A stretch of DNA of 64,000 bases, from the NCBI GenBank assembly GCA_037951105.1, contig JBAMJV010003315.1, positions 1 through 64,000 on the forward strand, given 5' to 3'. The stretch is from Echinarachnius parma. Lineage: Eukaryota > Echinodermata > Echinoidea > Clypeasteroida > Echinarachniidae. Position numbers and translations under genes: made by a program. This document shows positions 1 to 64,000 of the stretch, in pieces. The notes below the pieces were generated by a model that worked only from the letters and a program-made list of their open reading frames with translations, was not told where the DNA came from and ran no database searches. Numbering within the stretch: the stretch's first letter is position 1; each line of letters begins with the position of its first letter.

Positions 1-1229
1 TCTGGTTATTGCTTTTATATAGTCTTACGCAATCAGACAGCCTACACGCTGAGAAAATAAAGGTACAATTTAGGGTGCGAAACGCTGATATACAATAACA
101 GCAACTGGGTGCAACTCTGCACCCCAAATTGGGGTATTGGCAACCCAATATATTATGTTGTGCACACTCCACAGGGTGCAGGGACCCAACTTTTGGGGTT
201 GGAAAATTGCACCTGGTTAAAGGTGTATGCTATTGTGTAAGGCAGGGAAATTGGAGCCAGCGTTTTGTAATGTTAAAGTGTGTATGAACATTGCACATAC
301 TAGATAAAATTTCAACTAACCACAACGATATCGAAATTGATTACTAATTGTAATCATCACTGATTATCAACACACAATCAACAATACGCAAAATATTTAC
401 CGGGATTACCCTCACGACTAGAATTATAAACGCATCTACGTACAGCGTAAGTGATCGGCTCTCTCCGATTATAGTTTGCGACGATGTGTTATTATTATGG
501 CTGCCCTGGGATGTAACCGCGATTTAATAACGGACATATTATCTATGACAGACTAGGGACGGAACGGCTCAGTAAGCAACATTAGTGATGTGTAGTAGTA
601 AATTTGCAGTCGAGTAATTTAGCGCTGAAGTACAAGAGTTGTGCACTAGATAATGCATCGTACTCGTGTTATATTCGTGTAAGGGGCGTATTACTGAATC
701 CACATTGGGGGCGGAGAGTGATGTGGGGGTCGGGGCGGGGTGGGGGGGGGGGAGGGGGAAGAGCCGGGGCGAGACCAACAACAACAACAAAAACAACTAG
801 GGGTATTCTCCCTATGTTCTCTGATAATCCATTGGTCATAGCCAATGCAGAGGTGAAGTCTACTCCCGGGGGTGGGGGGGGGGGGTCACTCCCAACATGA
901 CTGGCTACGCGTCGAAAGGGTATGATTTTCAGCTACACGGTCAGTCGTCGACGTTTCCCCTAAAATGGGATGTTTTTCAGCATTTAAGTTCAAATATAAC
1001 ATTTATGTCCAAATCTTTTCAATAACATACATTGACAAAATTTGCATCAATATAATTGATTTTCATTAAAAATTATTATTATCGTTTTTCATTAAAAAGG
1101 GTTGGTTTTCAGCACTCGTTAAAACCAAACAGGAAAGGGTACTTTTTCAGGTGTACAAGTTTTTCGACGTTATAGGGTCCATTTCAGAGGTTGATGGACA
1201 CGGGTGTGTAGCACTTTTGTATGAGAGTG

Positions 1230-1270
<41 letters not shown>

Positions 1271-1853
1271 ACCCCCGGAGTCCTACTCATATTTGCCAGC
1301 TTCTGAATACTAGTAGTATACGTTTCAAAGTTCACGGGGCTGCATTACACGTCCTGTAATTAGTTGTACCCATACATGGCTATGTACATTACGGAAGTTA
1401 ATTCCCGTGTGGTCATCAAAACGTACGATGTGTCTGACGATGTATAGAAAAATACTAGGTAATATCGTTATAGATTGTGAATACTATTGGCTAGTGCACT
1501 GTGTATGACTGCATATTTAAAGTAGTTCAAACGAGGACAGTATACGTACCCAATGTTTGTATGTATCCTGTACATGTAAATCCGTTTCATCAAGTCACGT
1601 GACAGCACTTTGCATGTACAGTCATGTGTACTAAAAACACAACATGTATATGCATGTACAAAGAAAGGCAAATTAGATATCGCGAACATAATTATTACTA
1701 GGAGCATATTCTTATGTTGTGTATCTCAATGGTTTATATGTTAATTGATGGCCTTTATAAGCATAGTACAAATTCGTTGCCAGTTATTTCATTATGTATA
1801 CACCAAAATCCATGCGTCCAGCCAGCCGATTAGAACTATAACATACCAAATTC
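1..1853. other. Intergenic DNA, no gene recognised
   Basis: No open frame here has recognisable protein features. Frames rich in G, P or S come from G/C homopolymers near 736-755, 869-885 and 1231-1270. A short palindrome (ACCCCAAATTGGGGT) lies near 121-135, and related inverted words continue to about 220, so a degraded inverted-repeat element is possible. The rest is AT-rich with no pattern I can name. Confidence 0.5.
1231..1275. repeat. Poly(C) tract of 40 bases
   Basis: An uninterrupted run of 40 C is followed by one A and five more C. It is one of the longest homopolymers in the window. The length in an assembly is likely to be unreliable. Confidence 0.95.
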
Positions 1854-2995
1854 CAGGGGCGTCGATCCTGGGGGGGCAGGGGGGGGCGGTCGCCCCCCCC
1901 CCCCCCAACCCCCCAATGAAAATATTGGGGGGGGGGCGAACATATCATTTCGCCCCCCCAAATTAATTCCGAAAAATGAGGAAAGAAAAAAAATCGAGTG
2001 ATATATGCCAAAGACGGGGAAAGGACACATCATCAATAATTAATCTTCAAAATAGCACGTTTTTTAGTTTGAAAGGACTGTAAAATCTCCTTTTTGCCGC
2101 GCGCTTCGCGCGCATGACAGTTTCTACATATTGCAAGTTTTAAATTGGGTGGGTTTGTGGGAACTCACCTTTCAAAATGTGCTGGGCATTTGTAACTTCA
2201 TCAAAAGCACACCTCAAACAGTAGTTTATTAACCCTCATTCTATAGTATAGCACACGTCACAGAAATAAAATAATCTGAAATTTATCTTTCAGTCAAATC
2301 GGGTCCATTATGCGGTCTGAACGCAAATCCAATTGGAATCTCATTTCCCCCACATTTGAAAGTGGAGGAGATTGTCCCCCTCCCTTTGTCATTATGTATG
2401 TTTGGTTCCATACTTCATATTACGAGAAATTTCTGTCTCGGGTGTGCACCAAATCGCACAATTTCACGCCCAAAAATACAAAAGCTCCCTACTGTGGAGG
2501 GGGACACCCCCTCCCACACCCTCCCCCGCTCGGTCGCTTCGCTTCCTCGCAATGCTCTCCTCCACTTTGAAAAGTTGGTTTACGCCCTTGCTTATTTTCA
2601 TGGAGCCCCAATGCCCTAGACTATAACGATGGCTCTGTAGTATTAGATCACGTGAATCCATCTCATACAAAGGCTCAATATTTTCCTCGCTATATGCCCT
2701 TTAAAAATACGTTACGAGTATAAGGTTCACTATTTATACAATTTTTAACCACCCATGATAGGAGTTGCAAATGTCTGAAATCTAAAAGCTTCCGCGGGCT
2801 CCGCCCCCCTGGACCCCCATTATTGTCCCCAAATGTGGGCGACCCCAAAATCAGGTCTTCGAGTCATGAAGACACTTTCGATGAGCGCATATCCGGGCAT
2901 TCCAATGTGGGGCTTTTTGCTCTCTCTGTGGTCACTCTGAATTTTTTTTCTTCAAATTTCGCCCCCCCAATCGCAAAAACGGATCGACGCCCCTG
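1854..2995 (+). mobile_element. hAT-like non-autonomous element, family J copy 1
   Basis: The element starts CAGGGGCGTCGATCC and ends with its reverse complement. Copies 2 (19665-21149) and 3 (54107-55209) share the termini and nearly the whole interior. Flanks share seven bases (CAAATTC), a slightly damaged target duplication; copies 2 and 3 have perfect 8-bp ones. G/C homopolymers lie just inside both ends. A GC-rich hairpin (GCGCGCTTCGCGCGC) lies near 2098-2112, followed by a unique core and a C-rich block near 2500-2540. The short frames it holds are not conserved as proteins, so no transposase is encoded. The hAT assignment is inferred from 8-bp duplications and CAG ends. Confidence 0.85.
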
Positions 2996-3190
2996 CAAAT
3001 TCACACTCTTCTTTCGAGTTATACGATTTATTAAAAACACAATATGTAAACTAAGAAAGATCAGTACAAAATTATACTTGTGAATGGAATATGAACTACT
3101 TCCACACACGAAACAAACAACGGAGATGGCGCTATGCAAATACTTGGATTCCTTTCATAAAGCGCAACAGGCTCTCTCTTTATTGATTAC

Positions 3191-3753
3191 AAAGGGATAG
3201 TTGAGTTTTGGTAGAGAGGGCGCTACACACAATTTTTTTTTTGGTGAGATAATGAAAAACTGAGTGTCAATTTTGAAAGAGCATACAATTTTAATGGCAG
3301 AATAAACTTTATTTGATCAAATCGGTTCTGAAACGGCTGAAATATCCAAAAACATAACCATTTGTAATAAATGTGGGGCCCCCACAAGTATTCGATAATT
3401 TTAAACCACGCGATTAAAATTTGTTCTAAAATGCTTCCTCTTTCAAAAATTTTCAAAAGAGCTTTTTAGATAGTTTTGGATATCTCTCTATCTCTATCTA
3501 ATCACTATTTCAACAAAACATCAAATGCACAATATGTTATATTTTAAATGGTTTAAACAAATGCGTTTTTTGAAAGCGCCCTCTTAGTTTAAACAGCTCT
3601 TTTTTTTTAATGATAACAGGCTTTTTACTTAGTCGTTTGTAATTTTTGTATTCCTTTTGAGCATGGGGTGGAGTTATAATTATTAGTTTGTAATGTAATG
3701 GTGCAGGTTTTGGTTACTAACATTCAGTTTGACTAAAACTGTACTCTCTTTAC
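3191..3753 (+). mobile_element. TTAA MITE, family A copy 1
   Basis: The left end reads AAAGGGATAGTTGAGTTTTG. The right end is a decayed complement of it (ACTAAAACTGTACTCTCTTT). The interior carries the family landmarks in order: a GAGGGCGC word, a block related to GATAATGAAAAACTGAGTG, a block matching TTTATTTGATCAAAATCGG, a GGGGCCCCCAC mini-palindrome near 3374-3384, and a block ending GGTGGAGTTATAATTATTAG. No transposase is encoded. Confidence 0.85.
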
Positions 3754-3799
3754 CAGAATTCACTATCCTTACTTAGAACAGTCCTTTAATAAATATTTT

Positions 3800-4125
3800 T
3801 TTGTGAGGTAATGAAAATCAAGTGTACAATTTGATAAAGCCCGAAATTGTAAGAACGACTAACCTTTGTTTTTTAAATTAAAATCAGTTCAGAAAACAGC
3901 TGAAATATCCATAAATGTATCCGTTTGGAATAAGTGGGGCCTACATTTATCGATAATTTGAAATACAAAAATAGTATAATTGCCTACACATTTTGCCAAA
4001 TGTACCAAAGTGGCTTTCAATTGTTTTAGTTGATCTCTCTTATTGAATAAATGTGTTAACCAAACATCACATTCACATTTGTATTCAAAGATGATTGAAA
4101 CTTTCAAGTGTCTGGAGGACGCTCG
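3800..4125 (+). mobile_element. Family A MITE fragment (copy 2)
   Basis: Begins with the internal word TGTGAGGTAATGAAAATCAA and runs through diverged versions of the family landmarks, including a GTGGGGCC word near 3934, as far as about 4125. The TIR-proximal part and the last third are missing. It lies next to copy 1 in the same orientation, so it may be a second insertion or an old local duplication. Confidence 0.6.
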
Positions 4126-4498
4126 CCGCTCTCAGCCCTGTAAATGAGTTTATTTATAATATTATATTTGTAATACAATTCAAGCATCATTGAATCATAA
4201 CTATAGGTTATCCGTCAATTTGATACTGTTGTCATTCAATTTTTATAAATGTGTACTTCAATTTTGTCCGAAGCCGAGAATGTGCCAATGTCAACTTCAA
4301 TTTCGTCTATTTTCGACCATTTCACAAATATTCCATTTAATTTAGTAATTTGTCACACATAATCGTCCAGTAAAATTCAAATTCCTTAGTCACAGATGTG
4401 TTTAGCAACTGCGACCGACGAATTTGAATTGTAAATGGTGGTTTCGCGCCATCTGGCGGGCTTGGTGAGGATGTTGCAGAGATGGTATATAACGGTAA

Positions 4499-4515
4499 GG
4501 TGATGATGATGATGT

Positions 4516-4586
<71 letters not shown>

Positions 4587-4830
4587 AACGATGACAATGA
4601 TGCTGACGACGACAATGGTGGATGATGATGATGATGTGGATATCAAAGCTGTTGAAAGGATAATGACGATTATGATGATGATAACGACAAACAAATTTAC
4701 AACAATGATAATAATAATAATGATGGTGGTTGCTAGCTAGTGATGATAATGATGACGTTGACAAATGATGACGACGACGGCGACGGCGATATTGTTTGTA
4801 ATGATGATCATGCACGATGATGATAATTAG
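4499..4830. repeat. (GAT)n microsatellite with degenerate flank
   Basis: About 85 bases of almost pure GAT/ATG repeat (4499-4587), followed by degenerate GAT/GAC/AAT triplets to about 4830. All the poly-Met, poly-His, poly-Ser and poly-Ile frames here are artefacts of the triplet period. Confidence 0.95.
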
Positions 4831-4839
4831 GGGGAGGAG

Positions 4840-4864
4840 GGAGGAGGGGGGGGGGGGGGGGGGA
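4840..4864. repeat. G-rich homopolymer
   Basis: An almost pure G run follows a GGAGG-rich segment. Simple sequence with no gene. Confidence 0.9.
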
Positions 4865-6640
4865 GTAGGAGTAGGACAGTGATAATAATATTATTACAGA
4901 TGTTGATGAGGGCAAATGGTGATGATAATTACGACGACGATAAATCAACCGACCCTCGGCAGTTATACGACGGTGATGCTTATTATTATATTTGTGACAT
5001 TTAATGGACAATTATAAATACAAGCACGAGGTCAAATTTGTGACATGGGAATTTATCTTATTATGTAAGGAATTAATAAATTATAATTTTATGTGATTTC
5101 TTTAATGAATTAGTCATGCTTACTAGTAAGAATTATGATAGGCAATCGTATACTTCTACTTGGACACCAACGTCTGTAATTATAGTAATATTAATCGCGT
5201 TTCCATCATAATTTAAATCTACAGTAAAAACCTGTCTATAATAGCGACTGCTAAAGCGGTCTCTGTAGACATGTTTGCGGCCCATCTTGGATTTTCGGGC
5301 ACCGAAGATGCAGAATGCAGTAAGATAAAAAAATGATTTTTTAAAATTTTTTAAAGTGGACTTCCACCCGATTTCAAGCTTCTAATGATTGAAAGAAATA
5401 TATTCTAGGTCAATAAACACAATTTTGTATGAACAAAAGTATGATTGTGGTTCTATAATTGGCTTGGTAATTCTAATGACACAAATTCGCGAGCGAGCTT
5501 GTTCTATCCCACAATGCACCAATTTGTGTGACGTGCGACCCTCACTATGCGCCTATCTATGTTTTTACACTGCAGCGAATGTGTTCTTTTGATCGGACCA
5601 ATACAATGCTCGATCATGAATAGTTTAGTCTACGATGCGCCACTCAACCGTGCCTTTGAGCATACTGCATTGTTGAATCCCGTTTGAAAATACTTGCCTG
5701 CCCGAAATTGTAACACGTTTGGCTTTCATTGGAATTTGAATAGACACAAAGTCCTGTAAAACGTGGTTATCTGAATTTGCTGGCTCTGCATGACCGGCTA
5801 TTATGAATGACACATGCAGTGGTCACAATGAAGTGGCAACGGATTCAAGCCTACTCAAGAAATTGAGCAAAGTGAGGGTGCTACGTAAGGGTCTCATGAT
5901 TGTGTGCAGTATATTTAATTATTTCCTCAGAGTTATGACATTAGAAAAAATCTCTTAGAAATCAACCAAAGAGAGTCAAATCCTGAAGATATTCAAGCAC
6001 ATCCTAGATTTATTTCCAATATACTGTATTTTGTTTAAAACTCATCCGGAATTCTCCTTTAATTGTATTAAAGTGCTGGGAGGCGGAAGTCCGTCTCTAT
6101 GCTGTTTAATGAGGAGAAGGGTGGTCATGTTGGCGTGAATTAAACTTGCAATCGCCCTTTTAAAAATGTTATATTAACTCAATAAATTTAGAGTTCATGC
6201 TAAATTTATCCGCTTTGTTTCACTATAATTATGATGTTCCATCTTCTGGGGAGATCCTTTGTCTTCCTCGATGATTCGTTTTAAAAAAGGGATTATCGAT
6301 TTTTATTTTGTTTTCGCATTGGCCCGGAGGCCATTATTCTAAATGGAATAGGTGCTTTACTTGTCCAGAAGACATGTTTCAAAATAGGAAAGATCAAAAT
6401 CCTTTTTACGGGACACGTGGAAGAAACCATGCCTAAATCCAACGCTTTAAACGCCAAGTCACGTGTACAGCGACATGACTTGGCTCGTACAAACCTCTCG
6501 TCCACACTATAACCCAGACATTCGAGGGTCGTACATGCATTTTACGAAAGTTGTGTTCTAACTTAGAAGACGAGAACATGGAATGTTTGTACTGACTGTG
6601 AACACGCCCGAGCTTAACGCCCGATATTCATGGGCGTACG
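4865..6640. other. Intergenic DNA, no gene recognised
   Basis: There is no recognised repeat or gene. Open frames of 60-70 codons at 5625-5813 (-) and 6293-6505 (-) have ordinary amino-acid composition, but I recognise no domain and see no convincing splice context. An ATG-poor open frame also runs on the plus strand across 6275-6511. They could be chance frames or exon remnants. Confidence 0.4.
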
Positions 6641-6720
6641 GACACTTTTTTTTTTTTTTTTTCTCAGGGGGCCGAGGTCTTTAATTTGCCCGAATATGAT
6701 ATCCCGTTTGTCACTTGATT

Positions 6721-6769
6721 AGCGCCCCCCCCCCCCCCCCACCCAAAAAAAAAAAAAAAAAAAAAAAAG
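6721..6769. repeat. Adjacent poly(C) and poly(A) tracts
   Basis: About 17 C followed after ACCC by about 24 A. A poly(T) run lies just upstream near 6647-6661. Simple sequence. Confidence 0.9.
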
Positions 6770-6784
6770 TAAAGATCTTCATCA

Positions 6785-7050
6785 CAGTGATGCCCGAAAA
6801 GTGTCCAGTTGTTGATGTTCTAGTCCCGATGTGACATGCGTTTGCCCGAATGTGACATGATTTAGCCCGACTATGACATTGTTTTGCCCGAATGTGACAT
6901 GATTTAGCCCGATTATGACATTGTTTTCGCCCGAATATGACATGATTTAGCCCGACTATAACATTGTTTTGCCCGAATGTGACATGATTTAGCCCGAACA
7001 AGGCATGGTTTTGTCCGAATATTATGAGATTGTTATTTTCTTTGCCCGAA
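6785..7050. repeat. Minisatellite built on a GCCCGA-TATGACAT word
   Basis: Diverged copies of a ~22-bp word (GCCCGAATGTGACATGATTT alternating with GCCCGACTATGACATTGTTT) repeat about ten times, giving a ~44-bp dimeric period. The minus-strand frame across it has a matching repetitive peptide (RAKSCHIRAKQCH-type), which is a by-product of the repeat and not a gene. Confidence 0.9.
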
Positions 7051-7458
7051 TATTGCCGTTCAAAACTTTTAGCGGGGGACGGATGGATGGGGAGCTGCAG
7101 GCCCCCCCTCCCCCTAGCCCCCCTAGCCTCGATCGAGCGACTATGGCCCTATAGTTGAACGCCCGATAGGTTATCAACATATAGGGCAGTCGCGGGACAA
7201 TCGCCTCGGGAATATCATGTTTGATTGAACCAAAAGATAGATAGAGTCCCAAGTCTCTGGGGCAGCTCAACCTTATCACGTATAATGTACGTCTACGTAG
7301 TGCCGTGATTTATGGCGCGATTGCCGGTGATATCAATATGTTATTCTACTCTTTCTCAAACTTTTTAATTTTTTTTAATTATTAATCATATTCATGCATC
7401 GCATACATAATTCTGCTCCCATTGTATACGGAGACTCGGTGTATGATAATAAAGCCCG

Positions 7459-7668
7459 GCGCAGACAGAGCCGACTCGACCGATCCGACCCGACCAGACT
7501 GAAAGCCACAGTCGGTCCGATTCAGTCGCGACCATATCAACATGTCGAATCGGCCTCGAATGACATCCGACTGGCTCCCGATTGGCAAAATCGGAGTCGT
7601 GAGACAATGCACACAGAGCTGATCCAACTAAAACCAGTCGGATCGGGTCGAGTCGGCTCTGTCTGCGT
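7459..7668. mobile_element. Short inverted-repeat MITE
   Basis: The left end GCAGACAGAGCCGACTCGAC is mirrored at the right end (GTCGAGTCGGCTCTGTCTGC). The interior has further TCGG/CCGA words in both orientations. About 210 bp with no coding content. I could not establish the target duplication. Confidence 0.75.
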
Positions 7669-7702
7669 AAAACCAGGGACGGGGATGAAAGGGATGTGGG
7701 TG

Positions 7703-7757
7703 TGGGGGGGGGGGGGGGGGGGGGGGGCGGGGCGGGGGGGGGGGGGGGGGGGGGGGA
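7703..7757. repeat. Long poly(G) tract
   Basis: Roughly 50 bases of nearly pure G, interrupted only by C near 7728 and 7733 and by A near 7757. It could form a G-quadruplex and its assembled length is probably inexact. Glycine- and proline-rich frames across it are spurious. Confidence 0.95.
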
Positions 7758-8292
7758 GGTTCCTGAGAAGGGCTGCAGTTATTTGTATGCTTGTAGTTTC
7801 CATGCCGTTGGAGAGCACCAAATGGGGACAGTGGGGACAATGAGTTGAGGCATGGATACCTTGGATACCTACAGATAAAGTTTTATCTCCGAAGACAAGT
7901 TCTCCATAACAACACTATTCCTTGGGGAAACAAGAAAAAAAGAAAAGAAATAGAGAAAATCCCGTGACCAACAATGTCTTCCCAATTCTCCAATCGACTG
8001 ATACGAAATAACAGCAACATCAATAACAACACCAACAACAACAACAACAGCAATATGACTGCCAAAACAACATCAGCAACAACAACAACAACACATCGAC
8101 GTATGTATGTTGCCGCGAATCAAATCAACGGATTCGAATTTGATACAGATGATATAAATGTATATACTTTGATTGTCACGTGTTAATACACAATGTTTTT
8201 AATGCGGACGAGCATTTCATAGTTTGCTATTTAATTAATTGGTCTAGTGTGGACGTGCAAGACCACACTACGCACGCCAGGAGAGAGAGAGG

Positions 8293-8630
8293 ATGTGGAG
8301 TGGCAAGATTGGTAGAGCGCGCGCTTCCAATCATGAGATCCCGAGTTCGAACCCTGCCCACTGCGTTTGTCCTTCAGCAAGACAATTTATCCACAATTGC
8401 TGCTCTCTATTAACCCAGGTGTATAAATGGGACCCGGTAGGAGGTGAAAGCCTATATGTGACGGATCTTCTCAATGCCCATGAGCCGCTTGGAAGGAATG
8501 CTCCCCAGGGAGTGCACACAATGTGTGCTGGTTTGCATTGTATCTTATGACCGGGGGTAATAAATTAATTTGTAAAGCGCTTAGAGATGATTATCAATCA
8601 TATTAGGCGCTATATAAATCGAGTATATTA
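8293..8630 (+). mobile_element. tRNA-derived SINE (SURF1-like)
   Basis: The 5' head is tRNA-like: an A-box-like TGGCAAGATTGGTAGAGCGC and a B-box-like GAGTTCGAACC about 45 bases apart, the internal RNA polymerase III promoter. A body with CCCAGGTGTATAAATGGGAC follows, and the 3' tail is AAAGCGCTTAGAG...GCGCTATATAAAT. A 5'-truncated copy of the same body lies on the minus strand at 56985-57299. The sequence resembles sea-urchin SURF1 SINEs from memory. The head does not fold as a clean functional tRNA and continues into the SINE body, so it is not called a tRNA gene. Confidence 0.85.
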
Positions 8631-8805
8631 TGGAATCTCAAACTGTCGGCGTAATACTATGTTTATTAACACAAACTCACTCACCCTCGTCTCTGTGACG
8701 AAATAGCGATACGAGTAGTATCGTGTCCAACATTTACTGTTTGTATACAACAGCGACTGAGCAAGAACACCCAGTTTGTTCATTTGTTTGACCGATAAGG
8801 AATAT

Positions 8806-9281
8806 GACGATTACTCTGAGTGTAAAACCTGAAAGAGCATACAATTTTAATGACAGAATGAACTTTATTTGATCAAATCGGTTCAGAAACGGCTAAAATA
8901 TCAATATCCGATCGAAATAATCTGGGCCCCAGATTGATTCAATGATTTTTTTTTCAATTAAAAAATGCTTACACTTTTTTCAAAATTTACAACAGAGGTT
9001 TTTAAATAGCTTGTTTATGATCTCTCTATTTAATCATTATTTCAACAAAACATCACATGCATAATTTTGTATGAATTTTTTTGTAAACCAATGCTTTTTT
9101 TAGAGAGCGCCCTCTTGTGTTTTAATGGCACTTTTTGAATGATAACAGGCTTTTTACTTAGTCGTTTGTAATTTTCTATACGTTTCGAGCATGGTGGAGT
9201 TATAGCTATTAGTTTGTAATGTGATTGTGCAGGTTTTGGTTACTAAAGCTCAGCCTTACCAAAACTTTACTACCCCTTTAA
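8806..9281 (+). mobile_element. Family A MITE copy 3, 5'-truncated
   Basis: Starts inside the family at CTCTGAGTGTAAAACCTG and runs through all later landmarks to an intact right end, ACCAAAACTTTACTACCCCT followed by TTAA. The left ~40 bases, including the left TIR, are missing. Confidence 0.85.
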
Positions 9282-9454
9282 TGTATTGCAATATTGTATA
9301 AGACAACAGTTCGGTTAGTTTTTAATAAAATATTTGTACTAATGTTCAATCATTGAATACATAATACATGTATTGCAATATTGTATAAGACAACAGTTCG
9401 GTTAGTTTTTAATAAAATATTTGTACTAATGTTCAATCATTGAATACATAATAT
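9281..9454. repeat. Perfect 87-bp tandem duplication
   Basis: The segment beginning ATGTATTGCAATATTGTATA is present twice head to tail, 87 bases apart, with no difference I can see. The duplication starts exactly at the right end of the family A MITE (9281). High identity suggests a recent event. Confidence 0.95.
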
Positions 9455-10061
9455 TAAATGTTTAATTTTCCTTCACATTTATTTTAAATGTTGTAAACTT
9501 GTATGTAATAATATTGATCAATATGTCTTTGTTATATGTATTTTATAATTTTCTTTTAAATTTCGTTTTATTTTTTTTCCATCGTGTAATAGTTGTTTTG
9601 TATTATTTTGTTTGCTAAACGGTGGGCAGTGATCAGATCGTGCCAAGAGTGTGAGTCGTTACTTTTTTTATAATTATGAGAGGATTTGTTTATTTATTTT
9701 TAGATTAGTACCTTTGGCAATTGTTATATAAACAGCAAGCACGTTCACAATCACGAAATTGCACCGTGACCTCCTTTTGAAATGTTTACAAAAAAAACTA
9801 TACATTTCGGTTATATAAATGAGAACATTTATATCGATGATTGAATCAATGACAATTACATTGTAATGCTATTGAAAACTAAGAGGCTATTAAATTCTAA
9901 TGATTTTTTCTCGTAATTATATGTATTCAACACGAAAGTGATGTTGAAAATACTATTAATCCAATACAACCAATACATTTCACGGTTATTGTTGCATTCG
10001 AATTATAATTCATAATAATTATACACTGAATGACCGTAATAAAAGAGGAAACTTTATCATG
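9455..10061. other. AT-rich intergenic DNA
   Basis: Very AT-rich with no frame of interest and no repeat I can identify. Confidence 0.5.
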
Positions 10062-10588
10062 TTATTGGTCAAACTAAATGATAGTAACCAAAACCTGCAC
10101 CATTACATTACAAACTAATAGTTATAACTCCATCATGCTCGAAAGGTATACAACAAATTACAAACGACTAAGTAAAAAGCCTGTTATCATTTAAAAAGAG
10201 CCATTACAACTCAAGATGGCGCCTTCTAAAAACTCATTGGTTTCAACCATTTTTAATTTAAAGAAAATGTGCATGTGATGTTTTGTTAAAATAATGATTA
10301 AATAGAGAGATCATCAACAACTAGTTAAAAACATCTTTGTAAATTTTTGAAAAGTGTAAGCATTTTTTTTTTTACAGCTGGTTCAAAATTATTGAATTAT
10401 TGTGGGGTCCCACAATAATTACAAATGGTTATATTTATCGCCGTCTCTGAACCGATTTTTGTCAAATAAAGTTATTATGTCATTACAATTGTATACTCTT
10501 TCAAATCTAACACTCGGTTTTTCATTACCTCACAAACAAATTATTTCGTGCAGCGCCCTCTATACCAAAACTCAACTATCCCCCTAAA
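10062..10588 (-). mobile_element. Family A MITE copy 4 (reverse)
   Basis: Family landmarks appear in reverse order: TTGGTCAAACTAAATGATAG, the AAAAAGAGCC block, the GGGGTCCCAC mini-palindrome near 10404, and the right end TACCAAAACTCAACTATCCC. The left end has decayed. The frame at 10402-10587 is a shadow of the repeat: related frames recur in other copies. Confidence 0.85.
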
Positions 10589-11010
10589 CCGTGTATAAGA
10601 CAATTAAGTAGAATACTTTCCTAACTAATTCATCGGAACTAAATGCATCATGACACCTTATTTTGAACAATCGGAAGTGTGAATCTTCGAGACGGAATAA
10701 TGTTTTTATAATTGTTTTTGACGTCAAGTTCCAGGTTGTTCGGATAATCCTTTAAGTGGTTGTCGATTATTAAGGGTGTTCCTATCTCGACTTGGATTAA
10801 TTGACTCGAGTGCATACGAAAGAGGATAAAACAATGTTATCTTGCGGGGTAGGTAAACTTTTCACATGTTTGCCATGGCCTGAGGATCTCCACCCCCCCC
10901 CCCCCCCCCCCATAATTTGTTTTTCTTCCGCGAATGCGAGTTCATTTTCACCAGAATATTCGTGTTTTCAATACTCGGTGTTGTTCCTAATCCCCCATCC
11001 TGTACGCCCA
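10589..11010. other. Intergenic DNA with poly(C)
   Basis: No gene. A C run lies at about 10892-10910. Confidence 0.6.
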
Positions 11011-11058
11011 CGCCCAAGGCCCCGTTGCAGAAAAAGGTACAATCGATTGTAAGTTACA
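11011..11058. mobile_element. Terminal fragment of GGGGCCCCGTTGCAGAAA MITE (family C)
   Basis: GGCCCCGTTGCAGAAAAAGG followed by CAATCGATTGTAAGTTACAA matches one end of the MITEs at 13354-13489 and 15219-15373. It is cut by the family A copy at 11060. Confidence 0.65.
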
Positions 11059-11059
11059 A

Positions 11060-11602
11060 TTAAAGGGGTAGTTTAGTTTTGGTAAGGCTGAACTTTAGTA
11101 ACCAAACCTGGACAATAACCTTCAAAACTAATAGTAATAACTCCACTATGCTCGAAAAGTATACAAACTTGCAAAATGACTAAGTAAAAAGCATGTTATC
11201 ATTCAAAAAGAGCCATTTTGATCACGAGAGGGCGCTTTTTTAAAGGCGTCAGTTTCAACCATTTTCCATAGACAATAATGCATGTGATGTTTTATTACCA
11301 GACTGATTTTATAGAGAGAACATCAACAACTACTTAAATAATACTTTCGAATTTTTTTGAGAAAGTGGAAGCATTTTTTGAATTTTTTGAAAAAACCGTT
11401 AATTATTTGGGCCCCAAATAATTATAAGATCAGATACATTTATTGATATTTCAGCCGTTTGTGGGCCGATTTCGACCAAATAAAGTTTATTCTGCCATTA
11501 AAATTGCATGTTCTCTCAAATTTGACACTCAGTTTTTAATTACCTCACAAAAAAATTGCGATGTGCAGCGCCCTCTCTACCAAAACTAAACTACCCCTTT
11601 AA
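11060..11602 (-). mobile_element. Family A MITE copy 5 (reverse, complete)
   Basis: Flanked by TTAA on both sides (11060-11063 and 11599-11602). The left terminus is AGGGGTAGTTTAGTTTTGGT and the right is its complement. It inserted into a family C MITE remnant, which stops at its left border. Confidence 0.92.
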
Positions 11603-12293
11603 TTAAAAAAGCGGAAGTTTGAATAATTATGGAATCTCGCGAAGTTGCATAATAGATCACTTGTTTAAATGTTATCTGTGCGGTCAGACTGATGGGAAGG
11701 GGGAACACATATAATTTGGTCCGACACCTTTTATATTTTATTTATTTATTTTTTATTTGTTTCTACACAGATTGTGTGCAAGCATTATTGTTTACAATTA
11801 TGAAGTATGATTTAATTGCTATATTTTCACTCGAGGGGGTCCACAATCTACAAGCACTGCTTTTTCAGTGGATTTCTCAATTTACAATATGTTATTTACT
11901 GTATAGGTTGTCTATGATTCTAGTTTCCATTATACTTAGCTAGTTTAATTCTACACATGTAAACTCTTTGTTTTGTACAATGTTATGTATTTGAATGTTT
12001 GTTGGTAATGAAAATAAACTTGAAATTATACTTCTATTTAGATTACTAATTTAAAGTATTTCATGTTCACTAAAGGGAGCGTTGAGTATTGGTATTTTCC
12101 GAAGTGCCCCCCCCCCCCCAAAAAAAAAAAAAAAAATTATTAATTGTAACTGATTTGGTTGATTTCAATTCCATGTGAAAGATCATTACAAAACCATGGG
12201 AAATAATAATAATTCCCATTCAAATGCTCTTTGTTGTGAAATTTGCTTTCAAAATATTATATAAAAGTGATTGTCACCGGCAATCAGATTTAG
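11603..12293. other. Intergenic DNA, no gene recognised
   Basis: AT-rich DNA with one frame of 83 codons (11692-11943) that is hydrophobic only because of T-rich composition. A C-then-A homopolymer pair lies near 12107-12136. Confidence 0.5.
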
Positions 12294-12322
12294 AGAACGC
12301 TAGCGCGAAGCGCTAGCGTTCT
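12294..12322. repeat. Perfect 13-bp-arm hairpin
   Basis: AGAACGCTAGCGC and its exact complement are separated by three bases (GAA). It lies 12 bases left of the inverted-repeat MITE at 12335. It may be part of that element or of an older Helitron-like end, but I cannot decide. Confidence 0.85.
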
Positions 12323-12334
12323 AGGTCCTCCTAA

Positions 12335-12838
12335 TACGGGACTGAAAATGAATATTGTTTGTGCACGCTAATTGTGCTTAAAACTATACATATGATACGG
12401 TACTTACCACCGATTCACTCTCCAATATGTGATCCAACTATCGGGTGGATTAAAATTATGATTTTTCCCTCCATTCCGCTAAAAATCAGTGATTTATATG
12501 CGCCTCCGACTTCTCTCCGTGTGTGAATATGAATTTTGCGCAGTAACTATTACCGCGCATACATATACAATGTGTATCGCAAGCGCCGTTCGCCGTTCGC
12601 ATCGGCGGCCATCGCGATCATCTTTCGTTCAAAATCTGTTCGGAGTCACACTAACACACGGAGAGAAGTCGAGGAGGCGCATAAATCAGTGATTTTTAGC
12701 GGAATGGAGGGGAAAATCATAATTTTAATTCACCCGATAGTTGGATCAGATATTGGAGAATGAATCAGTGGTAAGTACCGTATCATATGTATAATTTTAA
12801 GCACAATTAGCGTGCACAAACATTCATTTTCAGTCCTA
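12335..12838. mobile_element. Foldback MITE with ~180-bp arms
   Basis: The left arm (about 12335-12515) and right arm (about 12662-12838) are near-complements. Outer words are GGGACTGAAAATGAAT and ATTCATTTTCAGTCC; inner words are ATCAGTGATTTATATGCGCC and GGCGCATAAATCAGTGAT. The loop is about 145 bases and is GC-richer. The short frames at 12489-12763 lie in the loop and the right arm and show no domain. Confidence 0.9.
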
Positions 12839-12871
12839 GAGTTAATTTGACTCTCGGTTGTAACGGGGTTG

Positions 12872-13034
12872 TAACGGCTCTTTTTGAATGATAACAGGGG
12901 TTTTACTTTGTCGTTTGTAATTGTGTATACTTTTCGAGCATGGTGGAGTTATTAACTATTAGTTTGTACCGTAATGGTGCAGGTTTTGGTTACTAAAGTT
13001 AAGTTTGACCAATCAATACTCAACTATCCCTTTA
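12872..13034 (+). mobile_element. Family A MITE fragment (copy 6, right third)
   Basis: Begins at ACGGCTCTTTTTGAATGATA and ends with a good right terminus (AATACTCAACTATCCCTTTAA). The left two thirds are missing. Confidence 0.8.
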
Positions 13035-13353
13035 ATGCATGACGCTATTATAACACATTTTGGTATCGCAGGAAAGATTATCAATTCATATTTTACTTAG
13101 TCATAATATTAGAAACACTTATTTTGGTGGTGTTCGTATTATTAGCGGGTTGTTCATGTGGAATGCTGTAGCCATGGTGGTGAATGTAATGGGTGTTAAT
13201 TTAATGGTTGCATTGATGTGTGGAAAGGTAGTTTGTGGCGAAATTGGAAGATAGTGGTGGGCTGGTGGCGATGTCTGCTAGGAAACTGTTTTGAGTGTAA
13301 TGGTAGTAGATGTTATTTGGTCTCACGGTTATGTTAGATTAGGAACCTTATCA

Positions 13354-13489
13354 GGGGCCGGTGCAGAAAGACTTGCAAAATCGATTGTAAAGTTACAATT
13401 AATTGGAAGTCAGATCATGTGAATAAATGCCAAAATCTTAATTTGCTGAAATTTACAAATCGATCACAAGTCTTTCTGCAACGGGGCCC
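13354..13489. mobile_element. Family C MITE (complete)
   Basis: The left end GGGGCCGGTGCAGAAAGACT is mirrored by AGTCTTTCTGCAACGGGGCC. About 136 bp. Relatives: 15219-15373 (in intron 3 of the FAS1 gene) and fragments at 11011 and 34023. Confidence 0.88.
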
Positions 13490-13987
13490 AGAACGACCAA
13501 TATGAATATGGAAATGTTGCCTAGATATTGAATATATTTTCAATACATATTAACAGATTCTACACAATTCTACACAAACACACATTCTACAAATCCATAC
13601 ATTATTTACTTCCAGACAAGTCAAAAGTGCATAAATCAAGACATTGCAAATGAAGAAATGAGTTTGTGTTTCCGTTTTTAATAAACTAAATGATCATAAA
13701 CAAGAAATCGACTCATTTTGTATTGCTTTGCAAGCTATGGAAATCATGTTAATTTGCTTTTAGATACTAGAATAGCGTGTATATAGCGTGTGAACATCAC
13801 ACTATACAAGTAAATGCTTTTAGCTAGCCGATGACATAATTGATGTTATAATAATTTTTTTATGGATTTCAAAGTAATAATACTTTAATATGGTTAGTTT
13901 GAGAATCGTCCATTCTTGTAAAGGGCAAGCATGGCGTGGACATCACGTCATCAATCGCACGTTTCCCCCAACGTCAACCCATAGTTA

Positions 13988-14312
13988 GCGATGTCGTGGA
14001 CTTCGACAAGACACACAGCCGCACAGGTTAAATAGACTACTGTTGACTGTATTGAGAGGTCCTTGTCGACAAGGTGGATGACTCCGTTGAAGCGACGTGA
14101 AGGACTTCGCAAGACAGCCGAAAAAAGGTACTACTGCTGACTGTATTTGATTGGATTGGATTGGAAATTATCTTATCGATAACGTGGATGACTCAGTTGG
14201 TGAGCGACGTGAAGGACCTCGCAAGACGACAAGCCCCAAAAGGTAAGGGACTACTACTGTTGACTGTACTTTATGGAGAAGACCTTGTCGATAACGTGGA
14301 TGACTCCGTTGG
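13988..14312 (-). repeat. Tandem ~110-bp units copied from the FAS1 last exon
   Basis: Read on the minus strand, the stretch coding the FAS1 motif VIHVIDK in exon 5 (about 14287-14310) is followed downstream by two further copies of the same coding words near 14175-14198 and 14065-14088, spaced 112 and 110 bases. The segment after the stop (ACAGTCAACAGTAGT) and a following CTTGCGARGTCCTTCACGTC block are repeated too. Only the first copy is part of the splicing-supported reading frame. The others lie after the stop, in the 3' UTR or downstream. Confidence 0.88.
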
Positions 14313-16856
14313 TAGCCGGAATATCGGAGTAGAGGATGCCTGCCTTGGACGTCTGGTCCTTGGACTGGTCAAGCTTCGCGGTGATGACGAATTTATCTGA
14401 ATAGGAATGGAAATATTTGTAAACAAAAAAGACAAAGTATTACATGTATAAACAAAACTACAATACAATTTAAGTTTTATCATAACACATGTTATTTTAA
14501 GGTAATCATCTCCCAAGCTCATATTATATTTATTAGATCACTTTTTTTAGTTGAATCCTTTTAGCGGTTTTAATTTCTTTATTGAATGAACCTACTCGAC
14601 TATAAAGTTGTTCAAGACACATTTTATTTTTTTTTAGCACAGGCTTCACCTATCCTACGGGAAATTTCCAACATCTTTGCCGTCAAATCAAATTAAAACG
14701 AATGCATTGACGTACCACCATCGAAGTCCACCGCCATCTTTTCACCAACACCATTGTAGACGATACCGTCGACCATCATGCCGATTGTATAGTAGGTCTT
14801 GGGAATCACGTGGTAGTTGATTAGACGCTGGAGCTTGGTCTTATTCGCCTTCAGGTCCGCCATGATGTCTGACGGAACGAGGTCAAACGCACGGTTGTCT
14901 GGCGCGAGCAGCGTCATGCCATTGTACGCTACAAATAATAAAAATTGCCATTATTTTTGTGTATGGTTGGTTTAGTTCGGGGGGGGGGGGGGGGGGCGGG
15001 TGATGATAAAGATTATAACGTAATTTTGTTTGAGAAAAATTCGGTTGCGTGGAAAATAGTACATGGGCTAAGAAAAGCACGTTGAATGATAATTCATTGA
15101 AACCTGCCAAAATCTTGATATCACTTTAGTTACCCTTAAAAAGACATAACCCAAGATCAAGTTGTGGCAACATAATTTTTGAGACTAATTGATTTAGAAA
15201 ATCTTGAAATCTGATCTGGAACCCGTTGTAGAAAGAGATGCAATTGATAGTTACGATTGCTTTGCCCGTTTCAACCAATCAGATTTGCGCATTTAGAACA
15301 CATGATCGGTTTGCAAGCAATTATAATTATGTAACTTATAAATCGATTGCATCTCTTTCTGTAACGGGGCCCCGGTCTTTAATAAATATACATTTTTAAA
15401 AGTATATACCTGAAAGGATTTGTTGTAGACCAGCCTTCTTCACGAGGTCGAAGAGCACGGAGAATTCATCGACCTTGGCTAGAGTATCGACGATGTTACC
15501 GTCTGGAAGAGGGTAGATCATCCCGTCGATGATGTGGACGAGGTTTTCGCCTTCTCTGTAATTTCCATCGACGACATTGGCGCCATTGACGGTCACAACC
15601 TAGAAAAACAAGGTGGAAATACAACAAAGACATGGCGTTGTTTTGATTTTATTATGAATACTGTCCACCCCTTTGGTTCTAAAAACCTGCAAGGGGGACC
15701 ACCGCGCAGGAAGATCGGCGGATATGGTTTGGTATAGTCTGAATAGCTAGTCTTCTGCAGATCCATCAAACAATTTAGTTTAATACATTTTCATATTCTA
15801 TAACTTTTCTGGAAACTTGTTTCGAACTTTTGTATGGTGGGACTACCAACACTATCTTTCATTTATTTGAACATTATGTTTGGGGTGTTGGTTCTCTTCA
15901 TTTTAATCAAACACAAGTGTCACGACCGTATCAACCCCTTCAATGTATTAGTTTATATTCCCATCAATTTCAATCATTTTATTTAGATATTAAAAAAAAA
16001 AGGCAGAACATCCAGATTCTTACCGAAGATCCATAAATGTTGGTTCGTAGTTTGACGTCTGTCGCAAGGGTGGCTAGCAGCATCTCGTCATAGATGTAAT
16101 GGTACCAGACGGCCTGGTCTGGGACGATCCAGGCCTTGGCAAGACTGGTCAGGACATCCTTATCCTCTGCAAGCTCTGCGGACACTTTCCGTCTCCACAT
16201 GCCGATGGCAGCGTCGTTCGGGATGAAGAGGGTGACGAATCCTGGGTATGAAGACGAAAGTTAATCGATATAAATTATTAATCCGTCTGATCCAGCGGAG
16301 TGTAATCGTTTTCTCACGTACTGCATAAAGAAATTCAGACCCGAAATGTGCAATTTTTATAATAAATAAAAGGAACATTATTGCAAAAGGTCACTAAAAC
16401 CAATTGTAATTCCACTTGAATAAATTAATTAGCGCATCGGGTTGTCAAACTTTAAATATTTCATGAACGATAATACTAAGTACATTTGAACACTAACAAC
16501 ATATTGAGAAACTTACTCATATGACTCTCACGGACAATCGTTTTGAGGTCGATTTTCTTCGCAATCTTGTCTGCTTCCATTAGGCCCAGGCGAGGAAGAA
16601 GGTCCAGCGCGTTCTCAGCTTCCCCGTTCCCTACCCCAAGCACGGTCTCCTTCGGTGCGACGACATCCACCATGCCGGAGTCGCGGGCCAACGCCCGCTT
16701 CAGGTACTCGCTGGAGGTCAACGGGTACTGGTTCTCACTACTTCCGATTCTGCTGCTGCTGCTGCGCATTCGGTCCCCATACTTCTTGTAGTCGAGCGGG
16801 ATGTCGGCAAACACCGCCCCGACGAACAGGGCGAGGACTACGATCAGTGACTGCAT
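14254..16856 (-). CDS. Secreted two-FAS1-domain protein (fasciclin/TGFBI-like), five exons
   Basis: Exons on the minus strand: 16856-16517, 16241-16024, 15599-15410, 14928-14716, 14396-14254 (stop TAG). All introns are GT...AG (275, 424, 481 and 319 bp) and phases 1, 0, 1, 1 join cleanly into 367 residues. ATG has A at -3. Residues 1-17 (MQSLIVVLALFVGAVFA) form a signal peptide. FAS1 domain 1, about 80-218, has the H1-like strand FVTLFIPNDAA (115-125) and H2-like VHIIDG (207-212). FAS1 domain 2, about 225-360, has MTLLAPDNRAF (254-264), the YHVIP motif (288-292) and NGVIHVIDK (350-358). There is no transmembrane segment, GPI signal or RGD. FAS1 proteins act outside the cell in adhesion and matrix; that role is inferred here. 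The second half matches the FAS1 consensus better than the first. A weak polyadenylation signal (ATTAAA on minus) lies at 13884-13889. Confidence 0.9.
15219..15373. mobile_element. Family C MITE inside FAS1 intron 3
   Basis: Left end CCCGTTGTAGAAAGAGATGC and right end GCATCTCTTTCTGTAACGGG are complementary, about 155 bp. It lies within intron 3, 37 bases from the donor of exon 3, without touching the splice signals. Confidence 0.88.
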
Positions 16857-17040
16857 GATGACTTTAAGACGATGCAGCTAGGAAGCACTCGGAATCAAGA
16901 CGAGAATACCGGACGGAGAGCACGTGTTGCGGGGTGGAGTGACACCGGTCGATGAATTGTAGCTAGATGCTGGTTTACACGGGTACTTATGAAGGAATGG
17001 AGTCGATGGACCAGTGAACTAGAGTAATATGGCCATTCAA
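16857..17040 (-). promoter_or_regulatory. Probable promoter/5' UTR of the FAS1 gene
   Basis: This is the sequence upstream of the start codon, bounded by the repeat-rich region that begins about 17040. It contains an E-box (CACGTG, 16921-16926) and is GC-richer than its surroundings. I see no clear TATA box. The assignment rests on position only. Confidence 0.35.
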
Positions 17041-17322
17041 ATTGTGCGCATACCTTAGTATCAACAAAAGGTTGTTCCTGGAAAGATGAGGATTATCTGA
17101 CGTAGCAACAGCGAGAAATGCATACAGGACTGCAATAGATCGATTCACTAACATAGTTATTTAAATTTATGCGCGTTCCTAATTGCCCGATGACCCAGGA
17201 ACAAACTCTTCAATGTACCCGTTGCTAAAACTGAAATAGCTGAAATTCACCTTGTATACTCAAGCTGTTGCCAGGTCTAGCAAAATGGATTTAGCTCTCA
17301 GTTTCAAAAGAACAACCTAAAA

Positions 17323-18898
17323 GCAAAGACACTACAAGGGGAAGACTGGACACTGCGCCGGTTTTGTACAGTGATCAATGAAACGCTGAATTTCGTACAT
17401 GGGGAAGGGCGCCCCTAGCGTTGGGTAGGTCAACTTCTTGTTGTTTTCGCGCGTAGCCATTGAAAACACAATAGGGAACTGGTAGTGAAGTATCAAATTC
17501 CTTCTTATTTTTGCTTTTTTATCTCAAAATGTACACCAAATATTAAAAGGAGTTTGTTTCTAAGTTTGTCTGTTTACAGGTGAAAATTTCCAAGAAATAT
17601 TTAATAGTAGACATGCAGAATCAACATTCACGTACAAGTTTCTTAATTTGCTTGCTGTTAAAAAAAGAACTCGTGTTCATCATCAGGATTGTTGCTGTTA
17701 CCTGTGTCATGGTTTGAAATCAAAATAGTAACTCTTATTTGAATACCTCTTTTCTCTTTATATGAAGAATTGTTGTTAACAAGAGTGTCAAATCCGAAAC
17801 ACAAGCATATTTTGTTAACTGCGGCGCAAAAAATCCAAGTCAAGTTAAAGTCATGCAGGAAATCTGGTTCCTCTTTTCACTTTCTTCTCCAAATTCGCAG
17901 ATTAAAACATAATGTTCACTTCTCATTTTCTATGCAAAAAACTACAGAAAAAAAAAAAGATTCGAGGATTTGAAAATTTTCATCTTTGTTGACAAATTTG
18001 CTCAAAAAGCAGAAATATCAAAAAACAAGTGTGCCTTATGTCTGCATATATTTCAAGTTCATAGTAATCTAATCCTGATATCCACATGGACACGAGTTAA
18101 TTTCATTATTTTTTTGTCCCTAGTTTGATTTATAACATTTTCACAAGTTCATAATTATTTCATATTTATGTATCCATGGTGAATGAAATGAAATATCAGG
18201 ATTTAGATTACTAGAAGTATGAACTTGAAATATATGCAGACATAAGGCACACTTGTTTTTTGATATTTCTGCTTTTTGAGCAAATTTGTCAACAAAGATG
18301 AAAATTTTCAAATCCTCAAATCTTTTTTTTTTTTTATTTCTGTAGTTTTTTGCATAGAAAATGAGAAGTGAACATTGTTTTAATCTGCGGATTTGGAGAA
18401 GAAAGTGAAAAGAGGAACCAGATTTCCTGCATGACTTTAACTTGACTTGGATTTTTTGCGCCGCAGTTAACAAAATGCTTGTGTTTCGGATGTGACACTC
18501 TTGTTAACAACAATTCTTCATATAAAGAGAAAAGAGGTATTCAAATAAAAGTTACTACTCAAACCATGACACAGGTAACAGCAAGCAAAGAAACTTGTAC
18601 GTGAATGTTGATTCTGCATGTCTACTATTAAATATTTTTTGGAAATTTTCACCTGTAAACAGACAAACTTAGAAACAAACTCCTTTTAATATTTGGTGTA
18701 CATTTTGAGATAAAAAAGCAAAAATAAGAAGGAATTTGATACTTCACTACCAGTTCCCTATTGTGTTTTCAATGGCTACGCGCGAAAACAACAAGAAGTT
18801 AACCTACCCAACGCTAGGGGCGCCCTTCCCCATGTACGAAATTCAGCGTTACACAAAATCCGCGAAGTGTCCAGTCTTCCCCTTGTAGTGTCTTTGCT
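17323..18898. mobile_element. Giant foldback element, ~760-bp arms
   Basis: The left arm (17323 to about 18082) and the right arm (about 18193-18898) are near-perfect complements, with a spacer of about 110 bases. Outer ends are GCAAAGACACTACAAGGGGA and TCCCCTTGTAGTGTCTTTGC. TAAAA flanks both sides (17318-17322 and 18899-18903). Differences between arms are mostly small indels in homopolymers plus a few substitutions. The same peptide frame appears in both arms (17770-17973 plus, 18141-18473 minus) only because the arms are mirror images; it has no recognisable domain. Transcription across it would give a long hairpin RNA. The left end lies about 470 bp from the FAS1 start codon. Confidence 0.93.
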
Positions 18899-19104
18899 AA
18901 AAGGTATGCACACTATTTGTATAAAGTAAAGCGTAATTATTATTTGTGCCGCGTTCCTAGCCTGATCACGCGGAAACAAGCTATTCAATTTACCCTTTTA
19001 CTTTTTATACGAGCATGCATGTAAATACCTGAAATCCACCTTCAGACTTAAAGGGATCTAGTAAAATTGTCAGAATCCCCAAAATAGCGGTTCTCACATA
19101 ACCC

Positions 19105-19369
19105 TCAGTGGCGGATCCAGGGGGGGGGGGGTTTAGGGGGTTTAAACAACCCCCCCCCCCCCCCCCCCCCCCCCTTGGGCTGCCAAGTGAAAATGTATCA
19201 GTGAAAAAAGTGAACAAAAATCACTTACGGGGGTTCAAAATAGCAAAGAAAATCGCCGAGAGGGGGACACCCCCCTTTCGGACTCCCCCCCCCCCCCCCC
19301 CCCCACTCGCCGCTACGCGGCTCGGGTCAAACCCCCTCCCCCTTAGCAAAAAGCTAGATCCGCCCCTGA
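19105..19369. mobile_element. hAT-like MITE with G/C tracts, nested in family B
   Basis: The left end CAGTGGCGGATCCAGG and the right end AGATCCGCCCCTG are imperfect complements. ACCCT flanks both sides. Long G and C runs lie inside both ends (19119-19130, 19150-19174, 19287-19304). It contains no coding sequence. Confidence 0.8.
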
Positions 19370-19664
19370 CCCTTTGTATTTGCATTACCACTAAAAGCAT
19401 GGGACATCTGTTGATTTTTCAAAATTTCTCCCCCGTTGTATGAGATAGATATGTACGATTGAAGTGTTCAGGATTCATTATTTTCTAGTGGATAATTATT
19501 ACTGTGTAGTGCGATTAGTTAGCAATTATCACTTGCATTTTAGCTCATTGCACGGTAATATCTATGACATGTATTTACCATCCAATGTTAACACATCACT
19601 CAGTTGACATATCAGATCACAAAAATAGTATACATTTTTTCAACCATTAATTTGCCAGTTTTTG

Positions 19665-21149
19665 CAGGGGCGTCGATCCTGGGGGGCAGGGGGGGGCGGT
19701 CGCCCCCCCAATAAAAATATTGGGGGGGCGAACATATCATTTCGCCCCCCCCAATAATTCCGAAAACGAGGAAGAAAAAATCAAGTGATATAATGCCAAA
19801 GAGGGGATAGGACACATTTATCAATAATTAATCTTCAAAATAGCCGTTTTCTAGTTTGAAAAGGACTGTAAATCTCTTTTTGCCGCGCGCTTCGCGCGCA
19901 TACAGTTTATCATATTGCAAGTTTCATTTGGGTTGCGGGAACTCACATGTGTTGGCAGTGTAATTTCTCAAACGCACACCTCACACGAAGTTAATTAAAC
20001 CCTCATCTATAGATAGCCCCCCCCCCCCCCCCCCCCGTCACATAAAATAAAATAATCTGAAATATATCTTTCAGTCAATTCGGTCCATATGCGCTGAACG
20101 CAAATCATATTGGAATATTATCATGTCCCCCCACATTTGAAAGTGGTGAAGATTGTCCCCCTCCCTTTGTCATTATGTATGTTTGGTTCCATACTTATAT
20201 ACTTCATATAACGTGAAATTTCTGTCTCAGGTGTGCACCAAATCGCACAATTTCACACCCCAAAATACAAAAGCTCCCTACTGTGGGAGGGGGACACCCC
20301 CTCCCACACCCTCCCCCGCTCGGTCGCTTCGCTTCCTCGCAATGTCTCCCCTCAAGTTTTGAGAAGTTGTTGACGCCCTTGCTTAGTTTCATGGGAGCCC
20401 AATGCCCGAGACTATATCGATGGCTCTATAGTAATACAGGATCACGTAGATCCATCTCATGCAAGGCTCAATCTTTCCTCGCTATGCCCTTTAAAAGTAC
20501 GTTACGAGTATAGGTTAACTATTTTATACAATTTTTACACCCATGATAGGAGTTGCAAATGTCTGAAATCTAAAAGCTTCCGGGGGCTCCGCCCCCTGGA
20601 CCCCCATTATTGTCCCCAAATGTGGGTGCCCCCCAAATCAGGTCTTCGAGCCATCAAGACACTTTCAATGAGCGCATAATAAAACTTCCGGGCATGCCAA
20701 TGTGGGGCTTTTAGCTCTCTCAGTGGTCACTCGGGAATTTTTTTTCAAATTTCGCCCCCCCCAATATCAAAAACGGATCGATGGCTCTATAGTAATACAG
20801 GATCACGTAGATCCATCTCATGCAAGGCTCAATCTTTCCTCGCTATGCCCTTTAAAAGTACGTTACGAGTATAGGTTAACTATTTTATACAATTTTTACA
20901 CCCATGATAGGAGTTGCAAATGTCTGAAATCTAAAAGCTTCCGGGGGCTCCGCCCCCTGGACCGCCATTATTGTCCCCAAATGTGGGTGCCCCCCAAATC
21001 AGGTCTTCGAGCCATCAAGACACTTTCAATGAGCGCATAATAAAACTTCCGGGCATGCCAATGTGGGGCTTTTAGCTCTCTCAGTGGTCACTCGGGAATT
21101 TTTTTTCAAATTTCGCCCCCCCAATATCAAAAACGGATCGACGCCCCTG
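19665..21149 (+). mobile_element. hAT-like element, family J copy 2
   Basis: Perfect 8-bp target duplication AGTTTTTG at 19657-19664 and 21150-21157. Termini are CAGGGGCGTCGATCC and its complement. It is about 340-380 bp longer than copies 1 and 3, mostly because the last 361 bp are duplicated in tandem. It lies inside a family B MITE. Confidence 0.95.
20419..21142. repeat. 361-bp internal tandem duplication in family J copy 2
   Basis: The block beginning ATGGCTCTATAGTAATACAG at about 20420 recurs 361 bases later at about 20781. The junction joins the near-terminal word AACGGATCGA to ATGGCTC and shares TCGA with both parents, suggesting a microhomology-driven duplication. The two units are nearly identical, so the event is recent. 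Confidence 0.95.
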
Positions 21150-21453
21150 AGTTTTTGCAAATGGCAACAAAGTAACTAGATCCCTTTAACATGTTTAAGA
21201 CGTTGCTATGTCTCGCAAAATGGATAAGCTCTCAGTTTCGAAGGAACAACATAGGTATGCACACAATTTGAATAAACAAGTGAAGCGTATTTTGTGCACG
21301 TCCCATATGCCTGATCACCCTGGAACAAGGTTTGAGAGAAACACTAGAGTTCTTAGTAATTTATGCGGATTTTGACAATGTGACTAGATTCTTTTAAGTT
21401 GTTGCTATGTCTAGCGAAAAGGATAAGCTCTCAGTTTCGAAGGAACAACCTAA

Positions 21454-22760
21454 AGCCAGGTGCCCACTTTGCGATCTGCGCCTAGCAATCTAGAGCGATC
21501 TTTCCCGAATAGGAGCGATCCCCTGAGATCTGTGGTTAAGTCGCAAAGTGGGCACCAATGGCCGCACCAGGTCTCGGTTGCGGTCGCCGGGGTTTTGACA
21601 TGTTTACAAATCTGGCGATCAGATCGGCCTCGATCGCATTCGCGGCGAACTGGTGCGATTTGCACAAATACGAGGTCGCTATCATCTCGGGCTAGTTCGC
21701 AAGCGCAGATCACACAGTGGGCATTGGGCTAGCGACCTTGGAATCGCACCAGTTCGCAGTGAGTCAGCCCAATTCCATTGTGCACGCGATCTTTTCAGTG
21801 TGACTTCCCCCCCCCCCCCCCCCCCTGGGAAATGCCTTGGCCCCATTTCCACGCATTGTCGAGGAACACAATAGCCAGGAATTCACGCTTGTTTTATTTT
21901 ATATCATCATCTGTTTTTGTTGAATGTGTGCGTATGGCAAGCCGTTTTAACATTTATTCCTTTTTCTTGATATCAAGAATTCATTTCTTGATATCAAGAA
22001 AAGAATTCTTGATTCTTGCAGGGCGCCTTTGTAAAGCAGTTTTGCATAACTGAACATCGAATTCTTGATTTTAAGAATTCAATTCTTGATATCAAGAAAT
22101 CGAATTCTTGATATCAAGAAATTGAATTCTGGATATCATGAATTTATTTCTTGATATCAAGAATTTAATTATTGAAATATAAAAACAGAATTCTTGATAT
22201 CAATGATTAAATTCTTGATATCAGGAAATATGAATAAATGTTTAAACGGCTTGCCATTTGTGCGATCCCGCCCGACATGCGATCGAGAACGAAATTTTTG
22301 AACATGTCCAAAACCTGGCGACCGCAACCGACACCACCTTGCGGACGCGAGTTACAGCGATCTGGTGCGGCCATTGGTGCCCACTTTGCGACTTAACCAC
22401 AGATCTCAGAGGATCGCTCCGATTCGGGCAAGATCGCTCTAGATCGCTCTAGATTTGCTAGCAGATCGCAAAGTGGGCACTGGGCTTATACAATAAACTC
22501 GCAAAGCGGATATGATGTCAAAACAAGCAAGAGTGAACAATATCTGGCTGTAATCCTCGACCATGCACGCATGCGTGGAAATAGGGACAATGCATTTCTC
22601 AGGGGAAGTCGCCGTGAGATCGCATAGTGAGCACCGAAAAGATCGCGTACGCAATGAGATCGGGCTGACTCGCGGCGAACTGATGCGATTCACACCGAAC
22701 CGAGATCGCTAGCAACTCGGGCTAGTTCGCAAGCGCAGATCGCAAAGTGGGCACCCGGCT
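21454..22760. mobile_element. Inverted-repeat element with TAA target duplication (Harbinger-like?)
   Basis: The left end AGCCAGGTGCCCACTTTGCG is mirrored by CGCAAAGTGGGCACCCGGCT. TAA flanks both ends, and the satellite reads through cleanly when the element is removed. Further inverted pairs lie inside (GTCGCAAAGTGGGCACCAAT near 21540 and its complement near 22372; AGATCGCTCTAGAT). A 3-bp TAA duplication is typical of PIF/Harbinger; that assignment is inference. No transposase is visible. Confidence 0.85.
21934..22257. mobile_element. Nested MITE filled with TTCTTGATATCAAGAA palindromes
   Basis: The ends ATGGCAAGCCGTTTTAACAT and TGTTTAAACGGCTTGCCAT are complementary. The interior carries at least five perfect copies of the 16-base palindrome TTCTTGATATCAAGAA and several one-mismatch variants, alternating with GAATTC-containing spacers. 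It sits in the middle of the larger inverted-repeat element. Confidence 0.88.
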
Positions 22761-23329
22761 TAATAGGTACGCACACAATTTGAATAAACAAGTGAAGCGT
22801 ATTTTGTGCACGTCCCTGCCTGAACACTCTGGAACAAGCTATTCAATTACCCGTTACCATGGTTACTAATACGACCATTTAAACACCCGAAATCCACATT
22901 GCATACTTTAGCTGCTGCTATGCCTGGCGAACCACGGACAAGCTTCCAATTTCCAAGGAACAAGCATAACGATTGGAAATACCTTCATAATTTCTTGCCA
23001 CCGACCGACGAACACAAAAGCTCACGCGAGCTTGACTAGCATAGCACCAGATGTTGTATTGAAACTGCATTGTGATTGATTAAGAGTACTGAAGTGTGAT
23101 GTCACAGTTATTCATTCCCATGGGTAATGGTTCTAAGCAATGTCAGGCAAGCCGAAATGTTTGACCTTGCGGTCGTTAAGAAGGCAATTGTCCAGCTTCA
23201 GCCTACTACAAAAAGCCCGATTCAAAGGACAAGTTGTTTAGAACCCTCATAGGTTCACTACAGTACTTCCAAATCGACCAGATGCGAACAAGATTTGTAT
23301 TTATTTATTTCTATTTATTTTTTTTTGTT

Positions 23330-23347
23330 TGGGGGGGGGGGGGGGTT
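23330..23347. repeat. Poly(G) tract
   Basis: A run of G following a T-rich stretch. Simple sequence. Confidence 0.9.
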
Positions 23348-23369
23348 AGGGTCTGCAGCCCTTGAAGGT

Positions 23370-23600
23370 TTTAAAGAGATCTAGTACCATTGTAACATTC
23401 CTCAAATTGATAATTATAACTGTATAAATAGTCAGTGCAAGTAGTTAGTGAATATCAATTTGTATTTTCGTTCATTATTTGGTCATATGACCACGGACCA
23501 TTTACCATGGAATCACTCAGTGGACATATGAGATCACAGAAATAAACATTCTATCAACCATTTGCCAGTTATTGCACATGTCAACAAAGTTACTACATGT
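23370..23600 (-). mobile_element. Diverged family B MITE
   Basis: TTTTAAAGAGATCTAGTACC at the left and CACATGTCAACAAAGTTACT near the right match family B ends in reverse orientation, with internal words such as GACATATGAGATCACA. Diverged and without clear TTAA borders. Confidence 0.7.
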
Positions 23601-23636
23601 ACATCCCTTTTTTTAAAAAGTGATATTCGTGCAAGT

Positions 23637-24194
23637 GGCACCTGTTGCACCACAAACTGTCGTCCCTGCACAAATTGTCGTCGGCGACAATTTGTGCAGA
23701 ACCTTACACCATAAATTGTCGCCTCCTGCACAATTTGTGCAGGGAGCTGACACCACAACACACACACACACACACCCACACACACTCCCTCGATACACAC
23801 AGACACAACAACAAATTTAAAGTGATTTTTATTCCTCCAAATTATAAGCATATAACATTTACAATTGAATAAAACATTTTTATCATCATATTCATAAATA
23901 AGGAATATAGCATTTACAGTTTAATGAAAGATAAAGTAGAAATGATTCTTACATAAAAAAAAAAAAAAAATACAAATCAAGTGTATATTCAATTCACATA
24001 ACCCATGAAATAAACATAATGGAGGTTATAATTAAAGATAAAAAGAACTAAGACATGCTACTTCCTCACGTCTCTTCTACCCCCCCCCCCCCCCCGCCCC
24101 ACCCCCTTTAGCCATCCTTCCTCCACACACCCACATACCACGTCGACGACGACAATTTGTGCAGGGACGACAATTTGTGGTGCAACAGCACCTG
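23637..24194. mobile_element. Inverted-repeat element, ~50-bp TIRs with an inner ACAAATTGTCG repeat
   Basis: The left end (CACCTGTTGCACCACAAACT, then GTCGTCCCTGCACAAATTGT) is mirrored at the right end. The left side carries additional inverted copies of CTGCACAAATTGTCG, so several nested hairpins are possible. It also holds a short (CA)n run (23757-23785) and a poly(C) run near 24081-24095. No coding content. Confidence 0.85.
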
Positions 24195-24269
24195 AAATTC
24201 GGAAAAACTTATCTCATATTCTGGCAATTTTGTCAAATTGGGGCAATATCATAATCATACATTAAAAAC

Positions 24270-25850
24270 AGAATGTGATGTAAGTATTTTTGACTTCACA
24301 AACGTAATTCAGCACAGTAAGATTATTAGGTTTAAAAGGCGGTAGTTTTTAATATTAAAAAGCGGAATATAATGTCATTATTTTAACGTCACGAGTAAAA
24401 TGCTCCCTTACGCCTACTGTACAAGATTGTTCAGTATATAAAAAGGCCGAAATTAAGTCTAGATATTCAAAACGTAATAAGTAGTTTTGAGGTCACAAAC
24501 GAAAATGCTCCCTTACGGCTTACGCCCAATGTCATTATAAGATTATAAGGTTCAAACAACAGAAGTTTGAATATTCAAAACATAAGATGATGATTGTAAG
24601 TATTTTAGACGTCACAAACGAATACATATACGGTTATAAGTTTGACGAAATGGAAGTTTTAATAATCAAAACAGATGATGTAATCTATTTTTGACGTCAT
24701 AGTTCGTGTAGATCGGGGAGAAGCCTCGAGTGTTCCTGGGAGGGATTCCCAAAAGTGGATGACGATTGTAAATGAGAGGATCAGTGCGAAGGGGGCTTGT
24801 ATCTTGATTTGGGATTAAAGGGACCTAGTACCATGAATACTTTGTTGCCACATCGATTCCTAAAGGCCCAGTCACATATCATCGGATAGCGTAAACGGAT
24901 GCCCGACAAATCAATATTTGCGAAATCAAGTTGAAAGTCGTCTCCATTGCCCCATGCACAACACATTCAGCCGGATAGAACAACGTACATCGCCTGACAA
25001 GGAAAGGACAAGAAACACATACGAACGTAGACAAACATATTGAAAATGTTACTCTCCGTCGGGCATCCGTTTACGATCCGGCGATATGTGACCGGGCCTT
25101 TACGCCCAACACATTGTAAGATTATAAGGTCTAAAAAAAGATCGGATATATAAAAAACTGAACAAGAAGATGATTATATTGCATTTTGACGTCACAGTTC
25201 TTAGAGGCATTCTTAGAAATGGATGGCGATTGTGAATGCGATGATCAGTGAGGAGGGGTATTGAAGCTTGATTTGGGATTAAAGAGACCTAGAGTTACTA
25301 TGATACCAATGGTAACAATGTTGCCGTATATGATGATTATTTACGCCCAACATATACGATTATTAGGTTGAAAAACACGGAAGGTTAAATATTAAAAACG
25401 GAATAAGAAGATGATGTAAGACGTACTGATGTCACAGCCACAGTTCGTGTATATCGGGGAGAAGCCTATGGAGATTCCTTGGAAGGTTTCCCAGAAGTGG
25501 ATGACGTTTTGAGTAAGAAGATAATTCCGATAGGGTATTGTATAGTTGATTTTGGATTTAAGCGACCTAGTAACTATGTTGCTATAACCTTGATTCGTTA
25601 CGCCTAATATATACGATTATTAGGTTGAAAAACACGGGAGGTTAACTATTCAAAACGGAATAACAAGATGATGTAAGGCATTTTTAACGTCACAGTTCGT
25701 GTATATCGGGGAGAGGCCTATGGAGAGTTACTTGGAAGGTTTCCCAGAAGTGGATGATGAGTTTGAATGAGAAGATCAGTGCGAAGCGGTCTTGTAACTT
25801 GATTTGGGATCAAATGGATCTAGTAAACTTGTATGGATCGACAGTGGTTT
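24270..25850. repeat. Tandem array, ~250-bp period, four main units
   Basis: Landmarks recur in order: CGATTATTAGGTTGAAAAAC, a TTCAAAACGGAATAACAAGA word, TTTTTGACGTCACAGTTCGT, ATCGGGGAGAAGCCTATGGA, TTCCCAGAAGTGGATGACG, then GATTTGGGATTAAAGGGACC. The last landmark is about 24805-24830, 25270-25290, 25548-25575 and 25798-25825. CGGGGAG words at 25455 and 25707 give a period of 252. The 741-base gap from 24714 to 25455 equals two units plus the MITE at 24863-25100. Shorter half-units (~110 bp) precede the array from about 24270. Confidence 0.88.
24863..25100. mobile_element. TA-flanked MITE (GGCCCRGTCACATATC ends), copy 1
   Basis: The left end AAGGCCCAGTCACATATC and right end GATATGTGACCGGGCCTT are complementary. 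TA is present on both sides (24861-24862, 25101-25102). 238 bp. Near-terminal words CGGATGCCCGACAAAT and CGTCGGGCATCCG are also inverted. It interrupts one unit of the tandem array. Confidence 0.9.
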
Positions 25851-25859
25851 GGTGAGAGG

Positions 25860-26382
25860 CGGGGAAGCTCCTGGGCTCGATCGCCCCATGCATCCTCCCA
25901 TTATTTTTGTTTGTTTGTTTGTTTATTTTGTTCTTGCTTGTTGCTTGCTTATTTTCCGGTAGTTTTTATGATGGAGCTTTGAAATGGAAATGAAAGCACA
26001 TTTTCAAACTCTTTGTCAGTTATTGGTTCTGTCAACAAATACATGTAGTTCCTAGTCCTAAGACCCCTTGAGGCTTGTGAATGCATCCGAACGATGCGGA
26101 TATCACCAAGATGGGTATGTTTAATTACTTGAAGGATTGAGTGCAGAGGGGACGATCAGGCAGAGATGTGAAGGTATTATTGTGGGGGAATTACCCTTTT
26201 CCATGCCAGATGAACAATGTGAATTGTATATCCTTCTATAGAAAGTGTGTACATTTCTGGCACAAATCTCGTGTATTAAAGGGTTATAGGCTCGAGAGTT
26301 AATGAACATATTATTGTGAGGCGTGTATATAATTTTAGTTGTTATCAAACTTTACATGTCTGACAGCGATTATGCAACTTAC
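25860..26382. other. Intergenic DNA
   Basis: A short TTTG/TTGC-rich run lies at 25905-25955. No gene or recognised element. Confidence 0.5.
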
Positions 26383-26725
26383 TTAAAGGGATAGTACAGT
26401 TCTGGTCAAACTGAATTTTAGTAACCAAAACTAGCACCATATCACTACCTGACTACAAACTAATAGTTATAACTCCACCGTGCCCGAAAGGAAGAACAAC
26501 TTACAAACGGCTAAGTAAGAGTAATGTTATCATTAAAAAAAAAACAGCCGATAAAACCAAAGAGGGCGCCCTCTAAAAACACATCGGTTTCAACCATTTA
26601 TACAATTAACTGTGAATGTAATGTTTTGTTAAAAATAATGATGATTCAATATAGAGATCATCATTACTATTCAAAAACGTCTTTGATAACAATTTTCCGG
26701 TTTGGGGAAAGTAATGCAAACTCTA
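26383..26725 (-). mobile_element. Family A MITE copy 7 (reverse, right-truncated)
   Basis: TTAAAGGGATAGTACAGTTC at the left, then the usual ordered landmarks in reverse orientation up to about 26725. The last third, including the far TIR, is missing. Confidence 0.85.
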
Positions 26726-27359
26726 ACAAACTCGAGTAGGGAGTAATATATTCGTATACCGTATCAAGTAAGCACAACAGACTTTTGCTTAATCTACGCC
26801 CTTAAACCATAATTATGGTAATCGCCTGAAAGAAAGAAAAACACGAAGATATTTGCGTCAAAACTAATCGAGCCATTTAAGCCATATATCGTGCGGACGC
26901 CACACTCTCGAAGCTTACTGCAGGCATATTTACAAGGCCCATGCATATTTATTGCAAATAATAGACTGCACATGTAAAGTTTAACCATTCTAGTGCTAAC
27001 TGGCATATCCGGTGTATTGTAATAATTTTATCAAATGTACACAGAGGGTTAACGGCAAGAAGTTTTAATAATAATAAAATCCCTTCCAAACTTCCAAAAG
27101 TATCACACTTATAATTTAAAAGTTTGAGGAAGTTCATTTTTATTTATATTCTCGTTAATCCATAACCACTGGCGAATTTTGCATAACGTTCAGCTACTCA
27201 TAGAACACAGTACAACACAAGCAATACTATCTCAGAGCAAACGAACAAATAAATAAACACATCAAAACAATCAAACAATTGGAAGCGAATGAACAACACT
27301 ACTGTATTTTTTAATCACGTTTGATACGACCTTTGCCGTAGGCTATTGTAAACGTTGTT
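26726..27359. other. Intergenic DNA, no gene recognised
   Basis: AT-rich. Frames at 26794-27137 (-) have no recognisable domain. Confidence 0.5.
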
Positions 27360-27545
27360 ATTTTCGCGCGATTAATATTTCGCGCTGAGCCACACAAAAA
27401 CATATTCGCGGATTTTTAATTTCGCAGTCGAGCAAGTGTTCACACGCATTGCAAATCGCGCATTTATATTCGCGGGTTTTAATATTCGCGGATGCCGACT
27501 TCAGCGCGAAATCCGCGAAAATTAATGCACCGCGAAATACTCCAG
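27360..27545. mobile_element. TTCGCGG-rich inverted-repeat remnant
   Basis: Many TTCGCG/CGCGAA words in both orientations, for example TTTTCGCGCGATTAATATTT and AATCCGCGAAAATTAATGC. Such an arrangement is typical of subterminal repeats of DNA transposons. Ends and target duplication are not resolved. Confidence 0.5.
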
Positions 27546-27787
27546 CAGTACGAGGCGGGGCTACTGCAGTCTGTAGCCCCGAGAGTCGAAACATTATCTA
27601 AACTATAACAAACAAAAAGTAGTCTCATTTGGGGTAAAAATCTTCATACTTTCTAACAAAAAGAACTAACAAATAAACAAACCCAAATAATCCAACAAAA
27701 TCAAGACACAACACAACATAATGTTGCCACGTGCGGGTTAATGATCTTACGCATGATACGAGGAAAGGGATTAGGGAGCCCCCGACC

Positions 27788-27927
27788 CCCGGGGGGGGGG
27801 GGGGGGGCCACTCAACTATATTGCTGTACACACGCGCGTGACCGCCATGATCGGCAAAAAGTACCCTTTTTACGCGTTTTTTTGGTCGCGCGTGTGTACA
27901 TCAATATAGTTGAGTGGCCCCCCCGGG
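27788..27927. mobile_element. 140-bp hAT-like MITE with perfect 8-bp TSD
   Basis: Target duplication CCCCGACC at 27780-27787 and 27928-27935. The ends (CCCGGGGGG...GGCCACTCAAC and complement) are followed by TATATTG and ACACACGCGCG words in inverted orientation, so nearly the whole element is a hairpin with a short loop at about 27850-27875. The left poly(G) is longer than the right poly(C). Confidence 0.92.
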
Positions 27928-28139
27928 CCCCGACCAAACAAAGCACCAATTTTATTTGGACAAAATCGTCTAACTTTCTAACGAAACGAAATAACGAATA
28001 CATTAATCAAAACAAAACGAACGAAAGCACAACTTTATTTTGGCGTCTGCGTAGTACGAGGCGGAGGCTATACTACTGCAGCCCTGAGCATGCCGACAGT
28101 TTGGAAAACAGCATTTGCTCATTCACTCTCCCGACACCG

Positions 28140-28185
28140 TTTAAAGGAATAGTTCAGTTTTGGTTTAGAGGGCGCCCTAGACACA
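28140..28185 (+). mobile_element. Family A MITE terminus (copy 8)
   Basis: TTTAAAGGAATAGTTCAGTT followed by TTGGTTTAGAGGGCGCCCT: only the first ~45 bases of the family are present. Confidence 0.7.
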
Positions 28186-29099
28186 TCGACTGGATTGAGT
28201 TATCTGCATAGAGTTGCACTATTATGCACTACTGTTGGTCTTCCATGGGCCCAGATTCATACGATTAATGAGAGAAAAAATAGATACAAAAATACAAAGA
28301 TACAAAAAAAAAAAAAACACAATCAAAGACATTAAATTTATCACAAAATATGTACATGTATTACGTGATAAAAACAGTATTTCAATTGGTTTGTATGCGT
28401 TGGCTTGATAAAACTCGTGGCTTTATCCATAATTATTTTCTGATCCAAATAATTTTATATACGTTAGTAGAAGTAACATCTTGAGTCATTCCTCATAATA
28501 GTGACGAAGACTTTCAGCGTCAGCACAGGTTTTCGAAGTCGAAGGATAGCGCTTTTGAAACACTAAACATATAACAAACAACAAATTGCGGTATGATTTG
28601 TTTATACTTATTTATAAATCCCCCCCTCCCCCTAACAACACGTTTTAGTTGGTAAGGCGATGATATAATAACATTTTGGATTTTTTCATAATTATTTATA
28701 TTTCCTGATTTTCCTGAATTTTTGTTTTGCCCTAAAAAACCCCGCAATAGTCGAAGTAAAATTTGTATAACGTCATTCTACACCTAATGACGCAATCAGT
28801 ATCGTCACAGGTTTCCCAAATCGAGGGATAGTGCTTTTGAAACTAACAATGCGGCAATATAAAATGTGTTAATTTACTAACTAGATATGCAATCCCCATG
28901 TAGGGTTATACAGGCACTGGGTTAATATAACCCCGACTCCGACACCCCTCCCCCCCCCCCCCCCCCCCGTAGTGAGAGGGCAACACTTCATTTATAAGGG
29001 GGCATGCCATATCATTCTTATCGCTTATATAGGGGTGAAAATATAAACACTTTGTCTAGTCCTACGTAGCACCGAATAAGCGTTTTGAAGCGTGTATGT
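28186..29099. other. Intergenic DNA
   Basis: No gene. A C run lies at 28950-28968 and a poly(A) at 28304-28317. A weakly repeated pair (CGTCAGCACAGGTTTTCGAA near 28519, CGTCACAGGTTTCCCAAATC near 28803) suggests an old local duplication of about 280 bp. Confidence 0.45.
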
Positions 29100-29639
29100 T
29101 TAAAGGGATGGTTGGTAACGAGAGGACAGTTTTGGTCAAACTGAATTTTAGTAACCAAAATATGCACCATTACATTACAAACTGATAGGTATAACTCCAC
29201 CATGCTCGAAAGGAATACAAAATTACTAATGACTAAGTAAAAAGCCCGTTATCATTTTTAAAAAAGAGCCGTTAAAACTCATCGGTTTCAACCATTTGAA
29301 ATAAAATATTTTGCATGTGATGTTTTGTTGAAATAGTGATTAGATAGAGAGATAATCAACAACTGTTCAAAAACCTCTTTTGTAATTTTTCAAAAAGAGG
29401 AAGCATTTAAAAAAATATTTAACGGCTGGTTCAAAATTATTGAATAATTGTGGGCCCCCACAGTTATTACAAATGGTTATATTAATATTTCAGCCATTTC
29501 TGAACTGATTTGATCATATAAAGTTAATTCTGTCATTAAAATTGTATGCTCTTTCACATTCGACACTCAGTTTTTCATTAATCTCACAATTGTTTGTGTG
29601 TGTAGCCCCCTCTATACCAAAACTCAACTATCCCTTTAA
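29100..29639 (-). mobile_element. Family A MITE copy 9 (reverse, complete)
   Basis: TTAA at 29100-29103 and 29636-29639. The right terminus ACCAAAACTCAACTATCCCT is intact. The left terminus carries a ~10-base insertion between AAAGGGATGG and ACAGTTTTGG. Confidence 0.9.
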
Positions 29640-30137
29640 AACTATTTATTCTTCTTGAATGTGTAGTAATAATGATTAGCCTAAATCACGTTTGGCTTTG
29701 GCTCAAGACAAGGTCGCGCATCTTTAAAAACGTTACTACTTTAACTCCCGATGCAATTCAACAACAAAACTAATACAAACATTGTGACACCCGTCAAATT
29801 ATTAAATATGAAATTAGAAAGAAATTAGATAGAAATCCTTTACCATGTTCACCCATTTGCCGATCGAAGAAGCAATCTTATTTCCAACAATCTTCCGGGG
29901 ACACTCCTTGCTTTAAAAGTCATTAGTTATCTCTGTTCCGGTATAAAAAAAACGTGATCAGATTTTTAGCAATATCCCAAATCCTATGATATTCTGTAAG
30001 CTTTTGAAAGGTTGTTAGTGATCGCATTAACATTTAAATGGTTTGGTTGGATTTAAATGGATTGGTTGACAATATAAGGAACAATAATTCAAATATAATG
30101 TTTTTGTTTGAAAAATATACAATTCGTATCTTCAGGT
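29640..30137. other. Intergenic DNA
   Basis: AT-rich with no gene or recognised element. Confidence 0.5.
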
Positions 30138-30632
30138 TTAAAGCCAAATAACAGCCCCACCAATAAAAAAAATAAAAAATAAAAGAACGTTTTTATCACC
30201 AACCATGTGGAAGAATATATCATAACTTTTCTGTAAATGTCAATACTTTGACCAAAAAAAAGCGTTGAAATTGAGTATTAGAGCAATCAAAATAATGTTC
30301 GAAATAAAAAAATCTATGCACAGTTAAAAATTAAACCGCATTTCTCGCTGTGTGCAAAACCTATGGCAAATGCTGCCACGTGGCTCCGCATGCGAACGAG
30401 CGTACAGATGTGGCCGGCCGGCGTAGACGGACCAAAATGGCGGTGAATTTAGGCCCAATGTCAGCGGCATGCATTTACGTTTTAACTGATAATTCTGCAT
30501 TTAACGATACTAAGGTTCGGATGTTTCTACACAAGCTTTTTTTTAACTACCGTATTTCAACGATACTGATCATTTAGTTTGGCAAATAGAGATACTTTCG
30601 GTAACTTTCCCCATACTGTTATTTGGCTTTAC
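30138..30632 (+). mobile_element. TTAA MITE family G copy 1 (AGCCAAATAACAG ends)
   Basis: Left TTTAAAGCCAAATAACAG and right CTGTTATTTGGCTTTA are complementary. Left TTAA at 30138-30141; the right border has decayed to TTAC. The second copy is at 39062-39520. The 75-codon frame at 30350-30577 lies in a GC-richer core shared with the second copy, but the frame is not kept there, so it is not treated as a gene. Confidence 0.85.
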
Positions 30633-30785
30633 GAATAAGATTTAGTGGCCCAAGAGGACATCGCCGCGAGCATGCTTGTGGTCAGTCTTTAGATTCTTTA
30701 GTCTCTGATAGCACTGAACCGGTGTGTATTTCGCAGCACGCCAGGGGCGTTTAAACGCGTCTCATTTAACGAATCCAAACCACCT

Positions 30786-32118
30786 TTAAAGGGGCTATTT
30801 ATTGATATTGAATTTAGATTCAGCTCATATTTCCATATTTACACAATCCATAACACGAATATTACTAGTAAATGTTTCAAAACATTGTTACTAAGAAGTT
30901 ATCATCAATGAAATAGTGGTAATTCGTAAGCCCATTATGGCATCAAAAATCCCGCCGAAAACCAGCTGAAATACTGTGACGTCAGTGTGTGGTCGAGTTG
31001 TCATTAGCAGACGATGTCCGAACACATTTTTATAGTGCCTTTTTCAAATGACTCTGTTCAATCATCCTTGTTTATTAAAGGGGACCACCAGGCAAAGGAC
31101 AACACATTATTATATGTTTTGGTACCGTTTTGTGATATCAAATAGATACCCAACATTTTGCAAAGGGTTGTGTAATTCATAAACAAAGCAATTAATTTCC
31201 ACCACTTACGGAACCACGGCTATTTCCTGGTTCCATACGGGCCAAGCATTTGCGAGTGCGCCAATGCTTTCACGCGTACGTCAATAGATTCCCGGATGAT
31301 TCATTCGCTCTGTACAGTGCGCTCTGGCTCTGCACGCATATAGTCTACGCAATTCAGACCGCATGTACGCATGGTTGAGAATGGTGATGCGTTTTCCAAT
31401 TATATATTTTTTTCTGAAAACATATTTTTGTGAACTTGTTGAAGGAATGGAATACTAAAGATGGTACCTTTCTATAATAAGAATATTATTTTTGGATGGT
31501 GGTACCCTTTAAGGAGAAAAGTTGTCATTATGTGCTCCACTGTCTCACTCTTAAAAGCACTTTGTTGTCTTTTGAAACACAATTCTCCCGTAAAGCATGT
31601 TAAATAGATTTGTTTGTATCTATCACGTCGCCCATAAGTATCACACGCAGTACTGCAAATTCAGCGACACCCGCATCAAAATACAGCTGTTGAACAATGG
31701 GCTAATAGAATCGTGCCAAGACCTTGGCGGGTCTTTCAAGCAGATAAAGTAGGACGGTGTGTGACTTACTTCATTGAATTTGTCTTTCTTTCAGTAAATG
31801 TCTCCGAGTGAATGATCATTGTGCAGAGATGGAGGTAAACCTTATTTACGAAATGCAATAAAATAAATGCGCTATCGTGGCAAGAATACACGTTTAGCAG
31901 GCAATAAGACTTCACTTATGGTTGTGTGGATTCGTAATGAGACATCGTCTGCTAATGATAACTCGCCCCACACAATGACGTCATCAAAACATTGGCGATT
32001 CTTTTAGTACAAAGAGCGCTTGTTTTCGATTCTTGCGATGGGGTTTTATTTTGTTGTTGTACGAGGATATCGTGTTGGTATGGGACATAAAAAGTATATA
32101 TTTTTAATCTGTTAGCCC
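30786..32118. mobile_element. Large inverted-repeat element interrupted by a MITE
   Basis: Begins TTTAAAGGGGCTATTTATTG. An inner block around 30975-31020 (GTGTGTGGTCGAGTTGTCAT, GCAGACGATGTC) is mirrored at about 31935-31985. Family H copy 1 (31075-31512) sits between the arms. The right end is poorly preserved (GTTAGCCCCTAG near 32110), so that limit is approximate. A matching single end (AATAGCCCCTTTAA) lies at 34984-34997. Confidence 0.55.
31075..31512 (+). mobile_element. TTAA MITE family H copy 1
   Basis: The left end TTAAAGGGGACCACCAGGC is mirrored by GGTGGTACCCTTTAA. TTAA at 31075-31078 and 31509-31512. A reversed copy lies at 38703-39065; shared words include ATATCAAATAGATACCCAAC and AAAGGGTTGTGTAATTC. 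Confidence 0.85.
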
Positions 32119-32179
32119 CTAGCTCTCTAGTGATGCATTATTCTCATATTTTGTGAGTTTCAATGAATGTACACTTTAA

Positions 32180-32560
32180 CATGTCTTAAGGTCAATACAA
32201 ACCAAGCAAACCGTTGCTTACATAGACTTGAATAGATAAGGAGGAATAATCTCTGAAAGTTAGAGCAAAATCGGGCCAAGAAACAAGAAAATTATGGCTC
32301 TTTGAAGATGGCCATTTATTCCTATGGGGAACTCAAATTGGCAACGCACTCTGATAAGTTTGTGGACTACTCCCAATATGTTTTTTTACACGGGTTTTTA
32401 CCATTTTTGATTCAGTTTTCTCCATAATTAGGCTTTTCCATTCCCCAACTCATGGTATGTTGTGTATTAATTTATTCTACAAAGATATACGGTATGTTGA
32501 ACTCAAACGAAGGGTAAACATGTATGAGAAAATGAAAATAAATAAACAAAATTATAAAGC
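32180..32560 (+). mobile_element. Family Q element copy 1 (partial)
   Basis: Collinear with 35525-35800: words TATGGCTCTTTGAAGATG, GGGGAACTCAAATTGGCAA, GTGGACTACTCC, CATTCCCCAACTCATG and TTGAACTCAAACGAAGGGTA occur in the same order. The mirrored right arm seen in copy 2 is absent. Confidence 0.75.
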
Positions 32561-32808
32561 AAGACAAATTATCGTCCATATCGCGTACACCGTACACCTG
32601 AGAGGAGCTGTAAACCTGCGATTTATATCTAGCTGATAAAGTGGATTGGGTGGACCTTCGGAAAGTTTAACTAGTCGATAATAAATGCACATAATAAATG
32701 GCGTGAAACCTCCTCACAAAGTCTTTAAAAGGGTCTAAGAGACAACAGATTAGGACAGCTATATCTTTGCTCTTATCCAGATGCTAATACTTTTCCCATC
32801 TCTCCTGT

Positions 32809-33348
32809 TTAAAGGGATAGTTGAGTTTTGGTCAAAACTTTAGTAACCAAAACCTGCACCATAACATTATAAACTAATAAATATAACTCCACCATGCTCT
32901 AAATGTATAACAAATTACAAACGACTAAGTAAAAAGCCTGTTATCATTCAAAAAGAGCTCTTAAAACACAAGAGGGTGCTCTCTAAAACGCATTGGTTTA
33001 AACCATTTTTTATAACAAATTGTGCATGTGATGTTTTGTTGGAATAATGATTAAATAGAGAGATCATCAACAACTATTTTAAACCTCTTTTGTATAGTTT
33101 TTAAAAAGAGTAAACATTTTATTTAGTTTTTCTTCAAATCATCGAATAATCCTGGGGTCCCAGGTTTATTCCGGTCAGATATATTTATTAATATTTCAGC
33201 TGTTTCTGAACCGATTTTCATCAAATAAAGTTTATTCCGTCATTAAAATTGTTTGCTCTTTCAAATTTGACACTCAGTTTTATTATTACGTCACAACAAA
33301 ACAAATTCTTGAAGCGTCCTCTATACCAAAACTCAACCATCCCTTTAA
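32809..33348 (-). mobile_element. Family A MITE copy 10 (reverse, complete)
   Basis: TTAA at 32809-32812 and 33345-33348. Both TIRs are close to consensus (AGGGATAGTTGAGTTTTGGT and ACCAAAACTCAACCATCCCT). It contains the GGGGTCCCAG mini-palindrome near 33153. Confidence 0.93.
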
Positions 33349-33494
33349 CACGTCATATTATATCAACATTATTCATCTACTTCTACAATAATTGCGTCAT
33401 ATATACCTTAATTCGTTGCTGTCATAAAGTCGAGAGAGACTTGCAATACACCTATATTTGTATATATAATCGTTCATCACCATCTTCTTAAAGC

Positions 33495-33881
33495 TTAAAG
33501 GGATCTAGTAACTTTGTTGACATGTGCAAAAAGTGATGAAGGGTTGATGCAATGTATATTGTTGTTATCTCATATGTCCACAGGGTATTGTGTGAAAATT
33601 TCAAGTCAAATGGACATTGCATGACCAAGTAATGAGCGAAAATGCAAATTGATATTCACTGACTCACTGCACTCACTTTGTACACGGTAAGAAATACTCC
33701 GGGGGAGTTTTTCTTATCTGAATACTTCAATCGTACATATCTTTGTAACGAAAGGGAAATTTGAAAAACCGAAACCGGTCCCATGATTTTATTGTTAATA
33801 CGAATACAACAAGGTATGATGGAACCACTAGAATAAAAAAAATATTTTGAGGATTTGGACAATGTTACTAAGTCCCTTTAA
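33495..33881 (+). mobile_element. TTAA MITE family B copy 1 (complete)
   Basis: TTAA at 33495-33498 and 33878-33881. Left end AGGGATCTAGTAACTTTGTT, right end ATGTTACTAAGTCCCT. 387 bp. A good reference for the uninterrupted family. Confidence 0.92.
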
Positions 33882-34022
33882 AAACCCGTTAAAGCTAAAA
33901 TATAACAACCTTTAAATAGCCTGATATAATTTACATGATGTATGGGATGTCATGGCTTTGGGCCATTATAAACTATTACTAAACATAACTTGTGCACAGC
34001 TCCTTGCTGTGCGAGGGATGCC

Positions 34023-34090
34023 AATAATAATTGCAAAATGAATTGCAACTTCACATTCGATTGCAACTCTGTCTGCAACGAGGCCCTATT
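34023..34090. mobile_element. Family C MITE fragment
   Basis: GATTGCAACTCTGTCTGCAA followed by CGAGGCCC resembles the right end of 15219-15373. The left half is missing. Confidence 0.5.
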
Positions 34091-34119
34091 GATGTTTCAA
34101 CAAGATTCTTACTTAAACT

Positions 34120-34276
34120 TTAAAGGGATGGTACAGTTTGGGTCAACTTGAATGTTAGTAACCAAAACTTGCACCATATCATTACATATTATTAGTCCAC
34201 CATGCCAAAAAGTTAGAAGAACTTACAAGTGGCCAAGTTAAAATGCTTTTATCAATTAAAAAGCAGCCGTTAAAGA
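34120..34276 (-). mobile_element. Family A MITE fragment (copy 11)
   Basis: TTAAAGGGATGGTACAGTTT and following landmarks up to AAAAAGCAGCCGTTAAAG. The rest is absent. Confidence 0.75.
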
Positions 34277-35520
34277 ATTATATATTTTTGACACATGAAA
34301 TTTATAAATGTCAGCCCTATAAATGTAAAGACTAGCGCTAATTATTAGTAACACCCTCTCATAAAGGCACCACCATACTCTTCATAGAAATTATTAATAT
34401 GCCACCGTTTTTCGTAAGTGTCTTTATGGTTATTCTTAATCAAAGCCAACCGTGGGAAAATAACTCCAATGCCATGAATGGAAGAGCATTAAGGAGTAGA
34501 ACGATTTAACAAAGAATAATTCATCCTTTCTTAATCAACGTAAATTGGCGCCAATCGTGACATCATCCGTGAGCAGGCGTCATTATGTTTTGTAAATACA
34601 ATAACACGAATATCCTTGTCCTAACTGTAAGTGAATTGTATGAGCTAGAGCACGGTAAACTGTGTGAACTTTAATTACCTAGAATCTCAGTATATTCCGA
34701 CAAATTAATTGGGGGAAAGTGCAGTTATCAGGTTATAAAGAGAGAGAGAGAGGGAGAGAAATAATAAGATATGAAATAAATGTAAAGATATTATAATAGG
34801 TTGTGCAGACAAATAATAACAAAGACCATGATGACGACGGTTTCAATTTTGAAACAAATGCCAATTTCTTCAGATTGGCGTAACTAATGTATTTTGTTTA
34901 TTCCGAGTTTGTCCAATCTTTAAGTGCTTATTTACATAAGCCAAAGGTATCCGTTCATCAAAGTGGAATCAATTCCTGGGGTGAATAGCCCCTTTAAGCG
35001 CATTATTGGAACACCAGACCAAATAAATCACCCACAATTATTATGTTTCACCTTATTCCATGATTACCTTCTATCTACGTCACGTGGTTAGATCGTCCCG
35101 AGTCAAAGTGTTATATTATGCAGACACACACGCAAAGAAAAATAAGGCGTGTAAAACTACTTTACGTATTTCATGAACTTAGTAGTCTATTTTATCCCTT
35201 GAGTCTTGAGAAGTTTTAAAAACTGATGAATAAATGAATAAATAATGGTTTTATTCACACAAATCACGAAGAGAAGTGCATAAAATAAATCACACAGGCG
35301 TCTTCACTAAGCTGTCGGTGTCCATGTTTTCGAAAAAATGAAACGTGACAAGTCGATCCACAACTGATTGATATGAGCGATTTCCATTTTTCAGTTTTCT
35401 TCCCAAGTTTGAAGTCGGATGCACGTCATAGAATGGATTATTGATCTTTAAATAATACCCTTAATTCATCATGCATTTTAGAAAATAAGATATAACAAAA
35501 GGTGAGAAGGTTTTCATTAT
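34277..35520. other. Intergenic DNA
   Basis: No gene recognised. A (GA)n run lies at 34740-34760, and the single element end AATAGCCCCTTTAA lies at 34984-34997. Confidence 0.5.
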
Positions 35521-35524
35521 TAGA

Positions 35525-36000
35525 AAAAAAAAACTATGGCTCTTTGAAGATGCCCATTTATTCCAGACTTATGGGGAACTCAAATTGGCAATGCACTCTG
35601 ATAAGTATGTGGACTACTCCTCATATGTTTTGTACACGATTGTTCCCATCTTTACAGTTTTCTTCATAGTCACACTTTTCCATTCCCCAACTCATGATAT
35701 GTTATGTATAAATGCATTCTACAAAACATATGTTGAACTCAAACGAAGGGTAAACACAAATTTTGAGAAAATTGAACAAAATTTAAATTTTGTGTACAAA
35801 ATGTATGGGGAGTAGTAGTCCACACATTTGCTAGAGTGCGTTGCCAATATGAGTCACTCGTAGAAATAAATGGCTCTTTTCAAAAAGCTATAGTTTTCTA
35901 ATTTTTTGACCGATTGTGCTCAAATTTTCAGGGACTATTCATCCTATTTAGTGTCGTATAGTGCACACAACAATTCGTCTGGATTTCATTGTCCTTTAAC
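35525..36000. mobile_element. Family Q element copy 2 (inverted-repeat)
   Basis: The left arm (about 35533-35625: CTATGGCTCTTTGAAGATG, TTGGCAATGCACTCTGATAA, GTGGACTACTCC) is mirrored by the right arm (about 35808-35905: GGGGAGTAGTAGTCCACA, GAGTGCGTTGCCAAT, AAATGGCTCTTTTCAAAA). The right outer end is TGTCCTTTAA (TTAA at 35997-36000). The left outer part is missing here but present in copy 1. The frame at 35585-35815 spans arm and loop and is not considered coding. Confidence 0.8.
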
Positions 36001-36323
36001 CATTTCAGCAATCAAAATGTTCAACGTATCCTAGTCTGTATATAAGTATACACGCACGATAAAGTTTATCCGTGGGAAGCACGTGGGAATCTGCATGGTA
36101 ATTGACTAATTGCTCCGTGCACCATTCGCGATTAGAGAGAATAAATATCAGACAACTCGAAAGACAAAGGTGACAGCAGAATATGAATGATGAGAGTGTA
36201 TCAATGAGACGCAAATCTATAATTTATAGATATAGAATTCTATGACGTGTGAAGAAACAAGACAATTTCTGCTCTGGAGGAGAGCTGGGTGTGTGTGTAA
36301 CGTCCTAATCCTGGAATCCATTA

Positions 36324-36554
36324 TAGCCCGGTCACATATCAACGGATTGCGCAAACGGATATCAAACGGAGAGCTAAATTTTCCATCCGTTCTATGCGTT
36401 TCTTGTCCGTTCCTTGTCCGGTGATGTACGTTGTTCTATGTTTTGTACATGAAGCAATGGAGACGACTTTCATCACCGGATAATTTAATTTCGCAAATTG
36501 TCTATTCGTTGGGCATACGTTTCCGATATCCGTTGATATCTGACCGGGCCATTA
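36324..36554. mobile_element. TA-flanked MITE (GGCCCGGTCACATATC ends), copy 2
   Basis: Left GCCCGGTCACATATCAACGG and right CCGTTGATATCTGACCGGGC are complementary. Same family as 24863-25100 and similar length (~230 bp). The interior shares CCTTGTCCG and GGAGACGACTTTC words. Confidence 0.88.
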
Positions 36555-36589
36555 GCGATTGAGAAAAGTTTCTGCTAGGATATAGCCTT

Positions 36590-36670
36590 TTGTCAAGGCC
36601 CCCGCGCGAACACCCAACCGAGCGCGAAGCGCGAGACGTGTATACCCGAGCGCAGCGAGGGCCTTTTTCT
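36590..36670. repeat. GC-rich hairpin cluster
   Basis: GAGCGCGAAGCGCGAG and GAGCGCAGCGAGGGCC lie within a block flanked by GGCCCCCGC and its partial mirror. It may be the end of a transposon and is not assigned. Confidence 0.4.
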
Positions 36671-36877
36671 TTCTGCATATTTGTTGTTGTTTATTTTTCA
36701 TGTAAACCTTATATTAGACCGGTATTCATCTACCACTCGTGGTAGATGCGTGTAGCGTCCATTATAGTCGTTCTGCGCAATACCGGTACCGGTATGCAAA
36801 TTCGTATATGAATATGCATACAAATGCGACGTTACGTGTCGTGCTCCGCAACTGTGTGTATTAGGCCAGTATGCGAT

Positions 36878-37130
36878 ATGGCGAATCCAACGATCTTGAG
36901 TGAAAATTGTCTTGACAAGAGTATAGAATACGCAGCTAAGAAATTACAAATTACGAAGTTCAGAGAATTGCAAGTTGCAGCGTTAAGGCGGTTATTGAGG
37001 GAACAGGATGAATTTGTCAGTCTATGCACGGGATATGGCAAAGTGCAATTTTTCAGGCAATAGTATGCACCTGCATGTCTGTGTATCGACCATAATCATT
37101 GCACCGCTGCAGCAGCAACGCCAACGAGCG
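36878..37130 (+). pseudogene. RecQ/DExH helicase N-terminal fragment, frameshifted
   Basis: From ATG at 36878 the frame gives MANPTILSENCLDKSIEYAA, then LQITKFRELQVAALRRLLRE, then DEFVSLCTGYGK. This matches the start of RecQ-like helicases: a Q-motif-like F/L-R-x-x-Q segment, a D-x-FVSL strand, and a Walker A TGYGK. Right after the lysine (about 37035) the frame breaks: a missing A would restore GKSAIFQ in the next frame. A second shift is needed before IIIAPLQ (motif Ia-like, about 37092-37112). Nothing after about 37130 resembles the rest of a helicase. It is probably a decayed copy of a gene or transposon-carried helicase. An intron at the GT after GGCAAA is less likely, because the downstream bases still fit the family in a shifted frame. 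Confidence 0.6.
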
Positions 37131-38700
37131 GAACTGTCATTGACGCAACGCCCGGCCCCCCGCAGCTCGGGCCGCATGCATCGTCCAGTGCTTGCCCTGG
37201 ACCGAGGATACTTGCATATTTTAGTATACACTGTTTCAGTTCGTACTCCCCGAGTTGAAGACCGTTTTCTTTCTTTCTCAATTAAGCAGTTCAACTCTCG
37301 CTATACAGATGCCGCATATTTTGTGTGTAGATATCGAAGTCGATGATGGTTTCACTTTTAGTAATTGTGTTCAGTTTGGTCGCTGTTTGTGGATCAACTC
37401 TTGTATACTTTCGGAACAAAACTAGATCTCTACCACAAACAACATATGCGAACAGTTGGTTTCTAACTCTTAGCCTCATGTCTTTCTTCATTTCTTACTA
37501 ATTTTGTTTTTGTCTCCTCCATTTTCCCTCATAGTCATAATATTGACACTGATTCGCTTGACAAAAGCCATGATATCGCACTTCATGTACCAATATAAAC
37601 GATTACCTCCGTTAGCTCTGTGGCTGTTGACCTATCACTATGTTGCATTCCCTCTCTGTGATCCAAGTTCCAGAAAAAACACGTTCTCTGTTTTGATTTA
37701 TGAGATCAGCTGTTCACTTGCCCTGGTCTCTTTTTTTAGACACTCTACATCACAATAATGAAACTACACGCCATAGTGTACACAGTAAATGGGTTCACAA
37801 TAACTTGCATCTCAATTTAAGGTCTCCGCCAAAGACTACGCTAGCGAAGCGAAATGGTATGGACGCATTCATTTTTAGTTTAGGGTATATTGTTATTCTG
37901 AAGTGATATTTTTTCTATAAAATATGGACAATGTGATCAAGTAGAAATTGTATACACAAATTAACATATTTACTTACAAGGAAATTACTAAATTATTTGT
38001 ACCTATCTTGTTTGTACCTATTTTGTTGCTAATATTGACGTTTGCTAGAAAATTAACCCCTTTATTCATGATGGAATACACTACCGGTCTTGCTAACCGT
38101 ATCTTGCGATCTGATTGGTTAGTCATCTCATCTCATGAATTAGTCATATCGTTCGCTCGGCTCATTAATACATTACCGCGTGCAAAGGAGTAAAGGCGCT
38201 ATATATAGCAAAGGCTAGCTAGGATACCGCAATTAGAACAATTTGGAGTTTACTAGTTTGTGGTTTGAGGGATATGTCTATAATATTGAAACGAGCCTTT
38301 ATCCGATATATAATTGCTTCTGCGTAATAGTGCACTAATGCATACTAATACGAAATGAATATTAAAACATGCAACACGTTGTTTTGTATGACTATGAACA
38401 TAATTCGCGTATTTTGTAGTCATTACAATTTAATTTCCCAAGAGTCGTTACAAGAAATCATAACAAATACAAAAAGAAAAATAAGAAGATTACATCGACA
38501 TCTATAACAAATCAAATAAATTAAATGTTAAAAATTAAGCTATAATTACAATGCTTTCGAGCATGTATTATCAATTCATTTTTTGAGGTTTGTGTTGTGA
38601 AATTTGTTATTTGAAGACTCGACAGTGACGCATTTCAGTACTAATTAGTACTAATTTTAATTTTAAAAGATATTACACAAATGTCATGCTGATTATACAA
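37131..38700. other. Intergenic DNA
   Basis: No further helicase motifs, splice-linked exons or known repeats seen. Frames at 37504-37758 and 37948-38193 are T-rich and hydrophobic without a recognisable domain. Confidence 0.45.
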
Positions 38701-38702
38701 TT

Positions 38703-39065
38703 AGTAAAGGCCCGTTTTTAGTAGTCCATTCCAACTAAGAGTTCAGAAAAAGAAAAAAAATAATTGGAAAACACATCACCACACTACAACATGTATTTAT
38801 GGGTCTGCATACGAAGTCTACCTTTTGTCTAGGACGAGCGCATCGTCCGTGATTCTATTGTTTGCCAAACGTACGCGTGGATAGAATTGGCGCACTCTCA
38901 GACGTTTGGCGTGTACGGAACCATGAGGCCATAATGGTTCCGAAAGTGGTGGTAATTAATTGCATTGTTTACGAATTACACAACCCTTTGTAAAGTGTTG
39001 GGTATCTATTTGATATCACACACCGGTACCAAAACAAATAATTATGCGTTATTTGTTGCCTTTAA
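38703..39065 (-). mobile_element. TTAA MITE family H copy 2 (truncated)
   Basis: Reverse of 31075-31512. Matching words: ATAATTGGAAAACACATCAC, GGTGGTAATTAATTGCATTG and GTTGGGTATCTATTTGATAT. The right border TTAA (39062-39065) is shared with the next element. The far end near 38703 has lost its TIR. Confidence 0.82.
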
Positions 39066-39520
39066 AGCCAAATAACAGTACTGGGAAACGCCCCACACAC
39101 ACAAAAATGAAAAATATGCCTTCATCACCTACCACGTGAAAGAATCATAGCTTAGATGTAAATGTAAAGATTTGGACAAAAACTGCTTTACAATTGAGTA
39201 TTTGAGCATTTTTTGGTTCCAAAATAAAAACGAACGTTATCAAAGTCCGATTTAACCGCATGCAGAACGGCTATACGCTGCGTGCAGAAGACCATGCGGT
39301 GTGCGGGCTTGTCGATATCTCCATCCCAGTGCTAGCGGCGCGGACAGGTGCGAACGGGCAGTGGATTTATAGCCAAATTTCTTCCGACATTTAACGATAC
39401 TAAGGTCGGATTTTACCACACAAGCTCTTTAAAAACATTCTTATTCAACAATACTGATCACTTAGTTTGGCCAATATAGATTTGTTCGGTAACTTTCCCA
39501 AAACTATTATTTTGCTTTAA
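39062..39520 (+). mobile_element. TTAA MITE family G copy 2
   Basis: Left TTAAAGCCAAATAACAG, right CTATTATTTTGCTTTAA. Both TTAA borders are shared with neighbours (family H at 39062-39065, family B at 39517-39520). Confidence 0.87.
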
Positions 39521-39923
39521 AGGGATCTCGTAACGTTGTTAACATGACTGTGCAAAAAGTGATGAGTGGTTGATACAATGTATAATTGTTGATACAATGT
39601 ATAATTGTTATCTGATATGTCCACTGGGTGTTGTGTGAAAATTCCAAGATAAATGGACGTTATATGACCGATTAATGAGCAAAAATGCAAAGTGATATTC
39701 ACTAACTAATTGCACTCACTTTGTACACGGTTTTCGCGGTCCAGTGGATAATTTAACATCTGAACACTTCAATCGTAGATATCTTTTTAACGAAAGGGAA
39801 ATTTGAAAAACCGAAACCTGTCCCATGCTTTAATTGTTAATACGAATACAACAAGGTATGAGGGAACCGCTAGAATTCCAATTGGATTTTGAGGATTTGG
39901 AAAATGTTACTAAGTCCCTTTAA
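39517..39923 (+). mobile_element. TTAA MITE family B copy 2
   Basis: Left TTAAAGGGATCTCGTAACGT, right ATGTTACTAAGTCCCTTTAA; TTAA at 39517-39520 and 39920-39923. A 22-base word (TTGATACAATGTATAA plus flank) is duplicated in tandem at 39570-39610 compared with copy 1. Confidence 0.92.
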
Positions 39924-40900
39924 GTTGATATAATACATTTAGTTAATTATTAACCATTATCTCTGACTTTCATTTAGCAATGTGTTATAACCCACAATAT
40001 GTGCTATTATACCAGTTTACCGTTAACCGAAAGATTCATAACATTGTTTTTTTTCTTTCTGTAAGTACCAGTACTCAAATATATATCTTTAATTTGAACA
40101 TATTCAATTTATTTTTAAAGTTGTTTACTTGTAATCGTGGGCTGTTGAACTTGTTTGCCCTTACCAGGTAGATTAGGAAGGCTGCGATCTGTATCGTTGC
40201 AATAACATTTTCTAAATCCCCGGTAAATACAGGAAAATGAAAGGTATTTTTTTAGAAAGGTGGCTTCAATTTATCATTTTAGTGACATTTCAAAATAGAG
40301 ATCCCTATCAGATACCCTTCCAACCAATGCCAACCGTAATCGCCACTAAGATCCTTCACATATATCACAGCCTGGCTTTGCATAATGATTTTGTTTGTTT
40401 GTTCGTTTCTATGTTTAGGAATGTCCTCTTCCTTTTTGCTTAACTATATCGTAGATTACCTATACATTGTATACCAATACTTTACTCACATAATTTCTGA
40501 CGAAAGCATCGCTATAGTAACACAGGCAGAAAATAATATTATCTCAGCGTCCACCCCCGTACAATAATTGCGTTGGGCCATTATTGATCTGCATTTATTT
40601 TCTAATAATAATGCTCCTAAAAAAAAATAAAAAAGTGAATTCTTAATAAAGTTCAAATAATCATGATAATAGAGAAAAATATGAAATTAATTAAGAGCAA
40701 TAATATAATTGAAGAGACAATACACCTCTACAACAGGGTGATATATATAATAACAGTATATATTTGTTGTTTATTTTGAATCTTCTGAACAACTATCAAC
40801 TACTATACAGAGAATGTTGCTTAAAAATTGCATTAAAAAGAAACGTATTAACATATTAAAAGCTTGCCTTTCGGTACCTTTCATAGTATTTCGCTGACGA
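39924..40900. other. AT-rich intergenic DNA
   Basis: No gene or recognised repeat. Confidence 0.5.
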
Positions 40901-40904
40901 CATA

Positions 40905-41437
40905 TACAGGGTGGCCCCCAAAAACGGAACGGGGTACTTGCCATAGTCAGATAGTAAAGAAACATGATGACTAGGTTCACGGGATAGGGCATATTTTACA
41001 AAGAAAAATGATACCAGAGTAGTTCTTGTTTTAGGAATCTTTAGTGAAGCCATGTCAGGTTCACATTTGTGTCAATTTTTACCAAGTCAGTGCCTGAAAA
41101 ATCGCACTTCCTGCCTGTCATAGCATTGAGCAACTATGCCCATTCTCTCGGCACACAGCTGAATGCACCACTAACAATGGCGCGAGTAGTGTTCGTTGTT
41201 CGATGCTATGACGTGCAGTAAATGTGATTTATCAGGCACTGACTTGGTAAAAAATGAAAAAAATGGGACCCTGACATGGTCTCACTAAAGACGTCCTAAA
41301 TCAAAAACTACTCGATTAAAATTACTGTTCTTGGTATCATTTTTCTTTGTAAAAGATGCCCTATCCCGTGAACCTAGTCAGCATGTGTTTTTATTATGGC
41401 AAGTACCCCGTTCCGTTTTTTTGTGGGCCACCCTGTA
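40905..41437. mobile_element. Mariner-like long-palindrome MITE (TACAGGGTGGCCC ends)
   Basis: Ends TACAGGGTGGCCCCCAAAAA and its complement, TA on both sides (40903-40904, 41438-41439). Arms are ~200 bases: GGAACGGGGTACTTGCCATA, GTTCACGGGATAGGGCAT and TTACCAAGTCAGTGCCTGA all have mirrored partners. The loop at about 41115-41205 is GC-richer. Such ends are typical of mariner/Tc1-type MITEs. The frames at 40771-41053 and 41331-41633 are arm shadows. Confidence 0.92.
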
Positions 41438-41439
41438 TA

Positions 41440-42396
41440 TAAATTTGAAACCTCAACACAGAACCTGGCACGGGAATGTCGATATCACTATATCGTGTCG
41501 TGCATTGAAGACAAACAAGTTCCAACTCGATGTGTGGTTAAATTGCAGTGTAGAAATAATGACACATAAATTATTATCTAATTCTTTATCCTTAAAGGAG
41601 GGGGGAAATCCCGGCTTTGATTCAGGTTTATAGCTTTAAATATGTGCCTTTATTGATATACCACACTCTTTTTTTCAAAGAAATCCTTAAGTTGGGAAAA
41701 AAAGGTAAATTTCATGCAACTTTTTTGCTTTATTTCGCATCGGCGTTCCATGCTCCTAAAAAAAGTCATTTATAGCAGAGCGGGAATGTGCGCACGTGTC
41801 ACCCGATTCATGACATCACATGCAGACCGCAACGCGGAGAAATGTGCATTGTTGACATGCAGAGCCTATGACTTGCTTGTAAAACAAACTCGTTTTTGCT
41901 TGTAAATTGAGGTTTTACTGAAAATGCTTAAGAATTGCTAAGAAATGAATTGTAGCAGGATGCAGCTACACATCTGAGTGTATATCGTCCATGATATAAA
42001 CCTAAACAAATGTTTGCAAATATTGAAACAAATGGAAATAATATCTATGTGTCAACGTGAGTATTGCACTCAGCGTGTACGTTTATGACCGAGCTAAACT
42101 GCGATTGCCTGCAGGTGACGTCACAAAGATGACGTTATTTTTTGTTCGCCCGGGACTCAGTTTTTTTACGGGGGTTCCGAAAGTGAATTTACAAGTTGAT
42201 TTTTTCATTTTACCGGGTTTTCCCACGAGGAAAATATGTTTGTATTAGTAATCTTCATGAAAATCTACCTTAGATACAGTAAAACCCAATTTTGAGGCAA
42301 TTTTCTTGTCACCATACCTTTAACCCTTTCAAGACTGACTGACTGATTTTGCTATAAAAGTGCAATCTCCATATAGACCCAAGCCCGAGTATTATC
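41440..42396. other. Intergenic DNA
   Basis: No gene recognised. The 63-100-codon frames here show no domain. Confidence 0.5.
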
Positions 42397-42404
42397 GAGA
42401 CCAG

Positions 42405-42567
42405 CAGTGGCGTAGCTACGGGGGGGGGGGGGGGGGGCCTGTGCCCCCCAATAATTTTGAAAAAACAATAGAAAACATAAGGGGCCATTTTTTGAAAAAA
42501 CAAAGAAATAAATAAGGTGTGCCCCCCCCCCCCCCCCCCCAATCAGTCCGACCACGCTACGCCACTG
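42405..42567. mobile_element. 163-bp hAT-like MITE (CAGTGGCGTAGC ends)
   Basis: Perfect 8-bp target duplication GAGACCAG (42397-42404 and 42568-42575). TIR CAGTGGCGTAGC/GCTACGCCACTG. A poly(G) run (42420-42437) and a poly(C) run (42523-42540) lie inside the two ends. Relatives: 48273-48541 and a fragment at 49747-49866. Confidence 0.95.
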
Positions 42568-42589
42568 GAGACCAGTCCTGAAGGGGTTA

Positions 42590-43150
42590 AAATACATTTG
42601 CCATTTCAGGAGAGAGTCTGTTTCAATACTCCCGGTATAATGTGCACGAGAGATCAGTACGACAATTGCCGAGATAAATCCATCAAATATATATACTAAA
42701 GTTTGAAACAAGCGCGCACAGTTGTTTCACTCTATGCATATAGAATTTAAATTTTGAAATTGATTGTTAATCTCAGGCTGTAAAACACCTCTTAGAGAGA
42801 AGTGTTTTACTTATTAGTTTAAGATTTTTTAATACTCCTGGCAAATGTACGAGAGATAAGTACCCTTCTTAACGACTATTGCCGAGATAAATCCATCAAA
42901 TAATATCAACATTTGAAACAAGCGCACATATTATTTCACTCTTTACAGAGAGAATTTAAAATTTGAAATGGATTGTAAATCTCGGACTGTAAAACGCCTC
43001 TGCCATTTCATGATTTCGAGGTAGAAAAAAAAAAGGTTTGTTACTTATGAGTTTAATGATCAAAACTCCTCGTATAAATGTACGAGAGATCAATGCCCTT
43101 ATATAGAGATAATCGTCGAGATAAATCCATCGAATATATCACATTTTGGA
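42590..43150. repeat. Tandem array, ~212-235-bp period, ~2.5 units
   Basis: The word GAGATAAATCCATC recurs at 42671, 42883 and 43118, and each copy lies in a longer similar context (ACTCCTGG/TATAAATGTACGAGAGATMA before, TTTGAAACAAGCGC and TTTAAATTTTGAAAT after). The last unit is cut short. Confidence 0.85.
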
Positions 43151-43549
43151 TTTGCATAATGATTTCTTAATTTTTTAAAATAGAATAAATGTTCTCTCCT
43201 CTTGCTTGATGTATGTAAAGATGAAGGGGATTACACACTCGCCCGTCTTTGTGACGAAAACATTTTGGATAAAGTTGCGATGACGGCGAGGTGATAATAA
43301 TACATCTCAGCGTCCGCCTCCACGGAAATTCTGAATAATATTATCCATTTACCCACGGGGACCGTTCGTCATTTTTTGGTGACAAAATTATCTCTCACTA
43401 AATTGCCTGATTGTGTAGAAAAAGGAGAAAAGTCGGATTCTGCTATATCTATCAAAGGCACCTGCGGAATTGTATCATTTTATTTTGATAAGCTTTATAG
43501 AACGGAGGGAGATCCTTATTTTTTGACCACGTATGCTATATAAATTATA

Positions 43550-44226
43550 CTAACTGTTGGCTTTATTGTAATCTTGTGAGCTTTGGAAAGAGATTGAAGA
43601 TTTTGTTTGTTTCTTCTTCTTTTCGTTCAGACCACGTTCCTTTCATTGACACTGTGATTTTGATAAGTTTTTTTTTTTTACAGTTTGAAGATTTGTTTTT
43701 CTTTCAGACCACGCGTTATTACTGCTTGCATTGTGATTTTACATGATTTGGGAATAGGTTAAATATTTCTCTACCGGACCATGTAATAAACTGGCAAGGT
43801 GACTTTTCGAAATTTGAGAACAAGTTAAATATTCTTCTACATAAGAGACTATAATGTACTATGTACTGGTGCTGTGATCTTGCTAGCTTTGGCGAATAGG
43901 TTGAATGTACATGATATTTATAGGACCCCGTATTTGGCTAACTCCTGGCACTGCGACTTCATTTTTGAGCTTTGGCAACTGGTTGGGTTGAGTGGAGAGT
44001 CTTTCCAAACAATTAACTAACTGGCGTCGTGCGTTTGATGAAGTGGTTCTGGACTAGCTTTGGCGAACAAGTTGAATGTACATGATATAGGACCCCGTAT
44101 TTTGCTAACTCCTGGCACTGCGAATTGTTGAGCTTAAGTTGGCAACTGGTTGCGTTGAGTGGAGAGTCCATCCGAACCATTAACTATACTGGCGTCGTTG
44201 CGTTTGATGACGTGGTTCTGGACTAG
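43550..44226. repeat. Tandem array with ~171-bp terminal duplication
   Basis: Two good units start with CTAGCTTTGGCGAA at 43883 and 44054 and end with GTGGTTCTGGACTAG; the period is about 171. Upstream to about 43550 lie shorter, more diverged versions (GTTAAATATT and CAGACCACG words), consistent with an older array. Confidence 0.85.
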
Positions 44227-44428
44227 GATGATGTTGATGTAGCAGCAGCTTATGGGCATGCCACACCACCAATCCACCTCTCGACGCATGCATCAAAAGT
44301 AATCCTATGCCCTGCAGAGAGACTGACGTACCAGTTCAAGCTAGAATAGCAGGTAGGCCATTGCATACGGGTACCGGGTTTGGCTGGCCCAGTACTATTA
44401 ATTCAATGGTAATTTCTAAAGTTATGGT

Positions 44429-44955
44429 TTAAAGGGGTAGTACAGTTTTGGTAAGGCTGAGCTTTAGTAATCAAAACCTGCACAATAACTTTTACAAACT
44501 AATAGTAATAACTCCACCATGCTCGAAATGAATAGAACATTACAAACGACTAAGTAAAAAGCATGTTATCATTCAAAAAGAGCCATTAAAACACACGAAG
44601 GCGCACTCTAAAAAAGCATTGGTTTCAACCATTTTTCATACAAAATTATGCATGTGAGGTTTTGTTGAAATAATGATTGAATAGAGAGATCATCAACAAC
44701 TGTTTAAAAACCTCTTTTGAAAATTTTGGACAAAGTGTAGGCTTTTGTAAATTTAAAACAAAAATCATCGAATAAATCTGGGCCCCAGATTTATTCCAAT
44801 TGGATATATTTATTAACATTTCAGCCGTTTTTTAACCGATTTTGATCAAATAAAGTTTATTCTGCCATTACAAATTTTACACTCAGTTTTTCATTATCTC
44901 ACAAATTTTTTTTTTGTGCAGCGCCCTCTATACCAAAACTGAACTACCCCTTTAA
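44429..44955 (-). mobile_element. Family A MITE copy 12 (reverse, complete)
   Basis: TTAA at 44429-44432 and 44952-44955. Termini AGGGGTAGTACAGTTTTGGT and ACCAAAACTGAACTACCCCT. Contains the GGGCCCCAG mini-palindrome near 44780. Confidence 0.94.
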
Positions 44956-45152
44956 TTATATAGCGAACGGGTTAAGCTTGCCTGACTCATTTTTGTTCTT
45001 TTCTAATCTGAGCGCCCCGACACGAATGCTTGGTCTTTTATCAATTATAAATAATACTCCTAAAACTAATTACCTGCTATACTATAGAGTGATTTTTTGT
45101 ATCCACTCTATCCACCATTAACCAAAGACAAATTATGTGTTTGAAACAAATG

Positions 45153-45425
45153 GACACGGTGTGGCATGTTTGGTTGAGCGCAAGCCTTCCAATCGTGAGG
45201 TCCCGAGTTCGAAACCAGAGTATGGACTGCAGTATGGGATAATAAGCCGCGATCGTGGAAAGACGGATTCAAAATTAATGGTTATGTAATTTTCCGTCGA
45301 CTTCCGACCTATGACATTGCCATAATTCGTATGTTGTCATTATTTTCTGTATCCATAAAATATGTATGTATTGTGTTTTGTTTTGAGTTGTTGTGAGTGT
45401 GATAAAATGAAATTGAAATTGAAAA
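45153..45425 (+). mobile_element. tRNA-derived SINE, second type
   Basis: The tRNA-like head has A-box-like TGGCATGTTTGGTTGAGCGC and B-box-like GAGTTCGAAACC about 45 bases later. The body differs from the 8293 SINE. The 3' end is an (AAATTG)n-like tail (45407-45425). Confidence 0.7.
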
Positions 45426-45677
45426 TTTAATTCGAGTACATGTTCTCTTCTATGATCATAAACAGTGCATCCATGCTCGTATTGTTGGCATAACTGTTTA
45501 ATGTTATGTTTAAAATATTGTCCTTATAATGTATGGTATCGATGCCTTCTGACGATTCTTCAAAGCGGAACAAACTTTGACTCTATATATACCATATACA
45601 CCGATATCAAGTTGTTAGGGTCCAAATATATAAATTAACAGTCAATTCACTGTCATATTGCTAAATGGTGGTACATC

Positions 45678-46043
45678 TTAAAGGTGCACCTGTAAAGTGT
45701 CTAACTCCACGAAAATTAATTTGAGCTTCCACATTTCTCTTCTACCGTGTTGTTTGGCTTATGGTAAGAGAAGAATACAATAGGGTTAGATTTTTTTCAA
45801 ATGCCCCTTTAGTATGACGATATCTATCATTGATAATCATTCAGCTCAAGAACGTCATACAGTAATTCGTTGTACATGTAAAATCTGACTCAAATTTTCG
45901 CTTTTTTATCCAGGAAAGCAGACTTTTTTTTCAATGAAACTTTCACACATCATTCGGACATATCTTACAATGATTCTGGTATAGGATTGAAGTTTCAAAT
46001 GTCATTTTGGGCAATATCTGACACTTTACAGGTGCACCTTTAA
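45678..46043. mobile_element. TTAA MITE family F copy 1 (AGGTGCACC ends)
   Basis: Left TTAAAGGTGCACCTGTAAAG and right CTTTACAGGTGCACCTTTAA are complementary. The right TTAA (46040-46043) is shared with the next family B copy. Confidence 0.9.
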
Positions 46044-46968
46044 AGGGGTCTAGTAACTTTGTTGGCAAGTGCAAAAAGTGATGAGTGATTAATAAAATGT
46101 GTATTGGAGTGATCTGATATGTCCACAAAGTAATGTGTGAACAAAATTCACTTTAATTGGATGTTTTTTAGCCGAGATATGAGCAAACATGCAAAGTGAT
46201 ATTCACTATACTCATTGTCATTGTACTTACTTTGTACATGGCATGAAATTATCCCGTAAACAATTTCATATCTGAACATTTCAATCGTAAATATATTTTG
46301 AAGGAAATGGAAATTTGAAAAACCTAAACCTGTCCCGTGCTTTTATAGTTAAAGGGGTAGTTTAGTTTTGGTAGAGAGGGCGCTGCACATCACAATTTTT
46401 TTGTAAGGTAATGAAAAACTGAGTGTCGAATTTGAGAGAACATGCAATTTTAATGGCAGAATAAACTTTATTTGGTCAAAATCGGTCCAGAAACGGCTGA
46501 AATATAAAAAATATATCTGATCTTATAATTATTTGGGGCCCAAATAATGAATTTTTCAAAAAATTAAAAAAATGCATACACTTTTTCAAAAATGTTCAAA
46601 ATCGTTTTTGAATTAGTTGTTCATGATCTCTCTATTTAATCATGATTTCAATAAAACGTCACATGCATAATTTTGTATGAAAAATGGTTAAAACCAATGC
46701 CTATTTAGAGAGCGCCCTCTTGTGTTTTAATGGCTCTTTTTGAATGATAATGGGCTTTTTACTTAGTCGTTTGTAATTTTGTATACCTTTCGAGCATGGT
46801 GGAGTTATAACTATTAGTTTATAATGTTACTGTCCAGGTTTGGTTACTAAAATTCAGCCTTACCAAAACTATACTACCACTTTAATATGAATATGATAAG
46901 GTATAAGAGAACCACTAGAGTTCCAAGTAAGTTTTGAGGATTTGGACAATGTTACTAAGTCCCTTTAA
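46040..46968 (+). mobile_element. TTAA MITE family B copy 3, split by a family A MITE
   Basis: Left TTAAAGGGGTCTAGTAACTT, right ATGTTACTAAGTCCCTTTAA. When 46349-46881 is removed the sequence is collinear with 33495-33881 and 39517-39923. Confidence 0.92.
46349..46885 (+). mobile_element. Family A MITE copy 13 (complete, nested)
   Basis: TTAA at 46349-46352 and 46882-46885. The uninterrupted family B copies read TTGTTAATACGAATA at this point, so the empty site has a single TTAA. That proves a TTAA target duplication. Confidence 0.95.
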
Positions 46969-47405
46969 AGTGAACCATTATCTTTGTGAAAATTCAATTG
47001 AAATCAATTGGAGCTTCCCCACTTCTCTTGTACCCTGTTGTTCGGCTTATGGTAACAGAATAATGAAATGGGGTCTGTTTTTTTTCTTCAAATGTCTCCT
47101 AACTATGGAGAAATTTAACATTGCATTTCTACTCTCTGTAGAAGCTTTTGACCGTAGTCAATATATAGTATCCGAATTCGGATACTAATAATATTATTCT
47201 AATTTTTCGGATACTTCTCGCGAACGATCGGGATAACATCAGACATCGATTTACTCCTTTTTTCACTAGGTGAACATTATTCCTTTTCTATGAAATTCTC
47301 ACATATTATTCTCAAGTATATTACAATGATATTGGTATATTATGATTGGAGTCTTAAATATCACTCTTGGGGGAAAAAAACACATACAATTAATGGATCA
47401 CTTTA
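46965..47405. mobile_element. TTAA-bounded MITE related to family F
   Basis: Left TTTAAAGTGAACCATTATC and right AATTAATGGATCACTTTA are complementary over ~13 bases. The interior shares GAGCTTCC, CTTGTACC and TTCGGCTTATGGTAA words with 45678-46043. The left TTAA is shared with family B copy 3. It contains an 18-base perfect palindrome at 47168-47185. Confidence 0.78.
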
Positions 47406-48272
47406 GTCCGTTTTACTGGCTAAAGTGTAGAGCATTTAGCGCGGGTTTCCACAACGGCGGGACAACTCCTACTCAATCTATTACAAAATCATGACGCCAT
47501 GATATTAACAAATAATAGTCATTAGAAGTATGACAAGCCGCGGTCGTTAACCTGTTCCTTCTTCAAGCTCACCGCTCATCATGGCGGTCTCCTGCGATGT
47601 ATGTATTAAAGTTTATCTCTTTTAATTGGAAAGGAAGTTTGTATGCATTTGTTTTAATGCACATCCTTTTTTAGTATGTATATGAAGATTTGCTTCAATT
47701 CATTGTGTGTTTATAATTGTCTGATTGTGCACATTTTTGAAGAAAAAAATAATAATGCAGGAATAAAACTTAATAAACATCAAACAAACTTCGAAAAAAA
47801 AGTACCCCCCCCCAAAAAAAAAAAAAAAAAACTGTCTGAACCGCCGCTAAAATAAGTGTGCATAACAATTTTTTACATGAGGAATAATAATGTGTTTTGC
47901 CACGTTTTTTTACCCCTAATCAACAAAGCAGTATTGCTACAGTAGCAATATGTTGGAATACTGTATCCATATACATCATTTTCCAACTTAAAAAGGTAGT
48001 TTGGGCGAGTGTCTGGGTTGTCAGGAAAACCTTTCAAATTTTATAAAGACATGCAGTTTTACTAAATCGGTCTTCTGTATATATATTGCTTTATAATCAT
48101 AAGTCAGAAGAAACACACTGCATTTATGAAGAGAACAAGAATTTCGTTAAAAATCGCGTCCTGAATAATTTACATCCGTTTGAGAGGGGTGGGGCGGAGT
48201 ACAAGAGGATAAATGCAGGGCATGTATAAACTATGTAATCAACGTTTTGCAAACAGTGATATAGATAGAGAA
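47406..48272. other. Intergenic DNA
   Basis: No gene recognised. A C-then-A homopolymer pair lies near 47804-47830. Confidence 0.5.
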
Positions 48273-48541
48273 CAGTGGCGTAGCAGAAAGTTTCTTCTAC
48301 AAGGGGGCATGTGATGTCCATAAGGGGGGGGGGGGGGGGGGTTTGTGTGAGGGGCAGTCTATACCAATATGTTCTTTTTCTTTTTTGAATACATTTATCT
48401 TCTTCTTTCTGTCCCATCAGAGTAGGCTACGGCAATACATGAGAGGAAAGTATTCCTACATTGGAGGGATTGGGAACCCCCCCCCCCCTTCCCCCTCCTC
48501 TCCCTGCCCCACCCCCCCCCCCCTAATCATGGGCTACGCCA
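48273..48541. mobile_element. hAT-like MITE related to 42405-42567
   Basis: The left end CAGTGGCGTAGC is intact and the right end GGCTACGCC lacks its last bases. The flanks ATAGAGAA and ATAGGGGA agree at 6 of 8 positions. G run at 48325-48341, C runs at 48477-48488 and 48512-48523. Confidence 0.75.
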
Positions 48542-49746
48542 ATAGGGGACATGTCATTGTGAGTAATCTCCGCCGGAGTTGGAGTAATTAGGTGGGATTT
48601 GCTTCGTAACGATGTGATCAGTGACGCTATTCTATTTGGATCGCCCGCGGCGGTATACTAGTTCCACATCTACCGTAGACGAAACCACATATGACGTGCA
48701 TCGAGTGTCATAAAACATGAATCTTACATTGTGTTGGTCGATGTGAGTTAAACAAATATAATGTAATTAGATATGTTGCAGCATCGAGGGGATGCTGTAT
48801 CGTTTTGACAATTGAACAAAGAATTTAAATTCAAGTTGGGACACAGCCCAGTGCGAAAAGGAAAATTATTTTCTTATACATGTCGATCGATATGATGGTT
48901 CATAAATATTACGCTTTTATCGAAGTTGGTTTTTAGTTTTTATTATCTAGGTATAAGTCCAACTTTCTTGAATAGATAAATAACATATATCGTTCGATTT
49001 TGCAAAATATATTACCCCTCTCTTTCTCATCTCTCTATTCTCTTTGTTATCATTTATTGAATGTATCGCGAGGCATTCAAATCCCTTTAAATTCATTTGC
49101 AATTTCCATTCTGATAACTCATTTTTATTATTTTCTTGATCTCATCGATAAATCTTCTTCCCACATATAGCTGGGAAGTATAATGGAGTATAATGGCGCA
49201 ACATGCACGCCATAACTGATGTGTTCGATGTTTGAGGAAAGTTCGCTCACTCAAGGCTAATCCGTATATGTCACGCGTAGCTTATTCATAGTAGCCCGAC
49301 TCCAAAATTACCTTCAAACTTACGAAATCATCAACCTTCGAGGTGATGTTAACCTACAGAAAAAAACACAAAAAACAGCGGCTTTTTAGAAACTTCTCCG
49401 CCCTCGAACTACAACCCAACATGTAATTTGTTTGCGCTCTTTTTTTTTTTTCAATGACTCAATCAATTACTATAGTATTAGCCTGTTCATCAGTTATGTC
49501 ATTGGTGATATCATAAAGTTTTTATCCGCCCATGGAAAGCACGTGGTGAACAAAGGCTCGAAGTGATCGAAGCGTGTAAGTACTTGAGTTTAGAGGGGAC
49601 AAGTCAGGTTGCATTGACTATGTTAGTGATGAAATCTCGACGGCGCGATCATTTTCCCATGGATATGTTTGCTTTTACCACGATCATGACGATTGCAGAA
49701 GTTGTCATCTGACTCTTTTATTGGAGCTTGGGTAATGTCGTAGATA
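48542..49746. other. Intergenic DNA
   Basis: AT-rich with no gene or recognised repeat. Confidence 0.5.
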
Positions 49747-49866
49747 AGGGGGGGGGGGGGGGGGGGGGACCTTTGAACTAAATAAATAAATAAGGTGTGC
49801 CCCCCCCCCCCCCCCCCCTCCCCCAATAATTCGAGTGCTTCCCTAATCAGTCCGACCACGCTACAC
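49747..49866. mobile_element. Fragment of the CAGTGGCGTAGC MITE family
   Basis: Poly(G) (49747-49767), then AATAAATAAATAAGGTGTGC, a long C run, and AATCAGTCCGACCACGCTAC, as in the right half of 42405-42567. The outer ends are lost. Confidence 0.75.
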
Positions 49867-50228
49867 CACGTACGTGACGTACTGAGCTTGAGCAATTAAC
49901 ATGATTTACGGTATCTTTCCCAAAGTTTTAACAACTAAGCTTCAATATTCTTGTGCATTCACATTCAGCTACATAAATGACGTACTCTTCATTTTCTATG
50001 ACGTTTATAAAGCCAGCTTCTACAAAGTTCGTCGCAAAACCGAAGGGACAGGAATTACTCGTCGCTATCATAATCACGGAATGCACGTAGCACAACTAGT
50101 CCAGTCAATATATGGTCTTGACCTCGGCAAAATTGCAACACGGGATTTTTTTTCGGAATTCTGTTCAGGAAACTCCCCTTAAGAACCAAAAAAAAGTCCC
50201 AAGAAATCGAAGTTGCGGAAAGTGGTTT

Positions 50229-51085
50229 AATTTGCATAATATGCAAATTAGGTATTGTTTGAATGTAAAAATATTAAATTAATTGTTTAAAAATATTTAT
50301 ATACTATATTGGCGCCAGAAAAGTATGGCAACCCAATATTAGGATCATAAAGTACACGATGAACGCATACCCGTACTAGTAATTACTACATAATTTGCAT
50401 AATATGCAAATTAGGTATTGTTTGAATGTACAAATATTAAATTAATTGTTTAAAAATATTTTAAACCTATATTGACGCCAGAAAAGTATGGCAACCCAAT
50501 ATTAGGATCATAAAGTCCACGATGAACGCATACCCGTACTAGTAATTACTACATAATTTGCATAATATGCAAATTAGGTTTCCCCCAAAAATCAAATATT
50601 CCATATTGTTGAACAAATAGACTTGATCGAGTTGATGCAAATGATAAAGCCTTTATATTTTTAAGGTCAGATATGAAACAGGTTAGGGTGGCACTCAATC
50701 GAAACGTTAGCATGAAAGTACTTTGCATAATATGCAAATGAGCTATAGTTTGATTGGATCAATATGAAGTTATGTATTGCTTAAAATCTAGATGCACTAT
50801 CATAGCCAGAAGAGTGTGCACATCTAGTATCAAAAGCCAATATACCATAACACACGGTGACACGTATATCAGTTCACCATAATTTGCATATAATTTGCAC
50901 AATATGTCAATTAATGTCCACAAAAATAGTAAAATATTGCACATTTTTATCAAAAAACGGACTTGTTGAGTGAATACAAACGATAAAACCTATATTTTTC
51001 AGGTCAGTAGTACCAAGTATTTTTGTTAGACATGCTACGAAAACAGTAGGCCTGTAATTAAAGTGCTTTGCATAATATGCACATA
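50229..51085. repeat. ~163-bp satellite with octamer palindrome
   Basis: TTTGCATAATATGCAAAT or close variants occur near 50229, 50394, 50556, 50722, 50884 and 51067, spacing about 161-184. The first two full units (TTAGGTATTGTTTGAATGTA onward) are nearly identical; the later ones are more diverged. Each palindrome has an ATGCAAAT word on each strand. Confidence 0.88.
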
Positions 51086-51164
51086 ACTTTGCATTTACAA
51101 ATGAATGAAAACTATAGGCTACATAATGGTAATCAATTTGTACCAAGTTCAACGAACACATCTA

Positions 51165-52610
51165 TAGTCCAGTCAATATCAATATAGGGTCTTGACCTCG
51201 GCAAAATTGCAACATGGGAATTTTCTTCGGAATTCTGTTCAGGAAACTCCCTTGAACAACGTAATAAAAGTCCTAAGAAATTGAAGCTACGGAAAGTGGT
51301 TTAATTTGCATTAATATAAGCTAATTTGCATATTTCTGAAATGCGGTGAGGGGTCATTTTCTATCTAGGAATAGCACAATATTGATAAAAACGATTATAC
51401 TAGGGTAATTTAGGGCAAGGCATCCATTAACGGTGCTCATTTGCATGTGGTCATATAGGCAACGCCCTAAAAGCCAAGATGGCTGCCCCTAATTTGCATA
51501 TTTATGAATATTATTGGTATTAAGTGGTTACAGCCTCTAATGAGCAATCATTCCGGATTATTATTTTTCATTCATGTTCTAAATATGTAGTGAAGCTATT
51601 TCAGATTAGTTGCCACCTTGGAAACCTCTATAAATGCATAAAATTTGCATAATTGGGTTATTTACCTAATTTGCATATTCCCCCAAATTGAGTATATTGG
51701 GAGCCCGGAAACTAAAAATTACAAGTTATACCACTTTTTCCAAGGTTTTGGGGGGCAACAAGTCCATTTTGTATACTTATTTTCCAAATAGCACCATGGC
51801 AACCTTCTTTAAATGCAAGATGGCTGCTCCCCACATTTTCACATGTAATGATACACAACTTCATTCTTGCAATGTGCTAACAGTGAAACAAATTATGCTC
51901 TAAAAAATGCCGTTAAAGTGGCAAATAGCATTATCTCCTTTAAATGCCAAATACGGCCATCTTGGATTTATGTGGGTTGCCAAGGTGATACGTCGAATTA
52001 AGTATCATAAATGGATTTCCTGCCCCCAAAAACCTTGGAAAAGTGGTATTTCACGTCATTTTTACTTTCCGGGTATACTCAATTTGGGGAATATGCAAAT
52101 TAGGTAAATAATAAAATTATGCTAATTATATGCATTGCAAGAGGTTGCCAAGGCGGCAACCAAGCTGAAGTATCTTTGATATACATTTAGAACATGATTA
52201 AAGAAAAAAACACTATAATTATTGCTTATTAGAGGCTGTAGCCAATGAAAACCAATAATATTCATAAATATGCAAATTAGGAAGCAGCCATCTTGGATTT
52301 CAGGGTTTTCTCCATATGGCACTCGCAAACGAGCACCGGAAATGGATTCCTTGCCCCAAAATACCTTAGAATATTTGTTTTAATTACTAGCGTACTATTC
52401 CTAGATAGAAAATGACCCCTGACCATATTTCATAATTATGCAAATTTGCTAATTATCTTTATAATGCAAATTAAACCACTTCCGCAACTCCGATTTCTTG
52501 GGACTTTTTTTTGGTTGTTAAGGGGAGTTTCCTGAACAGAATTCCGAAAAAATCCCGTGTTGCAATTTTGCCGAGGTTACCCCCTTATATATGCTAGATT
52601 GACTGGACTA
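51165..52610. mobile_element. Foldback element, ~680-bp arms
   Basis: Ordered words of the left arm (GTCATTTTCTATCTAGGAAT, CAAGATGGCTGCCCCTAATT, TTACAGCCTCTAATGAGCAA, TTGCCACCTTGG, CCACTTTTTCCAAGGTTTTG, AAGATGGCTGCTCCCCAC) appear in mirror order on the right. The centre is about 51835-51965. Arms are more diverged than those of 17323-18898. Confidence 0.9.
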
Positions 52611-53790
52611 AACCGAATGATAACAGTCTAGTCCATGTGGGTGTTTCACAAAAATTCAAAGTTTAACCTAACTCTCATGCAGTACACCTATTTGTTAATG
52701 AAAGCCGTTAGCTTCTTTATAGCAAAGTTGTTGAAAATTTTCGTTTAAAAGGCATACTTTTGATTCAAATCAGTAATATTTGTTATTACTATGGGGTTAA
52801 TATAATTGTTTAAAGTTCTAAATACTTGTATTTAAAAACGCACTAAATTATATTATTTGTACTAAATTGTTGACAAATTAGTTACAACAATCTGTCGTAC
52901 AAGCGATTAATTTTAAAAGAATTGTCGATTTACACGTTTTTCAAAATTCAAGGTTTCCGTTTTCGCTGTCACTGTCTTGTCCCAGATTTGTGTATGTGTC
53001 CTTTTTTTTTTATTATCATGACGATATAGATGTAACAATTGTTACGGCGAAGGCTGCACCACACATGTTCTTATCATATCACTTCATATCGACACACGTT
53101 ATTCAATTACGCCAATTTTTAGTGCGTTCCATCAATAATTTCGCATGTTTTGTTCGAAGAAAAGGACCATGAGCAATCCCCCAGCGAAGGGAGAAAATAC
53201 AAAACCATCATTGACTTTAAACGAAGGATTACGATGGCTCAATATTCGTACCTGTTTTGACAAAAAATATCCCAAGTCAGATTGGAACAGTTGGATATAG
53301 GAGGATCTAGAGGTAATTGGTTCCTAGACGTCACAACTGGTTTCGATAACCCAGCTACTGTAAATTGACCGATTGGCAAATATTCACCAAAAGACATACA
53401 AAACATAATAGTTAGGGTTTTACTTTGAGTTTATTTTTCACACGGTAACTTGCTTCAACTATGCACAGCCCATCCTGTGTTTAGTGACCACGCCAATAAT
53501 ACAATTATACGTGGTCGGTGAATACAGCTGACCACTACTTCATTTTCAATTGGTCACATAATAACATAACTATGACGCGGAAAAGGGACGAAAAATCAAA
53601 TGACGTAGGCTACATCCGAACGGTTGCACAGTGACAGCCTCAAGTGAAAATTGTCTCCATTGCTTAGGATACGAAATGGGTCGATTAGCTTCCCTCACTG
53701 TTACCCCCTATCACCTTGCCGTTGACAAAAACAAACAACATTAATATGTTATTACTATTCTGAATTAGCTACACTGGTTTGTGCTGGGTG
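52611..53790. other. Intergenic DNA
   Basis: No gene recognised. Confidence 0.5.
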
Positions 53791-55470
53791 TTTTGCTTAT
53801 ACCCCCACGTCCAGCTCACGTTCACTGCCTGTTCTCCCGGTGTGACGAAACCGTGGATTTAGCAGTGGAACGTGGGGACTGGTTACACTGGTACGTATTG
53901 ATGTCAGGATTACGCTCCAACCATACGCCCTCGTCACGTTCACTTCCTGTTCACAAGATGAGACGACAACGTGGGATTTAACGCCCACCACAACGTCCAT
54001 GTCAACGTTCACTACCAATTCTAAATGTGTGACGACAGCATGGATTTAAACAAGGACAGTGAACGTTGACTGGTTACGGCACGTCACGTTTCAGCTCCGC
54101 CCCTACCAGGGGCGTCGATCCTGGGGGGGCAGGGGGGGCGGTCGCCCCCCCAATGAAAATATTGGGGGGGCGAACATATCATTTCGCCCCCCCAATAATT
54201 CCGAAAATGAGAAAGAAAAAAATCGAGTGATATAATGCCAAAGACGGGAAAGACACATTCATCAATAATTAATCTTCAAAATAGCCGTTTTTTAGTTTGA
54301 AAAGGACTGTAAATCTCCTTTTTGCCGCGCGCTTCGCGCGCATGTACAGTTTCTCATATTGCAAGTTTAAATTGGGTTGTGGGAACTCACCTTTCGAAAT
54401 GTGTTGGGCAGTGTAATTTCTCAAAAGCACACCTCAAACAAAGTTTATTAAACCCTCATCTATAGATAGCACACCGTCACAGAAAATAAAATAATCTGAA
54501 ATATATCTTTCAGTCAAATCGGTCCATATGCGCTGAACGCAAATCCAATTGGAATATCATTTCCCCCCACATTTGAAAGTGGAGGAGATTGTCCCCCTCC
54601 CTTTGTCATTATGTATGTTTGGTTCCATACTTCATATTACGAGAAATTTCTGTCTCGGGTGTGCACCAAATCGCACAATTTCACGCCCAAAAATACAAAA
54701 GCTCCCTACTGTGGGAGGGGGACACCCCCTCCCACACCCTCCCCCGCTCGGTCGCTTCGCTTCCTCGCAATGTCTCTCCTCCACTTTTGAAAAGTTGTTT
54801 ACGCCCTTGCTTAGTTTCATGGGAGCCCAATGCCCTAGACTATAACGATGGCTCTATAGTATAGGATCACGTGAATCCATCTCATACAAGGCTCAATATT
54901 TTCCTCGCTATATGCCCTTAAAAATACGTTACGAGTATAGGTTCACTATTTTATACAATTTTAACACCCATGATAGGAGTTGCAAATGTCTGAAATCTAA
55001 AAGCTTCCGGGGGCTCCGCCCCCTGGACCCCCATTATTGTCCCCAAATGTGGGTGACCCCCAAAGTCAGGTCTTCGAGCCATGAAGACACTTTCGATGAG
55101 CGCATATCCGGGCATTCCAATATGGAGCTTTTTGCTCTCTCTGTGGTCACTCTGGAAATTTTTTTTCAAATTTCGCCCCCCCAATCGCAAAAACGGATCG
55201 ACGCCCCTGGCCCCTACCCTACGTCCACGTCACGTTCACTAACCCTAACCTGTCCTCGGGGTGTGACGACACAATGTTATTCACTAAGAAACAGTAACTT
55301 AGTGAACTGGTTACGTGCTGGGGACACGATGTAATAAGACTCCGCCCCTCCTTCCACCTCACGTTCACTTCCTGTTCTGGATTCAACCAAGGTCTGGTAA
55401 TATTGGTATAAGTACACCCCACGTTCGCAACAATCATGTTCTCCGAGAGTGACGACAGCGTGACTTTGGC
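53790..55470. repeat. Degenerate minisatellite, interrupted by family J copy 3
   Basis: Words TCACGTTCACTTCCTGTTC and GTGTGACGACAACGTGGATT recur near 53815, 53935, 54003, 55228, 55364 and 55421 at irregular ~60-135 base spacing. The hAT-like element at 54107-55209 sits inside the array. Confidence 0.75.
54107..55209 (+). mobile_element. hAT-like element, family J copy 3
   Basis: Perfect 8-bp target duplication GCCCCTAC (54099-54106, 55210-55217). 1103 bp, without the tandem duplication of copy 2 and with shorter G/C runs, so probably the closest to the family consensus. Near-identical to copy 1 over most of its length. Confidence 0.96.
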
Positions 55471-55956
55471 AATGAATGTGTTGGTAGAGCCTTATCGTAT
55501 AATCGTGACATTCAAAACTCGCATTCTAAATCTCTATAATCACACATAGATTTTGATGGGACTAGTAGTAAATCTCATGGGGGGGGGGGGGAGAGGTCAC
55601 AAAGACTTTAAGTTGAAGTTAAATAATATTGGAATACTCAACACTAAATTGTGATAAAATCATCAATATTTTATGTTAACGAGGAGATTCTACATGTAAA
55701 AAGTCTTTAAAAGCCTCAAAACTTTTTTTTATAAATGTGTACATCCCATGGCTATGAATGGCTCACAATAATAAAAGATCTAACCTTATACATTTAAGTT
55801 TACTCGAAAGTCGGAAAGGACAGTCGGTTTGCATTATACCGAATTTTATTTCCGTTTTCAATAATTCATGGTTTATGTTTTACGCATCCATAGTTATATT
55901 TTCGAAGCCAGTTAGACCATTTTTGTGGACGTCGTCTCCAGCATGTCTGCTATTTT
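55471..55956. other. Intergenic DNA
   Basis: A G run lies at 55580-55591. No gene recognised. Confidence 0.5.
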
Positions 55957-55964
55957 GCTTTCTA

Positions 55965-56392
55965 TCATAGGCGTACCCAGGGGGGGGGGTGGGGTTTGGG
56001 GTTTAACCCCCCCCCCCCCCCTCTCTTGACCAAAAAAATGACTGTTTTGGGGGTTGAACCCCTCCCCTCCCTTTACAACTTGTAGCTGGTCTTGAGACCA
56101 CATTTTAGCGGTCTCAACCATCATTACCAATGGTCTCGGCCTCGAAATTTTTGAAAAATCCTGGTCTCGGCCTCGAAATGTTGAAAGTTCTCGGTCTCGG
56201 CTTCGAAAAATGTATACGGACACCCCCCCCCCCCCCCCCCCCCCCCCGCTTACACGATTCTCGAAAAATGGTCTTGGTCTCGGCCTCGAATTTTTTTTGA
56301 CTGGTCCTGGTCTCGGTCTCGGAAATTTGGCCGACGATAACCCCCCCCCCCCTCCCCCCCCCCCCCCTTGAAAAAATCCTGGGTACGCCACA
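55965..56392. mobile_element. 428-bp hAT-like element with GGTCTCGGCCTCGAAA minirepeat
   Basis: 8-bp target duplication GCTTTCTA (55957-55964, 56393-56400). The ends share GGCGTACCCAGG/CCTGGGTACGCC. The interior is a tandem minirepeat of GGTCTCGGCCTCGAAA (about six copies between 56125 and 56335), with C runs at 56223-56247 and 56341-56367 and a G/C pair at 55981-56021. Confidence 0.93.
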
Positions 56393-56400
56393 GCTTTCTA

Positions 56401-56981
56401 TTATTAAGTTTTTTTTATATTGATCACAGCGATATATTATGATACATATATAAGGCAGTATGGTATCTATAATATCATCGTTTACGTGAGAGAAAGCACA
56501 TAAAACTGGAATCAGCTGGTTTTGGGCGATTATCAGGATTTATCATGAAGGGCGACAGAAGCCGTTAAGAATTAATTGTGCTTTTTTCTTTCTTCTAGAA
56601 ACAGGTGCTATAGAGCTGATTAGGAATATTAAAGTATTTTTCGAGACTTAAAGTGGATTTTTGTCGTTATATATAAATATATATTTTGCTTTGTGCATGT
56701 ATTACGAATCAAGTTCAATGACTCCGGTGCGCATTTGCACGTATTAATTGGCACGAACCTCTCTCCATCTAGCCCTTTCTCTGTTTTTCTGTCGATGGTT
56801 TTGCTTACGAACATAGTTCAGTACTGCTGAAAATTAAATATCTTTTACATTTGTTTATATTATCTCGATCGATTTAAGACCAGACGCATGAATGATTTTG
56901 AATATCTGCACGATTAATTATTAAGAATATGTAATTATCATTGTAATGTTGTAAACAACTTAAAACGAATTTTGATTTCCC

Positions 56982-56984
<3 letters not shown>
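56401..56984. other. Intergenic DNA
   Basis: No gene recognised. Confidence 0.5.
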
Positions 56985-57452
<468 letters not shown>

Positions 57453-57717
57453 ATGACTTATTATATACAATAATTGTGTATGTGTAGTGTATGTGATCTT
57501 CTCTCAGTCAGTGCCGAACGGAGCAAGTTGCAACCATTTAAAAACCGATCTACGCCCTCTGTTGGCGATTTCTGTTTTGTCGTGGTATTGTAAAATACAT
57601 TGAAGAGAAGAGGATGCTAATAATTATGTGTTTTACTTGTAATTCAAAACTTAACGTTCGACACATTTCATTCTAGCACATTCTCCATTTTTTGTTCCGC
57701 GTTTTATGTTGATATGT

Positions 57718-58035
57718 TGAAGGATAGTTCGGTTTTGGTAAAGAGGGCGCTTCAAGAAATTTTATTTTTGCGAGATAATCAAAAACTCAGTGTAAAACTT
57801 CCAAAAGGACACAATGTTAAAGACAGAATCAAACTTGTTTGATCAAAATCGGTTCAGAAACAGCTGAAATATCCATAAATATATCCGATTGAAATACATG
57901 TGGGGACCAACTTTTATTCAGAAATTAATTAAGGTAATATGTATAAATCCTACACATTTCTGAAAAAATACCAAAATAGTTTCGTGGAAATTGTTTTGAT
58001 GATCTCTCTGTTAATTAAATAATTATTTAATCAAT
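57718..58035 (+). mobile_element. Family A MITE copy 14 (left two thirds)
   Basis: AAGGATAGTTCGGTTTTGGT at the left, GAGGGCGC, AGATAATCAAAAACTCAGTG, GATCAAAATCGGTTCAGAAA and TGATCTCTCTGTTAAT in order. The right third is absent. Confidence 0.82.
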
Positions 58036-58039
58036 ATAC

Positions 58040-58337
58040 ACTGCATGTTTCAGAACAATATGACTCACCATGTTATTCAGTTATTTCACAAAAAGTGCGT
58101 CGTCACGGACGTTACATATTTTGCCAAAAATATGTAATGTCCGTGACGGTTCACTTTTTGTGAAATAACTGATCAACAATAAAGAAAATGTTCTGAAACT
58201 TGTAGTGTATATGTAACTTGACCAATGCTTTGTAATATACTAAGTAAAAGCTAGACGAAAGGTTCATCATATAGAAGTGGTATTGGAAGATCATGACATT
58301 TCTCAAATTTGTAATGTCCGTGACGCTGGAATTGCCC
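58040..58337. mobile_element. Inverted-repeat block with CGTCACGGACATTACA words
   Basis: The arms at about 58040-58118 and 58124-58210 are complementary over most of their length (TTCAGTTATTTCACAAAAAG / CTTTTTGTGAAATAACTGA), enclosing GTCACGGACGTTACAT and its complement. A third TGTAATGTCCGTGACG lies at 58314-58329. It sits directly against the broken end of the family A copy. Confidence 0.75.
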
Positions 58338-58411
58338 TTATCATAAATGTTAGGCATACCGAGCGCACTCTTGTTCTTTGATTTGTTTGTTGTTTGCTCG
58401 TGGTGCATTGT

Positions 58412-58763
58412 TTAAAGGGACTTAGTAACATTGTCCAAATCCTCAAAATACAATTGGAATTCTAGCGGTTCCCTCATACCTTGTTGTATTCGTATTAACG
58501 ATAAAATCATGGGACAGGTTTCGGTTTTTCAAATTTCCCTTTCGTTAAAAAGATATTTACGATTGAAGTGTTCAGATGTTAAATAATCCAACGGATCGCG
58601 AAAACCGTGTACAAAGTGAGTGCAATGAGTTTGTGAACATCACTTTGCATTTTTGCTCATTTTCACACAATACCCTGTGGACATATCAGATAACAACAAT
58701 ATACATTGTATCAACCATTCATCACTTTTTACACATGTCAACAAAGTTACTAGATCCCTTTAA
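58412..58763 (-). mobile_element. TTAA MITE family B copy 4 (reverse, complete)
   Basis: TTAA at 58412-58415 and 58760-58763; termini AGGGACTTAGTAACATTGTC and CAAAGTTACTAGATCCCT. Confidence 0.92.
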
Positions 58764-59139
58764 TGTAACAGCGGGATCCTTATGTATAAAGCGAATAATA
58801 ACTATACTGAAGAGAAGAGATTTTCTTCATAATTGTTTTACTTGGAATTCATAACTCATCAATGATGCGGCAAATTTCATTCTATCCTATAAGTATTCTC
58901 CTTTTTTTGTTGCGCGTTTTACATTTTTATGTATTTGTAGTTTGCTATCATTTCATTGAAGTACATAAAACATAATTATTTCCAAGTGATAGAAGAAAAA
59001 AGAGGAAAATTGAATTTAAATTGGAATTATGGCAGGGTGTGAGGGATGAAGCCTTCATCTCTCCATCAAGTAGACGTATACGCTAAAAGCAGGATTAGGA
59101 TAACGATATGAAATGCTAATTTTAGTGGCGTTATTAAAT

Positions 59140-59602
59140 TTAAAGGGATCTATATTCTAGTAACGTTTGTTGGCAATGTGCAAAAACCGATGAAGGCTTG
59201 ATAAATTATGCATTTTCAAAAACTGTTGTTGAAGGGTCGATAAATTATGCATTTCCATGATCCGATAAATATGTCCACTGAGTGATGTGTAGAAATCCCA
59301 TGGTAAATGAATGCCATATGACTGAGCAACGAGCGAAACTGCAAAGTGGTATTGCCTATCTCATTGCACTGACAGTTGAACATTTCCGCTATAGTAGAGA
59401 CTCTAAGAGACTTTTAAATCCGAACACTTCGATAATAATTTTTGTTTTTTATAACAAAAGATATATTCGGAAAAAAGAAACCGGTTCCATGCGTCTTTTG
59501 GTTATTATACAAAATATGAATACACAACCAGGTATGATAGAACCGCTAGTCTATAGAGTTCTATTAAAGTAAGTTGTGTGGTTATTGACATTGTGACTAG
59601 GT
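59140..59602 (+). mobile_element. Family B copy 5 (diverged, right end lost)
   Basis: TTAAAGGGATCTATATTCTA, then TAACGTTTGTTGGCAATGTG and later landmarks (ATGTCCACTGAGTGATGTG, ACATTGTGACTAG). A local repeat (TAAATTATGCATTTYCA twice, 59200-59255) expands it. The 96-codon frame at 59282-59572 is not conserved in other copies and is rejected as a gene. Confidence 0.8.
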
Positions 59603-59662
59603 AGATAGGGGGCGGGTTATCGCCTTCCCTGTAAAAAAAAACCTTTCCAGCTATAATACGGT

Positions 59663-59959
59663 GCGCCCCCCCCCCCCCCACCCCCTGGGCATTTATGTTC
59701 CTATATAATGAAGTTTTCTGCCTTAGTTGTTGAATTGATTTACATATTTTGTGTAAAGCATAATATACATTGGCTGACTTATAGTGAGTTTTTTGTTAAG
59801 ACATTCTTGGTTGTATGTTATTTGTTAAAGTATAATGTCGAATTGATATGAAATAAAATTAAATTTAAATAAATACTACAGACAGATAAATATGTGAGGA
59901 AAATAAATAGAGACATAAAATTACCTTATTATTATATGGCCCAGTTTCCCTATAGCCCC

Positions 59960-59993
<34 letters not shown>

Positions 59994-60026
59994 TACCCTA
60001 TTTCCCCTCAAAATGTATTTTAGAAA
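59663..60026. other. Intergenic DNA with two poly(C) tracts
   Basis: C runs at about 59666-59679 and 59963-59990. No gene. Confidence 0.7.
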
Positions 60027-60225
60027 TGAGCAAAGAAAATGGGATTCCAACGGGATCCCATTGGAATCCCATTTTCTTTGCTCATTTTTAATCACATTGT
60101 ATATTTCTGGTCAGTTTCTTTATATGTTTGAATCAATTGTATTTTAATGAAAAACCAATGAATTCAAACATAAAGGAAACTGACTTGAAATATTTGGACT
60201 GAATGAAAATGAGCAAAGAAAAATT
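60027..60225. repeat. Two consecutive palindromes sharing ATGAGCAAAGAAAA
   Basis: ATGAGCAAAGAAAATGGGAT begins a 25-base arm whose exact complement ends at about 60090, with a 10-base loop. Next, CAGTTTCTTTATATGTTTGA is mirrored by TTCAAACATAAAGGAAACTG. ATGAGCAAAGAAAA returns at 60207. Probably a compact foldback MITE. Confidence 0.8.
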
Positions 60226-60280
60226 TGCTTCGCCAGGAATCTAACCCGAAACCTATACGGATTGCCAGACCGGTGCTCAA
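60213..60280 (-). mobile_element. tRNA-like SINE head fragment
   Basis: On the minus strand, GTTGAGCACCGGTCTGGCAA is followed by TTTCGGGTTAGATTCCTGGC, like the anticodon-to-TPsiC part of a tRNA. There is no complete cloverleaf, so it is considered SINE debris. Confidence 0.5.
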
Positions 60281-60367
60281 CACTTTTAATTTTGTCCAAT
60301 CTATATTCTGTCTTTTGCTTCTACCTTAACTTTTATGTTATCGCACTTGTTTGTTGTTCGTGTATCT

Positions 60368-60829
60368 TAGAGCGTGTTCACACTGGTAATTGCAATCATG
60401 ATTGGAGTTATGTTTACAATCACGGTGATTCTGTTGCCTTGCTTTCACACTACGAAAAAAAAAAACTGTGATTACAATCACAGTTTCTGGAGACGTACCT
60501 GTCAATCAAACAAGGAGAACACTAGTTCTACACTGCATGACTGCATTCGAAGCGAAGAGCAACCCGTTTATTGGTGGAAGTGCATGTATAAAGGTCGCGT
60601 AAGCTCCGCCTCCCAAATCATGTTTTGGAGGTCAAGCCGTTCACACTACCGATTCGCACTGTGATTTGAGTGAATCATGATTTGAAAACACCTCTGGACC
60701 ATGCTGATTTGAGTTCCGCGATTCGTGATTCCAATTAGTGTTCACACCGTCAAAAATACCGTGATTGGAGTGAAAAATAACTCAAATCATGATTGAAATC
60801 ACGCATTTTCGCCAATGTGAAAAGGCTCT
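60368..60829. mobile_element. TA-flanked MITE (GAGCGTGTTCACACTGG ends)
   Basis: The left GAGCGTGTTCACACTGG is mirrored imperfectly by CCAATGTGAAAAGGCTC with TA outside both (CTTAG/CTAAG). Subterminal AATCATGATTGGAGTTAT and GATTTGAGT words occur in both orientations throughout. The 69-96-codon frames inside have no domain. Confidence 0.85.
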
Positions 60830-61115
60830 AAGATGGACATCAGATGGAGTTCAGGCATGAAAGTTCAATAACTATCACAGTTATCGTGCGAACCATATAA
60901 ACACTTGTGGAGCCGACAATGAGCTACCGAATGATAGAGTTACAACTCTCACTAATTAATTAAACCACCTGTTCATATTTTGAAGACAAACACATTTGTG
61001 TTTGTATGGCGCAGTGCTAGGGCCTCATGGGCTGGCTCATTTGATGTTAGATCTTCGATGCCGCCAAATGGAACCAACGACTGTCTAATTGATTAATGCC
61101 GATTTTGTAAACTAA

Positions 61116-61148
61116 CACGTGACTGTCACGTGACTGTCACGTGACTGT
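61116..61148. repeat. Three tandem CACGTGACTGT units
   Basis: Three exact 11-base copies, each containing an E-box (CACGTG). Possibly just a small minisatellite. Confidence 0.95.
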
Positions 61149-61472
61149 AAACCTTGGAATAAAACATATTCAAAAGCAAAAATTAAGTATTTGAAACTTT
61201 CAACAACTAAATATATCAATTATGTCAAGGCTCCTTGATAATAACATATATAGGTGATTTTGTCAAATTAATTTATGTGCCTTTTCAAAATAACTGCTTC
61301 AACAATTTTACAAAGAAACTAATGGCTTTCCATACTAGTTAAGTTCAACTTAGAATCTTTGTAAAATACCCCCATAAAACTATTAGGGGAGCGGGCGCCG
61401 TTGAATGTTTGAAACAGATAAATTGCTCCATACTAGTGTAGTGTGGTGGATCATCATAATGATTATTACAGA

Positions 61473-61976
61473 TTAAAGGGGTAGTTCAGTTTTGGTATAA
61501 TTTATTTGTGAGATAATGAAAAACTGAGTGTCAAATTTGACAGAGCATACAATTTTAATGACAGAATAAAATTTATTTGATCAAAATCGGTTCAGAAACG
61601 GCTGAAATATCAATAAATATATCCGATCGGAATAAATCTGGGGCCCAGATTTATTCGATGATTTTTTTTTATTAAAAAAATGCTTACACTTTTTCTAAAA
61701 TTTTCAAAGGAGGTTTTCAAATAGTTGTTGATGATTTAGTCATCATTTCAACAAAACATCACATGCATAATTTTGTATGAAACTGGTTGAAACCAATGCT
61801 TTTTTTTATAGAGCGCCCTCTTGTGTTTTAATTGCTCTTTTTGAATGATAACATGCTTTTTACTTAGTCGTTTGTAATTTTCTATACCATCCAAGCATGG
61901 TGGAGTTATAACTATTAGTTTGTGCAGGTTTTGGTGACTAAAGCTCAGCCTTACCAAAACTGTACTACCCCTTTAA
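61473..61976 (+). mobile_element. Family A MITE copy 15 (nearly complete)
   Basis: TTAA at 61473-61476 and 61973-61976. The duplicate locus reads ACAGATTAACTGTTGG (TTAA 62806-62809), which is the empty site. A short deletion after the left TIR removes the GAGGGCGC block. Confidence 0.97.
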
Positions 61977-62070
61977 CTGTTGGGCTGGGGGATTGATCCG
62001 TTTCGAACTCAGGACCTCTTGATTAGAATAGTATACCGTATATGCGCCCATCAATTTGCCACATAGTTTT
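61977..62070 (-). mobile_element. tRNA-like SINE head, copies at 61977 and 62810
   Basis: On the minus strand, TGGGCGCATATACGGTATAC is followed by AAGAGGTCCTGAGTTCGAAA, a tRNA-like B box. It is repeated at 62810-62890 as part of the segmental duplication. Confidence 0.55.
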
Positions 62071-62634
62071 AATGGAGACCTTGTTAATGGAGAATAAAAG
62101 AATGTAAACATTAAAACAGACAATAAAGGCGATGAATTGTATTTTCCTTTGATTAAATCTGTGTAACAATACTACTACTACTACTACTATCCATAATAAT
62201 TCGATTTGGTCGACGTGTGAATTTCAGAACCAAATTGAGGTTTCGAAAAGTTTTTTTGTTTGTTTTTCATTATACAGAAGGAAGTAAAAATATTAACAAC
62301 ATTTGCTCGAATTTGAGCATTTTTCTAAATGGGTTATTTTGACAGGCTAGAAAATATTTTAGGTATCAATCTACTGACGTACATTGAATCATACGGTGAC
62401 TTCTACATTCTGTGGACCCGCTATTTTTAGAAGAAAGAAAAAAATATTCGCGTGATTGGTTCCTTCTTTTTGTTCCCAAAATAACCCACGTGGGCGGACA
62501 ATAGAATATAATGTATTACTGTGGTCACAGTCCATAGATCGAACATATACACAATGTTCGTTCATCTGCACATTGAAGAACTATATAAGTGTATAATACG
62601 TGTGGTTTGCGGTTGCACCATGTGAGAGGGGAGG

Positions 62635-62760
62635 ATTGGTGAGTCCTGAAAAGGACTATGGTAGTCCTAGAACTGACTGTTGCTGGTAGTCCTAGAAAGG
62701 ACTGTTGGTAGTCCTAGAAAGGACTGTTGGCGTAGTCCTGAAAATATATAGTCCTATATA
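62635..62760. repeat. Minisatellite of TGGTAGTCCTAGAAAGGACT units
   Basis: About five copies of a 22-26-base unit, each a near-palindrome (AGTCCTAGAAAGGACT). It fills the spacer between the two duplication copies. Confidence 0.92.
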
Positions 62761-63015
62761 AGTGTAGTGTGGTGGATCATCATCATCATAAGGATACATT
62801 ACAGATTAACTGTTGGGGGACTGATCCGTTTCGAACTCAGGACCTCTTGATTAGAATATCATAATTATGCGCCCATCAATGTGCCACCTGCTGTTAATGG
62901 AGACCTTGTTAATGGGGAATAAAAGAATGTATAAATGAAAACAGACAAGAAAGGCGATGAGTTGTATTTTTCCTTAACTATTAAATCTATGTAACAATGT
63001 ACACGCCTAAGACAA

Positions 63016-63665
63016 AAAGGCAGTCACACCGCCAAACCGAATCCAAACCGACACGAGACCGAATAATAATAATTCGGGGACGTTGCGGGGACGTTCGGGG
63101 TGCTAGCGTTTTGGTGTCGATGTGGTATCGTAATTGTCGGTCTCTTATCGGGGTCCAGTTCGGACTCCGAATTTGTCGGCTCCCTCCAAGTACAAGTCAT
63201 ATGTTGTTTCATTTAACATGTTTAAGTTCAGGATTACTTCATCCTGTAATTTGACAAAGAATATGATTTTAATGAAACATAAATCGGACAAAAATTCGCA
63301 AACAATCATTTTCGTAATGTTGAGTTGGGAAATAGAACATGAGACTGATATCAAAAATTATTATCGTTCAGATAGAGTAAACCCAAGTGTCGTATTTATA
63401 CTAGTGGGATGAATTCGGGCTGCGTTCCATGTGAGTTCGGAATTGTCGGTTTCATGTCGAGGTTCATTCAAATATTATCGGGGTCGTATCGGTCTTGATT
63501 CGGCCGAATGCAAACCGAATTCGCGCTATGAATAGAGACCGAATGATTTTTGGTGTGACTGCTAGCCCCAGTTCGGTCTCTTGTCGGAGCCCGATAAAGC
63601 GGAAATTTGTAATTTAGTTCGGTTTGGTGTCGGTCTGGATTCGGTTTGGCGGTGTGACTGGGGTA
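63016..63665. mobile_element. hAT-like element with 8-bp TSD TAAGACAA
   Basis: TAAGACAA flanks both sides (63008-63015, 63666-63673). Inside, CAGTCACACCGCCAAACCGA is mirrored by TCGGTTTGGCGGTGTGACTG. Subterminal CGAATTCGG-type words recur in both orientations. 650 bp. The 85-92-codon frames inside have no recognisable domain. Confidence 0.88.
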
Positions 63666-64000
63666 TAAGACAAAGATTTGGTCGACGTTTGAACTTCAGA
63701 ACCCAATTGAGGTTTCGAAAAGTTCGAAAGTCTTCTTTATACAGTAGGAAGTATTAATAATATTAACAAAATATCCAGGCTCGAATTTGAGCGTTTTTCA
63801 AAATGGGGTTTTTGACCGGCTAGAAAATATTTTAGGTATCAATCTACTGACGTACATTGATTCATACGGTGACTTCCATTTTCTTTAGACCCGCTATTTT
63901 TAGAAGAAGTAAAAACAATGGATTATCTAAAAATATCCGTGAGACTTTCTTTTTTTGTTCCCAAAATAACCCACGTGGGTGGACAATAGAATACAATTCA

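Follow-up and report, generated by a model that had tools for sequence, protein, structure and literature searches.

The stretch of Echinarachnius parma DNA analysed here (64,000 nucleotides, hereafter the window) carries two families of short repeats, which BLAST places at 15 locations for family A and eight for family B, fragments included. An earlier note on this DNA had likewise counted about 15 family A copies in 64 kb. Family A elements are about 530 bp long (504–543 bp in the six window copies whose two ends are intact or almost intact) and family B elements about 350–410 bp. The intact family A copy used as a query lies at 44429–44955 (plus strand, 527 bp). Full-length copies with TTAA on both sides are located at 11060–11602 and, for an AGGGA subtype, at 32809–33348 (both plus strand; BLAST and copy alignment), and a further copy at 29100–29639 (plus strand; motif count and BLAST) exhibits TTAAAGGGR at both ends. 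BLAST also detects two diverged copies, one at 3191–3748 (minus strand, TTAA intact at neither end) and one at 10065–10582 (plus strand), as well as a truncated copy at 8816–9281 (minus strand) and a partial copy at 26383–26696 (plus strand), each with one intact end.

Neither family carries a long reading frame, the longest stop-to-stop frames spanning 49–83 amino acids in seven family A copies and 62–73 in three family B copies. Both are abundant: in the 1.2 Gb genome, the family A query yielded 10154 first-look candidates, and among the 40 of these 10154 that were scored, 39 are 85–90% identical to it (the window's own match aside). Families A and B are thus short, noncoding, flanked by terminal inverted repeats (TIRs) and present in high copy number, as MITEs are. 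Pairwise K2P distances range from 0.095 to 0.323 among the seven family A copies, so family A spans a long period, and from 0.065 to 0.161 among the three family B copies. When these seven family A copies are compared, both ends carry the same subtype letters at 11060–11602 (AGGGGTAGTTTAG) and match in subtype at 32809–33348 (AGGGATAGTTGAG and AGGGATGGTTGAG), while the letters differ between ends in the others.

The window contains other elements. A family with CAGGGGCGTCGATCC ends, which we take to be hAT-like, is present at 19665–21149, 1851–2995 and 54106–55209; the first of these copies is inserted within a family B MITE, shows AGTTTTTG (8 bp) at both sides, and includes a near-exact internal tandem duplication (20416–20781 and 20777–21141, 99.5%). 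A long inverted repeat at 17315–18905, with arms 89–99% complementary in six pieces, matches a foldback element or a recent palindromic insertion in size, and a second long palindromic element lies at 51222–52552 (arms 81–85% complementary, three pieces). Two facing TTAAAGGGGCTATT ends at 30786 and 34997, 4.2 kb apart, enclose family A and B copies and may reflect chance or an older nested element. Finally, we scanned 75 window ORFs of at least 76 amino acids (chosen from 237 of at least 62 amino acids) with Pfam. No transposase was found among them; two minus-strand ORFs, at 14696–14950 and 15982–16260, contain a fasciclin domain (E-values of 1.7e-10 and 3.3e-07) and are probably exons of one gene, and single matches concern four other families, none of them a transposase. 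Four ORFs neighbouring the fasciclin pair, including 16479–16877, have no Pfam match.

One family A copy is nested inside a family B MITE. It extends from 46349 (TTAAAGGGGTAG) to 46885 (CTACCACTTTAA), on the minus strand relative to the 44429 copy, measures 537 bp including both TTAA, and is flanked by TTAA on the left and on the right. BLAST and junction alignment assign the interrupted family B element (plus strand) a left part at 46040–46352, through the left TTAA, and a right part at 46882–46968, from the right TTAA, confirming the coordinates at which the earlier note had described a family A copy splitting a family B MITE. We joined the two family B flanks over one TTAA and compared the result with the available sequence by BLAST. 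Eight uninterrupted family B relatives cover the insertion point, and six of them read G[TTAA]TA, which extends the GTTAAT reported previously from two copies, 33495–33881 and 39517–39923 (both plus strand), and read correctly there. The joined junction aligns without gap at the site to these two window copies (at 33554–33882 and 39607–39923), to a third one that had not been used before (58412–58763, minus strand; aligned at 58660–58411), and to copies in three further contigs of this genome (L023, L005 and L006). The remaining two relatives do not show TTAA and are taken as decayed: the copy at 19374–19666 (70% identity to 39517–39923) has GTAA at the insertion point, and the copy at 59140–59549 (69% identity) has extra bases there and no clean alignment.

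The same test was conducted on 31 of the 32 full-length family A copies described below, namely those flanked by 80 bases or more on each side, and revealed one clean case beyond 46349–46885. At 61473–61976 (minus strand), a family A MITE splits another repeat, the filled site reading TTACAGA[TTAA]AGGGG...CCCCT[TTAA]CTGTTGGG, and an unfilled copy of that repeat at 62761–62998 (plus strand) reads TTACAGA[TTAA]CTGTTGGG; the two copies of the split repeat are 83.7% identical over 246 columns. As queries with family B gave no match to this repeat at E-values up to 1e-4, the two empty sites are independent. The previous empty-site evidence, while sound at 46349–46885, had thus overlooked a second pair. 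At both loci the unfilled site has one TTAA and the filled site two, which contradicts the possibility, raised in the earlier note, that the TTAA simply belongs to the TIR. For the remaining copies tested, no unfilled relative was found in the sequence searched, besides a weak spanning match of L015 to its own flank (89 columns, 73%) which was not counted as an empty site. In the test of the family B site, a match of L006 to window positions 11296–11026 was also discarded, as it compares a neighbouring family A copy and does not represent an empty site.

To describe target sites across copies, we considered family A copies as full-length when aligned to within five bases of both query ends, a definition which favours intact ends. 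From the 40 scored matches, 27 distinct places were fetched, window included; these are mostly the best-scoring ones and therefore lean towards query-like copies. After dropping the window itself (L001) and one row corresponding to the same place as another (L009, same as L002), 26 fetched places remained, to which we added five of the 15 window places and a second copy in L004, for a total of 32 copies. Three copies with repeated flanks (L012, L019 and L024) were then removed, leaving 29 independent copies. The contig pairs L008/L012, L019/L020 and L021/L024 show identical insertions and flanks, as from uncollapsed haplotypes.

TTAA begins at 0.8% of window positions. Among the 29 independent copies, it is found on the left in 25 (the others reading ATAA twice, TATA once and TTAT once) and on the right in 28 (TTCA once). 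Both sides read TTAA in 24 of the 29, a proportion which the selection of intact ends favours. The two ATAA copies have TTAA on the right. The base beyond TTAA is mixed (A9 T9 G8 C3 on one side and T8 A8 C7 G6 on the other). Anchoring family A ends on the interior gave 76 matches, reduced to 69 by identical flank; in these 69 fuzzy matches, some of which are due to chance, the letters tallied were the first three of TTAA, which are conserved in 59 (T), 62 (T) and 65 (A) of the 69, and the outside base, which varies (T25 A20 G14 C10). For family B, TTAA is present at all 12 ends of the six copies aligning to both ends, a set which also favours intact ends. Evidence that family A MITEs insert at TTAA thus comes both from the two independent empty sites and from 24 of the 29 copies.

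The termini are equally regular. Most family A copies read 5'-AGGGG...CCCCT-3': AGGGG is found at the element start in 25 of the 29 independent copies, and in the reverse complement of the end in 25 as well. The TIR had been described as starting with AGGGG and not CCY, which holds for most copies; the right end of the 46349–46885 copy is an exception, being mutated to AGTGG. Elements start with AG in 28 of 29 cases (AC in one) and end with CT in all 29, in agreement with the 5'-RR...YY-3' ends of Kolobok elements. Family A heads read TTAA-AGGGG and family B heads TTAA-AGGGA. With up to two mismatches, TTAAAGGGGTAGT ends occur 18 times in the window versus 2.0 expected (maximum of seven in 100 shuffles), and TTAAAGGRR, the motif of Xenopus T2-MITEs, which both families display, occurs 35 times versus 4.2 expected. 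Comparison with BLAST matches places 27 of these 35 occurrences on or beside family A or B copies, including one (59140) assigned by adjacency as it lies just beyond the BLAST match. We did not retain further TTAAAGGRR families in the window, as the eight leftover occurrences are not far above the chance expectation of 4.2. A scan of viral contigs for the TIR pattern returned no match, nor did a literature search with TTAAAGGRR as a word.

Kolobok elements are described as generating a TTAA-specific 4-bp duplication and, unlike piggyBac, as having 5'-RR and YY-3' ends (PMC9587614). The T2-MITEs of Xenopus, which combine a TTAA target with terminal AGGRR, are regarded in PMC6004289 as non-autonomous Kolobok elements. 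Families A and B are therefore very probably noncoding Kolobok-superfamily MITEs of the Xenopus T2-MITE type, mobilised in trans at TTAA; the basis for this assignment is the target site and the terminal bases rather than a transposase sequence. As both families fit TTAA plus AGGRR, host and guest at 46040–46968 would be of the same type, and the discrepancy between AGGGG and CCY that had puzzled the earlier note disappears. A Kolobok DDD/E transposase acting in trans would recognise the AGGGR-headed TIRs, excise the element and reinsert it into a TTAA, so that the copy ends up between two TTAA; at 46349–46885, the family A element would have used a TTAA within an older family B element. Movement would thus be of the cut-and-paste kind. 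Three observations go against this reading, namely the lack of any transposase among the 75 window ORFs scanned, the two ATAA/TTAA copies and the diverged uninterrupted family B copy with GTAA.

More speculatively, families A and B could be two diverged MITE lines kept by one long-lived Kolobok lineage, perhaps as KolobokP-like solo LTDRs, and reusing each other's TTAA duplications, a scenario which we hold to be improbable. In L006 (1115–2037), an element of family A adjoins one of family B and the two have one TTAA in common, as expected if one had targeted the other's duplication; one element there seems to have inserted into the target duplication of the other. Less probable still is that family A is not a simple MITE but a solo LTDR of a KolobokP composite-like element. 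KolobokP LTDRs are reported in PMC9587614 to be about 450 or 660 bp long, to have short TIRs and RR...YY ends, and to occur frequently as solo copies, whereas the 504–543 bp of the six window family A copies fall between the two reported sizes, and none of the 75 ORFs scanned encodes a transposase.

The length of the duplication deserves separate consideration. The earlier note presented the nested insertion as direct proof of a TTAA duplication. This is justified for targeting, given two empty sites and 24 of 29 copies, but not for a duplication of exactly 4 bp: given an element whose first base is A and whose last is T, and a target which is almost always TTAA, duplications of TA, of TAA or TTA, and of TTAA leave the same letters in filled and empty sites. 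PIF/Harbinger MITEs generate a 3-bp TWA duplication and Tc1/mariner MITEs a 2-bp TA duplication. With TTAA as its strict target, family A might have duplicated TA, like Tc1/mariner, or TAA/TTA, like PIF/Harbinger; the element would in that case have AA or A before GGGG. The two ATAA...TTAA copies among 29 are compatible with a shorter duplication at ATAA, and also with one mutation. We consider such a duplication unlikely. At the outermost position of TTAA the letter is nearly as constant as at the inner ones while the adjacent outer base is varied, whereas a TA-targeting element should tolerate other neighbouring bases; moreover, an already described superfamily combines TTAA with RR/YY ends. 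Both arguments favour four bases, and the duplication at TTAA is probably of exactly that length.

The piggyBac-type transposition proposed in the earlier note is the least tenable reading. A piggyBac transposase acting on MITEs with divergent termini would account for the TTAA target at the two empty sites, as piggyBac also duplicates TTAA, but PMC2872659 describes its CC[C/T]T terminal motif as necessary for transposition, and this motif is lacking in 29 of 29 family A copies, all of which begin with A and finish with T (AG at 28 starts, CT at 29 ends), so that we reject the assignment as highly improbable. A likely misannotation is thereby corrected: TTAA by itself does not indicate piggyBac, and it is the terminal dinucleotide which decides. 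The termini thus point to a superfamily, Kolobok, for the commonest small repeats found in the locus, and the filled/empty pairs provide clean pre-integration evidence, which is of use in genome annotation and will not surprise specialists.

Families A and B are an ordinary case, being new members of a known MITE type. The closest likeness is with the Xenopus T2-MITEs (PMC6004289), which are also short, non-autonomous and divided into several subfamilies, with a TTAA target and terminal AGGRR; they are a different set of sequences, the likeness concerning target and terminal motif. Among autonomous Xenopus Koloboks, XKol A5 (PMC6004289, Table 5) resembles family A in having TTAA on both sides and AGGGG as its first five bases. 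Unlike families A and B, the autonomous elements in that table are 6.8–13.9 kb long and carry a transposase, and the bases past AGGGG differ. The solo LTDRs of KolobokP described in PMC9587614 share short TIRs, RR...YY ends and a length of several hundred bp with families A and B, but they measure about 450 or 660 bp and derive from composite-like elements, none of which was seen here. Finally, the coral CMITEs, assigned to piggyBac in PMC2872659, show the same TTAA duplication, for which an element-free allele served as evidence, but have CC[C/T]T termini and a length of about 100 bp.
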